Origin: Klebsiella oxytoca
GTDB taxonomy: Bacteria; Pseudomonadota; Gammaproteobacteria; Enterobacterales; Enterobacteriaceae
Reading direction: 5' to 3'
Length of the DNA stretch: 64,000 nucleotides
Assembly: GCF_009707385.1 (NCBI RefSeq)
Contig: NZ_CP046115.1
Location: 2,480,001 to 2,544,000, forward strand
The notes under the pieces are model-generated. The model had not been told where the DNA came from. It worked only from the letters and a program-made list of their open reading frames with translations, and made no database searches. Shown in pieces: positions 1 through 64,000 of this stretch. The stretch's first letter is position 1, and each line of letters starts with the position of its first letter. Made by a program: the position numbers and the translations under genes.

Positions 1-3000
1 ACAGAGCAATGCGATCACGTCACTGGAAAACAATCTGGGTGTGACAAATGCAAATCTGGACGGTTTACGTGGCATGGGCGGAAACCTTGTAGAAAACGGT
101 GATTTTGCTCTGGGAGCGGCGTGCTGGGGTCTTCAGCAGGGTGGCCAGGATACGGTAACGTTTGGCAACTATGGCGACGGCTCAAAAGGCGCGAAACTGG
201 TGAAAGTTGGCTCCACTTCGCCTGGTATTTTTGTGGGCAATAAGCGCCCGATACCGATTACCGGTCAGCGTAGATATCGCTTTGTAGTTCGTGCCAAAGG
301 TGTGAGCGGTGCTAAAAATATACTGTTACGTCGGTGGAATTACTTTGGCGGCAAGGAAGGGGTTTATGAGAATAAAGCTTTAACTCTGGACGCAGGTTGG
401 AATACCTACACCTGGAATACCTTGCTGACTCCTGAGAGTGGTGTAGATGCGCACGCATTCGGTCTGTATTGCCATCCTTCAGCGGCAGAAATCTGGATAG
501 ATTCGTTCTATATTTTCGATATCACTGATGAGATGAATATCGCATCTAACGCTTCTGCCGTTTCTGCACTGGATACGAAAGTCACGAAGGCAGAAGGAAA
601 TATAACCAGCCAGGGCAACGCGATTACCAGGCTGAATAACGATCTGGCCACGATGAATGGCAATGTGAATAAAAAAGCTGATGCCTCAGCATTGACCGCC
701 TTAACAAACCGTGTGACAGAAACAGAGAAAACAGTTTCCACTCACACATCATCTATTACCAGGTTACAGAGCGATCTATCCACCACAAACGGAAACGTGG
801 CGAAGAAGGCTGAACAGACTGCGCTCAATGCGCTGAGCAGCCGGATGACTCAGACCGAAAATAATGTGACATCTGCCAACAGTAATATCACCTCTCTGAC
901 TGCGGCTGTTCGCGCCGGGAACGCATCCAGTGGCGATCTGGTTTCCAACCCGACATTTGATCCTGCATTTAGTCAAATGGGGTTCAATGTTGTGTCATCG
1001 ACTTCGTCCGGTGTTCCGACAGGCTGTCCATTTGCTAATGTGGCAAAACTGGCTGCTCGTGACCATCATCCGAACTGGGCAGCAATTCCAGCTACGCTAA
1101 ATGATGTTTTCGAAATTTCCGCTTTGGTTGCCTGCGGCGCTGGCAGCGCTGATTTCAACTTCTATATTGGTACCGCGACCAGCTCAAATGGCAGCATAGG
1201 ATCGCCTCTTGCTACTGGCGGGAATACGAAAAAAACCACTGCGTGGACGCGCGCAACATGGAAGGTAAAAGTCACTCAGACGATGGTTGATCGTGGATAC
1301 ATCAGGCCGTTTCTGCAAATCAACCAGAGTTCGCCTTTCGGGACTATCTGGTATGTGACTGACTGGCATTTTCGCAATATAACGGCAGCATACCAGGCGC
1401 AAAACACCGCTGATGCTACTGCCAAAGCTCTGGATACGCTGAGCAATACGGTTACACAGCAAGGGAAAGATATTTCCAGCGTTTCGCAGCGTGCCACAAA
1501 CTTAGAAAATAGCCTTAAAACCACAAATGATAATGTGAATAAGAAGGCTGATGCTGCCGCATTCCAGACACTGCAGAGTACGGTAACAGAGCAGGGCAAA
1601 ACGCTGAACTCTCAGAGTAGTTCGATAACTACTCTGAATAACAATGTTAGTACGACTAATTCCAATATCGATAGTCTGCGAGGCCTTGGCGGAAACCTTG
1701 TAGAAAACGGTAATTTTGCGCAAGGTGCAGTCGGTTGGGGTCTGCAGCAGAATGCTCAGAACCCGATAACGTTTGGCGATTACGGAGATGGCGGAAAAGG
1801 GGTTAAGCTGGCCAAAGTGAACACGACAACTTCACCAGGTATTTTTGTCAGCAATAAGCGTCCTTTTCCCGCCAATGGTCAGCGCAGATATCGCTTTGTA
1901 GTTCGCGCTAAAGGCGTGAGCGGCGCTAAAAATATGCTTTTACGTCGTTGGAATTACTCTGGTGGTAAAGAGGGGACGTATGAGGATAAAACTCTGACGC
2001 TTGATGCAGGGTGGAATACTTATACATGGAATACCTCTCTGACTCCTGCCAGTGGTGTAGATGCTCATGCCTTTGGACTGTATTGTCATCCAACGGCAGC
2101 TGAAATATGGATCGACAGTTTCTATGTTTTTGATATCACTGATGAGATGAATAATTCTGCCAATGCTACGGCACTGTCATCTCTTCAGAATACTGTAACC
2201 CAGCAGGGTAAGGATATTACTGCGTCAAACAGTAATGTGACTTCGCTACAGGCATCATTGGGACGTCGTACGGTTTTCACTATTGTTTCAAAAGGTAATG
2301 GCTCAAGTGCAAAAGAGGGGATTTTCGATGAATCTGGAAATAAACTTTTTAGTCCGGGACGAAGCTATGCGCTGGTAACATTTAAGACAAACAGTAACGG
2401 TTCAACATCTATAAACACCAGTAAAACGTATGACGTCTTTGGTTCTTCAGCTAATGGTAAGACGATGTCGGACGATATTGCGGCCCTGGCTAATGGTGTA
2501 TATGTATGCATCCTCACTAATGATGAACCTACTGGATATCGTTCTTCTATTACCGCAGCATTTGAGCTTTTAGGCGGTACGACTGAAGTCATTAATTCTT
2601 TACCATATCGTGGAGCCTACATTCTGCTTGGCCGTAAGGGTATGAAAGCTGGTGATGGTCTTGAATTGCGATCACCTACTGGTGGTGATCAGAATGCTTT
2701 TATCTCGACGTCAGTTGAGTTTGTGAATGGTGTAATGATGGGATTAGGCGCCGCAGGTGGCGTCATGATGAAGGCGGACGCTAACGCTTCCGCAATTACT
2801 GCTCTTCAGAACACGGTTACGCAGCAGGGTAAAGATATTACTTCGGCCAGTAGTTCTCTTACAAGTCTGGAAAATAGTCTGAAAACGGCGAATGATAACA
2901 TCAGCAAAAAAGCTGATGCAGCGGCAGTTACGGCTCTAACTAATCGTGTTTCCAAGACAGAAAATACTCTATCCAGCCAAAGTGAAAATATTACGAAGCT

Positions 3001-4987
3001 AACTAATAATCTGAATGCAACTAACGAAAACGTTAAACTAAAAGCCGATACGTCAGCGTTAAATGCTCTAACTAATCGAGTGGCAACAGCGGAGGGAAAA
3101 ATTACTTCAGATGGAACAGCGATTACAAGTCTTAATAACAGTGTTACTAACTTAAATAATACGAAAGCCACTGTAACAGCGTTAAATGCCCTTACAACTC
3201 GTGTCACGGCTGCAGAAGGGAACATTAGTTCTCAGTCGACTTCGATTACGAATTTAACAAGTTCACTAGACGCGACAGCGTATCAGGGGGTTGGGCTAAA
3301 TCCTAATGGTCGATTTAACACTGGTCTTCAATGGTGGTCTTATGCAGCAGGAACTGGTGGAAGCATTGATTGGGCCGCGAATATAGGGGAAGACGGCTCA
3401 GCTGGTGTCAAAATGACAAAGGCCGGAACAGGTAACCCTGTGATTCGAACTAACGGAAGTTCTGACAGTAAGACATCCGGTACATTTGAACTCTATCCGT
3501 TGCAAAATACCTCTGGGGGTAACGTTGGTCGTCCAATAATCGTTAGAGTGAGAGCAAAAGGTGTAAGCGGCGCAATGAATTTGATGGTTCGTTTTATAGA
3601 GTACCCCAATAGTGGTGCATTCTCATACGCGAACGATAAGACTCTGATATTCACCACCGCTTTTTCAACGCAAATAGCAAAATTTACTGCTAAAACAACA
3701 ACGGTTCGCGGACGTATTGAGGTGTTTTGTTACCCGGCAAACGCGTCGGTCATTATTTCCTCTATCGTGGTGGAAGATAACACGGCAAACGAAGCTAAAG
3801 CAGATGGAACTGTTACCGCAAAGGCGGTGGATGTTCTCACTGCCGATGTAAAGATTAACAAAGGCAATATTGAAAGTAATAGTAAAAGTCTCACTTCACT
3901 CATCAATGAAGTAAAGGGGAAAGCGACCTCATCAGCATTGAGCACTTTAGAGAGCAAGGTAAATATACAAGGAAAAGATGTAGACTCTCATACCAAACAA
4001 CTTTTACAACTAAATGCAACTGCTGGAGATAACACGGCGAAGATTAAGCAACAATCAGAAACAATAGCAAGTCTGGATAAAACTGTATCTGCATCGTGGA
4101 CATTGAAAGTAGAGGTAGATAGCAAAGGAAATAAAATTGTTGGCGGAGTTGTATTAGGAGCTGATAGCACAGGGACAAGTCAGTTTCTCATCAATGCAAA
4201 TCGCCTTGCTCTTATTAACAATGCTAATGGAGCAGTCTCGACACCGTTTGTTGTTGATAGTGGCGTGACTTACATGAATGCCGCTTATATTAAAAACGGC
4301 TCCATAACCAGCGCAAAAGTAGGAGATATTCAGTCAAATAACTACGTAGGAGGGAGTCAGGGCTGGCGTATTACTAAATCGGGAGCCAGCGAATTTAATA
4401 ATGTAGTCGTGCGCGGGGAAGTTCATGCTAACAGTGGAACTTTTACCGGCACCGTGCACGCGACTGACGGCTATTTTAACGGCACCGTTTACGCTAATAA
4501 GATTGAAGGCGATGTGATGATTGCGGAGTCGAACACAATTCCTCTTAAGAACTACAGCGATGTGAACGCTGGCGACTACGAGATTCTGAAGATCAACGGG
4601 GATGACTTCGACCGAAGCATTGACACTAACCTTGTTGTTCAAGTCGGCTCTGGGTTCCGTAACGAGTTCAAGGTAATCGTCCAGACACCCGGAAGGGCTG
4701 AGCGGGAGTATTACTCCATCGACACCGGAAATAACGGCGGGGTGAGAGCTTATGCGATTCGCGGCTTCGATCTTCCGGCTGCTGGTAAGGGGCAACAAAA
4801 CAGGATTATCGTCCGTGTCAGGGATAGCGGTCGCGCCAGCGGAATTATGACCTATACGCCTTATGTCCCTCGCTTTGATGGGAAATCGTTCGACATCGAC
4901 TCTAACGGTAACACTATTAACCGAGGCTACCTTCGCGAACGAGCCTACATTGCGGTATTCCGCAAAGGTAACAGGATTGTCGCTTAA
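1..4987 (+). CDS. Phage tail-tip / host-specificity protein (lambda J-like), 5' truncated by the window
   Basis: The reading frame is open from base 2, so the true start lies upstream; about 1660 residues are visible. Residues are counted from the GTG at 41. Two nearly identical jelly-roll-like modules (about 4-166 and 541-704) share motifs such as GQRRYRFVVRAKGVSGAKN. A third divergent copy lies near 1081-1250, a different module near 297-447, and an ILEI/FAM3-like domain near 743-885. They are joined by coiled-coil linkers rich in ALTNRV and NTVTQQGKDI repeats. The C-terminal part, from ASWTLKVEV on, resembles the DUF1983 region of siphophage J proteins, with YIKNGSITSAKVGDIQS and a GTFTGTVHATDGYFNGTV repeat. 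J sits at the tail tip and contacts the host receptor; the modules probably bind surface glycans (inference). It is the last gene of the prophage here. Confidence 0.88.
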   Translation, partial: QSNAITSLENNLGVTNANLDGLRGMGGNLVENGDFALGAACWGLQQGGQDTVTFGNYGDGSKGAKLVKVGSTSPGIFVGNKRPIPITGQRRYRFVVRAKGVSGAKNILLRRWNYFGGKEGVYENKALTLDAGWNTYTWNTLLTPESGVDAHAFGLYCHPSAAEIWIDSFYIFDITDEMNIASNASAVSALDTKVTKAEGNITSQGNAITRLNNDLATMNGNVNKKADASALTALTNRVTETEKTVSTHTSSITRLQSDLSTTNGNVAKKAEQTALNALSSRMTQTENNVTSANSNITSLTAAVRAGNASSGDLVSNPTFDPAFSQMGFNVVSSTSSGVPTGCPFANVAKLAARDHHPNWAAIPATLNDVFEISALVACGAGSADFNFYIGTATSSNGSIGSPLATGGNTKKTTAWTRATWKVKVTQTMVDRGYIRPFLQINQSSPFGTIWYVTDWHFRNITAAYQAQNTADATAKALDTLSNTVTQQGKDISSVSQRATNLENSLKTTNDNVNKKADAAAFQTLQSTVTEQGKTLNSQSSSITTLNNNVSTTNSNIDSLRGLGGNLVENGNFAQGAVGWGLQQNAQNPITFGDYGDGGKGVKLAKVNTTTSPGIFVSNKRPFPANGQRRYRFVVRAKGVSGAKNMLLRRWNYSGGKEGTYEDKTLTLDAGWNTYTWNTSLTPASGVDAHAFGLYCHPTAAEIWIDSFYVFDITDEMNNSANATALSSLQNTVTQQGKDITASNSNVTSLQASLGRRTVFTIVSKGNGSSAKEGIFDESGNKLFSPGRSYALVTFKTNSNGSTSINTSKTYDVFGSSANGKTMSDDIAALANGVYVCILTNDEPTGYRSSITAAFELLGGTTEVINSLPYRGAYILLGRKGMKAGDGLELRSPTGGDQNAFISTSVEFVNGVMMGLGAAGGVMMKADANASAITALQNTVTQQGKDITSASSSLTSLENSLKTANDNISKKADAAAVTALTNRVSKTENTLSSQSENITKLTNNLNATNENVKLKADTSALNALTNRVATAEGKITSDGTAITSLNNSVTNLNNTKATVTALNALTTRVTAAEGNISSQSTSITNLTSSLDATAYQGVGLNPNGRFNTGLQWWSYAAGTGGSIDWAANIGEDGSAGVKMTKAGTGNPVIRTNGSSDSKTSGTFELYPLQNTSGGNVGRPIIVRVRAKGVSGAMNLMVRFIEYPNSGAFSYANDKTLIFTTAFSTQIAKFTAKTTTVRGRIEVFCYPANASVIISSIVVEDNTANEAKADGTVTAKAVDVLTADVKINKGNIESNSKSLTSLINEVKGKATSSALSTLESKVNIQGKDVDSHTKQLLQLNATAGDNTAKIKQQSETIASLDKTVSASWTLKVEVDSKGNKIVGGVVLGADSTGTSQFLINANRLALINNANGAVSTPFVVDSGVTYMNAAYIKNGSITSAKVGDIQSNNYVGGSQGWRITKSGASEFNNVVVRGEVHANSGTFTGTVHATDGYFNGTVYANKIEGDVMIAESNTIPLKNYSDVNAGDYEILKINGDDFDRSIDTNLVVQVGSGFRNEFKVIVQTPGRAEREYYSIDTGNNGGVRAYAIRGFDLPAAGKGQQNRIIVRVRDSGRASGIMTYTPYVPRFDGKSFDIDSNGNTINRGYLRERAYIAVFRKGNRIVA

Positions 4988-4998
4988 CTCTCAGGAGA

Positions 4999-5014
4999 GG
5001 CCCCTAAAGGGGCC
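4999..5014 (+). terminator. Stem-loop after the tail-tip gene
   Basis: GGCCCC and GGGGCC arms around TAAA, 12 bases after the tail-tip stop codon. The following bases are A-rich rather than a T tract, so termination is likely but not certain. Confidence 0.5.
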
Positions 5015-5108
5015 AAAATCAATATGGCCACTATATTAGCAATCAGCATGCGGCGCGAATCGCATCCAATTTATAACCAAGAGGTCTGCTGACAAGCGGA
5101 CCGTCGAA

Positions 5109-5445
5109 TCATGCTTCAGTCAGCCAAAAATCAGCCTCTTCAAACACCACCTGAGTGGCCCGGCTGATTTGATTTTTCTCATGTTTGCTGGCATCAGTGT
5201 CGATGGAAGCCAGCGCTATCATGGGGTTCACGCTGATATAGGCATCCGGAAAAATATGATGAATTATTTTCTTCGGTTAGAGATTGGAAATCTCTTAACC
5301 ACTCGATAAATAAGTAACTTTGCAAAGAATCAGAATTATTTAATGGTTTCTGCCATGATGTCTCACATGCTGTCTGGATTAGGGCAGTTAACATGGGCTC
5401 TATTCCAGTACAACGGTATCCGACAGGTAGTCTCCTTTTCCACAT
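5109..5445 (-). pseudogene. Frameshifted remnant of an unrecognised gene at the prophage edge
   Basis: On the minus strand an open frame starts at 5445 (MWKRRLPVGYRCTGIEPM...) and runs about 55 residues in protein-like sequence. From about 5265 the coding signal moves to another frame, which continues with HHIFPDAYISVNPMIALASI and ends QVVFEEADFWLTEA at a TGA at 5109-5111. The switch falls in a run CTAACCGAAGAAAATAATTCATC, where a single-base indel would join the two. A stop codon lies directly before the first ATG and there is no ribosome binding site, so the 5' part may also be lost. I do not recognise the family. It lies between the phage tail gene and core ydbJ, so it is probably prophage cargo or a moron remnant. 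Confidence 0.45.
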
Positions 5446-5594
5446 CTAAGGTCCCACCATAAAGGAGTCCAAAAAATTTGCTAAAAAATGTTAATACAGC
5501 GCATAAATACGTACTTCGCCTCTCGACGCGGCGCGCCGAGCTGCCTATTATTCTTGGGCTTGTTCATTTTAAGATGTATCTGAGGGGAGAGAAG

Positions 5595-5867
5595 ATGCGA
5601 GCTGCGTTTTTAGTGGGATGTGCTGCGCTGTTGCTTTCAGCATGCAGCAGTAATGATGAACCTGTTCAGCAGGCAACGGCGGCGCATGTGTCGCCAGGGA
5701 TGCGTGCCGCGATGAGCAGCACCGGCCAGGCAAACTGCGCGATGGTCGGCGGCTCGTTATCAGTGGCGCGTCAGCTTGACGGCTCGGCTATCGGCATGTG
5801 CGCATTGCCAAACGGCAAACGCTGCAGCGAGCAGGCGCTGGCGGGCGGAAGCTGCGGTAACTATTAA
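5595..5867 (+). CDS. ydbJ: YdbJ, DUF333-family small lipoprotein
   Basis: The 90-residue protein starts at 5595 behind a GAGGGGAGAG ribosome binding site; a longer upstream frame (from 5478) lacks one. It has a lipoprotein signal peptide with lipobox LLSAC (Cys17). The DUF333 domain follows: ANCAMVGGSLSVARQLDG, then GMCALPNGKRC. Cysteines at the start and end of the domain could form disulfides. E. coli YdbJ is nearly identical as I recall it and also sits next to hslJ. Function is unknown. Its stop overlaps the stop of convergent hslJ by four bases. The prophage ends just upstream, so phage integration has probably split this gene from its usual neighbour on that side. Confidence 0.85.
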   Translation: MRAAFLVGCAALLLSACSSNDEPVQQATAAHVSPGMRAAMSSTGQANCAMVGGSLSVARQLDGSAIGMCALPNGKRCSEQALAGGSCGNY

Positions 5868-6304
5868 TTCACCAGGTCGGCGAGCTTATACACTAGCGTC
5901 TGGTCGGCGGTCGCCAGCGTCAGCTGGGTTTCGGTCAGGTCGACCTGCGCGCCTTCACGCAGCATTTTACCAAGCGTGGTGTCCAGAGCGTTCAACTGAG
6001 GGTCCGCGCAGAGCATGCGCGTCATTGCCAGTTCTTTAACCTTCAGCGCGCCGTCAGAGACTTTTCCCGTGCCGTTGAATTGGTTGCACATATTGCCTGA
6101 AACGTACATTTTGCCGGTAATCGGCATCTCTTCGCCGAAGCTCAGTTCCAGCGGTTTATCAGCAGCATTCAGCGATTGTCCGTTAACGCTGGTCAGTACA
6201 AAACGGTGGTGCTGAAGCTGTTCCGCCCTGGTCGAAACCTTGCTGTTATACACGCAGCCAGATAGCAACATTCCTGCCGCCAGAAGCGCAGCAAACTTGT
6301 TCAT
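5864..6304 (-). CDS. hslJ: HslJ, heat-inducible META-domain lipoprotein
   Basis: 146 residues. An N-terminal signal peptide ends in lipobox LLSGC (Cys17), so the protein is probably an outer-membrane lipoprotein. The rest is a META domain, recognised by HHRFVLTSVNGQSL, the SGNMCNQFNGTGKVSDG segment and the TRMLCADPQLNALDTTL motif typical of the HslJ family. In E. coli HslJ is associated with novobiocin resistance and heat induction (established). The size matches the family. It is transcribed away from ldhA's end and overlaps ydbJ tail to tail by four bases. Confidence 0.92.
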   Translation of the reverse strand: MNKFAALLAAGMLLSGCVYNSKVSTRAEQLQHHRFVLTSVNGQSLNAADKPLELSFGEEMPITGKMYVSGNMCNQFNGTGKVSDGALKVKELAMTRMLCADPQLNALDTTLGKMLREGAQVDLTETQLTLATADQTLVYKLADLVN

Positions 6305-6389
6305 TTAATCTCCATAAATATTTATCGCATTAATGAATGAAGGGGATTGTAACTTTATCGCAGGCAATTTCTGTGAGGATTGTCTGAAT

Positions 6390-6413
6390 GTGCCCCCCGC
6401 CAGGGGGGAGCAC
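6390..6413 (-). terminator. GC-rich stem-loop between ldhA and hslJ
   Basis: GTGCCCCCC pairs with GGGGGGaGCAC across a four-base loop, 17 bases beyond the ldhA stop. There is no T run on the minus strand after it, so a role as ldhA terminator is only suggested. Confidence 0.35.
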
Positions 6414-6429
6414 AAAAGGCGAAGGAAAA

Positions 6430-7419
6430 TCAGACCAGTGCGTTAGGGCAGGTTTCGCCAGCATCCACCTGACGCAGATTGTCGAGAGTGGTTTGCGAGA
6501 TACTGATCAACGCTTCCGCGGTCAAAAACGCCTGATGACCGGTAAACAGGACGTTGTGGCAGGCGGACAGACGGCGGAAAACATCGTCCTGAATAACGTC
6601 GTTAGACTTGTCTTCAAAGAACAGATCGCGTTCATTCTCATACACGTCCATCCCCAGCGCGCCAATTTTTTGGTGCTTCAGAGCATCGATTGCCGCCTGA
6701 GAGTCAATTAGCGCACCGCGGCTGGTATTGATGATCATCACCCCATCTTTCATTTGATCGAACGCGGCATGGTTCAACAGATGATAGTTTTCATCGGTCA
6801 GCGGACAGTGCAGGGAGATAACATCGGACTCTTTGTACAGCGTTGTCAGATCGACATACTCCCCCCCCAGATCCAGCGCGGCCGCGCTGGGATACGGATC
6901 AAATGCCAGCAGACGCATACCGAAGCCTTTCAGAATGCGCAGCGTGGCGACGCCAATTTTACCGGTACCGATAACGCCGGCGGTTTTACCGTGCATAGTG
7001 AAACCGGTCAACCCTTCCAGAGAGAAGTTCGCGTCGCGGGTGCGCTGATAGGCGCGATGAATGCGGCGGTTCAACGACATCATCATACCGACCGCGTGCT
7101 CAGCGACCGCTTCAGGGGAATAGGCCGGAACGCGCACTACGCGCAGGCCCAGCTCTTTAGCGGCGTCGAGGTCAACGTTATTGAAACCGGCGCAGCGAAG
7201 CGCAATGTACTTCACGCCGTGGGCTTTCAGTTCTTCAAGTACCGGACGGCTACCGTCGTCATTAACGAAGATACACACCGCTTCACAGCCGTTGGCGGTT
7301 TTGGCGGTCTTTTCGGTTAACAGGAAGTCAAAAAATTCCAGTTCAAAGCCGTATGTATCATTAACATGCTGCAGATACTTCTTGTCGTACTGTTTTGTAC
7401 TATACACAGCGATTTTCAT
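6430..7419 (-). CDS. ldhA: Fermentative D-lactate dehydrogenase LdhA
   Basis: 329 residues from MKIAVYSTKQYDKKYL, the same length and N terminus as E. coli LdhA; I therefore prefer the start at 7419 over the longer frame from 7449. It reduces pyruvate to D-lactate with NADH in the cytoplasm during fermentation. It belongs to the D-2-hydroxyacid dehydrogenase family: the NAD-binding VIGTGKIG motif in the middle, the CPLTDENYHLLN segment, the NTSRGALIDSQA motif with the catalytic Arg region, and GHQAFLT with the catalytic His near the C terminus. The flanking order (hslJ on one side, ydbH on the other) is as in E. coli, except for the DedA gene inserted upstream. Confidence 0.97.
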   Translation of the reverse strand: MKIAVYSTKQYDKKYLQHVNDTYGFELEFFDFLLTEKTAKTANGCEAVCIFVNDDGSRPVLEELKAHGVKYIALRCAGFNNVDLDAAKELGLRVVRVPAYSPEAVAEHAVGMMMSLNRRIHRAYQRTRDANFSLEGLTGFTMHGKTAGVIGTGKIGVATLRILKGFGMRLLAFDPYPSAAALDLGGEYVDLTTLYKESDVISLHCPLTDENYHLLNHAAFDQMKDGVMIINTSRGALIDSQAAIDALKHQKIGALGMDVYENERDLFFEDKSNDVIQDDVFRRLSACHNVLFTGHQAFLTAEALISISQTTLDNLRQVDAGETCPNALV

Positions 7420-7565
7420 ATGACTTTTCTCCAGTGATAATACCGTCACGGTAGCATAATTAAAATAATCTTACAAATATTAAAAATTAGTTTAATTGTC
7501 GGGTTATAGTAATAAGTCTAGAGCATATCGCTGAGTTAAGAAATCTCTTTAAAAGACAATGCTTT

Positions 7566-8099
7566 TCACCAGAAACTGAGGCTCAGGGCGCCCGGCGCCA
7601 GCAGGATAAACGGCCACAACACGCCGGAGCTGATGTTAGCGATCTGAAAATGCCAGAGTGAAGTCCCGCTGGCGCCGGTCACCAGCGGGACGGTGGCGCG
7701 AAGCGGCGAGAGGAAGCGGCTAAAAAACACGGCCCATGCGCCGTGACGACGCAGGAACAGCTGACCTCGAGCGAGGCGCTCGGCGTTAAGCCAGCGGATA
7801 CGGTACAGGTGGTGCTGGTAGCGGCGGCCCGTCAGCCACGAGAGCCAGAATCCGCCGATTGCGCCGAGGCTGGCGCTCATCCACATTAGCAAGAAATGTC
7901 CGGCGCTGGCCGAGGCCAGAGTGCCGAGCAACAGCAGGCCGGAGGTGCCCGGAATCAGAAATGAGATGACGGCGCAGGATTTTGTGAACGTCAGCAGGAA
8001 AACCATAAGCAATACCAATGAATAGTGGCCCTGAGCGTATTCAATCAGCGAGATAATCAACTCCACAGCAGCATCCGTATACAATCGCAGGTGTAACAC
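7566..8099 (-). CDS. DedA-family inner-membrane protein
   Basis: Up to 177 residues with several hydrophobic segments. DedA features are the re-entrant-loop motif FLIPGTSGLLLLG and the conserved FFSRFLSPLRATVPLVTGASG region containing the R..P..R signature. DedA/SNARE-associated proteins move undecaprenyl phosphate or other lipids across the inner membrane and support proton-motive force and envelope integrity (family knowledge); the substrate of this member is unknown. The frame opens with GTG at 8099; a second GTG twelve codons later (VELIISLIEYAQ) could be the real start, since neither has a strong ribosome binding site. It lies between ldhA and ydbH and is divergent from ydbH; I do not recall it there in E. 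coli K-12. Confidence 0.8.
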   Translation of the reverse strand: MLHLRLYTDAAVELIISLIEYAQGHYSLVLLMVFLLTFTKSCAVISFLIPGTSGLLLLGTLASASAGHFLLMWMSASLGAIGGFWLSWLTGRRYQHHLYRIRWLNAERLARGQLFLRRHGAWAVFFSRFLSPLRATVPLVTGASGTSLWHFQIANISSGVLWPFILLAPGALSLSFW

Positions 8100-8269
8100 A
8101 TGTCGTCAGTGTCGCAGGGGAAAACTAAACCCCGACTAAATGACCTGCTGGAGAATCACATCGCGACGACTACGCTTAAACGGGATGGAAACTTTAACTC
8201 ACAGGTCGAACGTGCCACAATGACGGCCTCTCGGCTTTTACTTATTTTGAATCAGGATATTAGCTGCCC

Positions 8270-10909
8270 ATGAAGGGTAAATATAAAGCCGCCATTGCGC
8301 TAATATTAGCACTCGTGTTGCTACCGCTGGCTTTGCTATTGACGCTCACCCACTGGGTGCCAACTCTGGCGGGTATCTGGCTGCCCGCGGGAACCCGAAT
8401 TTCCCTCAACGAGAGCCCGCGCCTGTCGCGTTCTTCGCTGCGCATTCCGGACCTCCGTTACCTGGTCGGCGACTGTGAAATCGCTCGCGTCACCAACGCC
8501 GAGCTTTCCCGCCCAAGCCGCTGGCGGTTACACATCAGCGAGGTGGATGTTAACAGCGTCTGCCTGAACAAATTACCGGAAAGCGAAGCCGCGCCGGGCG
8601 CGCCGAAAACCCTTGCCGAATGGCAATCAATGCTCCCCTACAGCTGGTTGACTATTGAAAATCTGCGCCTGTCGCCGTGGGAGAAATGGCAGGGACGGCT
8701 GGTGATGTCACTTACGCCGCATCAGCAGGATATCGGCTATGCCGGAAAAGAGGTTTCACTTCAGGCGCGTCTGCGCGGCCAGGCGCTGACGGTTAGCGAC
8801 TTTTCCGCGCGGCTGGTAGAAGACCAGCCTCCGGTGAAGCTGGTCGGCGAGTTTAAAATGCCGCTGGTTCCGGATGGTTTGCCGGTCGATGGGCATCTGT
8901 TCACTACCTTTGAATTTCCTCAGACTCCCGGTCTTGTCGACGCTGAGCTGGAGTGGCAGGAGAATCGCGGGCAGCTGTTGGTCACGCCGCGGGGTGAAGT
9001 GGAGCCAATTCTCGATCTGCCGTGGGAAATTACCCCGGATCGCATCGTTATCAGCGACGGCCGCTGGCACACCGAGTATGCGGGCAATGCCTTAAGCGGT
9101 CGGGTCGCGCTGTCGGTGGGCAACTGGCAGCAGGGCACCGAACAGATGCAGGTCAGCGGAAGGCTGAACGTGCTCACCCAGGGTGAGGCCGGGAAGGGCA
9201 ACGCGGTGCTGAATATCGGCCCGGGCAAGCTGAGCATGGACAGCAGCGATATGCCGCTACAGCTGACCGGCGAGGCCAAACTTGGCGATCTGATTTTTTA
9301 CGCCAGATTGCCCGCGCAGTTAAGCGGGCCGCTTACCGCACCGGTACTCAATTTCCACCCCGGGGCGCTGCTGCGTTCGCGCGGGCGGGTCATTGATTCA
9401 CTCAACATCGACGAAATCCGCTGGCCGCTGGCGGGCGTTAAGGTGACGCAGCAGGGCGTTGATGGCCGTCTGCAGGCCATTCTGCGCGCCCACGAGCAGG
9501 AGATGGGCGATTTTACCCTGCATCTTGACGGCCAGGCCGATAACTTTATGCCCGACCGCGGCCGCTGGCAGTGGCGTTACTGGGGCGAGGGCCATTTCAC
9601 GCCGATGCAGGCACGCTGGGATGTCAAAGGCGCGGGCGCATGGGTTGACAGCGCCATCGTGCTCAATAGCCTGTCGACCGGTTTTGATAAGCTGCAGTAT
9701 GGTTCCATGCTGGTGAGCCAACCGCGCCTGACGCTGGACAAACCTATCCACTGGCTGCGCGATGAGCAGCATCCGAAGCTGACCGGCGCGCTGTCGCTGG
9801 ATGCCGGAAAAACCACCTTTAGCGGCGGCAGCGAGCTCCCCCCATCGACGCTAAAATTTAACGTTGATGGTCGCGACCCGACCTGGTTCCAGTTCAACGG
9901 TTCCCTGCACGCACAAAAAATTGGTCCCGTACGCGTGACCGGGCGCTGGGACGGCGAGCGCCTGCGCGGCCAGGCATGGTGGCCGAAACAGTCATTAACC
10001 GTTTTCCAGCCTCTGGTGCCGCCGGAGTGGAAAATGAATCTGCGTGAAGGGGAGCTGTATGCGCAGGTGGCCTTTTCCGCTGCCGCTGGCCAGGGCTTTG
10101 AAGCAGGGGGGCACGGGGTGCTAAAAGGCGGTAGCGCCTGGATGCCGGATAACCAGATTAACGGCGTCGATTTTGTGCTGCCGTTCCGCTTTAGCGAAGG
10201 GACATGGCAGCTTGGCACCCGTCATCCGGTATCGCTGCGCATCGGCGAAATCGTCAACCAGTTCACCTCGCGCAATCTGACGGCGGATCTTCAGGGATCC
10301 TATCCCTGGAGTGAAGACGCTCCCTTGCAGTTGAGCAACGTTAGCGTCGACATTCTCGGCGGCAAGCTGACCATGCAGCAGCTGCGCATGCCGCAGCACG
10401 ATCCGGCGCTGCTGCGGCTGCAGAATATCTCCAGCAGCGAATTAGTCAGCGCGATTAAAGTGAAGCAGTTCGCCGTTTCCGGCCCGATTAACGGTGCGCT
10501 GCCGCTATGGTTGAATAATGAGAAATGGATAATTAAAGACGGCTGGTTCAGCAATCCGGGACCGATGACGATGCGGCTGGATAAAGACACCGCGGACGCG
10601 CTGGTGGCCGATAACATCTCCGCCGGGGCGGCCATTAACTGGCTGCGCTATATGGAGGTAGCTAGATCGTGGACGCATATTAATCTCGATAACCTTGGCG
10701 TGCTGACGCTGCAGGCGGCAATTAGCGGCACCAGCCGGGTAGAGGGAAAAAGCAATACGGTGCACTTAAACTACTCCCATGAAGAGAATATTTTCGACCT
10801 GTGGCGCAGCTTGCGTTTCGGCGACAATCTGCAGGCATGGCTGGAACAGAATGCCAGGCTGCCCGCGCAGCGCTGCCAGGACAGTAATACCTGTAAGGAA
10901 CAACAATAA
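8270..10909 (+). CDS. ydbH: YdbH, AsmA-like intermembrane phospholipid transport protein
   Basis: 879 residues. One N-terminal membrane anchor (about 8-28, IALILALVLLPLALLLTL) is followed by a long beta-rich periplasmic region typical of AsmA-like/TamB bridges. In E. coli YdbH acts redundantly with TamB and YhdP to move phospholipids to the outer membrane, together with the lipoprotein YnbE (established). The C terminus, with DKDTADALVADNISAGAAIN, matches the YdbH family domain. The gene is the first of an operon: its TAA overlaps the ATG of ynbE by one base, and ydbL follows. Confidence 0.95.
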   Translation: MKGKYKAAIALILALVLLPLALLLTLTHWVPTLAGIWLPAGTRISLNESPRLSRSSLRIPDLRYLVGDCEIARVTNAELSRPSRWRLHISEVDVNSVCLNKLPESEAAPGAPKTLAEWQSMLPYSWLTIENLRLSPWEKWQGRLVMSLTPHQQDIGYAGKEVSLQARLRGQALTVSDFSARLVEDQPPVKLVGEFKMPLVPDGLPVDGHLFTTFEFPQTPGLVDAELEWQENRGQLLVTPRGEVEPILDLPWEITPDRIVISDGRWHTEYAGNALSGRVALSVGNWQQGTEQMQVSGRLNVLTQGEAGKGNAVLNIGPGKLSMDSSDMPLQLTGEAKLGDLIFYARLPAQLSGPLTAPVLNFHPGALLRSRGRVIDSLNIDEIRWPLAGVKVTQQGVDGRLQAILRAHEQEMGDFTLHLDGQADNFMPDRGRWQWRYWGEGHFTPMQARWDVKGAGAWVDSAIVLNSLSTGFDKLQYGSMLVSQPRLTLDKPIHWLRDEQHPKLTGALSLDAGKTTFSGGSELPPSTLKFNVDGRDPTWFQFNGSLHAQKIGPVRVTGRWDGERLRGQAWWPKQSLTVFQPLVPPEWKMNLREGELYAQVAFSAAAGQGFEAGGHGVLKGGSAWMPDNQINGVDFVLPFRFSEGTWQLGTRHPVSLRIGEIVNQFTSRNLTADLQGSYPWSEDAPLQLSNVSVDILGGKLTMQQLRMPQHDPALLRLQNISSSELVSAIKVKQFAVSGPINGALPLWLNNEKWIIKDGWFSNPGPMTMRLDKDTADALVADNISAGAAINWLRYMEVARSWTHINLDNLGVLTLQAAISGTSRVEGKSNTVHLNYSHEENIFDLWRSLRFGDNLQAWLEQNARLPAQRCQDSNTCKEQQ

Positions 10910-11094
10910 TGAGCAAACTACTCACCGCCTTTCTGGCAATTATGCTGCTGGCAGGCTGTACGCCGCGTATTGAGATTGCGGCATCGAAAGAGCCGATCAC
11001 CATTAATATGAATGTCAAAATTGAGCATGAAATTCATATCAAGGTGGATAAAGACGTTGAGGATCTGCTCAAATCGCGTAGCGATCTGTTCTGA
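10909..11094 (+). CDS. ynbE: YnbE, outer-membrane lipoprotein partner of YdbH
   Basis: 61 residues; signal peptide with lipobox LLAGC (Cys17), then a short beta-strand-prone segment (NMNVKIEHEIHIKVDKD) that in E. coli YnbE has been proposed to stack on the C-terminal end of the YdbH bridge. Start and stop overlaps with ydbH (TAATG) and the close ydbL start indicate translational coupling. Length equals the E. coli protein. Confidence 0.93.
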   Translation: MSKLLTAFLAIMLLAGCTPRIEIAASKEPITINMNVKIEHEIHIKVDKDVEDLLKSRSDLF

Positions 11095-11101
11095 GGCGAT
11101 G

Positions 11102-11425
11102 ATGAGAAAACGACTAATAACCGCGACGCTGGCTCTGGCGTTGTTCAGCTCTCAGGCCATGGCGCTAACGTTAAGCGAAGCGCGGCAGCAGGGGCGAGTT
11201 GGCGAAACGCTAAACGGCTATCTTGAACCGTTGCGTGACGATAAAGAAACCCTGGCGCTGGTAAAGCAGATCAACGCCGCGCGCAGTGAAAGCTACCAGC
11301 AGCTGGCGGATGACAACAATCTGCCGGTGGATCAAGTGGCGAAGATGGCCGGACAAAAGCTGGTTGCCAGGGCGCAGCCGGGCGAATACGTACAGGGCCT
11401 GAACGGCAAGTGGCTGAAAAAATAG
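11102..11425 (+). CDS. ydbL: YdbL, DUF1318 periplasmic protein
   Basis: 108 residues from MRKRLITATLALALF, with a cleavable signal peptide ending near AMA-LT. The mature DUF1318 domain begins LTLSEARQQGRVGETLNGYL. The GAGG ribosome binding site at 11093-11096 gives good spacing for the ATG at 11102 rather than the adjacent ATG at 11099. It is the third gene of ydbH-ynbE-ydbL; E. coli YdbL modulates the YdbH-YnbE interaction (recent literature, as I recall). Its stop is immediately followed by the stop of convergent feaR. Confidence 0.92.
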   Translation: MRKRLITATLALALFSSQAMALTLSEARQQGRVGETLNGYLEPLRDDKETLALVKQINAARSESYQQLADDNNLPVDQVAKMAGQKLVARAQPGEYVQGLNGKWLKK

Positions 11426-12334
11426 CTATCGGCAGCGCTTGCGATACTCTCCCGGCGAGACGCCGAAGCGCTGCTTAAAGGCGGTGGAGAAATGGCTATG
11501 ATCGCTAAACCCCCAGCTGTAGCCGATCCCCGCCAGCTTCTCATCATCACGTGCGCTTTGCAGCGCGCGGGCGCATAAATCAAGCCGACGATTCTTGATA
11601 TATTGCGCCACCACCAGACCCTTGTCTGCAAACAGGCGGTACAGACTGCGCACCGACATCCCGGTTTCGCTGGCCAGCCATTCCGGACGCAGATGTTCTT
11701 CCTGAATCGACTCATCGATTAACGTCATAATTTTCTGAAACTGCTTATCGCGCCGGGACGGCCGGGCCTCCTGATGATGCAGCATTGGCCGCAGCAGGCA
11801 AACAATAGCCTCCAGCGCCGCTTTGCTTTCGCTCGCCGAGAGTTCCGGGCTATTCATACTTTCATGCAGCAGGCGCTGGCTCAGCTGAACCATCGGCAGG
11901 GTACTTGCCAGCCGGGTGGCGATGCTGATTTCACCCCCGTACAGCTGCTGCTCAAGCAGCGTTCTTGGCAGCAGCAGAGAGGCCTGACGCGAGGTTTGCT
12001 GCCAGATAATCGAGCACGGGCGGGATGCGTCAATCAGGGTAATGTCGCCGGTTTCGAGCAGCGCCTGGCGGCCGTCCTGCTCGATTGTCGCCTGGCCCGA
12101 GAGCTGGAAGACGGTATAAAACCAGGCGTCGTTATCGCGCTTGATCTCCTGCGGGGTGCGATAGAGATTGATGCCGCGAGCGGTCACCGTGCTGACTTTC
12201 AGGTCACCCGCATAGCTGGCGTCTATCTCACCGTGAAAATTATCATCCAGCGGGCGGGCGGCGAACTGCCCGCAGACCTGATTGATTTTTTCTAACCAGT
12301 GCTGGTAAACCTGCCCACGATTTGCCGTACTCAT
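11426..12334 (-). CDS. feaR: FeaR, AraC-family activator of tynA and feaB
   Basis: 302 residues starting at 12334 behind AAGGAATGGGCG. An N-terminal AraC-binding-like ligand domain (about 1-190) is followed by a C-terminal double helix-turn-helix (EWLASETGMSVRSLYRLF, then IGYSWGFSDHSHFSTAF and the GVSPGEYRKR ending). In E. coli FeaR activates the phenylethylamine genes tynA and feaB in the presence of the aromatic amine or aldehyde (established). It is divergent from feaB, with two FeaR-like sites between them. Confidence 0.94.
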   Translation of the reverse strand: MSTANRGQVYQHWLEKINQVCGQFAARPLDDNFHGEIDASYAGDLKVSTVTARGINLYRTPQEIKRDNDAWFYTVFQLSGQATIEQDGRQALLETGDITLIDASRPCSIIWQQTSRQASLLLPRTLLEQQLYGGEISIATRLASTLPMVQLSQRLLHESMNSPELSASESKAALEAIVCLLRPMLHHQEARPSRRDKQFQKIMTLIDESIQEEHLRPEWLASETGMSVRSLYRLFADKGLVVAQYIKNRRLDLCARALQSARDDEKLAGIGYSWGFSDHSHFSTAFKQRFGVSPGEYRKRCR

Positions 12335-12471
12335 CGCCCATTCCTTGTAATGGTAATGTTTCTGCATTGTTGCATTTATGATGCATCAGGCAAGTGGACA
12401 GGGCGCAGTATATGAAAGAACTATTACCTGCTGCACATTTTCTGTTCGCGAAGCGACTTAATTGCGGAGCC

Positions 12472-12508
12472 TGTCACAGCGGCAAAAGCGAATGTCACAG
12501 AGATAAAA
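12472..12508 (+). promoter_or_regulatory. Tandem FeaR-like sites upstream of feaB
   Basis: Two direct repeats fit TGNCA-N8-AAA exactly: TGTCA-cagcggca-AAA at 12472-12487 and TGTCA-cagagata-AAA at 12493-12508. Their starts are 21 bp apart, two helical turns. They end 60 bp before the feaB start codon. The consensus is the one reported for E. coli FeaR, recalled from memory. Confidence 0.7.
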
Positions 12509-12568
12509 GCGTGAATCGCGACCCCGACGTAGACTGAAATCACTATCCGCGAACAATAAGGAAGGGGT

Positions 12569-14068
12569 ATGTCCACATCACAGGTTTCGCTACTCGCCAG
12601 CGTGCAGCAGTTTTTAGACCGGCAGCATGGTTTGTACATCGATGGCGCCCAGCAGGCGGCAGAGAGTGAAAAGCGCTTAACCGTCTGGAACCCGGCTACC
12701 GGCCAGGCTATCGCCAGCACCGCGGACGCCGGTGCTGCAGATGTCGATTGGGCGGTAATGTCCGCCTGGCGCGCCTTCGTTGCCCGCAGCTGGGCAGGGC
12801 GGACGCCCGCCGACCGCGAACGTATTCTGCTGCGCTTCGCCGATCTGGTGGAGCAGCACGGTGAAGAGCTGGCGCAGCTCGAAACTCTGGAGCAGGGGAA
12901 ATCGATCAATATCTCTCGTGCTTTTGAAGTCGGTTGCACCCTGAACTGGATGCGCTATACCGCCGGGCTGACCACCAAAATCAGCGGCCGCACCCTGGAT
13001 GTATCAATTCCTTTTCCACAGGGCGCCCGCTATCAGGCGTGGACTAAAAAGGAGCCGGTAGGCGTTGTCGCCGGGATCGTGCCGTGGAACTTTCCGCTGA
13101 TGATTGGCATGTGGAAAGTCATGCCGGCGCTGGCGGCGGGTTGTTCAATCGTCATCAAGCCGTCGGAAACCACTCCGCTGACCCTGCTACGCGTAGCTGA
13201 GCTGGCCACCGAGGCCGGCGTGCCGGACGGCGTTTTTAACGTGGTGACCGGCAGCGGCGCCGGATGCGGCGCGGCGCTGACCTCTCACCCACACGTCGCT
13301 AAAGTTAGCTTTACTGGATCAACGGCGACAGGCAAACAAATTGCTCGCGTGGCCGCCGACCGTCTGACCCGGCTCACGCTGGAGCTGGGCGGTAAGAACC
13401 CGGCTATCGTGCTGAAAGACGCCGACCCGCAATGGGTTATTGAGGGACTGATGACCGGTAGCTTTCTTAATCAGGGGCAGGTATGCGCCGCCAGTTCGCG
13501 GATCTATATCGAAGCGCCGCTGTTCGATACCCTGGTGAGCGGCTTTGAGCAGGCGGTGAAGTCGTTGCAGGTCGGGCCCGGAATGCAGGAGAGCAGCCAG
13601 ATAAACCCGGTTGTTTCGCAGGCGCACTGCGCAAAAGTGGCGGCCTATCTTGATGAAGCCCGTCAGCAGAAGGCAGAGTTGATTAGCGGTAACACGGGTC
13701 CGGATGCGCAGGGCTACTACATTGCTCCGACGCTGGTGATTAACCCGGATGCCGGGCTGCGCCTGAACCGGGAGGAGGTTTTCGGCCCGGTGGTGAACCT
13801 GGTGCGCGTTGCCGACGGTGAAGAGGCGCTGCGGCTGGCTAACGACAGTGATTTTGGTCTGACCGCCAGCGTCTGGACCCGCGATCTGACTCAGGCGCTG
13901 AGCTATACCGATCGCCTGCAGGCGGGTACGGTGTGGGTCAACAGCCATACGCTGATTGATGCCAACCTGCCGTTTGGCGGGATGAAGCAGTCGGGTACAG
14001 GGCGTGATTTTGGCCCCGACTGGCTTGACGACTGGTGCGAGACCAAATCGGTCTGCGTGCGTTATTAG
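12569..14068 (+). CDS. feaB: Phenylacetaldehyde dehydrogenase FeaB (PadA)
   Basis: 499 residues, preceded by GGAAGGGGT. A cytoplasmic NAD-dependent aldehyde dehydrogenase that oxidises phenylacetaldehyde, the product of TynA, to phenylacetate. The ALDH landmarks are present: GIVPWNFPL, the nucleotide-binding FTGSTATGK, the general-base [12 protein letters not shown], the catalytic-cysteine [13 protein letters not shown], and [11 protein letters not shown]. It is close to full-length identity with E. coli FeaB as I recall it. In E. coli tynA follows convergently; here a 27 kb block intervenes. Activation is expected from the two FeaR-like repeats upstream. Confidence 0.95.
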
Positions 14069-14079
14069 CGGCATGTTCC

Positions 14080-14101
14080 CCGGCGGCGATCGAGCCGCCG
14101 G
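14080..14101 (+). terminator. Stem-loop after feaB
   Basis: CCGGCGGC and GCCGCCGG form a perfect 8 bp stem 12 bases after the feaB stop. There is no T tract, so its strength as a terminator is doubtful. It also marks the left edge of the inserted block. Confidence 0.4.
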
Positions 14102-14270
14102 AGAGTGATGTCCATCCGCAGGATGACGATAGCATCAGCCGGGTGTGAGTATAACTGAGGCGGGGCGGTAAGCGCTCCAGGCGGAGGCAAAGACGAAGAG
14201 GCGTTCTTGCCGCGTCTGGATACTGATAGTATCTCTGATATCAGGTTGTCGCTTTCGTACAGGGATTTTT

Positions 14271-14843
14271 ATGGGCTACCCAAAGTTATTGCAGAAAATC
14301 TTGTCAGACGATCCTCTCCGAATGAACGTTCTTTATGCGGTTCGGCGGTTAAAACTAAACGATGGCTGGGTCGGGGCGGGGTTTGTGCGAAATGCAGTAT
14401 GGGATAACTTACATGGATATGGACAAAACCCGGTATCTGGCGATGTGGATGTCGTGTGGTTTGATCGTGAATGCTGTGACCAGGAATACGATAGCTATCT
14501 GGAAAAAAAACTCAGCCAACAATTGCCTGGGGTTGAGTGGTCGGTAAAGAATCAAGCCAGAATGCATTTACGTAATGGTGATAGCCCTTATCACTCAACG
14601 GAAAATGCTTTGCTGTACTGGCCCGAAACCGCTACGGCCATTGGGGTGAGGCTGGGACATGACGATGGTATGGAAATTATTGCGCCTTATGGTCTTGATG
14701 ATCTCTTTGAGCTGCGTCTGAGGCCGACTCCCATATTTGAGCATAAAAAGCTTGATACTTTTAAGCGACGAATTACTGACAAGCGCTGGCTGGAGCGCTA
14801 TCCCGGATTGCGTCTTTTTGTCCCCGGGCAATCGGTGTCCTGA
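14271..14843 (+). CDS. Nucleotidyltransferase-family protein (PF06042-like)
   Basis: 190 residues with an AGGGA ribosome binding site five bases before the ATG. The nucleotidyltransferase signature is visible as GAGFVRNAVWD followed by SGDVDVVWFDRE, i.e. the G..R and D-x-D metal-binding motifs, and the C-terminal region HKKLDTFKRRITDKRWLERY is typical of this family. Such proteins are presumed to transfer a nucleotide to a small molecule or protein, but the substrate is not known. Base composition is lower in GC than the neighbouring core genes, consistent with acquired DNA. It is the first gene of the insert between feaB and tynA. A partner HEPN-type antitoxin/toxin gene was looked for alongside and not found. 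Confidence 0.75.
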   Translation: MGYPKLLQKILSDDPLRMNVLYAVRRLKLNDGWVGAGFVRNAVWDNLHGYGQNPVSGDVDVVWFDRECCDQEYDSYLEKKLSQQLPGVEWSVKNQARMHLRNGDSPYHSTENALLYWPETATAIGVRLGHDDGMEIIAPYGLDDLFELRLRPTPIFEHKKLDTFKRRITDKRWLERYPGLRLFVPGQSVS

Positions 14844-14952
14844 ACCGCTGTTATTTCCAGCCCCTGATGACTAATAGTAAAAGTGAACACTTTGACAGCA
14901 GTAGCGTTAACGTTTTATAAAAATGGACAATCAAAACAAAGGAATGCCACGT

Positions 14953-15552
14953 ATGAAAATCTATACCTATCCAAAAAGCAGGTCACTGAGAGCAGTCTGG
15001 GCCTTTGAAGAGCTTGGGGCCGCTTATGAAGCCATCAAGGTTGACCTTCTGAGTCCGGCGCCCGGCGTTAAATCACCGCATCCTTTTGGAAAGGTTCCGT
15101 TTTTGATAGATGGTGAGATCGCCATAAGTGAAACGCTGGCGATATGTATTTACTTATGTGAGAAATATCCTGGTACATCCCTTTATCCGGAAAATCCGCA
15201 ACAAAAAGCCAGTGTGAATTCGTGGATAAGCTTCGCTCTTACCGATCTGGAAGCGCCGATCTGGAATCTGCTTAAACATATAGTCTTCACTCCGGTTAAT
15301 CAGCGCTCTGAAGAATTAATGAGCCACTTCAGGCGTGATGCAAACAAGGCGCTTTGCCAAATGCCATTTAATCCGGCTCATCCATGGATTGCCGGAAATG
15401 ATTTTACACTAGCCGATATTTTTGTCTCGCACACGTTATTGTGGGCAAAAATATGCGGATTAGAAATCAATGATAATCTCAACAGTTATATGCACAGGGC
15501 GATGACCAGACCTGCTTTTTTAAGAGCGCAGGAAATAAATAATCACGAATAG
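14953..15552 (+). CDS. Glutathione S-transferase family protein
   Basis: 199 residues from MKIYTYPKSRSLRAVWAFEE; the AAAGGA before it favours 14953, although an in-frame ATG at 14944 and a longer frame from 14923 exist. The N-terminal thioredoxin-like half has HPFGKVPFLIDG with the cis-proline and ISETLAICIYL for glutathione contacts. The C-terminal helical half contains FTLADIFVSHTLLWA. The family conjugates glutathione to electrophiles; the substrate here is unknown. It ends 67 bp before the stop of the convergent second Asd, and both are relatively AT-rich. Confidence 0.85.
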   Translation: MKIYTYPKSRSLRAVWAFEELGAAYEAIKVDLLSPAPGVKSPHPFGKVPFLIDGEIAISETLAICIYLCEKYPGTSLYPENPQQKASVNSWISFALTDLEAPIWNLLKHIVFTPVNQRSEELMSHFRRDANKALCQMPFNPAHPWIAGNDFTLADIFVSHTLLWAKICGLEINDNLNSYMHRAMTRPAFLRAQEINNHE

Positions 15553-15619
15553 TGTTTGCCGTAACCGTATTGGGTGTCAAGCTGGGCCAAAGCAGATGCT
15601 TTGGCCCAACCGTGTCGAA

Positions 15620-16738
15620 TTAAACTTTGCCAAGCAGAATATTTAACATACGGCGTAAAGGCTCGGCCGCTCCCCATAATAGCTGATCGCCTACCGTCAG
15701 CACCGAATAGACAGGCTCATTGTTTAGCGCCATTTTCTTATAGCGGCCAATGCCTACTTTAAGAGAGCCGCTAATATAGGCTGGAGTCAGTCTGCTAACG
15801 CTTTCCTCTTTATTATTTGGCACATAGTTAACCCATGGGTGAGAGGATGTGACTAATTTAGCAAACTCTTCCTCGCTAACTTCACGACGCAGCTTAAGAG
15901 TTATTGCCGCACTGTGGCATCGGATGACGCCAACCCGTACACACAGGCCGTTTACCGGAATGGTACCGGGCGACAGGCCAAGAATTTTGTTCGTTTCTGC
16001 CTCACCTTTCCATTCTTCACGGCTGTTTCCGTCGCTTAAGTCACTGTCAATCCATGGAATAATGCTGCCCATTAAAGGCGCGCCGAAGTTTTGCGTGGGC
16101 ATGTCAGCGCTGTTAATCAATTCACTGACCTTATTAACTAACGGAAGCACTGAACCTGAGGATGCCAGCTCATCCGGAGATAAATGGCGGCTTATGTAAG
16201 CACTTTGCGCAATGAGTTCCCGTACATACTGTGCACCAGCACCCGATGCGGACTGGTAGGTCATCACACTCATCCATTCGATCAAGTCAGCCTTTATCAA
16301 CCCAGCCAGCCCCATAAGACTCAGCGTAATGGAACAGTTGCCGCCGACAAAAAGTTTAATACCTTCTTTAATTGCACGATCGATATTGTTGCGGTTGACG
16401 GGGTCGAGAATAATGCAGGCTTTCTCATCCATCCGCAGCGCTGAAGCCGCGTCAATCCAGTAGCCTTCCCAGCCATGGTTAAGCAAAGCAGGGTATATTG
16501 CTTTGGTATAATCCCCGCCCTGGCAGGTTATGATGATGTCCATTTCGGCCAGCGCACTTACGGAATTAGCATCTTTAAGTGTGTAGCTGACGCCATCAAT
16601 GACAGGACCGGCGGCTCCTGCACTGGAGGTGCTGAAAAAATGCGCTGATATATTGTCGAAGTCGTTCTCTTCGATCATTCGCTGTAGCAAAACAGAACCG
16701 ACCATTCCTCGCCAACCAACAATGCCAATCTGCTTCAT
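15620..16738 (-). CDS. Second aspartate-semialdehyde dehydrogenase (Asd paralogue)
   Basis: 372 residues, close to the 367 of E. coli Asd. It would reduce L-aspartyl-4-phosphate to the semialdehyde with NADPH, the branch point to lysine, diaminopimelate, threonine and methionine. N-terminal NADP motif GWRGMVGSVLLQRM; catalytic Cys135 in VGGNCSITL; active-site His in RVGVIRCHSAAIT; substrate-binding EEWKGEAETNKIL; C-terminal VGDQLLWGAAEPLRRML. All key residues are kept, so it looks active. I estimate roughly half identity to E. coli Asd by eye. The housekeeping asd of enterobacteria maps elsewhere (near glg), so this is probably an additional horizontally acquired copy. A start at 16738 has AGGG eight bases upstream. 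Confidence 0.88.
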   Translation of the reverse strand: MKQIGIVGWRGMVGSVLLQRMIEENDFDNISAHFFSTSSAGAAGPVIDGVSYTLKDANSVSALAEMDIIITCQGGDYTKAIYPALLNHGWEGYWIDAASALRMDEKACIILDPVNRNNIDRAIKEGIKLFVGGNCSITLSLMGLAGLIKADLIEWMSVMTYQSASGAGAQYVRELIAQSAYISRHLSPDELASSGSVLPLVNKVSELINSADMPTQNFGAPLMGSIIPWIDSDLSDGNSREEWKGEAETNKILGLSPGTIPVNGLCVRVGVIRCHSAAITLKLRREVSEEEFAKLVTSSHPWVNYVPNNKEESVSRLTPAYISGSLKVGIGRYKKMALNNEPVYSVLTVGDQLLWGAAEPLRRMLNILLGKV

Positions 16739-17496
16739 TTGCTTAACCCTAATTACGTTATGAGAATGTTAATTTTCTTCGAAGCACGTTATATCTCATT
16801 CCAAATTAAAGGTCATTACGAACAACATCCGATTCCGTCATTATTAAAATGTTTCATATAGCATCAGCGATTTTTATCTCTTCCATAGCTAAAAATCCAT
16901 TGCAAGCGTTTGATATGAAAACAATAATATTCAGGTCGATATCCTGCGGTATTCGCATTTAAAGGGAAGAACAGGCTTAAGACATCCGCTTCTGGCATAT
17001 AGCTGCCAGACTCAACAAAGCCAGGGTTTGCAATGAGGAGGAGCGGGCCTTCAATGATGTGTATCAGACTCTCTTTTACATTCCGGCCAGAGATGTTATC
17101 GGGAGAGCATGACAGTACGGATGAATACCTGTGACGATTTTGGTTGTATTGCCTGCACGGGAAACGATGGTGTTGCAGTATGCAGCGCGCGGGAGTCTGA
17201 TTCCCACCATATCCCGTATGAAACATTGTATGAGGTATGAAGAGGCGGAACAAAGTCCATGGAAGCTGGATATGAGAATGCTGCAAAATGTCAGCATGCG
17301 CTAAGATCTCATCTTCCTGCCGATTTTCTTCACTGGAAGGAGAGGGAGTACCGCTCGTTTCACTCGGTTAATAACATTTACCTTGAAAGCATTATTTTTC
17401 TGTTGCATCTATTTAATAGTTAATTCAGGATGGTTTTTGTCGTCGACGGCTACTATGTATATAAAATGGTGAAATATTGACGCAAAGGGATTTTAT
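16739..17496. other. AT-rich stretch between the Asd paralogue and the TrmO-like gene
   Basis: 758 bases without an intact gene. The first 120 bases would hold the asd-paralogue promoter. The middle contains a possible frameshifted minus-strand gene (separate entry). The last 100 bases, AT-rich and ending in AAAGGGA before the ATG at 17497, hold the start region of the TrmO-like gene. Confidence 0.6.
16864..17260 (-). pseudogene. Possible frameshifted gene, family not recognised
   Basis: Minus strand. One frame opens at 17260 (MDFVPPLHTSYNVSYGIWWE...) and ends ...SSQVFIRTVMLSR at a stop at 17096-17098. The protein-like reading then continues in a second frame as RNVKESLIHIIEGPLLLIAN and ends KRLQWIFSYGRDKNR at a TGA at 16864-16866. 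The two overlap at about 17100, so a one-base shift would join them into about 130 residues. No ribosome binding site is obvious and I do not recognise the family. It could also be chance open frame. Confidence 0.3.
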
Positions 17497-17967
17497 ATGA
17501 AAGAAATTAATCTGTACGCAATAGGTAGAATTACTTTGGCTGATGATAAAGTAAAAATCATTCTGCATCCTCCTTACCGTTCTGGTTTAAAAGGAATAGA
17601 AGGCTATAGTCATGCTACTCTATTATGGTGGTGTGATGGTTGCGATGATAAATCGTCTCGTCAGACTGTTATTACATCAACTCCTTATACTGAAGATGAA
17701 ATGGGAGTATTTGCTACTCGCTCTCCGCAAAGACCGAATACAATAGCGATTACAACAACAGAAATATTGCATGTTGATTTAAACGCTGGATTGCTCATTG
17801 TATCCTGGATTGATGCGGAAAATGGTAGTCCAGTTATAGATATTAAACCTTACATTCCCAGTTTAGATCGTGTCGAAAATCCCATAACCCCTGGGTATTT
17901 ATCTGGCTGGCCCAGTTCTTTAGAAAAGTCTGCTGATTTTGACTGGTCTTCAGTTTTAACTTATTGA
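17497..17967 (+). CDS. Short TrmO/TsaA-family protein
   Basis: 156 residues, preceded by AAAGGGA. It matches the TsaA (TrmO) beta-barrel domain: GYSHATLLWWCDG near 45 and the hallmark GVFATRSPQRPNTIAITTTEI near 85, usually GVFATRSPxRPNPIG. E. coli TrmO (235 residues) methylates N6 of t6A37 in tRNA-Thr with SAM. This protein lacks the C-terminal domain of that enzyme and carries T-I-A-I-T after the signature rather than the usual P-I-G-L-S. It may therefore be a small paralogue with a different substrate. It sits alone in an AT-rich accessory region beside the second Asd. Confidence 0.75.
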   Translation: MKEINLYAIGRITLADDKVKIILHPPYRSGLKGIEGYSHATLLWWCDGCDDKSSRQTVITSTPYTEDEMGVFATRSPQRPNTIAITTTEILHVDLNAGLLIVSWIDAENGSPVIDIKPYIPSLDRVENPITPGYLSGWPSSLEKSADFDWSSVLTY

Positions 17968-18416
17968 TAAAGCCGGAAACCCATATCTCAATCACAAACC
18001 TCTTCCATGAGCGGGATAGAAAGTTTTATCCGTAATGCTTTATATTATTGAACAGGCTTTGTTGAATAATTCAGGGTTAGCTGACAAGATGTCTCATGTA
18101 TATATCGTGAATGCACGAGGGCTTATCCCTGTCCCCTATGGGGTGGGGATCTGCTGTTGCAAAATACTGGCGTAGAGATAGCGAACAATATTGGATCCGC
18201 TCAGTATCACTGCCACACCTGCATAGGCTCGTCCATCATACGTGAGCGGCTGGAAGCCTGGAGCAGGCGGTGCTGCGCTGTCGCCGTATCGTGGTCCAGG
18301 TTTGTACGGGCTGCCATTTCCTGCTTTTCCCGGAATCTCAAGAAAACAATAAACATGCTTGATTATGCCAGAAAATATTAAATAGCATATTCAGGCTTCC
18401 TTGCCCTTGTCTCTCG
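17968..18416. other. Gene-free stretch with IS-end and plasmid-like debris
   Basis: 449 bases between the TrmO-like gene and the ThDP-enzyme stop. It contains an IS903-type terminal repeat (18055-18072) and a 49-codon minus-strand frame (18207-18356, with motif REKQEMAARTNLDHDTATAQ) that looks coding-like but has no partner or ribosome binding site. The rest holds nothing I can identify. It reads as a scar of former mobile DNA. Confidence 0.5.
18055..18072 (+). mobile_element. IS903/IS5-family terminal inverted repeat remnant
   Basis: GGCTTTGTTGAATAATTC matches 16 of 18 bases of the IS903-type end (ending AATAAATC) as I recall it. No transposase gene and no second end are visible nearby, so only a solo end remains. 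Confidence 0.45.
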
Positions 18417-20063
18417 TCAATCATTAAACTGCGGGTGGAGAAATTTCCACGGGTTGCTGTCGCTGCCGCGCGCTACCGCTACTTCAATTAACACCGGTTT
18501 ATCAGCGGCGAATGCTTGTTCCAGCGCCTGGCGCAGCATTTGCGGCGTAGTGACACGTATCCCCTGCACGCCGAAAGCTTCAGCGAACTTCACGAAATCC
18601 GGATTTACCAACTCAGAACCAATAAAACGGCCGGCGAAGCTCTGCTGCTGATCGCGGTAAACATTGCCATAAGACTGGTTATTGAATACCACGGTGACCA
18701 GATTAATGTTGTACTGCACTGCCGTTGCCAGCTCCTGAGCGGCAAACATAAAACCACCATCGCCGCAGATAGACAATACCGCTATGCCGGGATTGGCTAC
18801 TTTAACCCCCAGCGCCGTCGGGAAGCCGTAACCGAGAGTTCCCTGATGGCCGGAGGATATAAAAGTGCGCGGCTGGTACATCGGTAAACCAAAGATAGCG
18901 GTAAATCCGACCTGTGATACCTCGTCAATGAAGATCCCATCGCGCGGCAGTACTTCGCGAATTGCCTGTAAATAACTGACCTGCGGCTGGATTTTCTTAA
19001 TGGCTGCGGCGGCGATTTCTTTGGTTTCCGCCAGCGTCTGGTCGCGTCGCGGTGGTGTCCCGGTTGCGCTAACAGCGCTAATCAATGCCCGGGCGCCGTC
19101 AGACGCATCGCTGATGATATTGATATCTGCCTTCAGGCGTCGCACTTCGCCGGCATCAATATCAATGCGAATAATTTTCAGCCCCTGAGGACGGTAATTC
19201 CAGCGAATATCCAGCAGCTCAAAGCGTGAACCGATCACAATCGCCACATCGGTCTGCGGCCAGAGACGAGCCCCGGAAACCACGTTGAACCCCAGCGGAT
19301 GATCGTCAGCCATAATCCCACGGCCGCCGCGGAAACTGACCACCGGCGCGCCAAGAGTTTCGGCCAGCGCCCTCACTTCCGGCGCTGCATCTGAAGCACC
19401 GCTGCCGACAAATATCATCGGCGCCCGGCAGTTCTGGAGAAGTTTCGCTGCCGCGTCGACAGCATCAGTATCTACCGGCGGTTTCGGTTTCTGCGCCAGC
19501 GGCGCAACACCATCCACCCGCGCCGTACGGGTGAAGAAATCCCATCCCGCCTGTAGCGCCACCATCCCTTGTCTGCCGGATGTCATCTCCTGAAACGCGC
19601 GGGCAACCAGCCACGGCGCGTCGCAGGGCTGCTCAATGTGGGCACTCCATTTTCCGATATGGCCGAGGATATCAAGCTGACGTGGTAGCTCATGTAGTTG
19701 ACCGCGCCCACGGTCTTTGTAAGCCGATTCGACATCGCCGGTCAGAGCCAGTACCGGCGCGTTACAGCCGTGGGCGGTTAACAGTGCCGCACTGGCGTTA
19801 AGAATACCAGGCCCCGGGACAACGGCGCATACCCCGGGTTGTCCGGTGGATCGGGCATAACCGTAGGCCATATAGGCGCTGGTTTGTTCATGCCGGGCGC
19901 CAATCGTGCGAATTGCCTGTCTGTTGCGCGCTAAGGCATCGGTCAGGCCATAAATTTGCGCGCCGGGTAAGGCAAACACAGTATCCACATGGTGGTGTTT
20001 CAGGCCATTAACGATAGCATCTCCGCCCGTCATATGCTGCGGCGTATTCTGGTCATTATTCAT
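18417..20063 (-). CDS. Thiamine-diphosphate-dependent enzyme, acetolactate-synthase-like
   Basis: 548 residues from MNNDQNTPQHMTGG; the GAGGAT seven bases upstream favours this start over one six codons earlier. It has the three-domain ThDP fold. The N-terminal PYR domain carries the activating glutamate in RHEQTSAYMAYGYAR. The central domain has GSRFELLDIRWNYRP. The C-terminal PP domain has the GDG...NN motif as ICGDGGFMFAAQEL to VVFNNQSYGNVYR. Family members decarboxylate 2-oxo acids or condense them; sequence alone does not choose between acetolactate synthase, benzoylformate or indolepyruvate-type activities. No small regulatory ALS subunit is adjacent, which argues against a biosynthetic AHAS. 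Its neighbour is a same-strand LysR gene, with aromatic-catabolism genes beyond it. Confidence 0.85.
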   Translation of the reverse strand: MNNDQNTPQHMTGGDAIVNGLKHHHVDTVFALPGAQIYGLTDALARNRQAIRTIGARHEQTSAYMAYGYARSTGQPGVCAVVPGPGILNASAALLTAHGCNAPVLALTGDVESAYKDRGRGQLHELPRQLDILGHIGKWSAHIEQPCDAPWLVARAFQEMTSGRQGMVALQAGWDFFTRTARVDGVAPLAQKPKPPVDTDAVDAAAKLLQNCRAPMIFVGSGASDAAPEVRALAETLGAPVVSFRGGRGIMADDHPLGFNVVSGARLWPQTDVAIVIGSRFELLDIRWNYRPQGLKIIRIDIDAGEVRRLKADINIISDASDGARALISAVSATGTPPRRDQTLAETKEIAAAAIKKIQPQVSYLQAIREVLPRDGIFIDEVSQVGFTAIFGLPMYQPRTFISSGHQGTLGYGFPTALGVKVANPGIAVLSICGDGGFMFAAQELATAVQYNINLVTVVFNNQSYGNVYRDQQQSFAGRFIGSELVNPDFVKFAEAFGVQGIRVTTPQMLRQALEQAFAADKPVLIEVAVARGSDSNPWKFLHPQFND

Positions 20064-20298
20064 ATTAAGATCCTCATTCATGATTAGCGGCTGGTGAATG
20101 GCACGTAATGCACTTCCATATGCTCTCTGACTGATGAGTAAACTCCGTTATTAAATAAATAATCAGGCTTCCTGATGTCCTTTTGATAATTAATTTGCGG
20201 CGCTAATGGTGTGGTAAAAAATACTTCTCCGGATATCTGTTATTACGTTAGCAGTCATCGGCACCGGCGAACATGTCGGCCCGGGAATAGTTGCCATG

Positions 20299-21243
20299 TC
20301 AATATGACATGTTTTGACTCCCGGGATTTAACGAGGCCGACGCCTGACAGTGCTGATAGACAAATTGCCGAAACCACTGATGTTCCGGGGAGTTATGAGT
20401 TCGGCGGTGCCAGACAACCCAATAGCGAAAACGCCAGGTGGCGAAATCCAGTGGCCGCCAGGTTAATGGCCGTGTTCCAACACTGTGCTCCAGTAAATAT
20501 CGGGGAATGGTTAACAGGTTGTCCGATTGCGCGGCCACGTCCAGCGCGGCGGAGAAAAACGGCACCGACAGACGAATGACCCTGCTGACCTGTTGCTGCT
20601 TCAGGTAATTATCAATAAAACCGTCTTTATCACCGCCGCCGCTAATTTTGATATGCGACCAGTTAAGATAATCGCTAAGGGTAATTTTTTCCGCGTTGGC
20701 AAGTGAGTGATCGCTACGTAAACAACAGACTGGAATATCATCGCCGATGATTCGGCCATGAAATTCCGGCGGCGCATCTTCAACCAGCGTGGTGGCGAGG
20801 TCCACCTTACCGCTGGACAGCCAGTCGTAACGATTGGGTTGCCAGGTCAGATAATCAATGCAAACCCCTGGCGCGACTTGCCTCAGGTGACGGATTAAGT
20901 CCGGCAGAATGTGTGTGGCGACATAATCGGAGGCCGCAATGGAGAACCGGCGGGTACAACTCCCGGGATCGAAGATCAACGGCTGCGCCAGCGAGTCGAG
21001 ATTTTGTAATATCTGGCTCAGCGGGGTGAGCAGCGCACTGGCTTTATCCGTTAACAGAAACTGTTTCCCCTGACGAACCAGCAACGGATCATCAAAGGCA
21101 GCACGATAATGGGCTAACTGGCGACTGAGGGCCGACTGGCTGCTGCCCATGGTCGCGGCAGCGTGGGTCAGGTTGCGCTGTTCAAGAATAACCAGCAGGG
21201 TTTTCAACTGGATAATACTCAATGAGGAAAACAGTGAATTCAT
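20299..21243 (-). CDS. LysR-family transcriptional regulator
   Basis: 314 residues from MNSLFSSLSIIQLKTL, with GAG six bases upstream; an ATG eight codons earlier is also possible. The N-terminal winged helix reads LVILEQRNLTHAAATMGSSQ followed by SALSRQLAHYRAAFDDPLLV. The effector domain follows (about 90-300), with SIAASDYVATHILPDLIRHL. It lies between the ThDP enzyme (same strand, 235 bp downstream) and the divergent dioxygenase-remnant/HpaX pair, so it probably controls one or both; the effector could be an aromatic acid (inference from context only). Confidence 0.85.
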   Translation of the reverse strand: MNSLFSSLSIIQLKTLLVILEQRNLTHAAATMGSSQSALSRQLAHYRAAFDDPLLVRQGKQFLLTDKASALLTPLSQILQNLDSLAQPLIFDPGSCTRRFSIAASDYVATHILPDLIRHLRQVAPGVCIDYLTWQPNRYDWLSSGKVDLATTLVEDAPPEFHGRIIGDDIPVCCLRSDHSLANAEKITLSDYLNWSHIKISGGGDKDGFIDNYLKQQQVSRVIRLSVPFFSAALDVAAQSDNLLTIPRYLLEHSVGTRPLTWRPLDFATWRFRYWVVWHRRTHNSPEHQWFRQFVYQHCQASASLNPGSQNMSY

Positions 21244-21615
21244 GCGTTTCTCGCTTTCGCTTATCATTAGTTAAACCACAATGTCCTCATTTTTATCGCA
21301 GGCCAATACTATTAATATGTTAATAATATGGTATGGATCACAAATCAGAGAAGTTGTTTTTTTGCGCATTTATTAGATGATTTGATAATGCAATGAAATT
21401 AAACATTATTTTATCTTTACATCCCTTCGCCTTGCCCGGATTACTTTAAAATAAACTGCTTGATATCGCCGGGATAAAGGCTTAAATAAATAAAATGTTA
21501 ATATATTAATAAAACCATAATAAACCTCTGGGCAAGTGTCCGCGGCTGGCTGTGGCCTGTCGCCGTGGTGCAAATTGCGCTGATATGCACATCGATAACC
21601 CTGAGAGACCCTACA
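21244..21615. promoter_or_regulatory. Divergent promoter region between LysR regulator and dioxygenase-like gene
   Basis: 372 bases, AT-rich near the LysR start and GC-rich near 21540-21600. It must hold both divergent promoters and the LysR operator; I could not pick out a convincing T-N11-A dyad or a clear -35/-10 pair by eye. Confidence 0.45.
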
Positions 21616-22290
21616 ATGACGATTGAAAATGTAATAGCCGCTGTACCGGCACCGGATATTTTGCGCTGTGCTTATATGGAGATACAGGTTACCGACCTGC
21701 GGGCCGCCCGCGAATTCTATGTCGATATTCTCGGCCTGACGGTCACCGCAGAGGACGACCAGCATATTTACCTGCGCTCCATTGAGGAGTTTATTCACCA
21801 TAACCTCGTTCTGCGCCAGGGGCCTATTGCCGCCATGGCGGCCTTCTCTTTCCGGGTGCGTAGTCCGGAAGATGTCGACAGGGCTGAGGCCTGGTTCCGG
21901 GCTCGGGGATACCGGACCGAGCGCCGCAAAGAAGGATTCACCCGCGGGATAGGCGATTCCGTACGCGTTGAAGATCCGCTCGGCTTCCTACGCGATCCTG
22001 ACGGCCATCGTATTGAGATCTACACCCAGGACTACTACACCGGCGATCCGGACAACCCGGTGATGGGCTGGGGTATTCACGACAACCAGCGCCGCGACTG
22101 GTGGGGTAATCCGGTGGTCGCGAGCTGGTATACCGAAGGCTCACTGGTTATGGATCTGGATGGCAACCCCCAGCCGGTCACAGAGCGCAGCGAGCCGAGC
22201 GAAATGGCGGTCACTATCGGTGCCGATGGTTTCTCTTACACCCGTAAAGACGATGTTCTGGAAGGTTTCCGGCTCGGCAACAGCCTGTAA
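21616..22290 (+). CDS. Internally deleted homoprotocatechuate 2,3-dioxygenase-like protein (VOC family)
   Basis: 224 residues. The N-terminal 124 match the first VOC module of homoprotocatechuate (3,4-dihydroxyphenylacetate) 2,3-dioxygenase: SVPAPDIVRCAYMEI-like start, LRSIEEFIHHNLVLRQGP, TERRKEGFTRGIGDSVRVED. After PLGF (F124, about 21987) the sequence jumps to RDPDGHRIEIYTQDYYTGDP and the normal C-terminal tail (HDNQRRDWWGNPVV ... DGFSYTRK). The full-length enzyme has about 365 residues, so about 140 are missing in frame. In the Brevibacterium enzyme the metal ligands are His155, His214 and Glu267; both histidines fall in the missing part and only the glutamate (here Glu134) remains. Ring-cleaving activity is therefore unlikely. 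The start has no strong ribosome binding site. An HpaX-like permease follows 17 bases later. Confidence 0.85.
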   Translation: MTIENVIAAVPAPDILRCAYMEIQVTDLRAAREFYVDILGLTVTAEDDQHIYLRSIEEFIHHNLVLRQGPIAAMAAFSFRVRSPEDVDRAEAWFRARGYRTERRKEGFTRGIGDSVRVEDPLGFLRDPDGHRIEIYTQDYYTGDPDNPVMGWGIHDNQRRDWWGNPVVASWYTEGSLVMDLDGNPQPVTERSEPSEMAVTIGADGFSYTRKDDVLEGFRLGNSL

Positions 22291-22307
22291 CGGTCAAGGA
22301 GAGAAGT

Positions 22308-23681
22308 ATGTCAACATTAGCTCAATCTGCGCAGGAGAATCACGCGACGGCCGATGAACAGCGGGTAATGAGTAAGCTGTTCCGCCGCCTGGTGGCGTTC
22401 CTGTTCGTTTTATTCGTATTCTCCTTCCTGGACCGCATCAATATCGGTTTTGCCGGGTTGACCATGAGCCAGGATCTGGGGCTGACCTCCACGATGTTTG
22501 GCCTTGCCGCGACGCTGTTTTACGTCACCTACGTGCTGTTCGGAGTGCCGAGCAATATTATGCTCAGCCGGGTTGGGGCACGGCGCTGGATCGCCGTCAT
22601 TATGGTGGTCTGGGGCGTGGCGTCTACCTGTACCCTGTTTGCCACCAGCGCCGGTACGCTGTATGCGCTACGTATGATTGTCGGTGTTGCTGAGGCTGGC
22701 TTTGTGCCGGGTATTCTGCTGTATCTCACCTGGTGGTTTCCGTCCTGGTATCGGGCCCGCGCCAACGCGCTATTTATGATCGCTATGCCGCTGACGATGA
22801 TGTTCGGATCGATGCTTTCCGGCTATATTCTGGCGCTGGACGGGGTGATGAACCTCAGGGGCTGGCAATGGTTATTCCTGCTGGAAGGGCTGCCGTCGGT
22901 GATCCTTGGCGTAGTGACCTGGTTTTATCTTGATGATAAACCGGCGGATGCAAAATGGCTGAACGCTGATGAAAAACAGACTCTTCAACGGATGATGGAA
23001 AGCGATCGCAGCGTCAACCGGAAGATGTTGACCTCCCGGCCCGTTTCGCTGTGGCGCGAAATTTTTACCCCGGTAGTAGTGCTCTATATTCTCGCCTACT
23101 TCTGCCTCACTAATAGTCTCAGCGCCATCAATATCTGGACGCCGCAAATCCTCAAAAGCTTTAATGTCTCCAGCAGCAATATTACCGTCGGTCTGTTGGC
23201 GGCGATCCCCCAGTTTTGCACCATCGTGGTGATGATGTGGTGGAGCAAACGTTCCGATCGCCTCAAGGAACGTAAGCGTCATACAATCTACCCTTACCTG
23301 TTTTCCGCCGCTGGCTGGCTGCTGACATCGCTGACCGCACATCCGCTGATTCAGTTGTTGGGTCTGATAATGGCCTCAGCCGGAGCATTCACCGCCATGA
23401 CGCTGTTCTGGACTACGCCCGATCGGGCGATCAGCGTCGGCGCTCAAGCAGTTGTGCTGGCGACTATCAGCGGCGCGGGCAATATTGGCTCCGGGCTTAG
23501 CCCACTGCTGATTGGGGTAATTCATGATATGACCGGGAATTTTAATGCCGGCTTGTGGTTTATGGCTGGGTTACTGATTATCGGCGCGCTGGTACTGGCA
23601 TATATACCAATGGGCGGGGTGCAGGCGGCGACCAAAATCGTCTGCGATAAGCCCGTCGGCCGTCGGCCCTTCTGGCAGTGA
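22308..23681 (+). CDS. MFS transporter, HpaX-like (4-hydroxyphenylacetate permease family)
   Basis: 457 residues, about 12 membrane segments, of the anion:cation symporter branch of the MFS. Family signs are FSFLDRINIGFAGLTMSQDL in the first segment, LTWWFPSWYRARANALFM in the loop after segment 4, and GWQWLFLLEGLPSVILG. It resembles HpaX, which imports 4-hydroxyphenylacetate in enterobacterial hpa clusters. It starts 17 bases after the dioxygenase-like gene with GGAGAGAAGT as ribosome binding site, so the two are co-transcribed. It appears intact, unlike its partner. The substrate is inferred, not shown. Confidence 0.82.
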   Translation: MSTLAQSAQENHATADEQRVMSKLFRRLVAFLFVLFVFSFLDRINIGFAGLTMSQDLGLTSTMFGLAATLFYVTYVLFGVPSNIMLSRVGARRWIAVIMVVWGVASTCTLFATSAGTLYALRMIVGVAEAGFVPGILLYLTWWFPSWYRARANALFMIAMPLTMMFGSMLSGYILALDGVMNLRGWQWLFLLEGLPSVILGVVTWFYLDDKPADAKWLNADEKQTLQRMMESDRSVNRKMLTSRPVSLWREIFTPVVVLYILAYFCLTNSLSAINIWTPQILKSFNVSSSNITVGLLAAIPQFCTIVVMMWWSKRSDRLKERKRHTIYPYLFSAAGWLLTSLTAHPLIQLLGLIMASAGAFTAMTLFWTTPDRAISVGAQAVVLATISGAGNIGSGLSPLLIGVIHDMTGNFNAGLWFMAGLLIIGALVLAYIPMGGVQAATKIVCDKPVGRRPFWQ

Positions 23682-23732
23682 TTCGCCGCCGGACCAATCA
23701 CAGCGGTATCGGTCAGCGCAGGGAACGCGCGC

Positions 23733-24319
23733 TTAACCGTTCTCCTGGCGGACATACAGATACGCCGTCGCCCGGGAGATGCCGAGATGCTGGGCCACGG
23801 TGTCCATAGACTTACGTAATGCCTGAATTAAGGCTTTGCGGTCAGCAACGTTGAGCGCTCTGGCCGTGGTCGTGCGCTTTGCCGCATAGCTGTCGATGCG
23901 CTGGCGAATGGCTTCGGAACCGGTAGCCGGCTCAAGATGTTCGACCACCGCACTGCTTTCAATCTCCGTGAACTGCGCCAGAGCGCTCTGTATTCCCGAA
24001 ATAGCGTGATATCCACATTCAGGCACAGGGCGGCGACATATTTACCACTGCTGTCTTTAATGCCGATGGAGGCGCTCTTTACCGGCCGGCCATCCGCAAA
24101 CTGGTTGGCATAGTTAGCAATAATACTGGGGAAGTCTGGTGACGCAATACGCGCCAGTCCCAGCTCGGTAGCCGGCTGTAATCCGACACGTCTCCGCCAG
24201 ATATGGGACGAATACCAGGCATCACAGAGCACGGTCGTCACTGAACCGGTTGCCGAGCTGCCCGTGGAAGTGGCTGAAGTAGTGAATGCAGCCTCCGCCG
24301 CGCTGTCCGAACGCATCAT
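23733..24319 (-). pseudogene. Decayed YheO/DauR-type regulator (PAS_6 + HTH)
   Basis: The C-terminal part (23733 to about 23990) is a clear YheO-family helix-turn-helix: ADRKALIQALRKSMDTVAQH then LGISRATAYLYVRQENG. The PAS-like part reads in another frame upstream: ATELGLARIASPDFPSIIAN and KSASIGIKDSSGKYVAALCL then NVDITLF. The two frames switch in TTTCGGGAATAC around 23990-24000, a frameshift. Before about 24230 the N-terminal sequence is no longer family-like. Normally these are about 220-residue regulators that respond to small metabolites. It lies 51 bp beyond the HpaX-like gene, convergent to it, and may once have controlled that operon. Confidence 0.65.
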
Positions 24320-24379
24320 GGGTGGATAGCCTGAGCCACGTAGCCCGATCCTCCGCTACGCCCGCCATCAGGGCTTTCA

Positions 24380-24883
24380 ATTTCGCCGCTGATTAAAGAG
24401 CTCGTCGACCGCTTAACGATAGAGGAGGTTGATTATCCGGCGGAGAGCCATGTCGGCCGATTGATCAGAGTGACGCTCGATGAACTTGCCGCCATGCCGC
24501 AGCAGAAATTAAGCCTGCCGGTTTCGGCGCACCCTAAGATCCGCGCTATGGCGGATGCGCTGGTCAGCCACCCGGAGGATCGCAGTACCTTTAAAGTTTG
24601 GGCGAAACGGCTGGCACTCAGCGAGCGCTCATTAGCCCGCCTGATGCTGCGCGAAACCGGGCTGACCTTCGGGCGATGGCGTCAGCAGCTGCATTTGATT
24701 ATTGCCCTGCGGGAGCTGGCAAGCGGGGTATCGGTGCAAAACGTGGCGGCTAATCTGGGCTATGAGTCGGTAAACGCGTTTATCACTATGTTCAGAAAAA
24801 CGATGGGCAGCACGCCCGCGCACTATTTTGCCGGTCGAAGAACGGCGGATCCCGCAGTGATGCCTGTCCTTGATAAGGCGTGA
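24380..24883 (+). pseudogene. 5'-truncated AraC-family regulator (NimR-like C-terminal half)
   Basis: The frame reads ISPLIKELVDRLTIEEVDYP from about 24380 without a start codon, then LIRVTLDELAAMPQQKLSLP, and a complete AraC-type DNA-binding domain: WAKRLALSERSLARLMLRET and VAANLGYESVNAFITMFRKT ending GSTPAHYFAGRR. The cupin-like N-terminal half (about 100 residues) expected for this family is missing; the upstream DNA belongs to the decayed YheO gene. A TTG at 24461 could initiate a 140-residue C-terminal fragment. Most likely a deletion joined two regulator genes head to head. Confidence 0.6.
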
Positions 24884-24940
24884 GGCGAAGCTGGCAGTAA
24901 GCCGCCAGCCAAACTGTTCGGGGCAGAGACTGCAACGGGA

Positions 24941-25336
24941 TCAACGCTGAGAGCGTAAGCCTTTTTCCGACAGGGGAGCTGATTGCTGGCGTAACCCCTG
25001 CGTTTGCGCGCAGCCGATACTGCGTCGCCACGCGCCTGGGGCCTGGCCAAACTGACGCTTGAAGCTGCGGTTGAAGGACTGCTGGGAGTCAAAGCCGAGG
25101 GCGATAGCCACGTTCAAAATGGGCTCATCGCTGTGGGCCAGCCGTTCGACCGATTTTTGCAGCTTTTGCGCGCGAATATACTCGGCAAGAGGATAGCCGG
25201 TATGTTCTTTGAATATCCGCTGCAGGTGCCATTTCGAATAGCCGGCTCGCCTGGAAACGGTGTCAATGTTGAGACGACTATCGAGATTATTATCGATCCA
25301 GTCGAGTAAATCGTGAATAAATGCGCCAGTGTTCAT
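24941..25336 (-). CDS. rarA: RarA, AraC-family activator of oqxAB
   Basis: 131 residues, a single-domain MarA/SoxS/RamA-type regulator: DLLDWIDNNLDSRLNIDTVS, YSKWHLQRIFKEHTGYPLAE, then LNVAIALGFDSQQSFNRSFK and FGQAPGAWRR. In Klebsiella pneumoniae RarA activates the OqxAB pump and contributes to low-level multidrug resistance (established). The match to K. pneumoniae RarA, recalled from memory, is high except for an extended C-terminal tail (SIGCAQTQGLRQQ...). It is divergent from oqxA across 327 bp containing two TGCAA dyads. Confidence 0.92.
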   Translation of the reverse strand: MNTGAFIHDLLDWIDNNLDSRLNIDTVSRRAGYSKWHLQRIFKEHTGYPLAEYIRAQKLQKSVERLAHSDEPILNVAIALGFDSQQSFNRSFKRQFGQAPGAWRRSIGCAQTQGLRQQSAPLSEKGLRSQR

Positions 25337-25410
25337 CTTGTTTACCCCACGCAGCTTATTAAAAGCATCTTTATCTGTTGCATTTAAAGGTGGCCGGTTT
25401 TTGCGTTAAT

Positions 25411-25429
25411 TGCAAGTTTTATTGTTGCA
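25411..25429. promoter_or_regulatory. Dyad TGCAA-N9-TTGCA, putative OqxR operator 1
   Basis: TGCAA gttttattg TTGCA, 75 bp upstream of rarA. It shares arm sequence and spacer length with the second dyad at 25483, which suggests one dimeric regulator, most simply OqxR (inference). Confidence 0.45.
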
Positions 25430-25482
25430 TTTAAATCCACGGTAAAAACGCGCCTTTTTCCAGTGCCAGGAATAGCACATAA

Positions 25483-25505
25483 AGTGCAACAATTATTCTT
25501 GCACT
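25483..25505. promoter_or_regulatory. Dyad AGTGCAA-N9-TTGCACT, putative OqxR operator 2
   Basis: Perfect 7 bp arms around caattattc, 159 bp upstream of oqxA. The centres of the two dyads are 74 bp apart, close to seven helical turns. Binding by OqxR (Rrf2 family) is an inference from position. Confidence 0.5.
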
Positions 25506-25663
25506 AAATTTAGCGCCTTCCTACAATCGCCGCGATAGTGTATTCGCAACTGTTACAGTTTTGTGGCGACGATCGACACAAATGGCCTTAGCCAGCCCGG
25601 GCAAAGGAAGCGGCGTTTCCTGCTGCGTCTTGCCCGACGGCTACAATTACCGGAATAAAAATA

Positions 25664-26839
25664 ATGAGCCTGCAAAAAACCTGGGGTAAGTTTCATCTGA
25701 ATGCGTCGGGAGCAATGTTACTCTCCGTGCTTCTTGTCGGGTGCGATCAGGGTGTCGCGCAAAACGCCGCGCCGCAAGCTCCCGCCGTCAGCGCCGCTGA
25801 CGTGGTGGTGAAATCCATTAGCCAGTGGGATAGCTTTAACGGTCGAATTGAAGCGGTGGAAAGCGTTCAGCTCCGTCCCCGCGTCTCAGGCTACATTGAT
25901 AAAGTGAACTACACCGATGGCCAGGAGGTGAAAAAGGGCGAGGTACTGTTCACCATCGACGACCGCACCTATCGCGCTGCGCTGGAGCAGGCGCAGGCGA
26001 CGTTAGCCAGAGCCAAAACGCAGGCCAGCCTGGCGCGCAGCGAGGCTAACCGTACCGATAAATTAATCAATACCAACCTGGTATCTCGTGAAGAATGGGA
26101 GCAGCGGCGTTCCGCCGCCGCCCAGGCCCAGGCCGATATTCGCGCAGCGCAGGCGGCGGTAGATGCCGCACAGCTTAACCTTGATTTCACCAAAGTGACC
26201 GCGCCGATCGATGGCCGCGCCAGCCGTGCGCTGATCACCAGCGGTAATCTGGTGACCGCGGGCGACAGCGCCAGCGTGCTCACCACGCTGGTCTCGCAGA
26301 AAACGGTTTATGTCTATTTTGATGTCGATGAGTCGACCTATCTTCACTATCAACATCTCGCCCGCAGCGGACAGGGGGCGTCCAGCAATCACCAGGCGCT
26401 ACCGGTAGAGATTGGTCTTGTTGGCGAGGAGGGCTATCCCCATCAGGGCAAAGTGGATTTTCTTGATAATCAGTTAACCCCGAGTACCGGCACGATCCGC
26501 ATGCGCGCGCTGCTGGATAACGCCCAGCGTCAGTTCACGCCGGGACTCTTTGCCCGCGTCCGCCTGCCGGGCAGCGCTGAATTCAACGCCACGCTTATCG
26601 ACGACAAGGCGGTGCTGACCGATCAGGATCGCAAATATGTCTATATCGTTGATAAAGAGGGGAAAGCGCAGCGTCGCGATATCACCCCGGGGCGTCTGGC
26701 CGCCGGTTTACGCATTGTGCAGAAGGGGCTGAATCCCGGTGATAGAGTCATCGTCGATGGTTTACAAAAAGTGTTTATGCCGGGGATGCCGGTTAACGCT
26801 AAGACCGTTGCCATGACCGCCAGCGCCGCCCTCAACTGA
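25664..26839 (+). CDS. oqxA: OqxA, periplasmic adaptor of the OqxAB RND efflux pump
   Basis: 391 residues, the length of OqxA. Lipoprotein signal with lipobox LLVGC (Cys27). Membrane-fusion-protein order: barrel-sandwich hybrid start SVQLRPRVSGYIDKVNYTDG, the long alpha-hairpin with ARAKTQASLARSEANRTDKL, then VTAPIDGRASRALI and the beta-barrel (TIRMRALLDNAQRQFTPGLF). It bridges OqxB to an outer-membrane channel (usually TolC). OqxAB exports quinolones, olaquindox, chloramphenicol and others. oqxB follows after 23 bp. Confidence 0.97.
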   Translation: MSLQKTWGKFHLNASGAMLLSVLLVGCDQGVAQNAAPQAPAVSAADVVVKSISQWDSFNGRIEAVESVQLRPRVSGYIDKVNYTDGQEVKKGEVLFTIDDRTYRAALEQAQATLARAKTQASLARSEANRTDKLINTNLVSREEWEQRRSAAAQAQADIRAAQAAVDAAQLNLDFTKVTAPIDGRASRALITSGNLVTAGDSASVLTTLVSQKTVYVYFDVDESTYLHYQHLARSGQGASSNHQALPVEIGLVGEEGYPHQGKVDFLDNQLTPSTGTIRMRALLDNAQRQFTPGLFARVRLPGSAEFNATLIDDKAVLTDQDRKYVYIVDKEGKAQRRDITPGRLAAGLRIVQKGLNPGDRVIVDGLQKVFMPGMPVNAKTVAMTASAALN

Positions 26840-26862
26840 TCCCTTTTCTGAGAATCCGACAC

Positions 26863-29800
26863 ATGGACTTTTCCCGCTTTTTTATCGACAGGCCGATTTT
26901 CGCCGCGGTACTGTCGATTCTGATTTTTATCACCGGCTTAATTGCTATCCCGCTGCTGCCGGTGAGCGAATATCCTGACGTAGTACCGCCAAGCGTGCAG
27001 GTGCGCGCGGAGTATCCCGGCGCCAACCCGAAGGTGATTGCCGAGACCGTGGCGACGCCGCTGGAGGAAGCAATCAACGGCGTTGAGAACATGATGTACA
27101 TGAAATCTGTCGCCGGATCTGACGGTGTACTGGTGACCACCGTCACATTCCGTCCGGGTACCGACCCGGATCAGGCGCAGGTTCAGGTACAAAACCGGGT
27201 GTCGCAGGCCGAGGCGCGTCTGCCGGAAGATGTGCGCCGTCTGGGAATTACCACTCAGAAACAATCGCCGACGCTGACGTTGGTGGTGCATCTGTTCTCG
27301 CCCGGCGGTAAATACGACTCCCTGTATATGCGTAACTACGCCACGCTAAAAGTGAAAGATGAACTGGCGCGTCTGCCCGGCGTCGGCCAGATTCAGATAT
27401 TTGGCTCGGGCGAATACGCGATGCGCATCTGGCTGGATCCGAATAAGGTGGCGGCACGCGGGCTGACCGCCTCGGATGTGGTCACGGCGATGCAGGAGCA
27501 AAACGTACAGGTATCCGCCGGCCAGCTTGGCGCCGAGCCGCTGCCGAAGGAGAGCGATTTCCTGATCTCCATTAATGCCCAGGGGCGTCTGCACACGGAA
27601 GAAGAGTTTGGCAATATTATTCTGAAAACGGCGCAGGACGGCTCGCTGGTACGCCTGCGCGACGTGGCGCGCATTGAGATGGGTTCCGGCAGCTACGCCC
27701 TGCGTTCCCAGCTAAACAATAAAGATGCGGTAGGTATCGGTATTTTCCAGTCGCCGGGGGCAAATGCTATCGATTTGTCTAACGCGGTGCGCGCAAAAAT
27801 GGACGAGCTGTCGAAACGCTTCCCGCAGGATATGCAATGGGCGGCGCCTTACGATCCAACGGTTTTTGTTCGCGACTCCATTCGCGCGGTGGTGCAAACG
27901 CTGCTGGAAGCGGTGGTGCTGGTAGTGCTGGTAGTGATCCTGTTTCTGCAAACCTGGCGCGCGTCGATTATTCCGCTGATCGCGGTACCGGTATCGGTGG
28001 TGGGCACCTTCAGCATTCTGTACCTGCTGGGCTTTTCACTAAACACGCTGAGCTTGTTCGGCCTGGTGTTGGCTATCGGGATCGTGGTAGATGATGCCAT
28101 CGTGGTAGTAGAAAACGTCGAGCGAAACATCGAAGAGGGGCTGGCTCCGCTTCAGGCGGCTCATCAGGCGATGCGTGAAGTTTCCGGGCCGATTATCGCC
28201 ATTGCGCTGGTTTTGTGTGCGGTATTCGTGCCAATGGCGTTTCTCTCCGGCGTCACCGGCCAGTTCTACAAGCAGTTTGCGGTGACGATCGCGATTTCTA
28301 CGGTGATCTCCGCCATCAACTCGCTGACGCTCTCTCCGGCGCTGGCGGCTTTATTGCTAAAACCGCACGGCGCGGCGAAAGACTTTCCGACCCGGCTTAT
28401 CGACCGCCTGTTTGGCTGGATATTCCGTCCTTTTAACCGCTTTTTCCATCGCAGCTCAAACGGCTATCAGGGGCTGGTGGGCAAAACGCTCGGCCGACGC
28501 GGCGCGGTGTTTGCCGTCTATTTACTGCTGCTCTGCGCCGCAGGCGTGATGTTTAAAGCGGTACCCGGCGGGTTTATTCCGACGCAGGATAAGCTCTATT
28601 TAATTGGCGGCGTGAAAATGCCAGAAGGCTCGTCGCTGGCGCGCACCGATGCGGTGATCCGCAAAATGAGCGAAATCGGGATGAATACCGAAGGCGTGGA
28701 TTATGCGGTCGCTTTCCCGGGGCTTAATGCGCTTCAGTTTACCAATACGCCGAATACCGGGACGGTCTTTTTCGGCCTGAAACCGTTCGATCAGCGTAAG
28801 CACTCGGCGGCGGAAATTAACGCGGAGATCAACGCGAAAATCGCCCAAATCCAGCAGGGCTTTGGTTTCTCCATCCTGCCACCGCCGATTTTAGGCCTGG
28901 GTCAGGGTTCCGGTTATTCGCTGTATATCCAGGATCGCGCTGGCCTTGGCTACGGCGCGCTGCAAAACGCGGTGAACACCATGTCCGGTGCGATAATGCA
29001 GACGCCGGGGATGCATTTCCCTATCTCAACCTACCAGGCTAACGTTCCGCAGCTGGATGTGCAGGTCGATCGTGATAAGGCGAAAGCGCAGGGCGTGTCG
29101 CTGACCGAGCTGTTCGGTACGCTGCAAACCTATCTGGGCTCATCGTACGTAAATGACTTTAACCAGTTCGGCCGCACCTGGCGAGTGATGGCGCAGGCCG
29201 ACGGACCGTTCCGCGACAGCGTGGAGGATATTGCCAATTTGCGCACCCGGAATAATCAGGGTGAAATGGTGCCAGTCGGCAGTATGGTGAATATCAGCAC
29301 CACCTACGGCCCGGATCCGGTGATTCGCTACAATGGCTATCCGGCAGCGGATCTGATTGGCGATGCCGATCCTCGTATCCTCTCGTCAGCGCAGGCGATG
29401 ACGCAGCTGAGCGCGATGTCTAAGCAGATACTGCCGAACGGGATGAATATTGAATGGACCGATCTGAGCTTCCAGCAGGCCACGCAGGGCAATACGGCGC
29501 TGATTGTCTTCCCGGTGGCGGTTCTGCTGGCGTTCCTGGTGCTGGCGGCGCTGTACGAAAGCTGGACCCTGCCGCTGGCGGTGATCCTGATCGTGCCGAT
29601 GACCATGCTCTCCGCGCTGTTCGGCGTCTGGCTGACCGGCGGCGATAACAACGTGTTCATGCAGGTGGGTCTGGTGGTTCTGATGGGGCTGGCGTGTAAA
29701 AACGCCATTCTGATCGTCGAGTTTGCCCGCGAGCTGGAAATTCAGGGGAAAGGGATCATGGATGCGGCGCTGGAGGCGTGCCGCCTGCGTTTACGCCCGA

Positions 29801-30015
29801 TTGTGATGACCTCCATCGCCTTTATTGCCGGGACCATTCCGCTGATCCTCGGCCACGGCGCGGGTGCCGAAGTGCGCGGCGTCACCGGCATCACGGTGTT
29901 CTCCGGGATGCTGGGCGTGACGTTGTTTGGTCTGTTCCTGACGCCGGTGTTTTACGTAACGCTGCGTAAATTCGTCACGCGCGGTAAACCGGTGAAGGAC
30001 GTTGTGCCTGCGTAG
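26863..30015 (+). CDS. oqxB: OqxB, RND multidrug efflux transporter
   Basis: 1050 residues, full length for OqxB. Inner-membrane HAE1-type RND pump: FFIDRPIFAAVLSILIFITG as first membrane segment, two large periplasmic loops, and the proton-relay motif GIVVDDAIVVVENVERNI in segment 4. The second half begins near GRRGAVFAVYLLLLCAAGVM and ends with LVVLMGLACKNAILIVEFAR and IPLILGHGAGAEVRGVTG. It extrudes drugs from the periplasm or inner-membrane outer leaflet through OqxA and an outer-membrane factor. No outer-membrane gene is in the operon. A rho-independent terminator follows. Confidence 0.97.
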   Translation: MDFSRFFIDRPIFAAVLSILIFITGLIAIPLLPVSEYPDVVPPSVQVRAEYPGANPKVIAETVATPLEEAINGVENMMYMKSVAGSDGVLVTTVTFRPGTDPDQAQVQVQNRVSQAEARLPEDVRRLGITTQKQSPTLTLVVHLFSPGGKYDSLYMRNYATLKVKDELARLPGVGQIQIFGSGEYAMRIWLDPNKVAARGLTASDVVTAMQEQNVQVSAGQLGAEPLPKESDFLISINAQGRLHTEEEFGNIILKTAQDGSLVRLRDVARIEMGSGSYALRSQLNNKDAVGIGIFQSPGANAIDLSNAVRAKMDELSKRFPQDMQWAAPYDPTVFVRDSIRAVVQTLLEAVVLVVLVVILFLQTWRASIIPLIAVPVSVVGTFSILYLLGFSLNTLSLFGLVLAIGIVVDDAIVVVENVERNIEEGLAPLQAAHQAMREVSGPIIAIALVLCAVFVPMAFLSGVTGQFYKQFAVTIAISTVISAINSLTLSPALAALLLKPHGAAKDFPTRLIDRLFGWIFRPFNRFFHRSSNGYQGLVGKTLGRRGAVFAVYLLLLCAAGVMFKAVPGGFIPTQDKLYLIGGVKMPEGSSLARTDAVIRKMSEIGMNTEGVDYAVAFPGLNALQFTNTPNTGTVFFGLKPFDQRKHSAAEINAEINAKIAQIQQGFGFSILPPPILGLGQGSGYSLYIQDRAGLGYGALQNAVNTMSGAIMQTPGMHFPISTYQANVPQLDVQVDRDKAKAQGVSLTELFGTLQTYLGSSYVNDFNQFGRTWRVMAQADGPFRDSVEDIANLRTRNNQGEMVPVGSMVNISTTYGPDPVIRYNGYPAADLIGDADPRILSSAQAMTQLSAMSKQILPNGMNIEWTDLSFQQATQGNTALIVFPVAVLLAFLVLAALYESWTLPLAVILIVPMTMLSALFGVWLTGGDNNVFMQVGLVVLMGLACKNAILIVEFARELEIQGKGIMDAALEACRLRLRPIVMTSIAFIAGTIPLILGHGAGAEVRGVTGITVFSGMLGVTLFGLFLTPVFYVTLRKFVTRGKPVKDVVPA

Positions 30016-30041
30016 AATCAGGAATTAAAACTGACAAAAAA

Positions 30042-30071
30042 ACCGCTTTCACTATGAAGGCGGTTTTTTTT
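30042..30071 (+). terminator. Rho-independent terminator between oqxB and oqxR
   Basis: ACCGCTTTC pairs with GAAGGCGGT (one T-G pair), followed by eight T. An A run precedes it, so it can serve convergent oqxR as well. Confidence 0.9.
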
Positions 30072-30087
30072 CGTAATCAGGAAATCA

Positions 30088-30567
30088 TTAAAGCGCTTTT
30101 TTATAGCGGGCGGTCAGTTCCGGTAGCGGATCGCACCCGCTGGTATCGGCTTTTTTGACCTCTTCCAGCGCGCTTGCCACCGTATGGCGGGCTAAGACAT
30201 CTAACGAAGCCTGCTCCGCTTCATCGGCGACAGATTTGAAGTACCAGCAGGCGTTGGCGCTGACTACGCAACGGGCAGGGACATCAGGACGCGACGCCCA
30301 CAGCTTTTTATCTTCTATTACGGAAGCGTAGATATCGCGCAGGGTAATCTGATCCGCAGGACGACCAAGATGAATGGAGCCGTTGCGGCCAAGCGTTGAG
30401 ACGATAATACCGTCACGCGTGAGGGGAACCATTAATTTGCGGATAAAGCTCGGATTGGCTTCCAGACCGTAGGCCAGAATCGCACTCGTCGAACGTTCAC
30501 CTAATTGCTCCGCCATCGCTACGCTGAGAACCATCTGCAAAGCTGTCGGGAAGCGGTAATCTAACAT
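30088..30567 (-). CDS. oqxR: OqxR, Rrf2-family repressor of oqxAB/rarA
   Basis: 159 residues from MLDYRFPTALQMVLSVAMAE; the upstream extension to 30609 has no ribosome binding site. The N-terminal Rrf2 winged helix contains TSAILAYGLEANPSFIRKLM and LTRDGIIVSTLGRNGSIHLG. A single cysteine-containing region (ARCVVSANACWYF, and SGCDPL near the end) could sense redox or ligands, though the three-cysteine Fe-S pattern of IscR/NsrR is not present. Loss of OqxR raises oqxAB and rarA expression in K. pneumoniae (established). The sequence looks intact, so no derepression is predicted from the coding region. Confidence 0.94.
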   Translation of the reverse strand: MLDYRFPTALQMVLSVAMAEQLGERSTSAILAYGLEANPSFIRKLMVPLTRDGIIVSTLGRNGSIHLGRPADQITLRDIYASVIEDKKLWASRPDVPARCVVSANACWYFKSVADEAEQASLDVLARHTVASALEEVKKADTSGCDPLPELTARYKKAL

Positions 30568-30582
30568 TTTATTATCCTGGGT

Positions 30583-30613
30583 TGCGGTGAATCTTGTTCT
30601 TTTTGGCACCGCA
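30583..30613. promoter_or_regulatory. Inverted repeat TGCGGTG-N17-CACCGCA before oqxR
   Basis: Perfect 7 bp arms 16 bp upstream of the oqxR start codon. It could be an autoregulatory operator or a leader-RNA hairpin; nothing decides between them. Confidence 0.35.
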
Positions 30614-31125
30614 GAGGTGAGTAATCAATAAGCAACAATATAACAAATACGATGTTTTTTTTGAAGCAATCTACGCGTGACCTGGCACGTAAAAAAGAGT
30701 TTCCACTGCTTGCCGCTGGTGTATCGCCAGGCTCATTCAGACGCTTTAGGAGTTAATAGAGTATCCACCGGATAAAACCGCTCTTTATTGAGGTCGACGC
30801 AGGCTTGCAACATTATGCCTTCGATCGAGACAGGGCTGAATTCGTGGTGCTGAGGGTGTCATTGCTTTAACACGCTCACGGGCGTACCGGGAGAGGGATA
30901 AGACGGCGTCGATCGTGGAGTAAACGTCCCCATACACTCTGCGTCTGCGTTGCTATGCAACTCCTTCAGCCATCAGGTCGTTTATTACGGCGAACCATGG
31001 CGTAAATTATCAATAATGCAAACGGATAATGTGCCTACCTTTAATACACAATAGCATTTAATTAACTATGCCGGAAAAAATAAGATAATTCCAAAGGTGT
31101 TAGCCAATATGGGACGTGTGGGATA

Positions 31126-31215
31126 ATGTCGCTAAAATATCTCTTCACATTTATCTTTTTATTTACAGCTGGTTACATTTGGGTGGTGATGTTTTTGGTG
31201 ATAAATCATGGTTAA
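31126..31215 (+). CDS. Putative 29-residue single-span membrane microprotein
   Basis: ATG at 31126, stop TAA at 31213-31215. The peptide begins MSLKYLFTFIFLFTAGYIWV and ends with a short polar NHG tail; almost all of it is one hydrophobic helix with a lysine near the N terminus. GTGGGAT upstream is only a weak ribosome binding site. It lies in otherwise gene-free, AT-rich DNA 230 bp before the larger membrane protein. I do not recognise a family. Confidence 0.4.
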   Translation: MSLKYLFTFIFLFTAGYIWVVMFLVINHG

Positions 31216-31446
31216 AATAAAATCTTCTACTAATATGAAATTGTTGATTAAATTCAGACATTGTTAATTCGTATAAATTTATATGGTTGGCTTTCTATTG
31301 CTCGTCCGTAATTTAAGCTGATGAGTTATAGCTGCTTCGATAATTATCCCGTTCGATATTGCCATAGCTCTGGCAGGTCAATTTCTGCTCTGGACGTTTA
31401 TGTCAAACCACGTCGGGCAAGAAAGTTATTTTAAAGGACAACATAA

Positions 31447-32421
31447 ATGACGAATATCTACGAATCTTCCAATCCGGGCAGTCAGGAAACCGCCAGGCAG
31501 TTAACTGCCGCCGCGGTAAATAGCCCGAGCGCGGTATCATGGGGAGCCATTTTTGCCGGCGCAGCGGCGGCAGCTTCGCTGGCGCTGATGCTACTGATGC
31601 TTGGGGCAGGATTGGGCCTTACCTCTATTTCTCCCTGGGAAAATCATGGCCTGGCGGCAGGCACCGTGGGTATTGCCGCCATCGCATGGCTGGCGTTTAC
31701 CCAAATAGTGGCTTCCGGCATGGGGGGATATCTGGCTGGGCGGCTCCGTACGAAATGGGTTGATACGCATAGCAACGAAATCTATTTCCGCGATACGGCG
31801 CATGGCTTTCTGACGTGGGCAGTGGCCCTGCTGGTGTCAGCCGTCCTGTTGACGACCACCATCAGTTCACTCATCGGCGGCAGCGCAAAAGTGATTGGTT
31901 CAGTTGCCGGGGGGGCGACGGCAACCGCGATGAATAACGCGGGGGACGAATCATCACTGCTTTCGAAGTCATCGATGGAATATTTCACTCGCTCGTTATT
32001 CAGAGTCACCCCGGCAGAAAACAGCGGAGTAGCTGCAAATTCAACGGGTAATGATACCACGCCAGTGAATCAGCCCGTGCCGCCAAAGCCGGAATCCCCG
32101 GCCCAGTTAGCAGAGGTTACAGGCATTTTTGCTAACAGTATTTATTCTGGCGCGCTTCCCCCTGAAGATCTGACCTATGTGGCGCAGCTCGTTTCTCAGA
32201 ATACCGGTATCAGTCAGACAGAGGCCGAGCAGCGCGTTCAGGCGGTTTATGATAAGGCGCAGGCCAATTTGAAAGAGGCTAAAAATAAAGCGCAGCAGGG
32301 CGCAGACATTGCCAGAAAAACCACTAGCTACATTACCCTGTGGTCATTTATTTCCCTGTTAATCGGCGCTTTTGTTGCAAGTCTTTGCGCAACTTACGGC
32401 GGCCGTCAGCGTGATTTATAA
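31447..32421 (+). CDS. Conserved multi-span membrane protein of unknown function
   Basis: 324 residues, preceded by AAAGGA. The N-terminal half has three hydrophobic segments: SWGAIFAGAAAAASLALMLL (about 31-56), a second near 70-95, and FLTWAVALLVSAVLLTTTIS near 120-143. The middle is a proline/asparagine-rich soluble region (about 160-290) with a helical stretch (SQTEAEQRVQAVYDKAQANL), and one C-terminal membrane segment lies near 300-318. The SWGAIFAG opening occurs in many proteobacterial hypothetical membrane proteins. A 24-residue membrane peptide follows 30 bp later and probably belongs to the same operon. No function can be assigned. Confidence 0.75.
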   Translation: MTNIYESSNPGSQETARQLTAAAVNSPSAVSWGAIFAGAAAAASLALMLLMLGAGLGLTSISPWENHGLAAGTVGIAAIAWLAFTQIVASGMGGYLAGRLRTKWVDTHSNEIYFRDTAHGFLTWAVALLVSAVLLTTTISSLIGGSAKVIGSVAGGATATAMNNAGDESSLLSKSSMEYFTRSLFRVTPAENSGVAANSTGNDTTPVNQPVPPKPESPAQLAEVTGIFANSIYSGALPPEDLTYVAQLVSQNTGISQTEAEQRVQAVYDKAQANLKEAKNKAQQGADIARKTTSYITLWSFISLLIGAFVASLCATYGGRQRDL

Positions 32422-32451
32422 CTTCTAATACTCATTATGCAGGAGGACCCT

Positions 32452-32526
32452 ATGCGTTCAATATTACTTTTCTTTCTGGGCGTACCCATTCCGATTATTA
32501 TTTTGATTGCGTTGTTTGTGCACTGA
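32452..32526 (+). CDS. 24-residue membrane microprotein
   Basis: ATG at 32452 with an excellent AGGAGGA ribosome binding site five bases upstream, stop TGA at 32524-32526. The peptide starts MRSILLFFLGVPIPIIILI and ends with a histidine; it is a single hydrophobic helix with a central P-I-P kink. The strong ribosome binding site and tight spacing after the 324-residue membrane protein make it likely to be expressed. I recall similar peptides downstream of related membrane proteins in other bacteria, but could not verify this. Confidence 0.65.
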   Translation: MRSILLFFLGVPIPIIILIALFVH

Positions 32527-32590
32527 ATATTTTCTCCTGTGACAGGAATCGCAGGCCAGAAAATATTTGCCCTGCGCACATTGCCGAACA

Positions 32591-32621
32591 AGCATAAATG
32601 CCCTTTGCGGGCATTTATGCT
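32591..32621 (-). terminator. Long perfect stem-loop 3' of the GAPDH gene
   Basis: AGCATAAATGCCC pairs perfectly with GGGCATTTATGCT (13 bp, 5-base loop), 13 bases beyond the GAPDH stop. It can stop transcription from either side; the minus-strand flank TTGTTC is weakly T-rich. Confidence 0.65.
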
Positions 32622-32634
32622 TTACAGGAGGCGG

Positions 32635-33645
32635 TTAGCGTTCACGCCGTGCCATTAACAGCGCAAGGTCAACGAGGCGATTCGAGAATCCCCACTCATT
32701 GTCGTACCACGCCAGAATTTTGACCATATTGCCGCCAATCACCAGCGTTGACAGACCGTCGATAATGGAAGAGCGCGGGTCGCCCTGATAGTCACTGGAA
32801 ACGAGCGGTTCATCGCTATAGCCGAGGATCCCTTTCAGCGGTCCCGCAGCGGCGGCCTCGCGAAACGCATTATTGACCTCTTCGGTCGTCACATCACGCT
32901 CAAGCGTGACGGTCAGGTCGACAATGGACACCACCGGAACGGGGACGCGCAGCGAGTATCCCGTTAAACGTCCATCCAGCTCAGGGATGACCTTGCCAAG
33001 CGCCTTCGCGGCACCGCTGGAATAAGGCACAATCGACAGCGCAGCGGCGCGGGCGCCGCGCAGATCTTTTTCCGGCTGGTCGTGCAGCGCCTGACTGTTG
33101 GTATAGGCGTGGGTAGTATTCATCAGACCATGCTTAATGCCGAAATGCTGGTGCAGAACCTGTGCGGCAGGTGCCAGACCGTTAGTAGTACAGCTACCGT
33201 TGCTGACGACAAAGTGTTTATCCGGCGAGTAGAGGCTATCGTTAACTCCCATCACGATGGTCAAGTCATCGTTTTTACCGGGAGCGGAGATAATCACTCG
33301 CTTTGCGCCACCGCTGTGGATATGCACCGCCGCTTTATCACGTTCAGTGAAGAAGCCGGTGGCTTCAATGACGATATCGACTTCACTTTGACGCCACGGG
33401 ATGTTGGCCGGGTCGCGTTCGCTGAACACGGTAATGGGTTTACCGTCAACGACCAGTTGCCCGTCACCGGCGGTGACGTCGGCGTCGAGAGTACCGAGCA
33501 GCGAGTCGTATTTCAGCAGATGCGCCAGCGTCTTACTGTCCGTCAGATCGTTAATTGCCACAATCTGAATATCCGGATTACCCAGTGCCGCCCGCAGTAC
33601 GTTGCGTCCGATACGGCCAAAACCGTTAATACCGACCTTTACCAT
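32635..33645 (-). CDS. Type I glyceraldehyde-3-phosphate dehydrogenase paralogue
   Basis: 336 residues from MVKVGINGFGRIGRNVLRAA. It oxidises glyceraldehyde-3-phosphate with phosphate and NAD; the NAD-type NDLTD motif (32-36) suggests NAD rather than NADP. The catalytic Cys152 is kept in SNGSCTTNGLAP, but the family sequence is SNASCTTNCLAP: the second cysteine (E. coli Cys153 position) is Gly156 here. The active-site histidine is in MNTTHAYTNSQ. The C terminus ends KILAWYDNEWGFSNRLVDLA as usual. It is not the core gapA, which maps elsewhere. It lies 78 bp downstream of a GlxA-type regulator on the same strand, so it may be controlled by it. Confidence 0.9.
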   Translation of the reverse strand: MVKVGINGFGRIGRNVLRAALGNPDIQIVAINDLTDSKTLAHLLKYDSLLGTLDADVTAGDGQLVVDGKPITVFSERDPANIPWRQSEVDIVIEATGFFTERDKAAVHIHSGGAKRVIISAPGKNDDLTIVMGVNDSLYSPDKHFVVSNGSCTTNGLAPAAQVLHQHFGIKHGLMNTTHAYTNSQALHDQPEKDLRGARAAALSIVPYSSGAAKALGKVIPELDGRLTGYSLRVPVPVVSIVDLTVTLERDVTTEEVNNAFREAAAAGPLKGILGYSDEPLVSSDYQGDPRSSIIDGLSTLVIGGNMVKILAWYDNEWGFSNRLVDLALLMARRER

Positions 33646-33723
33646 GATCAACTCCTTATTTGTTGTCTCTGGAGCTAATCTAGGCCGCTCACCAGTTGGC
33701 GTAAATGACAAAAAAGGATCACT

Positions 33724-34704
33724 TTACGCCATTTTACGACAGTGAAAGCGCTGGCGGTATTCACCGGGTGTAAGGTGTAGCTGTTTTTCAAACAGCCGTC
33801 GCAGGTTAATGCTGTTGCCAAACCCCGTTTGTTCGGCAATGCGATCCAGCGTTTCGTTGGTCTGTTCCAGGCGTTGCCGTGCTGCGGCGAGACGGGCTTC
33901 GGCAACGTAGCGCGCTGGCGACGCGCCGGTTTCCCGGGTAAACACGCGGGTGAAATTGCGTGGACTCATGGCGACTTTTTCCGCCAGTTTTTCCACGCTG
34001 AGGTCGGCGGTGAGGTTCTCAAGTAACCAGGCCAGCAGATCGTTAATGGGGCCCAGGGTGCTGGTCTGCTGAAGGTTGTAGCGGCTAAACTGCAGCTGCC
34101 CTCCGGGACGGCGCAAGTACATGACGAAGTCCTGGGCGATGTCGCGCGCCAGGCTGAAGCCGTAATCCTCTTCAACCAGCGCTAGCGTCAGGTCAAAGCC
34201 GGAACTGACTCCGCCCGAGGTCCAGATGTGTTCGTCCTGAATATAGAGCGGACCGCCTTCAACGCGCACCTGAGGAAATTCCGCCTGCATGGTATCCAGT
34301 AGCTTCCAGTGGGTAGTGGCTCGTCTGCCGTCCAGCAGCCCGGTTTGCGCCAGCAACATCGCGCCGCCGCAAATAGAGGCAATGCGGCGGGCGTGGGGAG
34401 CGGCAAGGCGCAGCCAGTCAACTACCGCAATCCCTTCCTGCGGATTTTGACCTCTGCCGGTAATAATGATGGTATCGAGAGGCTCGCGCGGGTCTATTTC
34501 ATGCAGACGATGATCGGCCAGCAGATTTAAACCGGACTGACCATGGATCACCTGATGCGGCTGGGTTGTCGCTAGCTGGACCTGATAACAGATGTGCGTA
34601 GCGCCTTGCGGATGCAGGCGGTTGGCCTGCATCAGAATGTCGGCAATACCGGCGGATTCAAACAGCATACCGCCATCGGGGACAATAATGAGTATTTTCT
34701 TCAT
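33724..34704 (-). CDS. GlxA-type AraC-family regulator (DJ-1/PfpI sensor + HTH)
   Basis: 326 residues from MKKILIIVPDGGMLFESAGI. The N-terminal half is a DJ-1/PfpI (class I amidotransferase-like) domain with the nucleophile-elbow-like ARRIASICGGAMLLAQTGLL and GVSSGFDLTLALVEEDYGFS. The C-terminal half is an AraC HTH: LAEKVAMSPRNFTRVFTRET and IAEQTGFGNSINLRRLFEKQ then LTPGEYRQRF. These regulators (FtrA/GlxA/CdhR) sense small metabolites and activate nearby catabolic genes. The adjacent GAPDH on the same strand is the likely target. The ATG has AGGA very close (one base), so initiation may be weak. Confidence 0.85.
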   Translation of the reverse strand: MKKILIIVPDGGMLFESAGIADILMQANRLHPQGATHICYQVQLATTQPHQVIHGQSGLNLLADHRLHEIDPREPLDTIIITGRGQNPQEGIAVVDWLRLAAPHARRIASICGGAMLLAQTGLLDGRRATTHWKLLDTMQAEFPQVRVEGGPLYIQDEHIWTSGGVSSGFDLTLALVEEDYGFSLARDIAQDFVMYLRRPGGQLQFSRYNLQQTSTLGPINDLLAWLLENLTADLSVEKLAEKVAMSPRNFTRVFTRETGASPARYVAEARLAAARQRLEQTNETLDRIAEQTGFGNSINLRRLFEKQLHLTPGEYRQRFHCRKMA

Positions 34705-34918
34705 GTCCTGAAAAGTAATCTTTTTACAGAATAAGTCAACCGAGCAGACGCAGCGGGAAGGCAAAGTTATTGTGGATGCCGCGATAATTAGCGTCCACCT
34801 CTGCCTTGAGAGGCAAAGTACGAAGAGGGCGGCCTCTTATCTGAGCCGTTCGTTATCACGTGGTTAAAAGGGAGTCGCTGCTCTGGCTCCTCCCTGTTTT
34901 GCATAAAATCGGGAGTGA

Positions 34919-36172
34919 TTAACTATCCTGAAGACGCGCCAGCATGCCAGCCCTACAAACGCCTATAATTGCGCAGATCAGGATACTGAGTACAGCCGTG
35001 AAGATAAATACTCCCGCTCCCGTCATGGCGAGTAGCAGACCGCCAATTAACGGCCCCACGGCGACGCCCAGCGTTGAAAGCGTTGAGGCGCCAAGGTAGG
35101 CACCCCGATGCTTTGCGGGGGCTAATTGATCGAGCAAAATATTCAGATTAGGCATCAGAATTGCCTCGCCCATACTGAATAAGCAGGTGACCGCCAGCCA
35201 TATTACGATATCCGTCGAACGTATGGAAAATAAGATGAACTGGGAAAGTGCGAAAATTACGCCGCCCAGAATAATGCGTCCGGATATATTAGTTTTTGTC
35301 AGGAAACGTACAATAAACGTTTGAAAAAAAAGCACCGAGCACGCGTTGGTGACCAGAATCAGAGTAATAAGCTTAACCGCTGCATTATTATCAAGTAATA
35401 GCAGATACTGGGGCAGTACTGCCTCGTAATGAATATAAACAATACTGCACAATATGCTGCACAGCAGTGCCGCGATGTAGATCCTGTCCCTGGCGATAAT
35501 AAACATCATTTGATGCAGTCTAATCGTCTTATCGCCGCTGGGGAGCTGTTCGCTTGTTATTCTGCCCGGCGGCAGGTAAAAGAGTACATAGATGAAAAAG
35601 GGCAAATAGGTTAAACCGGTTATCAAAAAAGTCCCTTTCTGCGATGTCAGACCAAATGCTAATCCTACCAGCGGGCCGAAAACCGCCGCGACGTTGATCA
35701 GGTAGTAGCGCATCTGAAGGGCAAGCGCACGGCGCCGACGGTCACCAAGCAAATCGCTCATCAACGCGCGCACGGGCGGATCAACCCATGCAAAACAGAC
35801 GCCGATGATCATCAGGCCTGTTATGAACAATCCCATTCCGCTGGCCAGCGCCAGCGTCATATATCCCACAGCTGAAAATCCGCAGCCCAGCAGAAGAATA
35901 ATCCTTCGCCCCAGCCTGTCCGAAATCTGCCCCCCATACATGCCGAGAACGACCGAAAGTAATGCGCTGCTGGACATTGCCACGCCAATATCGATAGGCG
36001 ACATATGGTAATTTTGTGTCATGATCACCGCGATAAACGGCCATGCCATAAAATAGCTAAATCTTATGACAAAGGTAAAAAAGAGCAGCGCATGGACGGT
36101 AACGGGAAATGTTTTTAACGTTGGCAAAAGCCCCGGTTCTGCATAACTTTCAGCGACATGTTTTGATGTCAT
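34919..36172 (-). CDS. MFS transporter (drug:proton antiporter type)
   Basis: 417 residues, about 12 membrane segments. Motif A between segments 2 and 3 is MYGGQISDRLGRRIILLL. Segment 4-5 region has CFAWVDPPVRALMSDLL, and the second half contains ILLDQLAPAKHRGAYLGAS. The pattern resembles MdtH-like 12-segment exporters, though the substrate is unknown. The gene stands alone, downstream of nothing obvious, and is transcribed toward the GlxA-type regulator. Confidence 0.8.
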   Translation of the reverse strand: MTSKHVAESYAEPGLLPTLKTFPVTVHALLFFTFVIRFSYFMAWPFIAVIMTQNYHMSPIDIGVAMSSSALLSVVLGMYGGQISDRLGRRIILLLGCGFSAVGYMTLALASGMGLFITGLMIIGVCFAWVDPPVRALMSDLLGDRRRRALALQMRYYLINVAAVFGPLVGLAFGLTSQKGTFLITGLTYLPFFIYVLFYLPPGRITSEQLPSGDKTIRLHQMMFIIARDRIYIAALLCSILCSIVYIHYEAVLPQYLLLLDNNAAVKLITLILVTNACSVLFFQTFIVRFLTKTNISGRIILGGVIFALSQFILFSIRSTDIVIWLAVTCLFSMGEAILMPNLNILLDQLAPAKHRGAYLGASTLSTLGVAVGPLIGGLLLAMTGAGVFIFTAVLSILICAIIGVCRAGMLARLQDS

Positions 36173-36561
36173 AAGTGACCCTGTTTTTTTAATTAACTGG
36201 CGGTGAGTTCCGTGCCACCGCGGGCGAAAAATTGTGTAATCAGCTTGAAATCGTTTTTATAAAAGTAGGGGGGTAAAAATTATAAAATACGTATGGCAGG
36301 AGTGTCACAGCTCAGAGGGCCGCTCTTTTCATTTCAACTCAATAAAAAAATACCTGCATCACCACATTATTATAACTATGCTTATTTCCCCCTGAAACGA
36401 AAGCGCTGCTTTATTCTATTGTGATTAATTTTAAAAATACAGCATAGCTATCATCAAAAATAAAATCCTTCCGTAGCATAAGTATCACATCTGAACGGTG
36501 GGTTCTGCTGTGAGTGCCTGCTCATATCACTTATCCGGTTTTAAAGGCTGGCAGAAAATTT
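36173..36561. other. AT-rich intergenic stretch
   Basis: 389 bases between the MFS gene and the half-size MFS protein. Strongly AT-rich, no coding-like frame, no clear repeat or terminator. It should contain the promoter of the MFS gene (starting at 36172). Confidence 0.5.
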
Positions 36562-37140
36562 TCAGAGGTCATCCTCGGTGATTTTTATATACAGCGCGCC
36601 TAACAGCGACAGGTCGAGTAACAGGGCAAACGCATAAGGAAAACCGGACAAACCGGCAAATTGCAGCGGAATGGCAAGACAAATTCCTGAGGATAGTAGA
36701 GCAACCGTAGTCATCACTCCGGCTCTGGATTTTGCAAAACGCGCGGAAACCGCGTTACCGTTACGTTTGCCGGCTATCGCCCTCGACACGATTCCTTGCC
36801 CCAGCCCGGAAACGATGACGCCCGGCATCAACGAGTGCCAGCTATACAGGCCACGAAAAGCGAGGATCAAACACAATAAACCCGCTGCGCTGATGAGGAA
36901 TCCCAGCCGGATGCGGGTCAGATGGGCTGTGGGCAGTAACGCTTCCCAACGCGACCCGATGTAGCCGCCGGCAAAAGCGATAGCCAGAACGCCTGCCAGC
37001 GCGAAAGCGGCAGGAAGACTTTGCTGCAAAGAAAACTCCAGTAGAAGAACGATCTGCGCGAGCAGCCCACTGAACAAAAACAAGCCCACAGAAAACCGCA
37101 TTTTTTCTGTCGGCAGTGCGGTTGCGCTTAAAGTAGCCAT
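36562..37140 (-). CDS. Half-size MFS-like membrane protein
   Basis: 192 residues with about six hydrophobic segments (for example SVGLFLFSGLLAQIVLLLEF and AFALAGVLAIAFAGGYIGSR). The SLMPGVIVSGLGQGIVSRAI segment resembles the second half of 14-segment (DHA2) exporters. Complete transporters of this type have about 450-500 residues, so this is either a truncated exporter or a genuine six-span protein that would need a partner or dimer. It begins with a proper ATG 134 bp from the divergent LysR gene, the usual arrangement of a regulator and its exporter. Confidence 0.55.
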   Translation of the reverse strand: MATLSATALPTEKMRFSVGLFLFSGLLAQIVLLLEFSLQQSLPAAFALAGVLAIAFAGGYIGSRWEALLPTAHLTRIRLGFLISAAGLLCLILAFRGLYSWHSLMPGVIVSGLGQGIVSRAIAGKRNGNAVSARFAKSRAGVMTTVALLSSGICLAIPLQFAGLSGFPYAFALLLDLSLLGALYIKITEDDL

Positions 37141-37274
37141 TGATCCACTATGCCTCGTTATACATTACCAGGATATATTAAATTCATCCTGAAAAGGGTA
37201 TGACACAAGCATATCCCTTCTATAATAAGCTTTTCAAAGACACATTTTTCACTCATGGATGAAAAAATCTCATC

Positions 37275-38171
37275 ATGAAATCATCACGTTTACCTCCTCT
37301 TGGCGCGCTGCGCGCTTTCCATGCCGTTGCCGAATGCCTGAGCTTCAAAGGTGCCGCTACTCAGCTCAGCGTCAGCGCCACCGCCGTTAGTCATCAAATT
37401 CGTCTTCTTGAGTCGGTGCTGGAATGTCGCGTATTCGAACGCTCCGCGCAGAGCGTCAAGTTGACAGCGGCGGGGGAGTTACTTTATGCCGCTACACAAA
37501 GCGCTTTTTCCCTGCTGGAAGAGGCGGTAAATAGAATTGAACAGGCCAGACAATCACCAACCTTGATTGTCACCATGACCTCTAATTTTCTGACCAATTG
37601 GCTGGTACCTCGTCTGGCTGATTTTAATGAACAGTTTCCGCATATCGATGTGCATTTACACACCAGCGTGGAACGCGTTGATTTAAAAAAACGTACCGTT
37701 GACGTGGCTATCCGTTACCGGGAGACCGCGGAAAGCGATTTAGAAAGCACCTTGCTGTATGAGGACCGGTTTATTGTCGTTGCCAGCCCGACGTTGAACT
37801 TAAAAACAATCGAAGATCTGAATAACGTCATGCTATTGCATGTGCAAAATCGCCATATCCCCGCCGATTCACCCAGCTGGGATAACTGGAAGAAGCGTTA
37901 TGGGCCGGAAACACTGAACACTGCCAGGGGGCTTCACTTCAGTGATGAAACGCACGCTTTACAGGCTGCCGTAGCAGGGCACGGTGCTGTTATCGCCAGC
38001 AGCCTGCTGGTGGGTGATTTTATTCAGAGAGGGGTATTGGTTGCGCCTTATGACTGCACGCTGCCGGGCGCAAATTATTATCTGGTTACGCTGGAAGAGG
38101 CGGCCAATCGTCCTGAAATCATTGCGCTGCGGGAATGGATTCAGAGTGCGCTAAAGGTAACACCATCATAA
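37275..38171 (+). CDS. LysR-family regulator, GcvA-like
   Basis: 298 residues from MKSSRLPPLGALRAFHAVAE. The winged-helix reads LSFKGAATQLSVSATAVSHQ then IRLLESVLECRVFERSAQSV, typical of the GcvA subgroup. The effector domain follows, with VTMTSNFLTNWLVPRLADFN and VDVAIRYRETAESDLESTLL. It is divergent from the half-size MFS gene and likely controls it; the effector is unknown. Confidence 0.85.
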   Translation: MKSSRLPPLGALRAFHAVAECLSFKGAATQLSVSATAVSHQIRLLESVLECRVFERSAQSVKLTAAGELLYAATQSAFSLLEEAVNRIEQARQSPTLIVTMTSNFLTNWLVPRLADFNEQFPHIDVHLHTSVERVDLKKRTVDVAIRYRETAESDLESTLLYEDRFIVVASPTLNLKTIEDLNNVMLLHVQNRHIPADSPSWDNWKKRYGPETLNTARGLHFSDETHALQAAVAGHGAVIASSLLVGDFIQRGVLVAPYDCTLPGANYYLVTLEEAANRPEIIALREWIQSALKVTPS

Positions 38172-38328
38172 ATACGCATTTAAAGCCAGGTAATCGCATC
38201 CTGGAAAGATAGCAGAGCAGGACATTGGTTTTCACCAGGCTTAAGTTCCAGTAAGCCGGACCCAAAGCGACCGTCTAAGGGAGCAGGCGGTCGCCCGGAT
38301 ATTTTGCCAATAATAACTGTCGGGCAGA

Positions 38329-38754
38329 TTACTCAACCCGCCTCCCGGCCTGGTCAATGACTCTTTCGCCATCTTCTTTAGTGAAAGAGCCTTTCTGACC
38401 ATCAGGTAAAATATCCAGTACCGCTTCCGAGGGGCGACAAAGGCGCGTCCCTGACGGCGTAACGACGACAGGACGGTTAATCAGGATCGGATACTTGTGC
38501 ATAAAGTCGACCAATTGCGCATCAGAGAAATTGTCTTTATCAAGACCCAGTTGCTCGTATGGTTCTACGTTCTTTCGTAGTAACGCACGTGCCGTAATTC
38601 CCATATCTGAAATAAGCTTTCTAAGCTCCTCGCGGCTCGGTGGCGTCTCGAGATAATAAATGATGGTCGGTTCGTTACCGCTGTTGCGAATCATTTCCAG
38701 CGCGTTACGGGAAGTGCCGCAGGCCGGATTGTGATAGATGGTAATGTTGCTCAT
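38329..38754 (-). CDS. arsC: Arsenate reductase ArsC (glutaredoxin-dependent)
   Basis: 141 residues from MSNITIYHNPACGTSRNALE. It reduces arsenate to arsenite using glutathione and glutaredoxin in the cytoplasm. The H-x3-C-x3-R active-site loop is His8-Cys12-Arg16. Further family residues lie in ITARALLRKNVEPYEQLG and NRPVVVTPSGTRLCRPSE. The length equals the plasmid R773 enzyme. It starts 11 bases after arsB in the arsRBC operon. Confidence 0.96.
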   Translation of the reverse strand: MSNITIYHNPACGTSRNALEMIRNSGNEPTIIYYLETPPSREELRKLISDMGITARALLRKNVEPYEQLGLDKDNFSDAQLVDFMHKYPILINRPVVVTPSGTRLCRPSEAVLDILPDGQKGSFTKEDGERVIDQAGRRVE

Positions 38755-38765
38755 ATTAGTTCTCA

Positions 38766-40055
38766 TTACAAAATGGCAGAGAGCCGCCACGCCAGCGCGG
38801 CCAGCGTAACAAACAGCACGGGCAGGGTCATGATAATGCCGGTGCGGAAGTAATATCCCCAGGTGATGGTCATATTTTTCTGCGCCAGCACATGTAGCCA
38901 AAGCAGGGTGGCCAGACTGCCAATCGGGGTGATTTTCGGGCCCAAATCGCAGCCAATTACATTGGCATAAATCATCGCCTCTTTTACGACACCGGTCGCC
39001 GCACTTCCGTCAATCGACAAGGCGCCAATCAGCACCGTCGGCATATTGTTCATTACCGACGACAGGAAAGCCGTCAGTAAGCCGGTACCAAACGTAGCAG
39101 CCCATAATCCCTTATCAGCCAGCATATTCAGGACGCCAGACAGATACTCTGTGAGCCCCGCGTTGCGCAGGCCATACACGACCAGGTACATACCGAGTGA
39201 GAAAATCACAATCTGCCAGGGCGCACCGCGCAGCACTTTCCCGGTATTGATGACATGGCTTCTCTTCGCTACTACCAACAATACCGCTGCGCCAGCGGCT
39301 GCTATCGCGCTGACTGGGATCCCCATCGGCTCCAGGACAAAGAATCCGGCCAGAAGCAGCAGCAGAATAATCCATCCCGCTCTGAACGTCGCTGGATCCC
39401 TAATGGCAATCGCCGGCTTCTTCAGGAGTGAAACGTCATATGTTGCCGGGATATCCCTGCGGAAAAAAAGATGCAGTACGATAAGCGTGGCTGTGATGGC
39501 TGCCAGATCTACAGGGACCATAACGAAGGCGTATTGCGTAAAGCCCAGGGCGAAGAAATCGGCAGAGACGATATTGACCAGATTAGAGACAATCAGCGGC
39601 AGACTGGCGATATCGGCGATAAATCCAGCGGCCATCACAAAGGCCAGCGTCGTGCCTTTGCTGAACCCCAGCGCAAGCAGCATCGCTATCACAATCGGGG
39701 TCAGGATCAGGGCCGCACCATCGTTGGCAAAAAGCGCAGCAACCGCTGCACCCAGCAATATTATCCAGGTAAATAGCATCCTGCCGCTGCCGCTCCCCCA
39801 GCGCGAGACGTGCAACGCCGCCCACTCAAAGAACCCGGATTCATCGAGCAGCAGGCTAATGATGATTACTGCGATAAACGCCGCTGTCGCATTCCAGACG
39901 ATATTCCAGACAACGGGGATATCATCAATATGGATGACTCCCACGACCAGAGCCAGCACGGCTCCGATACTTGCGCTCCAGCCGATACTAAGTCCTCCGG
40001 GCTGCCAGATAACCAGTACCAGCGTCAGTAAAAAGATCCCCCCGGCCAGCAGCAT
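38766..40055 (-). CDS. arsB: Arsenite efflux permease ArsB
   Basis: 429 residues, 12 predicted spans of the ion-transporter superfamily, starting [20 protein letters not shown]. Typical ArsB segments are [20 protein letters not shown] followed by [20 protein letters not shown], and [20 protein letters not shown] near the end. It expels arsenite and antimonite driven by the proton gradient, or with ArsA where present; no arsA is here. It is the second gene of arsRBC. Confidence 0.96.
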
Positions 40056-40098
40056 TTCAGACTCCTTTATATATGATTGAAGATATATATTCTTGTTA

Positions 40099-40419
40099 TC
40101 AGCAGGAAGAACTGGTCGATTTCATCAGCCATTCACGTACATCGTCCTGCATACAACGCCAGGAGGTTGCAATCGTCTCAGCCGCCCAGGCCGGCATAAA
40201 AGGTGACAGGCGGTAGTGGATCCATTTACCTTCGCGACGGTCCAGCACCAGCTCAGCATCGCGTAAAATAGCCATGTGGCGTGAAATTTTAGGCTGTGAC
40301 TCAGTGGTGGCTGCGCAGATATCGCAGACGCACAGCTCGCCGGATTCGCGGAGAAGCATGACGATAGCGAGGCGGGTTTCATCCGACAGGATTTTAAAAA
40401 GCTGAACGGGTTGTAGCAT
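40099..40419 (-). CDS. arsR: ArsR, arsenite-responsive repressor
   Basis: 106 residues. Winged-helix SmtB/ArsR protein with the arsenic-binding cysteines in [12 protein letters not shown] (Cys30, Cys32, Cys35) placed in the DNA-binding helix as in R773 ArsR. The recognition part is [20 protein letters not shown] and the wing [11 protein letters not shown]. It represses arsRBC and probably the divergent arsH; arsenite releases it. A cysteine occurs at the very C terminus (SSSC). Confidence 0.95.
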
Positions 40420-40443
40420 TTCTCACTCCTTTCCCCTTAAAAT

Positions 40444-40465
40444 ACATATACGATAAATCATATGT
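40444..40465. promoter_or_regulatory. Putative ArsR operator dyad between arsR and arsH
   Basis: ACATAT-N10-ATATGT, 25 bp from the arsR start and 42 bp from the arsH start. Symmetry, position and the AT-rich arms fit an ArsR operator shared by both divergent genes. Confidence 0.6.
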
Positions 40466-40506
40466 GTAATTTTTGAAATAACCAAATTACAGTGGAGGAA
40501 CAACCG

Positions 40507-41205
40507 ATGGAGAGCTTTCCCGCTCTGAACGCTGATTGTTTTGATCGGCAAATTGCTGAACGCCTGCAGCTGCAGGAGCCGCCACGGATCCTGATACTGT
40601 ATGGCTCGCTCAGAGAGCGTTCCTATAGCCGTTTCGCAGCGGAAGAGGCTGGTCGCCTGCTAAGCGCGATGGGGGCGGAGGTCAAAATGTTTAATCCATC
40701 TGGTTTGCCTCTGCCGGATGATGCGCCGGATACGCACCCTAAAGTCATCGAGCTACGTGAACTGGTGAGATGGTGTGACGGAATGGTCTGGAGTTCCCCG
40801 GAGCGGCATGGGGCAATGAGTGCGGTGATGAAAGCGCAGATTGACTGGATACCCTTAAGTGAAGGTGCAGTTCGCCACTCCCAGGGAAAAACTCTTGCCG
40901 TGATGCAGGTCTGCGGTGGCTCACAGTCCTTCAATGCCGTGAACCAGATGCGTATTCTGGGACGATGGATGAGAATGTTCACCATCCCCAACCAGTCCTC
41001 GGTAGCAAAGGCCTGGCAGGAGTTCGATGAGAACGGGCGAATGAAGCCCTCCTCCTGGTACGATCGTATCGTCGATGTTGCAGAGGAACTGTTTAAGATT
41101 ACGCTGCTGCTCAAAGGACAAACTGGCTATCTTGCGGATCGCTACAGCGAACGAAAGGAGAGTCATCAGGAGCTTTCACTGCGCGTTAATCAAGCAAAAA
41201 TTTAA
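40507..41205 (+). CDS. arsH: ArsH, NADPH:FMN oxidoreductase of arsenic resistance
   Basis: 232 residues from [20 protein letters not shown]; the GGAGGA at 40494-40499 fits the ATG at 40507 better than the GTG at 40492. Flavodoxin-like fold: the FMN phosphate loop [40 protein letters not shown], and [20 protein letters not shown]. ArsH oxidises trivalent methyl- and aromatic arsenicals (established). It is divergent from arsRBC and shares the regulatory dyad. Confidence 0.94.
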
Positions 41206-41339
41206 CGTTCATCCCGCTCAGCGTGCTGGCATAAAGCAGTCAGCCAAACTGTTCCTGCACGGGGGACAGCGGGATTAAATCTGGAGATTATCCTTTGCAA
41301 TCCGCCAATGGTGAGAGCAGAGGAGAGGCCGACATTTTC

Positions 41340-41417
41340 TTATGCCGAACGTCCGCATGGCTCAAAGAGCTCCAGTATCCTTTCCGCCAGCTTTGCCCGG
41401 GTGTAAACATCAAAAGA
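41340..41417 (-). pseudogene. Possible gene-tail remnant downstream of tynA
   Basis: Minus strand reads FDVYTRAKLAERILELFEPC then GRSA to a TAA at 41340-41342, a protein-like tail without a start. The frame stays open upstream into the tynA terminator region (to a TAG near 41456), so it may be chance. Family not recognised. Confidence 0.2.
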
Positions 41418-41448
41418 CGGCGATAAAACCAGCCCGGTTTTATCGCCG
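41418..41448 (-). terminator. tynA terminator
   Basis: CGGCGATAAAACC pairs perfectly with GGTTTTATCGCCG (13 bp stem, 5-base loop), 19 bases beyond the tynA stop; the minus-strand flank is TCTTTTGATG. It marks the right edge of the inserted block. Confidence 0.8.
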
Positions 41449-41466
41449 TTGAGCGTCTAAATCGCT

Positions 41467-43725
41467 TTACTGCTTCTTCTCGCCGAGCGTCGGCGTCTCA
41501 TCAAAAAAGTTCCACGGTTTTAACAGCGCGTGTGCCCACTCGGTCGGCATAATCGGCCACTCCTCGGCGCGCGCCACGTGGGTGGTGCCGGTGGTTATCC
41601 ATACCACGTTATCATGGTTGTCCAGCGATTCGTCATCTTTCGCGTACTGGCCAAGACCAGTGTCATGAACGGAACGGTTAGGGTACTTGCCCTCCGGGAA
41701 GCGCTCGGTCGGATGGTAGCGGGTCACCCACAGCTGCTTATCCATAAAGCTCAGACGATGGTAAATCCACTCATCAGGCGCGAATTTTGCCCCGGTGGCG
41801 ACCGGGTGCGTGCCGCCCGCGTAGGGGATAATCTGATACGACACCGGATTGCCCATACGGTTTTCTTTGGTGGTATTGCTCAGCAGGCGAATGGTGCCCG
41901 GGTCAAATTTCTGCGCCGCTTTCTGCTCGCTATCAATGGTGTACTGATTGATCTGCATGGTACTGGTGCGCGGGCCTCCGGCGGTATTCGGCTTCACTTC
42001 CGGATCCATGGCCACCAGCGTATTGTTCTCTCCGTCAACGTCCAGGTCGAGGCGGAAGTTGTAGATATGCTGGTGGGTAGTACCGACAATATTATGGTCG
42101 ATCAGCGTACCGTAACGGGTGTCCTCTTTGGCGCTCGGATCGTGCATGGTTTTCGCCTGCACGCCTTTTACCGCTTCGATGCCGGTGGCCCCGGCATCAA
42201 TGCCGATAGTGCCGTTTTCGTGGAATATCCAGTCAAAGATGTAGTCGTAGTTGCCGACGGTACTGATCCAGCGCACGACCAGTTCGCGGCGCTCGGTGCT
42301 GACGTTCGGTTTACCCAATTCCTGATGCTTGTACTCTGGCCCGGCGTAACGTTCGAAAACGGCGATAGCGTGTGGGATGGTGGTTGGCGTGCCGGTATAG
42401 TCGGCGATGGTTTGGTCCAGCAGCACCGCGTTAGACGGCGCGTCTTTACCGCGCACGATAGGCGAGGTCAGGGTACCCATGCCGTAGTCGCCGGAATCCA
42501 GATAAGCTTTGAAGTACCAGCCCACGTCCGGGTCACCATAGGGCACGATCATCCCGCCGAGCGATCCTTCGTACATCACCTGGCGTTTTTTACCATTGTC
42601 GTTCCAGGTCACGGTAGACAAAATTGGCCCGACGCGGGAGTTCAATCGCAGGTGGAAATCCCAGTTTTGCCAGTGGATCGTATCGCCGGTAATGGTGTAG
42701 TTTTTGCCTTCCGGCTCAATGATATCCAGCGGTTTAACTTTTGGCGCAATCCGATCGCGGCCGTCATAGGGGCGGGGCGCCATCGGTACCGGGATCGTTG
42801 GACCTTCTTCGATTTTGATAATCTTCTTCTGCTCAAGGTCGACTACCGCTACCAGATTTTCAATCGGGTGGGCCCAGTAGTTACCATCACCAACGTCGAG
42901 ATAGCTGACGACTTTCAACAGACGTGCATCCTGCCTGAGGCCATCTTTGCCGTCGAAATAGCCGACGGTCAGCGGCGTGGTGACCACTTTGCCAGGGTCA
43001 GTGATACCGCGTTTTTTCAACACTTCGCTAAATTCGTTGCTGGCGTTGATGATGTTCTGCACGCTGACGAAATCATCCAGCAGCACCATGCCGTGGGCGT
43101 CTTTTATCGGCATCCACGAGAGGACCTTCTTGTTCTGAAGATCCACCACGGCCTCAATAACGTGCTTGCCGTCGAGCATAATCACGTCGGCTGCGCGCGG
43201 GGTATTGACCGGCGTGCCGTTGAGGGCAAAATCCCAGACCGCTTTTTTTTCTGGCTCGCGCAGGGAGATTTCGCTAAAACGGGTATTGGGTTTGAAGTCC
43301 GCAGCGGCTTTGACGATGGTAACCGCTTCGCTGATTTCTGCCGCTGACAGTGAATTCAGCGGGTGGGGGCTTTTTTCCACCTGAAAGGTCTGGTCGAGAC
43401 CGGACTGAAACACGTCGTTGATAAAGGTATCAGAGACCCACGCTTTACCCTCTTTCATCACCACCGGCACCTGTAGTTCGAGGGTTTTACCATTGACGAT
43501 AGCGGTTTTCGCCTCCGGTTTTACCTTCACGTATGCGCCATCTTTGATCAGGGTGAACATCTGCGCGTAGTCATCCCACTGCACCTCCGCGCCAAATTCC
43601 TCCAGGGTCTTATCCATTGGCACCATATGCGCTTCACCGCCGTGGGCAAACGCGGGGCTATTCCAGGCACAAATCAGGGCGACAGCCAACGCCAGAGCCG
43701 TCTTACGGGGAAAAAGAATCGCCAT
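41467..43725 (-). CDS. tynA: TynA, periplasmic copper-containing primary-amine oxidase
   Basis: 752 residues; the E. coli enzyme has 757. A Sec signal peptide (ALALAVALICAWNSPAFA) is followed by the small N-terminal domain that caps the enzyme in E. coli. The catalytic domain has the N-Y-D-Y motif; its first tyrosine, Tyr493, is the one converted to topaquinone. Copper histidines are expected in THQHIYNFRLDLDVDGENN and later in the chain. It deaminates phenylethylamine and tyramine to aldehydes with release of hydrogen peroxide and ammonia; FeaB acts next. FeaR-like repeats lie about 100 bp upstream. Confidence 0.97.
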   Translation of the reverse strand: MAILFPRKTALALAVALICAWNSPAFAHGGEAHMVPMDKTLEEFGAEVQWDDYAQMFTLIKDGAYVKVKPEAKTAIVNGKTLELQVPVVMKEGKAWVSDTFINDVFQSGLDQTFQVEKSPHPLNSLSAAEISEAVTIVKAAADFKPNTRFSEISLREPEKKAVWDFALNGTPVNTPRAADVIMLDGKHVIEAVVDLQNKKVLSWMPIKDAHGMVLLDDFVSVQNIINASNEFSEVLKKRGITDPGKVVTTPLTVGYFDGKDGLRQDARLLKVVSYLDVGDGNYWAHPIENLVAVVDLEQKKIIKIEEGPTIPVPMAPRPYDGRDRIAPKVKPLDIIEPEGKNYTITGDTIHWQNWDFHLRLNSRVGPILSTVTWNDNGKKRQVMYEGSLGGMIVPYGDPDVGWYFKAYLDSGDYGMGTLTSPIVRGKDAPSNAVLLDQTIADYTGTPTTIPHAIAVFERYAGPEYKHQELGKPNVSTERRELVVRWISTVGNYDYIFDWIFHENGTIGIDAGATGIEAVKGVQAKTMHDPSAKEDTRYGTLIDHNIVGTTHQHIYNFRLDLDVDGENNTLVAMDPEVKPNTAGGPRTSTMQINQYTIDSEQKAAQKFDPGTIRLLSNTTKENRMGNPVSYQIIPYAGGTHPVATGAKFAPDEWIYHRLSFMDKQLWVTRYHPTERFPEGKYPNRSVHDTGLGQYAKDDESLDNHDNVVWITTGTTHVARAEEWPIMPTEWAHALLKPWNFFDETPTLGEKKQ

Positions 43726-43815
43726 TATGACCTCATCTTATTGTTGTGTTGTGCGGTGCCGCTGCGAAAGTCGGCCTGTGTATCGTTAACCTAACAGCGC
43801 TCCGGGCCGAGGCGT

Positions 43816-43852
43816 TTGCCTGCTTTTGCCAGGTTGTTTGTCAGTTTTGCCA
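43816..43852 (-). promoter_or_regulatory. Tandem FeaR-like sites upstream of tynA
   Basis: On the minus strand: TGGCA-aaactgac-AAA (43852-43837) fits TGNCA-N8-AAA exactly, and TGGCA-aaagcagg-CAA (43831-43816) fits with one mismatch. The starts are 21 bp apart, the same spacing as the pair before feaB. They lie 90-127 bp from the tynA start. Confidence 0.6.
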
Positions 43853-43862
43853 GTTACAAAAA

Positions 43863-43880
43863 ATGCCTCCGCAGAGGCAT
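43863..43880 (-). terminator. paaZ terminator
   Basis: ATGCCTC and GAGGCAT around CGCA; on the minus strand the stem is followed by TTTTTTG. It lies 66 bp beyond the paaZ stop and immediately upstream of the tynA control region. Confidence 0.8.
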
Positions 43881-43945
43881 AAAGATGAGGTAACCCGGCG
43901 TCGCTACGCTCGGCCAGGTTACAAAGAAGTGCGAATTCCCAATAT

Positions 43946-45991
43946 TTACTCCGTAAAATCTCCTTGCTGGCGGGCGACCAGCGTCAGGATGGAGTAGAGC
44001 GCGACCGCCTGCTGGTGCTGGTTAAAAATCTCTACCGCCCACTCGACGACGCCGGTCGCTTTCTCGTCGGCGCTACGCTGGCGTTTAATCGTTTTGCGTT
44101 TACAGGTCAGGCGTACCTGGATGGTATCCCCCGGCTTCACCGGCTCGATAAAGCGCAGGTTTTCCATGCCATAGTTGGCGATAACCGGGCCGACTCCGGC
44201 GTCCACAAACAGCCCGGCAGCGGCGGAAATCAGGAAGTAGCCGTGTACCACGCGTTCGCCGAAAATTGACTCGGCGGCGGCAATCTTATCCATATGGGCG
44301 TAAAAGTGATCGCCGCTCAGACAGGCGAAGTTGACGATATCCGCTTCGGTCAGCGTACGGCGAGGGGTCAGCAGGCTGTCGCCCGGCTGGATCTCTTCGA
44401 AATACTTACGGAAGGGGTGAATACGGTCTTCCACCACCTGCGCACCGCGTACCCACTGCTGGCCGATCGCGGCAAGCATCGTCGGGCTACCCTGAATTGC
44501 GGTGCGCTGCATATAGTGCTTCACCGCGCGCAGGCCGCCCAGCTCTTCGCCGCCGCCGGCGCGTCCCGGGCCGCCGTGTACCAGCTGCGGCAATGGGGAA
44601 CCGTGGCCGGTTGATTCTGCGGCGGATTCCTCGTTAAGCACCTGAATACGCCCGTGCGCGCGGGCGGCGCCGAGAATAAACTCACGCGCCAGTTCGCCGC
44701 TGGCGGTCACCAGAGTCCCCGCCAGACTACCTCCACCGGCCCGCGCCAGCGCCATGGCGTGTTCAGTATTCTGATAGGGCATCAGGGTCGCCACCGGGCC
44801 GAAGGCTTCAACGGCGTGTACCGCCGGGGTTTCATCCGGCTGTGGGCAGAACAGTAGCGTCGGCGGGAAGAACGCGCCGACGGCGCTGAGATCGGCCTTA
44901 CCGCCGAGCAGCACTTCACATCCGGCCGCGACCAGGAGATTCACTTTTTCCTGCACATCCTGACGCTGTTCCTGGTTAACCAGCGCACCCATTTTTACGC
45001 CTTCCTGCGCCGGGTCGCCTGCCACGACTTTTTGCAATCTGGCGATCAGCGCTTCGCTTACCGCGCTGACCTGCGCCTGCGGCACGATAATACGGCGGAT
45101 GGCGGTACATTTTTGCCCGGCTTTCGCCGTCATTTCACGTACCACTTCGCGAATGAACAGCGCGAATTCCGGCTGCTCAGGCGTAACGTCGTCACCGAGC
45201 ACGCAGCAGTTCAGAGAATCAGCTTCCATGGTGAAAGGAATAGACTTTGCGACCAGATTTGGATGTACGCGCAGCAGCTGCCCGGTATGCGCCGAGCCGG
45301 TAAAGGTCACCACGTCCTGACTATCGAGATGGTCAAGCAGATCCCCCGCGCCGCCGCAAATCAGGCTGATTGCGCCCTCCGGCGCCAGCCCGCTGTCGAC
45401 AATCATTTTAACCATCGCCTGAGTTAGCTGCGCGGTGGCGGTGGCCGGTTTGACGATCGCCGGCATGCCGGCAAGCCAGGTTGGCGCCAGTTTTTCTAAC
45501 ATGCCCCAGCAGGGAAAGTTAAAAGCGTTGATGTGTACCGCCACGCCGGATTTCGACGTCAGAACGTGGCGGGCGGCGAAGCCTCCCTGTTTTGACAGCG
45601 GAATCAGTTCATCCTCCGGCCACAGAGTATCGTCCGGTAGCTCGCGGCTACCGAGCCCAGCGTAGGTGAACAGGGTGCCAATACCCCCTTCGATATCCAC
45701 CCAGCTATCGCTGCGGGTGGCGCCGGTTTCGGCGGAGATGGCGTACAGCGCCGCCTTCTGTTCCAGCAGATGTCTGGCGACCGCTTTGAGCATCGCGCTG
45801 CGCTCAATAAAGGTCATCGCCTGTAGCGCTTTGCCGCCGCGCTCAATGGCGAAGCGCCGCGCCTGCGCCATATCCAGACCTTCGCTGGTAACTTCCCACA
45901 GCGCTTCGCCGCTGATGGCGTGGTGGATCGTGCGGGCGTGGCCCCGGCCGTTTTGCCACGTGCCGGACAAATAGCTGGCTAACTGCTGCAT
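43946..45991 (-). CDS. paaZ: PaaZ, oxepin-CoA hydrolase / semialdehyde dehydrogenase
   Basis: 681 residues, a bifunctional fusion. The N-terminal aldehyde dehydrogenase (about 1-520) has [34 protein letters not shown] and the catalytic-cysteine [13 protein letters not shown]. The C-terminal MaoC-like hydratase (about 540-681) has [20 protein letters not shown] with the catalytic Asp and His, then [17 protein letters not shown]. The hydratase opens the oxepin-CoA ring and the dehydrogenase oxidises the resulting aldehyde to 3-oxo-5,6-didehydrosuberyl-CoA. It is divergent from paaA with 285 bp between. Confidence 0.97.
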
Positions 45992-46036
45992 GGTTAATCT
46001 CCAGATATGTTACGTGAAATATCTATAAATAGTTCT

Positions 46037-46051
46037 TTCGTGAATCATAAA
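46037..46051 (-). promoter_or_regulatory. PaaX-like operator before paaZ
   Basis: Minus strand TTTATGATTCACGAA fits the reported E. coli PaaX motif WWTRTGATTCGCGWT at 13 of 15 positions. It lies 46 bp from the paaZ start codon. Confidence 0.6.
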
Positions 46052-46146
46052 AATCAAGCTCACATTTAATAATTTATTAACAATGTGATCGGTGGTGTTC
46101 TGGGTTTTTTAGCTAACATGCTGTATTTAATCTGTTTTACAAAAGC

Positions 46147-46168
46147 TTTTGCGGCTGCTATCACAAAA
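46147..46168. promoter_or_regulatory. Possible CRP site before paaA
   Basis: TTTTGCGGCTGCTATCACAAAA has one good CRP half (TCACA) with the right spacing but a poor left half. CRP and IHF are needed for the paaA promoter in E. coli, so the position is plausible. Confidence 0.35.
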
Positions 46169-46220
46169 AACACAAACAAAATTTGTGGTTTTATTTAACC
46201 TGAATGTAACTTTTATAAAA

Positions 46221-46235
46221 AAAGTGATTCGAAAA
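46221..46235 (+). promoter_or_regulatory. PaaX-like operator before paaA
   Basis: AAAGTGATTCGAAAA keeps the core RTGATTCG of the PaaX motif but differs in the 3' flank. It lies 42 bp upstream of the paaA GTG. Confidence 0.55.
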
Positions 46236-46276
46236 ATATTTTTAATCGAGTTTATTGGAATCATAAAGGTGATGAC

Positions 46277-47206
46277 GTGACAGAAGAACAACGTTTTGAC
46301 CAGCGCATTGCGCAGGAGACGGCCATCGAACCGCAGGACTGGATGCCGGAAGCCTATCGCCAAACGCTGATCCGTCAGATTGGCCAGCACGCACACTCGG
46401 AAGTTGTCGGCATGCTGCCGGAAGGCAACTGGATCACCCGCGCGCCAACCCTGCGCCGCAAAGCGATTCTGCTGGCGAAAGTGCAGGATGAAGCCGGACA
46501 CGGACTGTATCTCTATAGCGCGGCGGAAACCCTCGGCTGCGCCCGCGAAGACCTGTATCAGAAACTGCTCGACGGCAAGATGAAGTACTCCTCCATTTTT
46601 AACTACCCCACGCTCAGCTGGGCGGATATTGGCGTGATCGGCTGGCTGGTGGACGGCGCGGCCATCGTCAATCAGGTCGCGCTATGCCGGACATCCTACG
46701 GTCCGTACGCCCGGGCGATGGTTAAGATCTGCAAAGAAGAGAGCTTTCATCAGCGTCAGGGGTTTGAAGCCTGTATGGCGCTGGCGCAGGGCTCCGAGGC
46801 GCAGCGGCAGATGCTGCAGGACGCCATCAACCGTTTCTGGTGGCCGGCGCTGATGATGTTCGGGCCAAACGACGATAACTCGCCAAACAGCGCCCGCAGC
46901 ATGGCGTGGAAAATCAAACTCCACTCTAACGACGAGCTACGCCAGCGTTTCGTCGATAACACCATTCCGCAGGTAGAGATCCTCGGGATGACCGTACCGG
47001 ACCCGGATTTGCAGCTGGATGAGGCGACTGGCCACTACCGCTTTGGCGCTATCGACTGGCAGGAATTTAACGAGGTTATCGTCGGACGAGGCATCTGTAA
47101 CCACGAACGCCTTGGCGACAAGCGCAAGGCATGGGAAGAGGGCGAATGGGTGCGGGAAGCCGCGCTGGCACATGCGCAAAAACAACAGGCCCGCGACGCC
47201 GCGTAA
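46277..47206 (+). CDS. paaA: PaaA, oxygenase subunit of phenylacetyl-CoA epoxidase
   Basis: 309 residues; initiates with GTG behind AAAGGTGATGAC (the nearby ATG at 46271 hits a stop after two codons). It is the catalytic diiron subunit of the PaaABCE multicomponent monooxygenase. Diiron ligands lie in [17 protein letters not shown] and [16 protein letters not shown] (E-x2-H pairs). With PaaC it forms the core that epoxidises the aromatic ring of phenylacetyl-CoA. First gene of the paaABCDEFGHIJK operon. Confidence 0.97.
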
Positions 47207-47217
47207 GGAGAATAAAG

Positions 47218-47505
47218 ATGAGCAAAACCTACTGGCCGTTATATGAAGTGTTCGTTCGTAGCAAACAGGGACTTTCGCACCGCCATGTCGGTAGCCTGCA
47301 CGCCGCCGATGATCGGATGGCGCTGGAGAATGCCCGCGACGCCTATACCCGCCGCAGCGAAGGCTGCTCGATTTGGGTGGTGAAGGCCAGCGAGATTGTT
47401 GCCTCGCAGCCCGAAGAGCGCGGCGAGTTTTTTGACCCGGCGGAGAGCAAAGTCTATCGCCACCCGACCTTCTACACCGTGCCTGACGGCATGGAACATA
47501 TGTGA
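47218..47505 (+). CDS. paaB: PaaB, structural subunit of phenylacetyl-CoA epoxidase
   Basis: 95 residues from MSKTYWPLYEVFVRSKQGLS, with AAGGAG ten bases upstream. Small subunit that bridges PaaAC heterodimers into the hexamer. Conserved HRHVGSLHAADDRMALENAR and EGCSIWVVKASEI. It follows paaA by 11 bases. Confidence 0.96.
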   Translation: MSKTYWPLYEVFVRSKQGLSHRHVGSLHAADDRMALENARDAYTRRSEGCSIWVVKASEIVASQPEERGEFFDPAESKVYRHPTFYTVPDGMEHM

Positions 47506-47512
47506 GGCGGCA

Positions 47513-48268
47513 ATGAACAACAACAATCCGGTTGTAGCTTATGCCCTGCGCCTTGGCGATAACGGCCTGGTGCTGGCTCAGCGATTAGGCGAATGGTGCG
47601 GTCACGCGCCGGAGCTGGAAATCGATCTGGCGCTGGCCAATATCGGTCTCGATCTACTGGGACAGGCGCGCAACTTCCTCAGCTACGCCGCGGAACTTAA
47701 CGGCAGCGGCGATGAAGACACCCTGGCCTTTGGCCGCGACGAGCGGCAGTTTAGCAACCTGCTGCTGGCGGAGCAGCCAAACGGCAATTTTGCCGACACT
47801 ATCGCGCGCCATTTTTTTCTCGATGTCTGGCATGTCGCGCTGTTCAGTCGCCTGGTCAACAGCCGCGATACGCAGCTTGCCGCCATCGCCGCCAAGTCGT
47901 TAAAAGAGGCGCGCTATCACCTGCGTTTCAGCCGCGGCTGGCTGGAACGTTTGGGCAACGGCACGGCGCTTTCGGCGCAGAGAATGCAAAACGCTGTTGA
48001 GAACCTGTGGCGCTTTACCGGCGAGCTGTTCCTCGCCGATGAGCTGGAGATTGAGCTGAGCGCGCAGGGTATCGCCGTCGATCCGCGCGATATTCAGGCT
48101 GAATGGCAGAACGCGGTACATACGGCGCTGCTTGATGCAGGTCTGCGGATCCCACGGGAAGCGGCCTTCCGCAGCGGCGGTAAACAGGGGCTGCACAGCG
48201 AGCATCTCGGGCCGTTGCTGGCGGAGATGCAGTATATACAGCGCTCGTACCCCGGTCAGCAGTGGTAG
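47513..48268 (+). CDS. paaC: PaaC, structural subunit of phenylacetyl-CoA epoxidase
   Basis: 251 residues from MNNNNPVVAYALRLGDNGLV, with GAGGCGG before the ATG. A helical ferritin-like protein related to PaaA that stabilises it; the iron ligands are degenerate in this subunit in characterised systems. Landmarks: LANIGLDLLGQARNFLSYAA, FFLDVWHVALFSRLVNSRDT and SLKEARYHLRFSRGWLERLG. It starts seven bases after paaB. Confidence 0.96.
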   Translation: MNNNNPVVAYALRLGDNGLVLAQRLGEWCGHAPELEIDLALANIGLDLLGQARNFLSYAAELNGSGDEDTLAFGRDERQFSNLLLAEQPNGNFADTIARHFFLDVWHVALFSRLVNSRDTQLAAIAAKSLKEARYHLRFSRGWLERLGNGTALSAQRMQNAVENLWRFTGELFLADELEIELSAQGIAVDPRDIQAEWQNAVHTALLDAGLRIPREAAFRSGGKQGLHSEHLGPLLAEMQYIQRSYPGQQW

Positions 48269-48280
48269 CAGGAGGTGGAT

Positions 48281-48778
48281 ATGCAACGTCTGGCTGATAT
48301 CGCTCCCGCGGAGATCCACGCCGTGTGGAACTTATTAAGCGCTATTCCCGACCCGGAAGTGCCGGTACTGACGATTACCGATCTGGGCATGGTACGCAGC
48401 GTGGAGCGCCGCGGCGATGGTTGGGTCATTGGCTTTACGCCGACCTACTCCGGCTGTCCGGCTACCGAACATCTGCTGGGAGAGATCCGCGCGACGATGG
48501 CCGGGAATGGCTATACGCCGGTGCATATCGTGCTGCAGCTTGATCCGCCGTGGACCACCGACTGGATGGGGCCGGAGGCGCGCGAACGTCTGCGCCAGTA
48601 CGGTATCAGCCCGCCGCAGGGCCATGCCTGCCATGCGCAGCTGCCGGAGGGCGTGGTTTGCCCGCGCTGCGGTAGCCACCACACCTCGCTGATTAGCGAA
48701 TTCGGTTCCACGGCCTGTAAAGCGCTGTATCGCTGCGACAGCTGCCGGGAACCCTTTGATTACTTTAAATGTATTTGA
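48281..48778 (+). CDS. paaD: PaaD, Fe-S assembly factor for the epoxidase
   Basis: 165 residues; the AGGAGGT four bases before the ATG at 48281 supports that start over GTG 48275. N-terminal MIP18/DUF59 domain (IPDPEVPVLTITDLGMVRSV, YSGCPATEHLLGEIRATM) and a C-terminal zinc-ribbon-like part with four cysteines (VCPRCGSHHTSLISE, then YRCDSCREPFDYF). It is thought to help build the Fe-S cluster of PaaE. Its stop precedes paaE by seven bases. Confidence 0.95.
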   Translation: MQRLADIAPAEIHAVWNLLSAIPDPEVPVLTITDLGMVRSVERRGDGWVIGFTPTYSGCPATEHLLGEIRATMAGNGYTPVHIVLQLDPPWTTDWMGPEARERLRQYGISPPQGHACHAQLPEGVVCPRCGSHHTSLISEFGSTACKALYRCDSCREPFDYFKCI

Positions 48779-48785
48779 GGTTGCG

Positions 48786-49856
48786 ATGACGACATTTCAT
48801 TCGCTTACCGTGGCGAAAGTGGAGCCGGAAACCCGCGATGCGGTCACCATCACCTTTGCCATTCCCGACGCCTTGCGTAACGAATACGCCTTCCGTCCGG
48901 GCCAGCATTTGACGCTGAAAACCCAGCTTGGCGGGGAAGAATTGCGTCGCTGCTACTCCATTTGCCGCAGCCGTACGCCGGGCGAAATCAGCGTGGCGGT
49001 AAAAGCCATCGACGGCGGACGTTTCTCACGCTATGCCCAGAGCGACATTCAGCAAGGAATGGCGCTGGAGGTGATGGTGCCGCAGGGCCACTTTGGCTAT
49101 CAGCCGCAGGCCGGTCGTTGCGCTGACTACCTGGCGATTGCCGCTGGTTCCGGCATCACGCCGATGATGGCAATCATCGACGCGACGCTCGCCACCGAAA
49201 CCGACAGCCGCTTCACCCTGATTTACGGCAACCGCAGCAGCCACAGCATGATGTTCCGCCAGGCGTTGGCTGATCTGAAAGACCGCTATCCGCAGCGTCT
49301 GCAGGTGGTGCATCTGTTCAGCCAGGAGTCGATGGACAGCGAGCTACTGCAGGGGCGTATCGATGGTGACAAGCTGCGCAAACTGGCTGACCATCTGCTG
49401 GATTTCAGCCGCTTTGAACATGCCTTTATCTGCGGCCCGGCGGCGATGATGGATGAAGCGGAAACCGCCCTGCGCGAGCTGGGCGTCCCGGAGAAAGCCA
49501 TACATCTGGAACGTTTTAATACCCCGGGGAGCAGCGTCAAGCGCGCGGCTGGCGTACAGGCGGAGGGGCGCTCGGTGACGATTCGCCAGGACGGCCGCGA
49601 CAGAACCATTGCGCTGAGCGCGGAGGATGACAGCATTCTTGACGCCGCGCTGCGCCAGGGCGCGGATCTGCCGTTTGCCTGCAAAGGCGGAGTCTGCGCC
49701 ACCTGTAAATGCAAAGTACTGCGCGGCGAAGTGGCGATGGCCGCCAACTACAGCCTCGAAGCCGACGAAGTGGCGGCGGGCTACGTGCTGAGCTGTCAGT
49801 CTCTTCCCACCAGCGACGATGTGGTTGTCGACTTCGACGCGCGGGGGATGGCATGA
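48786..49856 (+). CDS. paaE: PaaE, reductase subunit of phenylacetyl-CoA epoxidase
   Basis: 356 residues from MTTFHSLTVAKVEPETRDAV. Ferredoxin-NADP-reductase-like N-terminal part: FAD-binding RRCYSICRSRTPGEISVAVK, NADPH-binding AIAAGSGITPMMAIID and AFICGPAAMMDEAE. The C-terminal plant-type [2Fe-2S] domain has CKGGVCATCKCKVLRGEVAM and a distal cysteine in VLSCQS. It passes electrons from NADPH to the diiron centre of PaaA. The stop overlaps the paaF start by four bases (ATGA). Confidence 0.97.
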   Translation: MTTFHSLTVAKVEPETRDAVTITFAIPDALRNEYAFRPGQHLTLKTQLGGEELRRCYSICRSRTPGEISVAVKAIDGGRFSRYAQSDIQQGMALEVMVPQGHFGYQPQAGRCADYLAIAAGSGITPMMAIIDATLATETDSRFTLIYGNRSSHSMMFRQALADLKDRYPQRLQVVHLFSQESMDSELLQGRIDGDKLRKLADHLLDFSRFEHAFICGPAAMMDEAETALRELGVPEKAIHLERFNTPGSSVKRAAGVQAEGRSVTIRQDGRDRTIALSAEDDSILDAALRQGADLPFACKGGVCATCKCKVLRGEVAMAANYSLEADEVAAGYVLSCQSLPTSDDVVVDFDARGMA

Positions 49857-50620
49857 GTGAACTGTTAATTGCTCGCCATGAGCGGGTACTGCAGCTGACG
49901 CTGCATCGCCCGCAGGCGCGCAATGCGCTCAATAACGCGCTGCTGACGCAAATTGCCGACGTACTCGACGCGGCGGCGCTGGATCCGGCGGTCAGCGTCT
50001 GCGTCATCAGCGGTAACGAACGCTTCTTTGCCGCGGGGGCTGACCTGAACGAAATGGCGGAAAAAGATCTGCTCGCCACTCTCGATGATATTCGCCCGCG
50101 GCTGTGGGCGCGCATCGACGCTTTCAGCAAACCGCTGATCGCCTCGGTGAACGGTTATGCTCTCGGCGCCGGGTGCGAGCTGGCGCTGCTCTGCGACCTG
50201 ATAGTGGCCGGTGATAACGCCCGCTTTGGTCTGCCGGAAATCACCCTCGGCATTATGCCGGGCGCCGGCGGCACCCAGCGCCTGATTCGCAGCGTGGGTA
50301 AGGCGCTGACCAGCCGGATGGTCCTGAGCGGCGAAAGCATTGATGCCCAACGGGCGCTGCGGGCCGGGCTGGTGAGCGAGGTTCATCCGCCTGCGCTCAC
50401 CGATGAATACGCGCTCGGCCTTGCCGCCACCGTTGCCCGTCATTCGCCGCTGGCGCTGCGCGCGGCTAAACAGTCTTTACGCCTGTCGCAGGAGGTGAGC
50501 CTGCAGGCCGGGCTTCAGCAGGAGCGCCAGCTCTTTACCTTACTTAGCGCGACCGAAGACCGTCGCGAAGGCATCGACGCCTTTTTACATAAACGTACCC
50601 CGGAATTTAAAGGACGCTAA
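49853..50620 (+). CDS. paaF: PaaF, 2,3-dehydroadipyl-CoA hydratase
   Basis: 255 residues, enoyl-CoA hydratase (crotonase) fold. Oxyanion-hole motifs are ISGNERFFAAGADLNEMAEK and VNGYALGAGCELALLCDL; the second catalytic glutamate lies in LPEITLGIMPGAGGTQRLIR. It hydrates 2,3-dehydroadipyl-CoA to 3-hydroxyadipyl-CoA. Translationally coupled to paaE by an ATGA overlap and two bases from paaG. Confidence 0.96.
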   Translation: MSELLIARHERVLQLTLHRPQARNALNNALLTQIADVLDAAALDPAVSVCVISGNERFFAAGADLNEMAEKDLLATLDDIRPRLWARIDAFSKPLIASVNGYALGAGCELALLCDLIVAGDNARFGLPEITLGIMPGAGGTQRLIRSVGKALTSRMVLSGESIDAQRALRAGLVSEVHPPALTDEYALGLAATVARHSPLALRAAKQSLRLSQEVSLQAGLQQERQLFTLLSATEDRREGIDAFLHKRTPEFKGR

Positions 50621-50622
50621 TC

Positions 50623-51411
50623 GTGGAAGCTTTCATTCTCAGCGAAGTGGAACAGGGCGTGATGACGATTACCCTTAATCGCCCGGACCGTCTGAACAGT
50701 TTTAATGACCAGATGCACCAGCAGCTGGCGGAGTGCCTGAAACAGGCCGAACGTGATGACAGCGTCCGCTGTTTACTGGTGACCGGCGCGGGGCGCGGCT
50801 TTTGTGCCGGGCAGGATTTAAATGACCGCAACGTCGATCCCAGCGGTCCGGCGCCGGATCTTGGGCTATCGGTAGAGCGCTTCTATAACCCGCTGGTACG
50901 TCGCCTGGCGGCGCTGCCGAAACCGGTGATTTGCGCGGTGAACGGCGTCGCGGCGGGCGCGGGCGCTACGCTGGCGATGGGCTGCGATATTGTGCTGGCG
51001 GCGCGTTCGGCGAAGTTCGTTATGGCGTTCAGCAAGCTCGGTCTGGTGCCGGACTGCGGCGGCAGCTGGTTTCTGCCGCGGGTAGCGGGACGCGCCAGGG
51101 CGATGGGGCTGGCGCTGCTGGGCGATAGCCTGAGCGCAGAGCAGGCGGCGCAGTGGGGAATGATCTGGCAGGTCGTGGACGATGCCGAGCTGAAAGACAC
51201 CAGCCTGACGCTGGCGCGCCACCTGGCCACCCAGCCGACCTATGGCCTGGGGCTGATTAAAAAAGCGCTGCAGCTTGCGGAAACCCAGACTCTCGATCGG
51301 CAGCTGGATCTGGAGCGCGACTATCAACGCCTTGCCGGACGTAGCGCAGATTACCGCGAAGGCGTCAGCGCTTTCCTGGCGAAACGTCCACCTCAATTCA
51401 GCGGGAAATAG
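50623..51411 (+). CDS. paaG: PaaG, 1,2-epoxyphenylacetyl-CoA isomerase
   Basis: 262 residues initiating at GTG 50623. Crotonase fold with GAGRGFCAGQDLNDRNVDPS and VNGVAAGAGATLAMGCDIVL for the oxyanion hole, and SKLGLVPDCGGSWFLPRVAG, where the conserved aspartate of the isomerase subgroup appears. It converts the ring epoxide to oxepin-CoA and also shifts the double bond in a later step. Tight spacing to paaF and paaH. Confidence 0.96.
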   Translation: MEAFILSEVEQGVMTITLNRPDRLNSFNDQMHQQLAECLKQAERDDSVRCLLVTGAGRGFCAGQDLNDRNVDPSGPAPDLGLSVERFYNPLVRRLAALPKPVICAVNGVAAGAGATLAMGCDIVLAARSAKFVMAFSKLGLVPDCGGSWFLPRVAGRARAMGLALLGDSLSAEQAAQWGMIWQVVDDAELKDTSLTLARHLATQPTYGLGLIKKALQLAETQTLDRQLDLERDYQRLAGRSADYREGVSAFLAKRPPQFSGK

Positions 51412-51414
51412 CCG

Positions 51415-52848
51415 ATGAGCAAAACCTTACCCACCGTAGCGGTAATAGGCAGCGGCACCATGGGCGCCGGGATTGCTGAAGTAGCCGCCGCCGCCGGGCA
51501 TCCGGTACTGATTTACGACATTGCCCCCCAGGCGGTGGCGCGCGCCATCGACGGGATTCGTCAGCGGCTGGCTTCTCGGGTGAGCCGCGGCAAGCTGACG
51601 GCCGAACAGTCCGGGGCGCTGCTGGCGCGCCTGGCGCCGGCGGAGGTGCTGAGCGATTTAGCCGAAGCTCAGCTGGTTATTGAAGCGGCTTCCGAACGTC
51701 TGGACGTTAAAAAAGCGTTGTTCAAACAGCTGGCGGAGATGTGTTCCCCGTCGGCGCTGCTGACCAGCAATACTTCATCGATCTCCATTACCGCCATCGC
51801 CGCCGAGGTAAAACATCCTGAACGAGTCGCCGGGCTGCACTTTTTTAACCCGGCTCCGGTGATGAAGCTGGTGGAAGTGGTCAGCGGCCTCGCCACCTCG
51901 GCGGAAGTGGTTGAACAGCTCTGCCTGTGGGTAAGCGCCTGGGGAAAGCAGCCGGTTCGCTGTCGCTCGACGCCCGGCTTTATCGTCAACCGCGTGGCGC
52001 GCCCTTATTACGCCGAAGCGTGGCGAGCGCTGGAGGATCAGGTTGCGGCGCCGGAGGTGATTGACGCCGCCCTGCGCGACGGCGGTGGTTTTCCAATGGG
52101 CCCGCTGGCGCTGACCGATCTGATTGGTCAGGACATTAACTTTGCGGTGACCTGTTCGGTATTTAACGCCTGCTGGCAGGATCGTCGCTACCTGCCGTCC
52201 CTGCTGCAGCAGGAGCTGGCGTTGGCCGGTCGGCTGGGGAAAAAGAGCGGGCAGGGGGTCTATCGCTGGCCCGTTGAATCGCCGCCGCAGTTAACGTTAG
52301 CCAGCGTGGCGCCGGAGCGGGCGGCGAAAATCACTAAACGTGACGTTGTCACCGAGCTGGATGAAGTCCTGCTGCTGGAAACCACCGGTGAAACCGCGCT
52401 GGCCCTGAGCTTGCAGCACCGCCGTCCGGTCGTGGTGTATGACCACAGCGCGGGGGATACGGTGGTTATTGCTGGCGCCGTGACCACCCCGCAGTCGGCC
52501 ATCGACAAAGCCGTTTACCACTTTCAGCAGCAGGGCAAAAAAGTGCTGCAGATCGCTGACTATCCCGGCCTGCTGGTGTGGCGCACAGTGGCGATGCTGG
52601 TGAACGAAGCGCTGGACGCGCTGCAAAAAGGCGTCGCCAGCGCGGAGGATATCGATACCGCGATGCGTCTGGGGGTTAACTATCCGCGTGGGCCGCTGGC
52701 GTGGGGAGAATCACTTGGCTGGGGGCGCGTTCTGCGCCTGCTGGAAAATCTGCAACAACATTACGGCGAAGAGCGCTATCGCCCCTGTTCACTGCTGCGC
52801 CAGAAGGCGTTGATGGAGAAGCACCATGAGCAATGTGGCCTGGCGTAA
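51415..52848 (+). CDS. paaH: PaaH, 3-hydroxyadipyl-CoA dehydrogenase
   Basis: 477 residues. An NAD-binding Rossmann domain (AVIGSGTMGAGIAEVAAAAG near the N terminus), then the 3-hydroxyacyl-CoA dehydrogenase region with LTSNTSSISITAIAAEVKHP, GLHFFNPAPVMKLVEVVSG with the catalytic His, and PGFIVNRVARPYYAEAWR. A second C-terminal HAD domain ends the chain (GVNYPRGPLAWGESLGWGRV). It oxidises 3-hydroxyadipyl-CoA to 3-oxoadipyl-CoA. paaI starts within its last 23 bases. Confidence 0.96.
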   Translation: MSKTLPTVAVIGSGTMGAGIAEVAAAAGHPVLIYDIAPQAVARAIDGIRQRLASRVSRGKLTAEQSGALLARLAPAEVLSDLAEAQLVIEAASERLDVKKALFKQLAEMCSPSALLTSNTSSISITAIAAEVKHPERVAGLHFFNPAPVMKLVEVVSGLATSAEVVEQLCLWVSAWGKQPVRCRSTPGFIVNRVARPYYAEAWRALEDQVAAPEVIDAALRDGGGFPMGPLALTDLIGQDINFAVTCSVFNACWQDRRYLPSLLQQELALAGRLGKKSGQGVYRWPVESPPQLTLASVAPERAAKITKRDVVTELDEVLLLETTGETALALSLQHRRPVVVYDHSAGDTVVIAGAVTTPQSAIDKAVYHFQQQGKKVLQIADYPGLLVWRTVAMLVNEALDALQKGVASAEDIDTAMRLGVNYPRGPLAWGESLGWGRVLRLLENLQQHYGEERYRPCSLLRQKALMEKHHEQCGLA

Positions 52849-53248
52849 CGCCCGCGCAATGTATGAGCGTGATACCTGCGCGAAAGCGCTGGGGATTGAG
52901 ATTATCGAGATGGACGAAGGCTATGCGCAGATGGGCATGACGGTGTCACCAAACATGCTTAATGGTCACCAGACCTGCCACGGCGGGCAGCTCTTTTCGC
53001 TGGCCGACACCGCATTCGCCTATGCCTGTAACAGCCAGGGGCTGGCGGCGGTGGCCTCGGCGGCGAGTATCGACTTTCTGCGCCCGTCGTTTCTTGGCGA
53101 TCGGCTGACCGCCACGGCCCGGGTCAAACAGCAGGGCAAGCTGACCGGCGTCTATGACATCGAAATTGTTAACCAACAGCAAAAAATTGTGGCTCTGTTC
53201 CGCGGCAAATCGCACCGCGTCGGCGGCACCATTACAGGAGAACTCTGA
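52826..53248 (+). CDS. paaI: PaaI, hotdog-fold acyl-CoA thioesterase
   Basis: 140 residues. Hotdog thioesterase with MLNGHQTCHGGQLFSLADTA containing the catalytic Asp/Asn region, and SAASIDFLRPSFLGDRLTAT. It hydrolyses ring-hydroxylated or dead-end phenylacetyl-CoA thioesters to free CoA. The gene overlaps the end of paaH by 23 bp and shares one base with the paaJ start (TGATG). Confidence 0.95.
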   Translation: MSNVAWRNARAMYERDTCAKALGIEIIEMDEGYAQMGMTVSPNMLNGHQTCHGGQLFSLADTAFAYACNSQGLAAVASAASIDFLRPSFLGDRLTATARVKQQGKLTGVYDIEIVNQQQKIVALFRGKSHRVGGTITGEL

Positions 53249-54453
53249 TGCGCGACGCCTTTATTTGTGACGGGATCCGTACGCCGATTGGCCGCTACGG
53301 CGGAGCGCTGGCCAGCGTACGCGCTGACGATCTGGCCGCCATTCCGCTGCGCGAGCTGCTGAGCCGTAACCCTGAATTCGACCCGGCATCGATTGATGAT
53401 GTGCTTCTGGGCTGCGCTAACCAGGCGGGGGAAGACAACCGTAACGTCGCCCATATGGCGACGCTGCTGGCAGGCTATCCGCATAGCGTACCCGGTACTA
53501 CTATCAACCGCCTGTGCGGCTCGGGACTGGACGCTATCGGCTTCGCCGCCCGCGCCATCAAGGCCGGAGAGGCGGATTTGATGATCGCCGGTGGCGTCGA
53601 ATCTATGTCCCGTGCGCCGTTTGTGATGGGGAAAGCCAGCGCGCCCTGGCAGCGCCAGGCCGAGCTGTTCGATACCACCATTGGCTGGCGTTTTGTGAAC
53701 CCGCTCATGCAGCAGCAATTTGGCACTGACAGCATGCCGGAAACGGCGGAGAATGTAGCTGAATTGTTAAATATAAGTCGCGCCGATCAGGATGCTTTTG
53801 CTTATCGCAGCCAGCAGCGCACGGCTAAGGCCCAGCGCGACGGCATTCTGGCGCAGGAGATTGTGCCGGTACAGATTAATGGCAAAAAAGGGGCGGTCAG
53901 TATCGTTTCTGACGACGAACATCCCCGCCCGGAGACCACGCTTGAACAGCTGGCGCAGCTTAAAGCGCCGTTCCGTAAAGGCGGCGTGATCACTGCGGGA
54001 AACGCCTCCGGCGTTAATGACGGCGCCGCGGCGCTGATTATCGCCAGTTCGCAGCAGGCCATTGCCCAGGGACTGACGCCGCGGGCGCGTATTGTGGCAA
54101 TGGCGACGGCGGGCGTTGAACCTAAGTTGATGGGGCTTGGACCGGTACCGGCGGTACGTAAAGTGCTGGAGCGCGCCGGATTAAGCATTAACGATATGGA
54201 TCTTATTGAGCTGAATGAGGCTTTCGCCGCCCAGGCGCTGGGCGTGATCAGGCAGCTGGGGCTGGCGGACGACGCCCCGCATATCAACCCCAACGGCGGC
54301 GCCATCGCTTTAGGCCACCCGCTGGGAATGAGCGGCGCGCGGCTGGCTCTGAGCGCCAGCCTGGAGCTGCAGCGCCGCAACGGGCGCTATGCGCTGTGTA
54401 CGATGTGTATTGGCGTGGGTCAGGGCATTGCCATGATCCTTGAGCGAGTGTGA
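53248..54453 (+). CDS. paaJ: PaaJ, 3-oxoadipyl-CoA / 3-oxo-5,6-dehydrosuberyl-CoA thiolase
   Basis: 401 residues, thiolase superfamily. Nucleophilic cysteine in GTTINRLCGSGLDAIGFAAR, then GGVESMSRAPFVMGKASAPW, NEAFAAQALGVIRQLGL, the histidine in NPNGGAIALGHPLGMSGAR and the second cysteine in RYALCTMCIGVGQGIAMIL. It cleaves twice: the dehydrosuberyl-CoA intermediate and 3-oxoadipyl-CoA, giving acetyl-CoA and succinyl-CoA. Confidence 0.97.
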   Translation: MRDAFICDGIRTPIGRYGGALASVRADDLAAIPLRELLSRNPEFDPASIDDVLLGCANQAGEDNRNVAHMATLLAGYPHSVPGTTINRLCGSGLDAIGFAARAIKAGEADLMIAGGVESMSRAPFVMGKASAPWQRQAELFDTTIGWRFVNPLMQQQFGTDSMPETAENVAELLNISRADQDAFAYRSQQRTAKAQRDGILAQEIVPVQINGKKGAVSIVSDDEHPRPETTLEQLAQLKAPFRKGGVITAGNASGVNDGAAALIIASSQQAIAQGLTPRARIVAMATAGVEPKLMGLGPVPAVRKVLERAGLSINDMDLIELNEAFAAQALGVIRQLGLADDAPHINPNGGAIALGHPLGMSGARLALSASLELQRRNGRYALCTMCIGVGQGIAMILERV

Positions 54454-54481
54454 GCAAATCTACCTGCGAGTACCCTACAAA

Positions 54482-55798
54482 ATGACAACGATAACTCAAT
54501 TAGACCCGATTGAAAGCGCATCGCGCGACGAGCTACAGGCTCTGCAGACCCAGCGTTTGAAGTGGACCCTGAAGCATGCGTACGAGAACGTGCCGATGTA
54601 TCGCCGCAAATTCGACGCGGCCGGCGTTCACCCTGACGATTTTCACGAACTGAGCGATCTGAGCAAGTTTCCCTGCACCACTAAGCAGGATCTGCGCGAT
54701 AACTATCCGTTTGATACATTCGCGGTGCCGATGGAGCAGGTGGTGCGCATCCACGCGTCGTCGGGCACTACCGGCAAGCCGACGGTGGTGGGCTATACGC
54801 AAAACGATATTGATAACTGGGCCAATATTGTCGCACGCTCCCTGCGTGCGGCGGGCGGTACGGCGAAAGACAAAATTCATGTTGCCTACGGATATGGCCT
54901 GTTTACCGGCGGTCTCGGCGCGCACTACGGCGCGGAGCGTTTAGGGGCGACGGTCATTCCGATGTCCGGCGGACAGACGGAAAAACAGGCTCAGCTGATC
55001 CGCGATTTTAAGCCGGATATGATTATGGTGACGCCTTCCTACTGCCTGAACCTGATTGAGGAGCTGGAGCGTCAGATGGGCGGCGACGCCAGCGGCTGTT
55101 CCCTGCGGGTGGGGGTATTCGGCGCAGAACCGTGGACCCACGCGATGCGCACGGAGATCGAAAGTCGCCTGGGCATTTCGGCGCTGGATATTTACGGTTT
55201 ATCAGAGGTGATGGGGCCGGGGGTGGCGATGGAGTGCCTGGAAACCGCCGACGGTCCGACTATCTGGGAAGACCACTTTTATCCTGAAGTGGTGAACCCG
55301 GACAACGGCACGCCGCTGGCGGACGGCGAACACGGCGAGCTGCTGTTTACCACCCTGACCAAGGAAGCGCTGCCGGTGATCCGCTACCGCACTCGCGACC
55401 TTACCCGCCTGCTGCCGGGCACCGCCCGCACGATGCGCCGGATGGATCGCATCAGCGGACGCAGTGACGATATGCTGATTATCCGCGGCGTCAACGTCTT
55501 CCCGTCGCAGCTGGAGGAGGAGATCCTCAAGTTCGAGCATCTGGCGCCTCACTACCAGCTGGAAGTGAACCGCCGGGGCCATCTTGATTCGCTTTCGGTG
55601 CGTGTGGAGCTCAAAGAGAGCGGCCTGGCGCTAAATCACGATCAGCGTTGTGAGATTTGCCATCAGCTGCGCCACCGGATCAAGTCAATGGTCGGGATCT
55701 CGACCGATATCAGCATCGTCAACTGCGGCAGTATTCCGCGTTCCGAGGGCAAGGCCTGCCGCGTGTTTGACCTGCGTAAAATTGCCGCCAACGGATAA
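54482..55798 (+). CDS. paaK: PaaK, phenylacetate-CoA ligase
   Basis: 438 residues from MTTITQLDPIESASRDELQA, matching the E. coli N terminus; the frame is open back to 54440, overlapping paaJ. ANL-superfamily adenylate-forming enzyme: P-loop RIHASSGTTGKPTVVGYTQN, YGYGLFTGGLGAHYGAERLG, the aromatic GAEPWTHAM region, DIYGLSEVMGPGVAMECLE, and TRDLTRLLPGTARTMRRMDR before the hinge. It activates phenylacetate with ATP and CoA and thus makes the PaaX inducer. Last gene of the long operon. Confidence 0.97.
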   Translation: MTTITQLDPIESASRDELQALQTQRLKWTLKHAYENVPMYRRKFDAAGVHPDDFHELSDLSKFPCTTKQDLRDNYPFDTFAVPMEQVVRIHASSGTTGKPTVVGYTQNDIDNWANIVARSLRAAGGTAKDKIHVAYGYGLFTGGLGAHYGAERLGATVIPMSGGQTEKQAQLIRDFKPDMIMVTPSYCLNLIEELERQMGGDASGCSLRVGVFGAEPWTHAMRTEIESRLGISALDIYGLSEVMGPGVAMECLETADGPTIWEDHFYPEVVNPDNGTPLADGEHGELLFTTLTKEALPVIRYRTRDLTRLLPGTARTMRRMDRISGRSDDMLIIRGVNVFPSQLEEEILKFEHLAPHYQLEVNRRGHLDSLSVRVELKESGLALNHDQRCEICHQLRHRIKSMVGISTDISIVNCGSIPRSEGKACRVFDLRKIAANG

Positions 55799-55860
55799 CG
55801 TTTTCTCCCGGAGGCGGCGCATTGCGCCTGTCCGGGCTACACGACGACATAACTCCCGTG
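55799..55860. repeat. REP-like palindromic element after paaK
   Basis: CCGGAGGCGGCGCATTGCGCC followed by TGTCCGGGCTAC has the layout of an enterobacterial REP element and is placed directly after the paaK stop; it may stabilise the operon mRNA. Confidence 0.55.
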
Positions 55861-55871
55861 GCCCGGACAGT

Positions 55872-56285
55872 GGTAGCCCGGGTAAGGCGTTTACGCCGCG
55901 ACCCGAGGAGTGTGCCGGGATTGATGTATCAGCTCGGCCTCTTCCCGGCTCGCGCTGCGCTTAGCCGGGCTACATGTTCACCGCCGTCTGCGGGACGGTA
56001 GCCCGGCTAAGGCGGTTACGCCGCGACCCGAGGAGTGTGCCGGGATTGATGTATCAGCTCGGCCTCTTCCCGGCTCGCGCTGCGCTTAGCTGGGCTACGT
56101 GTTCACCGCCGTCTGCGGGCCGGTAGCCCGGCTAAGGCGTTTACGCCGCGACCCGGGGAGTGTGCCGGGATTGATGTATCAGCTCGGCCTCTTCCCGGCT
56201 CGCGCTGTGCTTAGCCGGGCTACATGTTCACCGTCGTCTGCGGGCCGGTAGCCCGGCTAAGGCGGTTACGCCGCAAGCCGGGGAA
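55872..56285. repeat. Tandem array of a 125 bp BIME-like unit (3.3 copies)
   Basis: The string GGTAGCCCGG starts at 55872, 55997, 56122 and 56247, exactly 125 bp apart. Three complete units and the first 39 bases of a fourth are nearly identical, with scattered substitutions (for example GGCGTTTACG versus GGCGGTTACG). Each unit holds two oppositely oriented REP-like palindromes, one around AAGGCG-TTACGCCGC and one around CTCGCGCTGCGCTTAGCCGGG, separated by GATTGATGTATCAGC. This is the layout of a bacterial interspersed mosaic element. It fills most of the paaK-paaX gap. Confidence 0.85.
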
Positions 56286-56349
56286 TCGGGACATTGGGTT
56301 GGCTAACCCGGATGGGGGCGCGGCACCGCCCGCGGAATTTCCTGTGCTA

Positions 56350-56387
56350 TGATTCAAAAAGGATAAAAATCACAACAGAATGAATCA
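56350..56387. promoter_or_regulatory. TGATTC-N26-GAATCA pair over the paaX start
   Basis: TGATTC at 56350-56355 and its reverse complement at 56382-56387 flank 26 bases including the probable leader of paaX. TGATTC is the core of the PaaX motif, so autoregulation of paaX is suggested (inference). Confidence 0.45.
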
Positions 56388-56388
56388 G

Positions 56389-57315
56389 ATGAGTAAACTC
56401 GATACCTTTATTCAACAGGCCGTAGAAGCGATGCCTGTCAGCGGCACTTCGTTAATTGCTTCCTTATACGGTGACTCCTTGCTGCAGCGCGGCGGAGAAG
56501 TGTGGCTCGGCAGCGTGGCGGCGCTGCTGGAAGGACTCGGATTCGGCGAAAGATTCGTCCGTACCGCGCTGTTCCGCCTGAATAAAGAAGAGTGGCTCGA
56601 TGTCGTGCGCATTGGTCGTCGCAGCTTTTACCGCCTCAGCGACAAAGGCCTGCGCCTGACCCGCCGGGCCGAGCACAAAATCTACCGCGCCAGCTCGCCG
56701 GAGTGGGATGGCACCTGGCTGCTGCTGCTGTCGGAGGGGCTGGAGAAAGGCACCCTGACAGAAGTCAAAAAGCAGCTGCTGTGGCAGGGGTTTGGCGCGC
56801 TGGCGCCGAGCCTGCTGGCTTCGCCGTCGCAAAAGCTGGCGGACGTGCAGTCTCTGCTGCACGAAGCGGGCGTGGCGGAGAACGTCATCTGTTTCGAAGC
56901 TCACTCTCCGCTGGCGCTCTCCCGGGCAGCGCTGCGCGCCCGGGTGGAAGAGTGCTGGCATCTTACCGAGCAGAACGCGATGTATGAAACATTTATTACC
57001 CTGTTTCGTCCGCTGCTGCCTTTGCTTCGCGACTGCGAGCCCGCGGAACTGACGCCTGAACGCAGTTTTCAAATCCAGCTGCTGCTGATTCACCTCTATC
57101 GGCGGGTCGTGCTCAAAGATCCGTTACTGCCCGAAGAGCTGCTGCCCGCGCACTGGGCCGGGCACACCGCCCGCCAGCTGTGCATCAATATTTATCAACG
57201 GGTCGCGCCCGGCGCGCTGGCTTTTGTCGGCGAGAAGGGCGAAAGCTCGGTGGGAGAACTTCCCGCGCCGGGGCCGCTCTATTTCCAGCGCTTTGGCGGG
57301 CTGCCGAGCGTATAA
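56389..57315 (+). CDS. paaX: PaaX, phenylacetyl-CoA-responsive repressor
   Basis: 308 residues from MSKLDTFIQQAVEAMPVSGT; I choose this ATG because E. coli PaaX begins MSKLDTFIQ, though an ATG three codons earlier (56380) exists. N-terminal winged helix (LEGLGFGERFVRTALFRLNK, IGRRSFYRLSDKGLRLTRRA), central ferredoxin-like part and the PaaX C-terminal domain (LCINIYQRVAPGALAFVGEK). The C terminus stops at RFGGLPSV, a few residues shorter than the E. coli protein as I recall it. It represses the paaZ and paaA promoters until phenylacetyl-CoA binds. Confidence 0.95.
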   Translation: MSKLDTFIQQAVEAMPVSGTSLIASLYGDSLLQRGGEVWLGSVAALLEGLGFGERFVRTALFRLNKEEWLDVVRIGRRSFYRLSDKGLRLTRRAEHKIYRASSPEWDGTWLLLLSEGLEKGTLTEVKKQLLWQGFGALAPSLLASPSQKLADVQSLLHEAGVAENVICFEAHSPLALSRAALRARVEECWHLTEQNAMYETFITLFRPLLPLLRDCEPAELTPERSFQIQLLLIHLYRRVVLKDPLLPEELLPAHWAGHTARQLCINIYQRVAPGALAFVGEKGESSVGELPAPGPLYFQRFGGLPSV

Positions 57316-57324
57316 GGAGGCACC

Positions 57325-57921
57325 ATGCCCATTTATCAGATTGACGGTATGACGCCGGTGGTACCGGACGAGAGCTACGTTCATCCCACCGCCGTGCTGA
57401 TTGGCGACGTGATCCTCGGCAAAAGGGTCTATGTCGGCCCTAATGCCAGCCTGCGCGGCGACTTTGGCCGCATCGTGGTGAAGGATGGGGCTAACATCCA
57501 GGATAACTGCGTAATGCACGGTTTTCCCGGCCAGGATACGGTGGTTGAAGAGGAGGGGCACATTGGCCACGGTGCGATTCTTCACGGCTGTATTATTGGC
57601 CGTAACGCGCTGGTGGGCATGAGCGCGGTGATTATTGACGGGGCCACCATCGGTGAGAACAGCATCGTCGGCGCATCGGCATTTGTAAAAGCCAACGCCG
57701 AAATGCCCGCCAACCATCTGATTGTCGGCAGCCCGGCGAAAGCTATTCGCAGCTTAAGCGAGCAGGAGATGGCCTGGAAGCAGCAGGGCACACGCGAGTA
57801 CCAGATGCTGGTGGAGCGCTGCAAGCAGACCCTTCATCAGGTGGAGCCGTTAAAAGAAGCAGAACCGGACAGAAAGCGGCTGGCGTTTGACGAGAATTTA
57901 CGTCCGAAGTCATCTTCCTGA
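57325..57921 (+). CDS. paaY: PaaY, hexapeptide-repeat thioesterase/carbonic-anhydrase-like protein
   Basis: 198 residues, left-handed beta-helix of the gamma-carbonic-anhydrase family: [40 protein letters not shown] and the metal-binding histidines in [16 protein letters not shown]. In E. coli PaaY shows thioesterase activity toward inhibitory ring-modified CoA esters and is linked to the paa pathway. AAGGAGG precedes its ATG; it follows paaX by nine bases and is probably co-transcribed. Confidence 0.95.
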
Positions 57922-57933
57922 GGAGACAACGCT

Positions 57934-58341
57934 ATGGCCGAAAAATTATCCGCGCAGTGCCACTGTGGCGCGGTGGTATTTACCGTTGAACTCAGCGATG
58001 GTTTCAACACCGCTCGCCGCTGCAACTGTTCATATTGCCGGATGCGGGGGGCGGTTGCGGTCTCCGCGCCGCTTTCAGGAATCGATATCTTACGCGGACG
58101 GGAAAAGCTCACGGAGTATCGCTTTAATACCGGTCAAGCCGTGCACTTCTTCTGTTCAGTATGTGGGATCTACACTTTTCATCAGCGGCGTTCAAATCCG
58201 CAGCAGTATGGCGTGAATGTGGCGTGCATTGACGGCGTGTCGCCGTTCGATTTTTCCTGCTTAGAGGTTAACGACGGCGTGAATCATCCAACGGATGGAG
58301 GCGGCGGCGTAGTGGGGTATTTGCGCTACGAGAAAAAGTGA
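57934..58341 (+). CDS. GFA/CENP-V-family zinc protein
   Basis: 135 residues, preceded by GAGGAGA. The GFA fold's zinc cysteines appear as AQCHCGAVVF, RRCNCSYCRMRG and HFFCSVCGIYTFHQ. The name-giving member spontaneously binds glutathione and formaldehyde, but most family members have no known substrate. It begins 12 bases after paaY on the same strand, so it could be read with paaXY; I do not recall it there in E. coli K-12. Confidence 0.82.
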   Translation: MAEKLSAQCHCGAVVFTVELSDGFNTARRCNCSYCRMRGAVAVSAPLSGIDILRGREKLTEYRFNTGQAVHFFCSVCGIYTFHQRRSNPQQYGVNVACIDGVSPFDFSCLEVNDGVNHPTDGGGGVVGYLRYEKK

Positions 58342-58345
58342 GGTG

Positions 58346-58371
58346 TTCCTCCCGCCGCGAAGCGGGAGGAA
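58346..58371. terminator. Bidirectional terminator between GFA gene and azoR
   Basis: TTCCTCCCGC pairs perfectly with GCGGGAGGAA (10 bp) around CGCGAA, between two convergent stop codons. On the minus strand it is followed by AACACCTCACTTTTTC. Confidence 0.75.
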
Positions 58372-58378
58372 GCAAATC

Positions 58379-59041
<663 letters not shown>

Positions 59042-59188
59042 TTATTCACAATCATGCCACAGAGAAAGCGCAATAAATCGAACTCTGTATTCAGTTTTTT
59101 TGAACAAGGCACGAATTGTGCGGATGTGGTACTCTAGTGCAATACTTCACAAGAGATTTTTCCCGGCAGTGCACTGCCCGATAACGCT

Positions 59189-62100
59189 ATGACAGAACAA
59201 CAAAAATTTACCTTCTCCCGGCTCTATGAACGGCTGGATGGTCTGATGTTGCGCGATAAGTCGCGCTTCGCCCGTCGCCTGCACGGGGTTAAGAAGGTTA
59301 AAAATCCTGATGCTCAACAGGCTATTCTCCAGGAGATGGCGCAAGAAATTGAACAGGCGGCAGGGAGAGTCCTGCTGCGTGAAGCCGCTCGGCCAGAAAT
59401 CACTTATCCGGATAACCTGCCGGTTAGCCAGAAGAAACAAGCAATCCTCGAAGCCGTACGCGACCACCAGGTGGTGATTGTGGCGGGGGAGACCGGTTCG
59501 GGTAAAACCACCCAGCTGCCGAAAATCTGCATGGAGCTGGGTCGTGGAGTTAAAGGCTTAATCGGCCATACGCAGCCGCGTCGTCTGGCCGCGCGTACCG
59601 TCGCCAACCGTATTGCCGAGGAGCTACAAACGGAGCCGGGCGGCTGTATCGGTTATAAGGTCCGCTTCAGCGACCACGTCAGCGATAACACCATGGTTAA
59701 GCTGATGACCGACGGTATCCTGCTGGCGGAGATCCAGCAGGACCGGCTGCTGATGCAGTACGACACCATCATCATTGATGAAGCGCACGAACGTAGCCTG
59801 AACATCGATTTTCTGCTCGGCTACCTACGCGAGCTGCTGCCGCGCCGTCCGGATCTGAAAGTCATTATTACCTCGGCGACCATCGACCCGGAACGCTTCT
59901 CGCGCCACTTTAACCACGCGCCGATTATCGAAGTGTCCGGACGAACTTACCCGGTGGAGGTGCGCTACCGGCCCATCGTTGAAGACGCCGATGACACCGA
60001 ACGCGATCAGCTGCAGGCGATTTTCGACGCCGTTGACGAGCTGGGACGTGAAAGCTCCGGCGATATCCTCATCTTTATGAGCGGTGAACGCGAAATTCGC
60101 GATACCGCTGACGCGCTCAATAAGCTGAATTTACGCCATACCGAAGTGCTGCCACTGTATGCGCGATTGTCCAACAGCGAGCAGAACCGCGTGTTCCAGG
60201 CCCACAGCGGGCGGCGGATTGTGCTGGCGACCAACGTCGCGGAAACCTCGCTGACCGTGCCGGGCATCAAGTACGTTATCGACCCGGGTACCGCGCGTAT
60301 CAGCCGCTACAGCTTCCGTACTAAAGTACAGCGCCTGCCCATAGAGCCGGTTTCACAGGCTTCGGCCAATCAGCGTAAAGGCCGCTGCGGTCGCGTCTCT
60401 GAAGGGATCTGTATCCGGCTCTATTCGGAAGACGATTTCCTGTCGCGTCCGGAGTTTACCGACCCGGAAATTCTGCGCACCAACCTGGCGTCGGTTATTC
60501 TGCAGATGACCGCGCTCGGGCTCGGCGATATTGCCGCGTTCCCGTTTGTTGAAGCGCCGGATAAGCGCAATATTCAGGACGGCGTACGCCTTCTGGAAGA
60601 GCTGGGGGCGATTACCACCGACGAGCAGCAGACTGCCTATAAGCTGACGCCAATGGGCCGCCAGCTCAGCCAGCTGCCGGTCGACCCGCGTCTGGCGCGG
60701 ATGGTGCTGGAGGCGCAGAAGCACGGCTGCGTGCGTGAGGCGATGATTATCACCTCGGCGCTGTCAATTCAGGACCCGCGTGAGCGGCCAATGGATAAAC
60801 AGCAGGCTTCCGATGAGAAGCATCGCCGCTTCCACGATAAAGAGTCCGACTTTCAGGCGTTCGTTAACCTGTGGAACTATCTTGGCGAGCAGCAAAAAGC
60901 GCTCTCCTCAAACCAGTTCCGCCGCCAGTGCCGCGTTGATTTCCTCAACTACCTGCGGGTGCGCGAGTGGCAGGATATCTACACACAGCTGCGCCAGGTG
61001 GTTAAAGAGCTCGGCCTGCCGGTGAATAGCGAACCGGCGGAGTATCGCGAAATTCACACCGCGCTGTTGACCGGCCTGCTGTCGCATATCGGTATGAAAG
61101 ATGCCGATAAACAGGAGTATACCGGCGCGCGTAATGCTCGCTTCTCCATTTTCCCTGGCTCCGGGCTGTTTAAAAAGCCGCCTAAATGGTCGATGGTCGC
61201 CGAGCTGGTGGAAACCAGCCGCCTGTGGGGGCGTATCGCCGCGCGTATTGAGCCGGAGTGGGTTGAGCCAGTCGCCCAGCATTTGATTAAACGCTCATAC
61301 AGCGAACCGCACTGGGAACGGGCGCAGGGCGCGGTAATGGCGACGGAGAAGGTGACCGTTTATGGGCTACCGATAGTCGCCGCGCGTAAGGTTAACTACA
61401 GCCAGATCGACCCGGCGCTGTGCCGCGAGCTGTTTATCCGCCACGCACTGGTGGAGGGCGACTGGCAGACCCGCCACGCCTTCTTCCGCGATAACCTGAA
61501 GCTGCGCAACGAGATTGAAGAGCTGGAGCATAAGTCGCGCCGCCGCGACATTCTCGTCGACGACGAAACGCTGTTTGAGTTCTACGACCAGCGCATCAGC
61601 CATGACGTTATCTCCGCACGCCATTTCGACAAATGGTGGAAACAGGCCAGCCGCGAGACGCCGGATCTGCTCAATTTTGAAAAGAGCATGCTGATCAAAG
61701 AAGGCGCGGAGCAGGTCAGTAAGCTGGACTATCCGAACTTCTGGCATCAGGGCAACCTGAAGCTGCGTCTGAGCTATCAGTTTGAACCGGGCGCCGACGC
61801 TGACGGCGTAACGGTACATATTCCGCTGCCGCTGCTTAACCAGGTGGAAGAGGCCGGATTTGAGTGGCAGATCCCCGGCCTGCGCCGGGAGCTGATTATC
61901 GCCTTAATAAAATCGCTACCGAAGCCGGTGCGGCGTAATTTTGTCCCTGCGCCAAACTACGCGGAAGCGTTTCTCGGCCGCGCGACGCCGCTTGAGCTGC
62001 CGCTGCTGGATTCCCTGGAGCGCGAGCTGCGGCGGATGACCGGCGTGACTATCGACCGCGATGCCTGGCAGTGGGATCAGGTGCCCGATCACCTGAAAAT

Positions 62101-63091
62101 CACTTTCCGGGTGGTGGACGATAAAAACAAGAAGCTGCAGGAAGGACGCTCGCTGCAGGAGCTGAAGGATGGACTGAAAGGGAAAGTGCAGGAGACGCTG
62201 TCTGCGGTCGCCGATGACGGTATTGAGCAGAGCGGGCTGCATATCTGGAGTTTCGGCCGGCTGCCGGAGAGCTACGAGCAGAAGCGCGGTAACTATAAAG
62301 TCAAGGCCTGGCCGGCGCTGGTGGATGAACGCGACAGCGTGGCGATAAAGCTATTTGATAACCCGCTGGAGCAACAGCAGGAGATGTGGCGCGGTCTGCG
62401 CCGCCTGCTGCTGCTGAATATCCCGTCGCCGATAAAGTATCTGCACGAGAAGCTGCCGAATAAAGCCAAGCTAGGACTCTATTTTAATCCCTATGGCAAG
62501 GTGCTGGATTTGATCGATGATTGTATCTCCTGCGGCGTTGATAAGCTGATCGATGAAGCGGGCGGCCCGGTGTGGAGCGAAGAGAGTTTTGCCGCGCTGC
62601 ATGAAAAAGTGCGCGCCGAACTGAACGAGACGGTAGTCGGGATAGCCAAACAGGTTGAGCAGATCCTGACGGCGGTCTTTAACATCAATAAACGCCTGAA
62701 AGGCCGCGTCGATATGACCATGGCGCTGGGGCTGTCGGATATTAAGGCGCAAATGGGCGGGCTGGTGTATCGCGGTTTCGTCACCGGCAACGGCTTCCGC
62801 CGCCTGGGTGATACGCTGCGCTATCTGCAGGCGATTGAAAAACGTCTGGAAAAAATGGTTATCGACCCGCACCGCGACCGCGCGCAGATGCTTAAAGTGG
62901 ATAGCGTTCAGCAGACGTGGCAGCAGTGGCTGAATAAGCTGCCGCCGGCACGCCGTCAGGATGATGACGTACAGGATATTCGCTGGATGATAGAGGAGCT
63001 GCGCGTCAGCCTGTTTGCCCAACAGCTTGGTACGCCGTATCCGATATCCGACAAGCGGGTGCTGCAGGCGATGGAACAGATCGCGGCCTAA
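59189..63091 (+). CDS. hrpA: ATP-dependent RNA helicase HrpA
   Basis: 1300 residues. DEAH-box helicase: Walker A GETGSGKTTQLP (residues 100-111), TQPRRLAARTVANRIAEEL (Ia), the DEAH box in DTIIIDEAHERSLNIDFLLG, KVIITSATIDPERF (III), the VLATNVAETSLTVPG (V) and NQRKGRCGRVSEGICIRLYS (VI) motifs, then winged-helix, ratchet and OB-fold parts and the long HrpA C-terminal domain. It rescues collided or stalled ribosomes and acts in fimbrial mRNA processing in E. coli. Full length, no defects seen. Confidence 0.98.
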   Translation: MTEQQKFTFSRLYERLDGLMLRDKSRFARRLHGVKKVKNPDAQQAILQEMAQEIEQAAGRVLLREAARPEITYPDNLPVSQKKQAILEAVRDHQVVIVAGETGSGKTTQLPKICMELGRGVKGLIGHTQPRRLAARTVANRIAEELQTEPGGCIGYKVRFSDHVSDNTMVKLMTDGILLAEIQQDRLLMQYDTIIIDEAHERSLNIDFLLGYLRELLPRRPDLKVIITSATIDPERFSRHFNHAPIIEVSGRTYPVEVRYRPIVEDADDTERDQLQAIFDAVDELGRESSGDILIFMSGEREIRDTADALNKLNLRHTEVLPLYARLSNSEQNRVFQAHSGRRIVLATNVAETSLTVPGIKYVIDPGTARISRYSFRTKVQRLPIEPVSQASANQRKGRCGRVSEGICIRLYSEDDFLSRPEFTDPEILRTNLASVILQMTALGLGDIAAFPFVEAPDKRNIQDGVRLLEELGAITTDEQQTAYKLTPMGRQLSQLPVDPRLARMVLEAQKHGCVREAMIITSALSIQDPRERPMDKQQASDEKHRRFHDKESDFQAFVNLWNYLGEQQKALSSNQFRRQCRVDFLNYLRVREWQDIYTQLRQVVKELGLPVNSEPAEYREIHTALLTGLLSHIGMKDADKQEYTGARNARFSIFPGSGLFKKPPKWSMVAELVETSRLWGRIAARIEPEWVEPVAQHLIKRSYSEPHWERAQGAVMATEKVTVYGLPIVAARKVNYSQIDPALCRELFIRHALVEGDWQTRHAFFRDNLKLRNEIEELEHKSRRRDILVDDETLFEFYDQRISHDVISARHFDKWWKQASRETPDLLNFEKSMLIKEGAEQVSKLDYPNFWHQGNLKLRLSYQFEPGADADGVTVHIPLPLLNQVEEAGFEWQIPGLRRELIIALIKSLPKPVRRNFVPAPNYAEAFLGRATPLELPLLDSLERELRRMTGVTIDRDAWQWDQVPDHLKITFRVVDDKNKKLQEGRSLQELKDGLKGKVQETLSAVADDGIEQSGLHIWSFGRLPESYEQKRGNYKVKAWPALVDERDSVAIKLFDNPLEQQQEMWRGLRRLLLLNIPSPIKYLHEKLPNKAKLGLYFNPYGKVLDLIDDCISCGVDKLIDEAGGPVWSEESFAALHEKVRAELNETVVGIAKQVEQILTAVFNINKRLKGRVDMTMALGLSDIKAQMGGLVYRGFVTGNGFRRLGDTLRYLQAIEKRLEKMVIDPHRDRAQMLKVDSVQQTWQQWLNKLPPARRQDDDVQDIRWMIEELRVSLFAQQLGTPYPISDKRVLQAMEQIAA

Positions 63092-63096
63092 GCCGC

Positions 63097-63132
63097 CGCT
63101 TTCCCCGCTGGCGCGGGCTGTCGGGGAAAGCG
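63097..63132. terminator. Stem-loop between hrpA and the O-methyltransferase
   Basis: CGCTTTCCCCG pairs with CGGGGAAAGCG (11 bp, 14-base loop), placed between two convergent stop codons; no T tract on either side. Confidence 0.55.
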
Positions 63133-63139
63133 AGTCACC

Positions 63140-63799
63140 TCAGGCGTTCACCCAGGCGAGGGTGAACCCATCCCAGCCTTTGTTGCCCACCGTTTGCAGC
63201 GCCGTGACCGTCAGGCGCGGATCGCTGCCCATCATCCTGATAAACTCTCTTACGCCCTGAACGCGCTCGTCGGTACTCTCCGGGTTAGCCACTTCGCCAT
63301 CGCGTACCACGTTATCGCCCACAATCAATGTCCCCGGATGGGAATAGCGCAACGCCCAGCGCAGATAGTTTGGGTTATTCGGCTTATCCGCATCGATAAA
63401 AATCAGGTCAAACGGCGGGCGGTCGCCCAGCGTTTCGAGGCTGGCCAGCGCCGGGCCTTCCCTTACCTCAACCTTGTTATCAACGCCCGCCAGACGGAGA
63501 TTTTCCCGCGCTACGTTGGCATGATGCGCGTCCGCCTCCAGGGTTAGCAGCTCGCCGTCGACGGGCAATTCGCGGGCCATCCAGATAGTGCTGTAGCCGC
63601 CGAGCGTGCCGATCTCTAACACGCGTTTTGCTCGCGTCATTCGTACCAGCAGGGCCAGAAACTGACCCTGACTGGCGGCAACGTCAATAGCCGGAAGCCC
63701 GGCGCGCTGGTTATTAGCGAGAACCCGGTTGAGTAGCGGATCGTTGGGGATTAACGCTTCTTCGAGATAATTATCAACTGCCGACCACCGTTGCTGCAT
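63140..63799 (-). CDS. Class I SAM-dependent O-methyltransferase
   Basis: 219 residues. Methyltransf_3/CCoAOMT-like: N-terminal helices, SAM-binding motif KRVLEIGTLGGYSTIWMARE, acidic post-motif LLTLEADAHHANVARENLRL, metal-binding aspartate region FDLIFIDADKPNNPNYLRWA and VGDNVVRDGEVANP. Family members methylate catechol-type hydroxyls with divalent metal; bacterial members are mostly uncharacterised. In E. coli ydcF follows hrpA, so this gene and the next mark a lineage-specific segment. Confidence 0.85.
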   Translation of the reverse strand: MQQRWSAVDNYLEEALIPNDPLLNRVLANNQRAGLPAIDVAASQGQFLALLVRMTRAKRVLEIGTLGGYSTIWMARELPVDGELLTLEADAHHANVARENLRLAGVDNKVEVREGPALASLETLGDRPPFDLIFIDADKPNNPNYLRWALRYSHPGTLIVGDNVVRDGEVANPESTDERVQGVREFIRMMGSDPRLTVTALQTVGNKGWDGFTLAWVNA

Positions 63800-63814
63800 G
63801 TCAGACTTCCCGTG

Positions 63815-64000
63815 CTACATCCCTGATGAATCAGACCAGCCGCCTCCCAGCGACCGGTACAAATCAATTTGCGCCAGCAGCAGATTATTTTTCACCTGTA
63901 CCACGCTGAGCTGGGTAGAGAACAGCGTGCGCTGGGCGTCCAGCACGTCTAAATAGGACGAATAGCCGTTGCGATAGCGATTCTGGGCGATACGCAGCGT
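63815..64000 (-). CDS. Outer-membrane efflux protein (NodT/OMF family), 3' end only
   Basis: Only the C-terminal 61 residues are in the window; the start lies beyond base 64000. The frame reads TLRIAQNRYRNGYSSYLDVL then DAQRTLFSTQLSVVQVKNNL and LLAQIDLYRSLGGGW, the classic C-terminal repeat of TolC-like outer-membrane factors of the NodT type. It probably belongs to an RND or MFS efflux operon that continues to the right. Confidence 0.88.
   Translation of the reverse strand, partial: TLRIAQNRYRNGYSSYLDVLDAQRTLFSTQLSVVQVKNNLLLAQIDLYRSLGGGWSDSSGM

Follow-up and report, generated by a model that had tools for sequence, protein, structure and literature searches.

The window analysed here, a 64,000-nucleotide stretch of Klebsiella oxytoca DNA, contains a VOC-type (type I) homoprotocatechuate 2,3-dioxygenase gene, hpaD, that has suffered a 399-bp in-frame internal deletion (21616..22290, forward strand). 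This gene is very probably a spare, horizontally acquired copy that was hit by an illegitimate deletion and is now drifting as a recent pseudogene with an open frame. In the course of events that we propose, a redundant VOC-type hpaD copy would have arrived with a transferred block of genes, and the deletion would then have inactivated it. The remnant would since have been drifting, any product being presumably unstable or inert, and its open frame would persist through chance (one deletion in three) and recency rather than through selection.

The open reading frame at 21616-22290 encodes 224 amino acids followed by a stop codon. The chains of the solved homoprotocatechuate 2,3-dioxygenase (HPCD) structures align to it piecewise, with ORF residues 9-125 corresponding to HPCD residues 9-125 and ORF residues 124-214 to HPCD residues 257-347, and the best E-value for this two-piece match is 1.8e-96, which identifies the two proteins as homologues. 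The coordinates, the frame and the fusion of two HPCD segments given in the initial annotation are thus borne out, and the segment after the junction, which might have turned out to be unrelated to HPCD, is the second of the aligned pieces. The first 124 and last 100 residues match the VOC-type enzyme and no part of the ORF matches its middle; of the two-domain, four-module architecture of HPCD, residues 125-257 are absent. The short ORF scores 196.3 bits in two stretches against the TIGR02295 HpaD model, below the equivalog cut-off of 321.4, and the intact HpaD of Entomohabitans teleogrylli passes with 422.2 bits in a single stretch. The Pfam Glyoxalase profile is nearly complete over the fusion (profile positions 4-121 of 121 on residues 20-135).

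Relative to the intact 357-amino acid E. teleogrylli hpaD (locus L008), exactly 399 bp are gone in frame, corresponding to residues 125-257 (133 residues; L008:6373-6771). The retained N-terminal part (21616..21987, forward strand) is equivalent to residues 1-124 (L008:6001-6372), the junction lies at 21987..21989, and the retained C-terminal part with the stop codon (21988..22290, forward strand) is equivalent to residues 258-357, including Glu267. A loss of about 140 residues including His155 and His214 had been proposed; both histidines are gone, while the size needs correcting to 133 residues. Microhomology at the junction is perfect only for CC (2 bp; CTTCC and CTACC agree at four of five positions), and homology of at least 2 bp is expected by chance with P about 0.16, which leaves little to recommend the suggestion that the deletion arose through short homology. 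Both DPxG motifs survive in tandem (EDPLGF-LRDPDGHRIEIY), therefore the strands were not joined in register and the junction is not a merger of equivalent DPxG strands. We also considered recombination between these strands as the source of the deletion and ruled it out, since both motifs persist and perfect identity between the parental sequences is limited to 2 bp. The description of the deletion as fresh fits the data better, as the intact gene is otherwise about 95% identical in another genus and the genomes and loci covered by the search yielded no further short form. Because it cuts through the active-site domain in comparison with an intact orthologue, the deletion qualifies as a pseudogene lesion, and it probably inactivates hpaD. 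No stop codon or frameshift is present in the rest of the short frame.

Residue numbering is the same in E. teleogrylli HpaD and the solved HPCD chains. The equivalents of His155, Asn157, Trp192, His200, His214, Arg243, His248 and Tyr257 are deleted, and those of Glu267, Tyr269, Arg292, Arg293 and Trp304 are kept. The positions listed here, His200 among them, are active-site residues of HPCD, and His155, His214 and Glu267 make up its 2-His-1-carboxylate metal site; the N-domain is not known to bear metal ligands of its own. Both histidines lie in the deleted stretch and the glutamate is kept, and judging from these residues a 2-His-1-carboxylate metal site cannot form at the enzyme's position in the short protein. 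The window protein therefore resembles VOC-type HPCD (PDB 1q0c and 1f1r; TIGR02295) in its two alignable ends and its Glu267 equivalent, but differs in lacking 133 residues, among them both histidine ligands, His200, Asn157 and Tyr257, and in falling under the NCBIfam cut-off. A role in proton transfer is described for His200 of HPCD in PMC10760822.

Structure prediction with AlphaFold gave a mean pLDDT of 51.3 and a pTM of 0.49 for the fusion, against 77.9 and 0.81 for the intact E. teleogrylli relative with the same relatives aligned. In the fusion model, residues 8-120 form a weaker yet recognisable domain, and residues 121-179 and 186-224 are below pLDDT 50. The deletion removes the strands that the intact model forms at 125-129, within 152-247 and over most of 254-259; the intact model also forms a strand at 265-270, and the RIEIY segment forms no strand in the fusion. 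The intact model is itself below pLDDT 50 at 294-299 and 338-357, thus part of the low tail of the fusion does not stem from the deletion. Each structure job used 44 sequences (43 of the 78 distinct relatives plus the window protein), and so shallow an alignment may depress the confidence for any fusion, such that the model hints at instability short of proving it. The initial annotation had considered a folded single-module protein conceivable. The poor model and the absent RIEIY strand offer this little support, and the nearly end-to-end Glyoxalase match slightly favours it.

The short gene sits in a putative horizontally acquired block (18304..24178) that shares gene order with the solitary hpaD-hpaX locus of E. 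teleogrylli at 94.5-96% DNA identity. The two loci align in two collinear pieces (94.5% and 96.1% identity) interrupted by the 399 bp in hpaD, and E. teleogrylli differs in that its own hpaD (357 amino acids) and YheO-like gene (211 amino acids) are full length. Its intact hpaD is the nearest relative of the short gene among the best 80 of 513 relatives. A near-identical protein was found in one of 20 genomes of the genus, the window's own, and inside the block the other 19 have just hpaX-like matches (68-73% identity) among the matches listed (the scoring took in 15 candidates for each genome). Matches at an E-value of 1e-30 occur in 7 of the 295 genomes sampled from the family, the six besides the window's own being in open frames of 385-429 amino acids; in the partly overlapping order sample, the only match among 394 genomes is again the window's own. 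Because of this patchy distribution and the identity to another genus, we infer that the block was acquired by transfer. Three other genus genomes encode a distant 403-amino acid two-domain VOC protein (six loci) that is about 35% identical to HpaD (36-37% in the better piece).

The initial annotation had proposed a check for equally short homologues, and none turned up besides the window's own across the genomes and loci covered (best 80 of 513 relatives). We likewise rejected the idea that short HpaD proteins form a larger family: 3 of 103 matching loci (some of them from the same genome) have frames shorter than 361 codons, and these are the window itself, a locus (L062) whose full length is split over three overlapping pieces in different frames, and a locus (L064) that runs off the end of its contig. 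Carriage of the region on a plasmid was also tried as a possibility, and none of 459 matching plasmid records covers 80% of window positions 17300-24400 in one place. At the right edge of the block, 24160-24318 resembles a DNA-binding protein gene of Salmonella and Citrobacter plasmids (91-95% identical among the matches listed), 24318-24379 matches another genus genome (G008), and the sequence from 24380 onward is common to other genus genomes around oqxAB. The oqxAB-type efflux pump genes (25664-30015) lie in this single-contig genome and show about 88% identity to the copies of K. pneumoniae and of plasmids. To the left of the block, 17090-18303 is AT-richer (GC 0.424), has no match to the E. 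teleogrylli locus and includes a TrmO-like ORF (17497-17967).

The gene order common to the window and E. teleogrylli is thiamine-diphosphate (TPP)-dependent enzyme, LysR, hpaD, hpaX and YheO-like gene. The hpaX gene (22308..23681, forward strand) encodes a 457-amino acid 4-hydroxyphenylacetate permease that passes TIGR02332 (706 bits against a cut-off of 615) with no visible lesion, in keeping with the earlier statement that the transporter behind hpaD is intact, and the permease may still be useful. It starts 17 bp past the hpaD stop codon and is preceded by a ribosome-binding-like site (AAGGAGA). Divergent from hpaD is a LysR-type regulator gene (20299..21267, reverse strand; 322 amino acids, equal in length in E. 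teleogrylli), followed by the gene for the TPP-dependent enzyme, which is acetolactate-synthase-like (18417..20081, reverse strand; 554 amino acids). This enzyme accompanies LysR, hpaD and hpaX in both genomes and might supply the pathway with an aromatic acid. At the other end of the block lies a remnant of a YheO-like regulator gene (23736..24178, reverse strand). Compared with the 211-amino acid E. teleogrylli gene, whose product belongs to the PF08348 and PF13309 families, it has lost residues 1-54, has a frameshift near residue 115 and has an internal gap of 8 residues. A second broken gene in the same block as hpaD supports decay.

The VOC-type copy appears dispensable because an intact LigB-type HpaD is encoded in a complete hpa operon of the same genome. 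This operon (C1:732825-744158) has the full K. pneumoniae set of 12 genes, hpaR-G1-G2-E-D-F-H-I-X-A-B-C, including a second hpaX. Its HpaD is 97% identical to K. pneumoniae HpaD, which is a member of the LigB family (PF02900), and passes TIGR02298 HpaD_Fe (534 bits against 316). The LigB-type HpaD of enterobacterial hpa operons carries out the same reaction by annotation, but belongs to another family than the window protein. E. coli HpaD is assigned to the LigB-type family in PMC4250580. The hpa operon of one genus genome is a 99% match to a K. pneumoniae plasmid record. E. teleogrylli also carries both kinds, its solitary VOC copy being accompanied in the genome by a LigB HpaD. In loci of Mixta, Pantoea, Pluralibacter and Serratia the VOC HpaD lies within the hpa operon, 3' of hpaE, and a LigB HpaD was not found in the three genomes searched that have a VOC HpaD beside hpaE. 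Read from these gene arrangements, the VOC and LigB HpaD proteins are apparently interchangeable, with in-place non-orthologous replacement in the hpa operons of several Enterobacterales, a swap that the present case puts on display. Since the two can stand in for each other, the window's VOC copy would be a spare.

Substitutions were examined for signs of decay. For the outgroup, 86 matching loci were full length under stricter filters, of which 78 were distinct and 77 were used; 17 hpaX homologues gave 16 distinct sequences. Of the 11 positions at which hpaD differs from its E. teleogrylli counterpart, 4 changed in the window lineage at columns conserved in at least 97% of the 77 relatives (C99Y, D153G, V154I and L179M). 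By the same rule hpaX has 0 of 12 (16 relatives), and the difference between the genes has a Fisher P of 0.037 in a comparison picked post hoc. If hpaX residue 411 is counted, an invariant Ser that is altered in the window as well as in E. teleogrylli, the contrast shrinks to 4 of 11 versus 1 of 12 (P 0.13). Taken by itself, the asymmetry between lineages does not reach significance (4 of 6 against 0 of 2, P 0.21); this test leaves out 3 of the 11 hpaD differences (residues 9, 30 and 223), which are not polarisable. There are 12 amino acid-changing hpaD differences against 7.8 expected, a weak excess (P 0.096). The dN/dS ratio relative to E. teleogrylli is 0.27 for hpaD, 0.16 for hpaX, 0.12 for LysR and 0.15 for the TPP enzyme, and the hpaD value below 1 probably mostly predates the deletion. 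Among the loci searched there were no LysR or TPP enzyme homologues covering 80%, and changes in these genes are not polarisable. On these small numbers we lean towards relaxed constraint in hpaD, to which the substitution statistics point without amounting to proof.

An open frame beside a sound transporter gene could also be read as function. The initial annotation raised the option that the shortened protein has taken on a new role, and one can picture a folded single-module VOC protein that binds or senses aromatic compounds or makes protein-protein contacts. The retained frame, the lesion-free hpaX and a new C-terminal strand that nearly completes the Glyoxalase profile speak for such a protein, but the fold is predicted poorly, with the new strand unformed in comparison with the intact control, conserved residues are altered, the 2-His metal site is gone, and the genomes and loci covered (best 80 of 513 relatives) offer no second example. 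With an isofunctional enzyme present and a nearby gene broken as well, we consider a new role very unlikely. The same low standing applies to its more specific form, in which deletion within a tandemly duplicated VOC enzyme would have left a metal-free protein of a single module, serving next to the transporter to bind or sense an aromatic acid; this we regard as highly improbable, and if true it would be a live case of reduction from two domains to one.

The frame might instead have been kept for translational coupling, with ribosome read-through being needed for hpaX expression and the peptide itself inert. The 17-bp spacing and the undamaged hpaX with its dN/dS of 0.16 would suit this reading, which nevertheless strikes us as barely credible, given that hpaX has its own ribosome-binding-like site, that another hpaX lies within the hpa operon, and that a deletion stays in frame by chance one time in three. 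An assembly or sequencing error concealing a truly full-length chromosomal hpaD is a long shot: the genome is a single contig, the junction lies outside any collapsible repeat (2 bp of homology), and a clean loss of 399 bp within unique sequence would in our judgement be an unusual error.

The locus would then be an unremarkable case of a redundant and probably transferred gene falling into decay. In the one-domain type I extradiol dioxygenases of family I.1, all three metal ligands lie in a single domain. The window protein has in common with these enzymes one VOC-type module and a length shorter than that of the two-domain enzymes, but it keeps only the Glu ligand, those at 155 and 214 being deleted. 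Family I.1 includes BphC2 and BphC3 of Rhodococcus globerulus P6, and activity is reported for them in PMC4250580. We found no literature on extradiol dioxygenases linking the single-domain form with duplication. The short gene also sets a trap for annotation, in that the ORF best matches 3,4-dihydroxyphenylacetate 2,3-dioxygenase despite the loss of both histidine ligands, and the intact enzyme of that name in this genome is the LigB-type protein encoded elsewhere.
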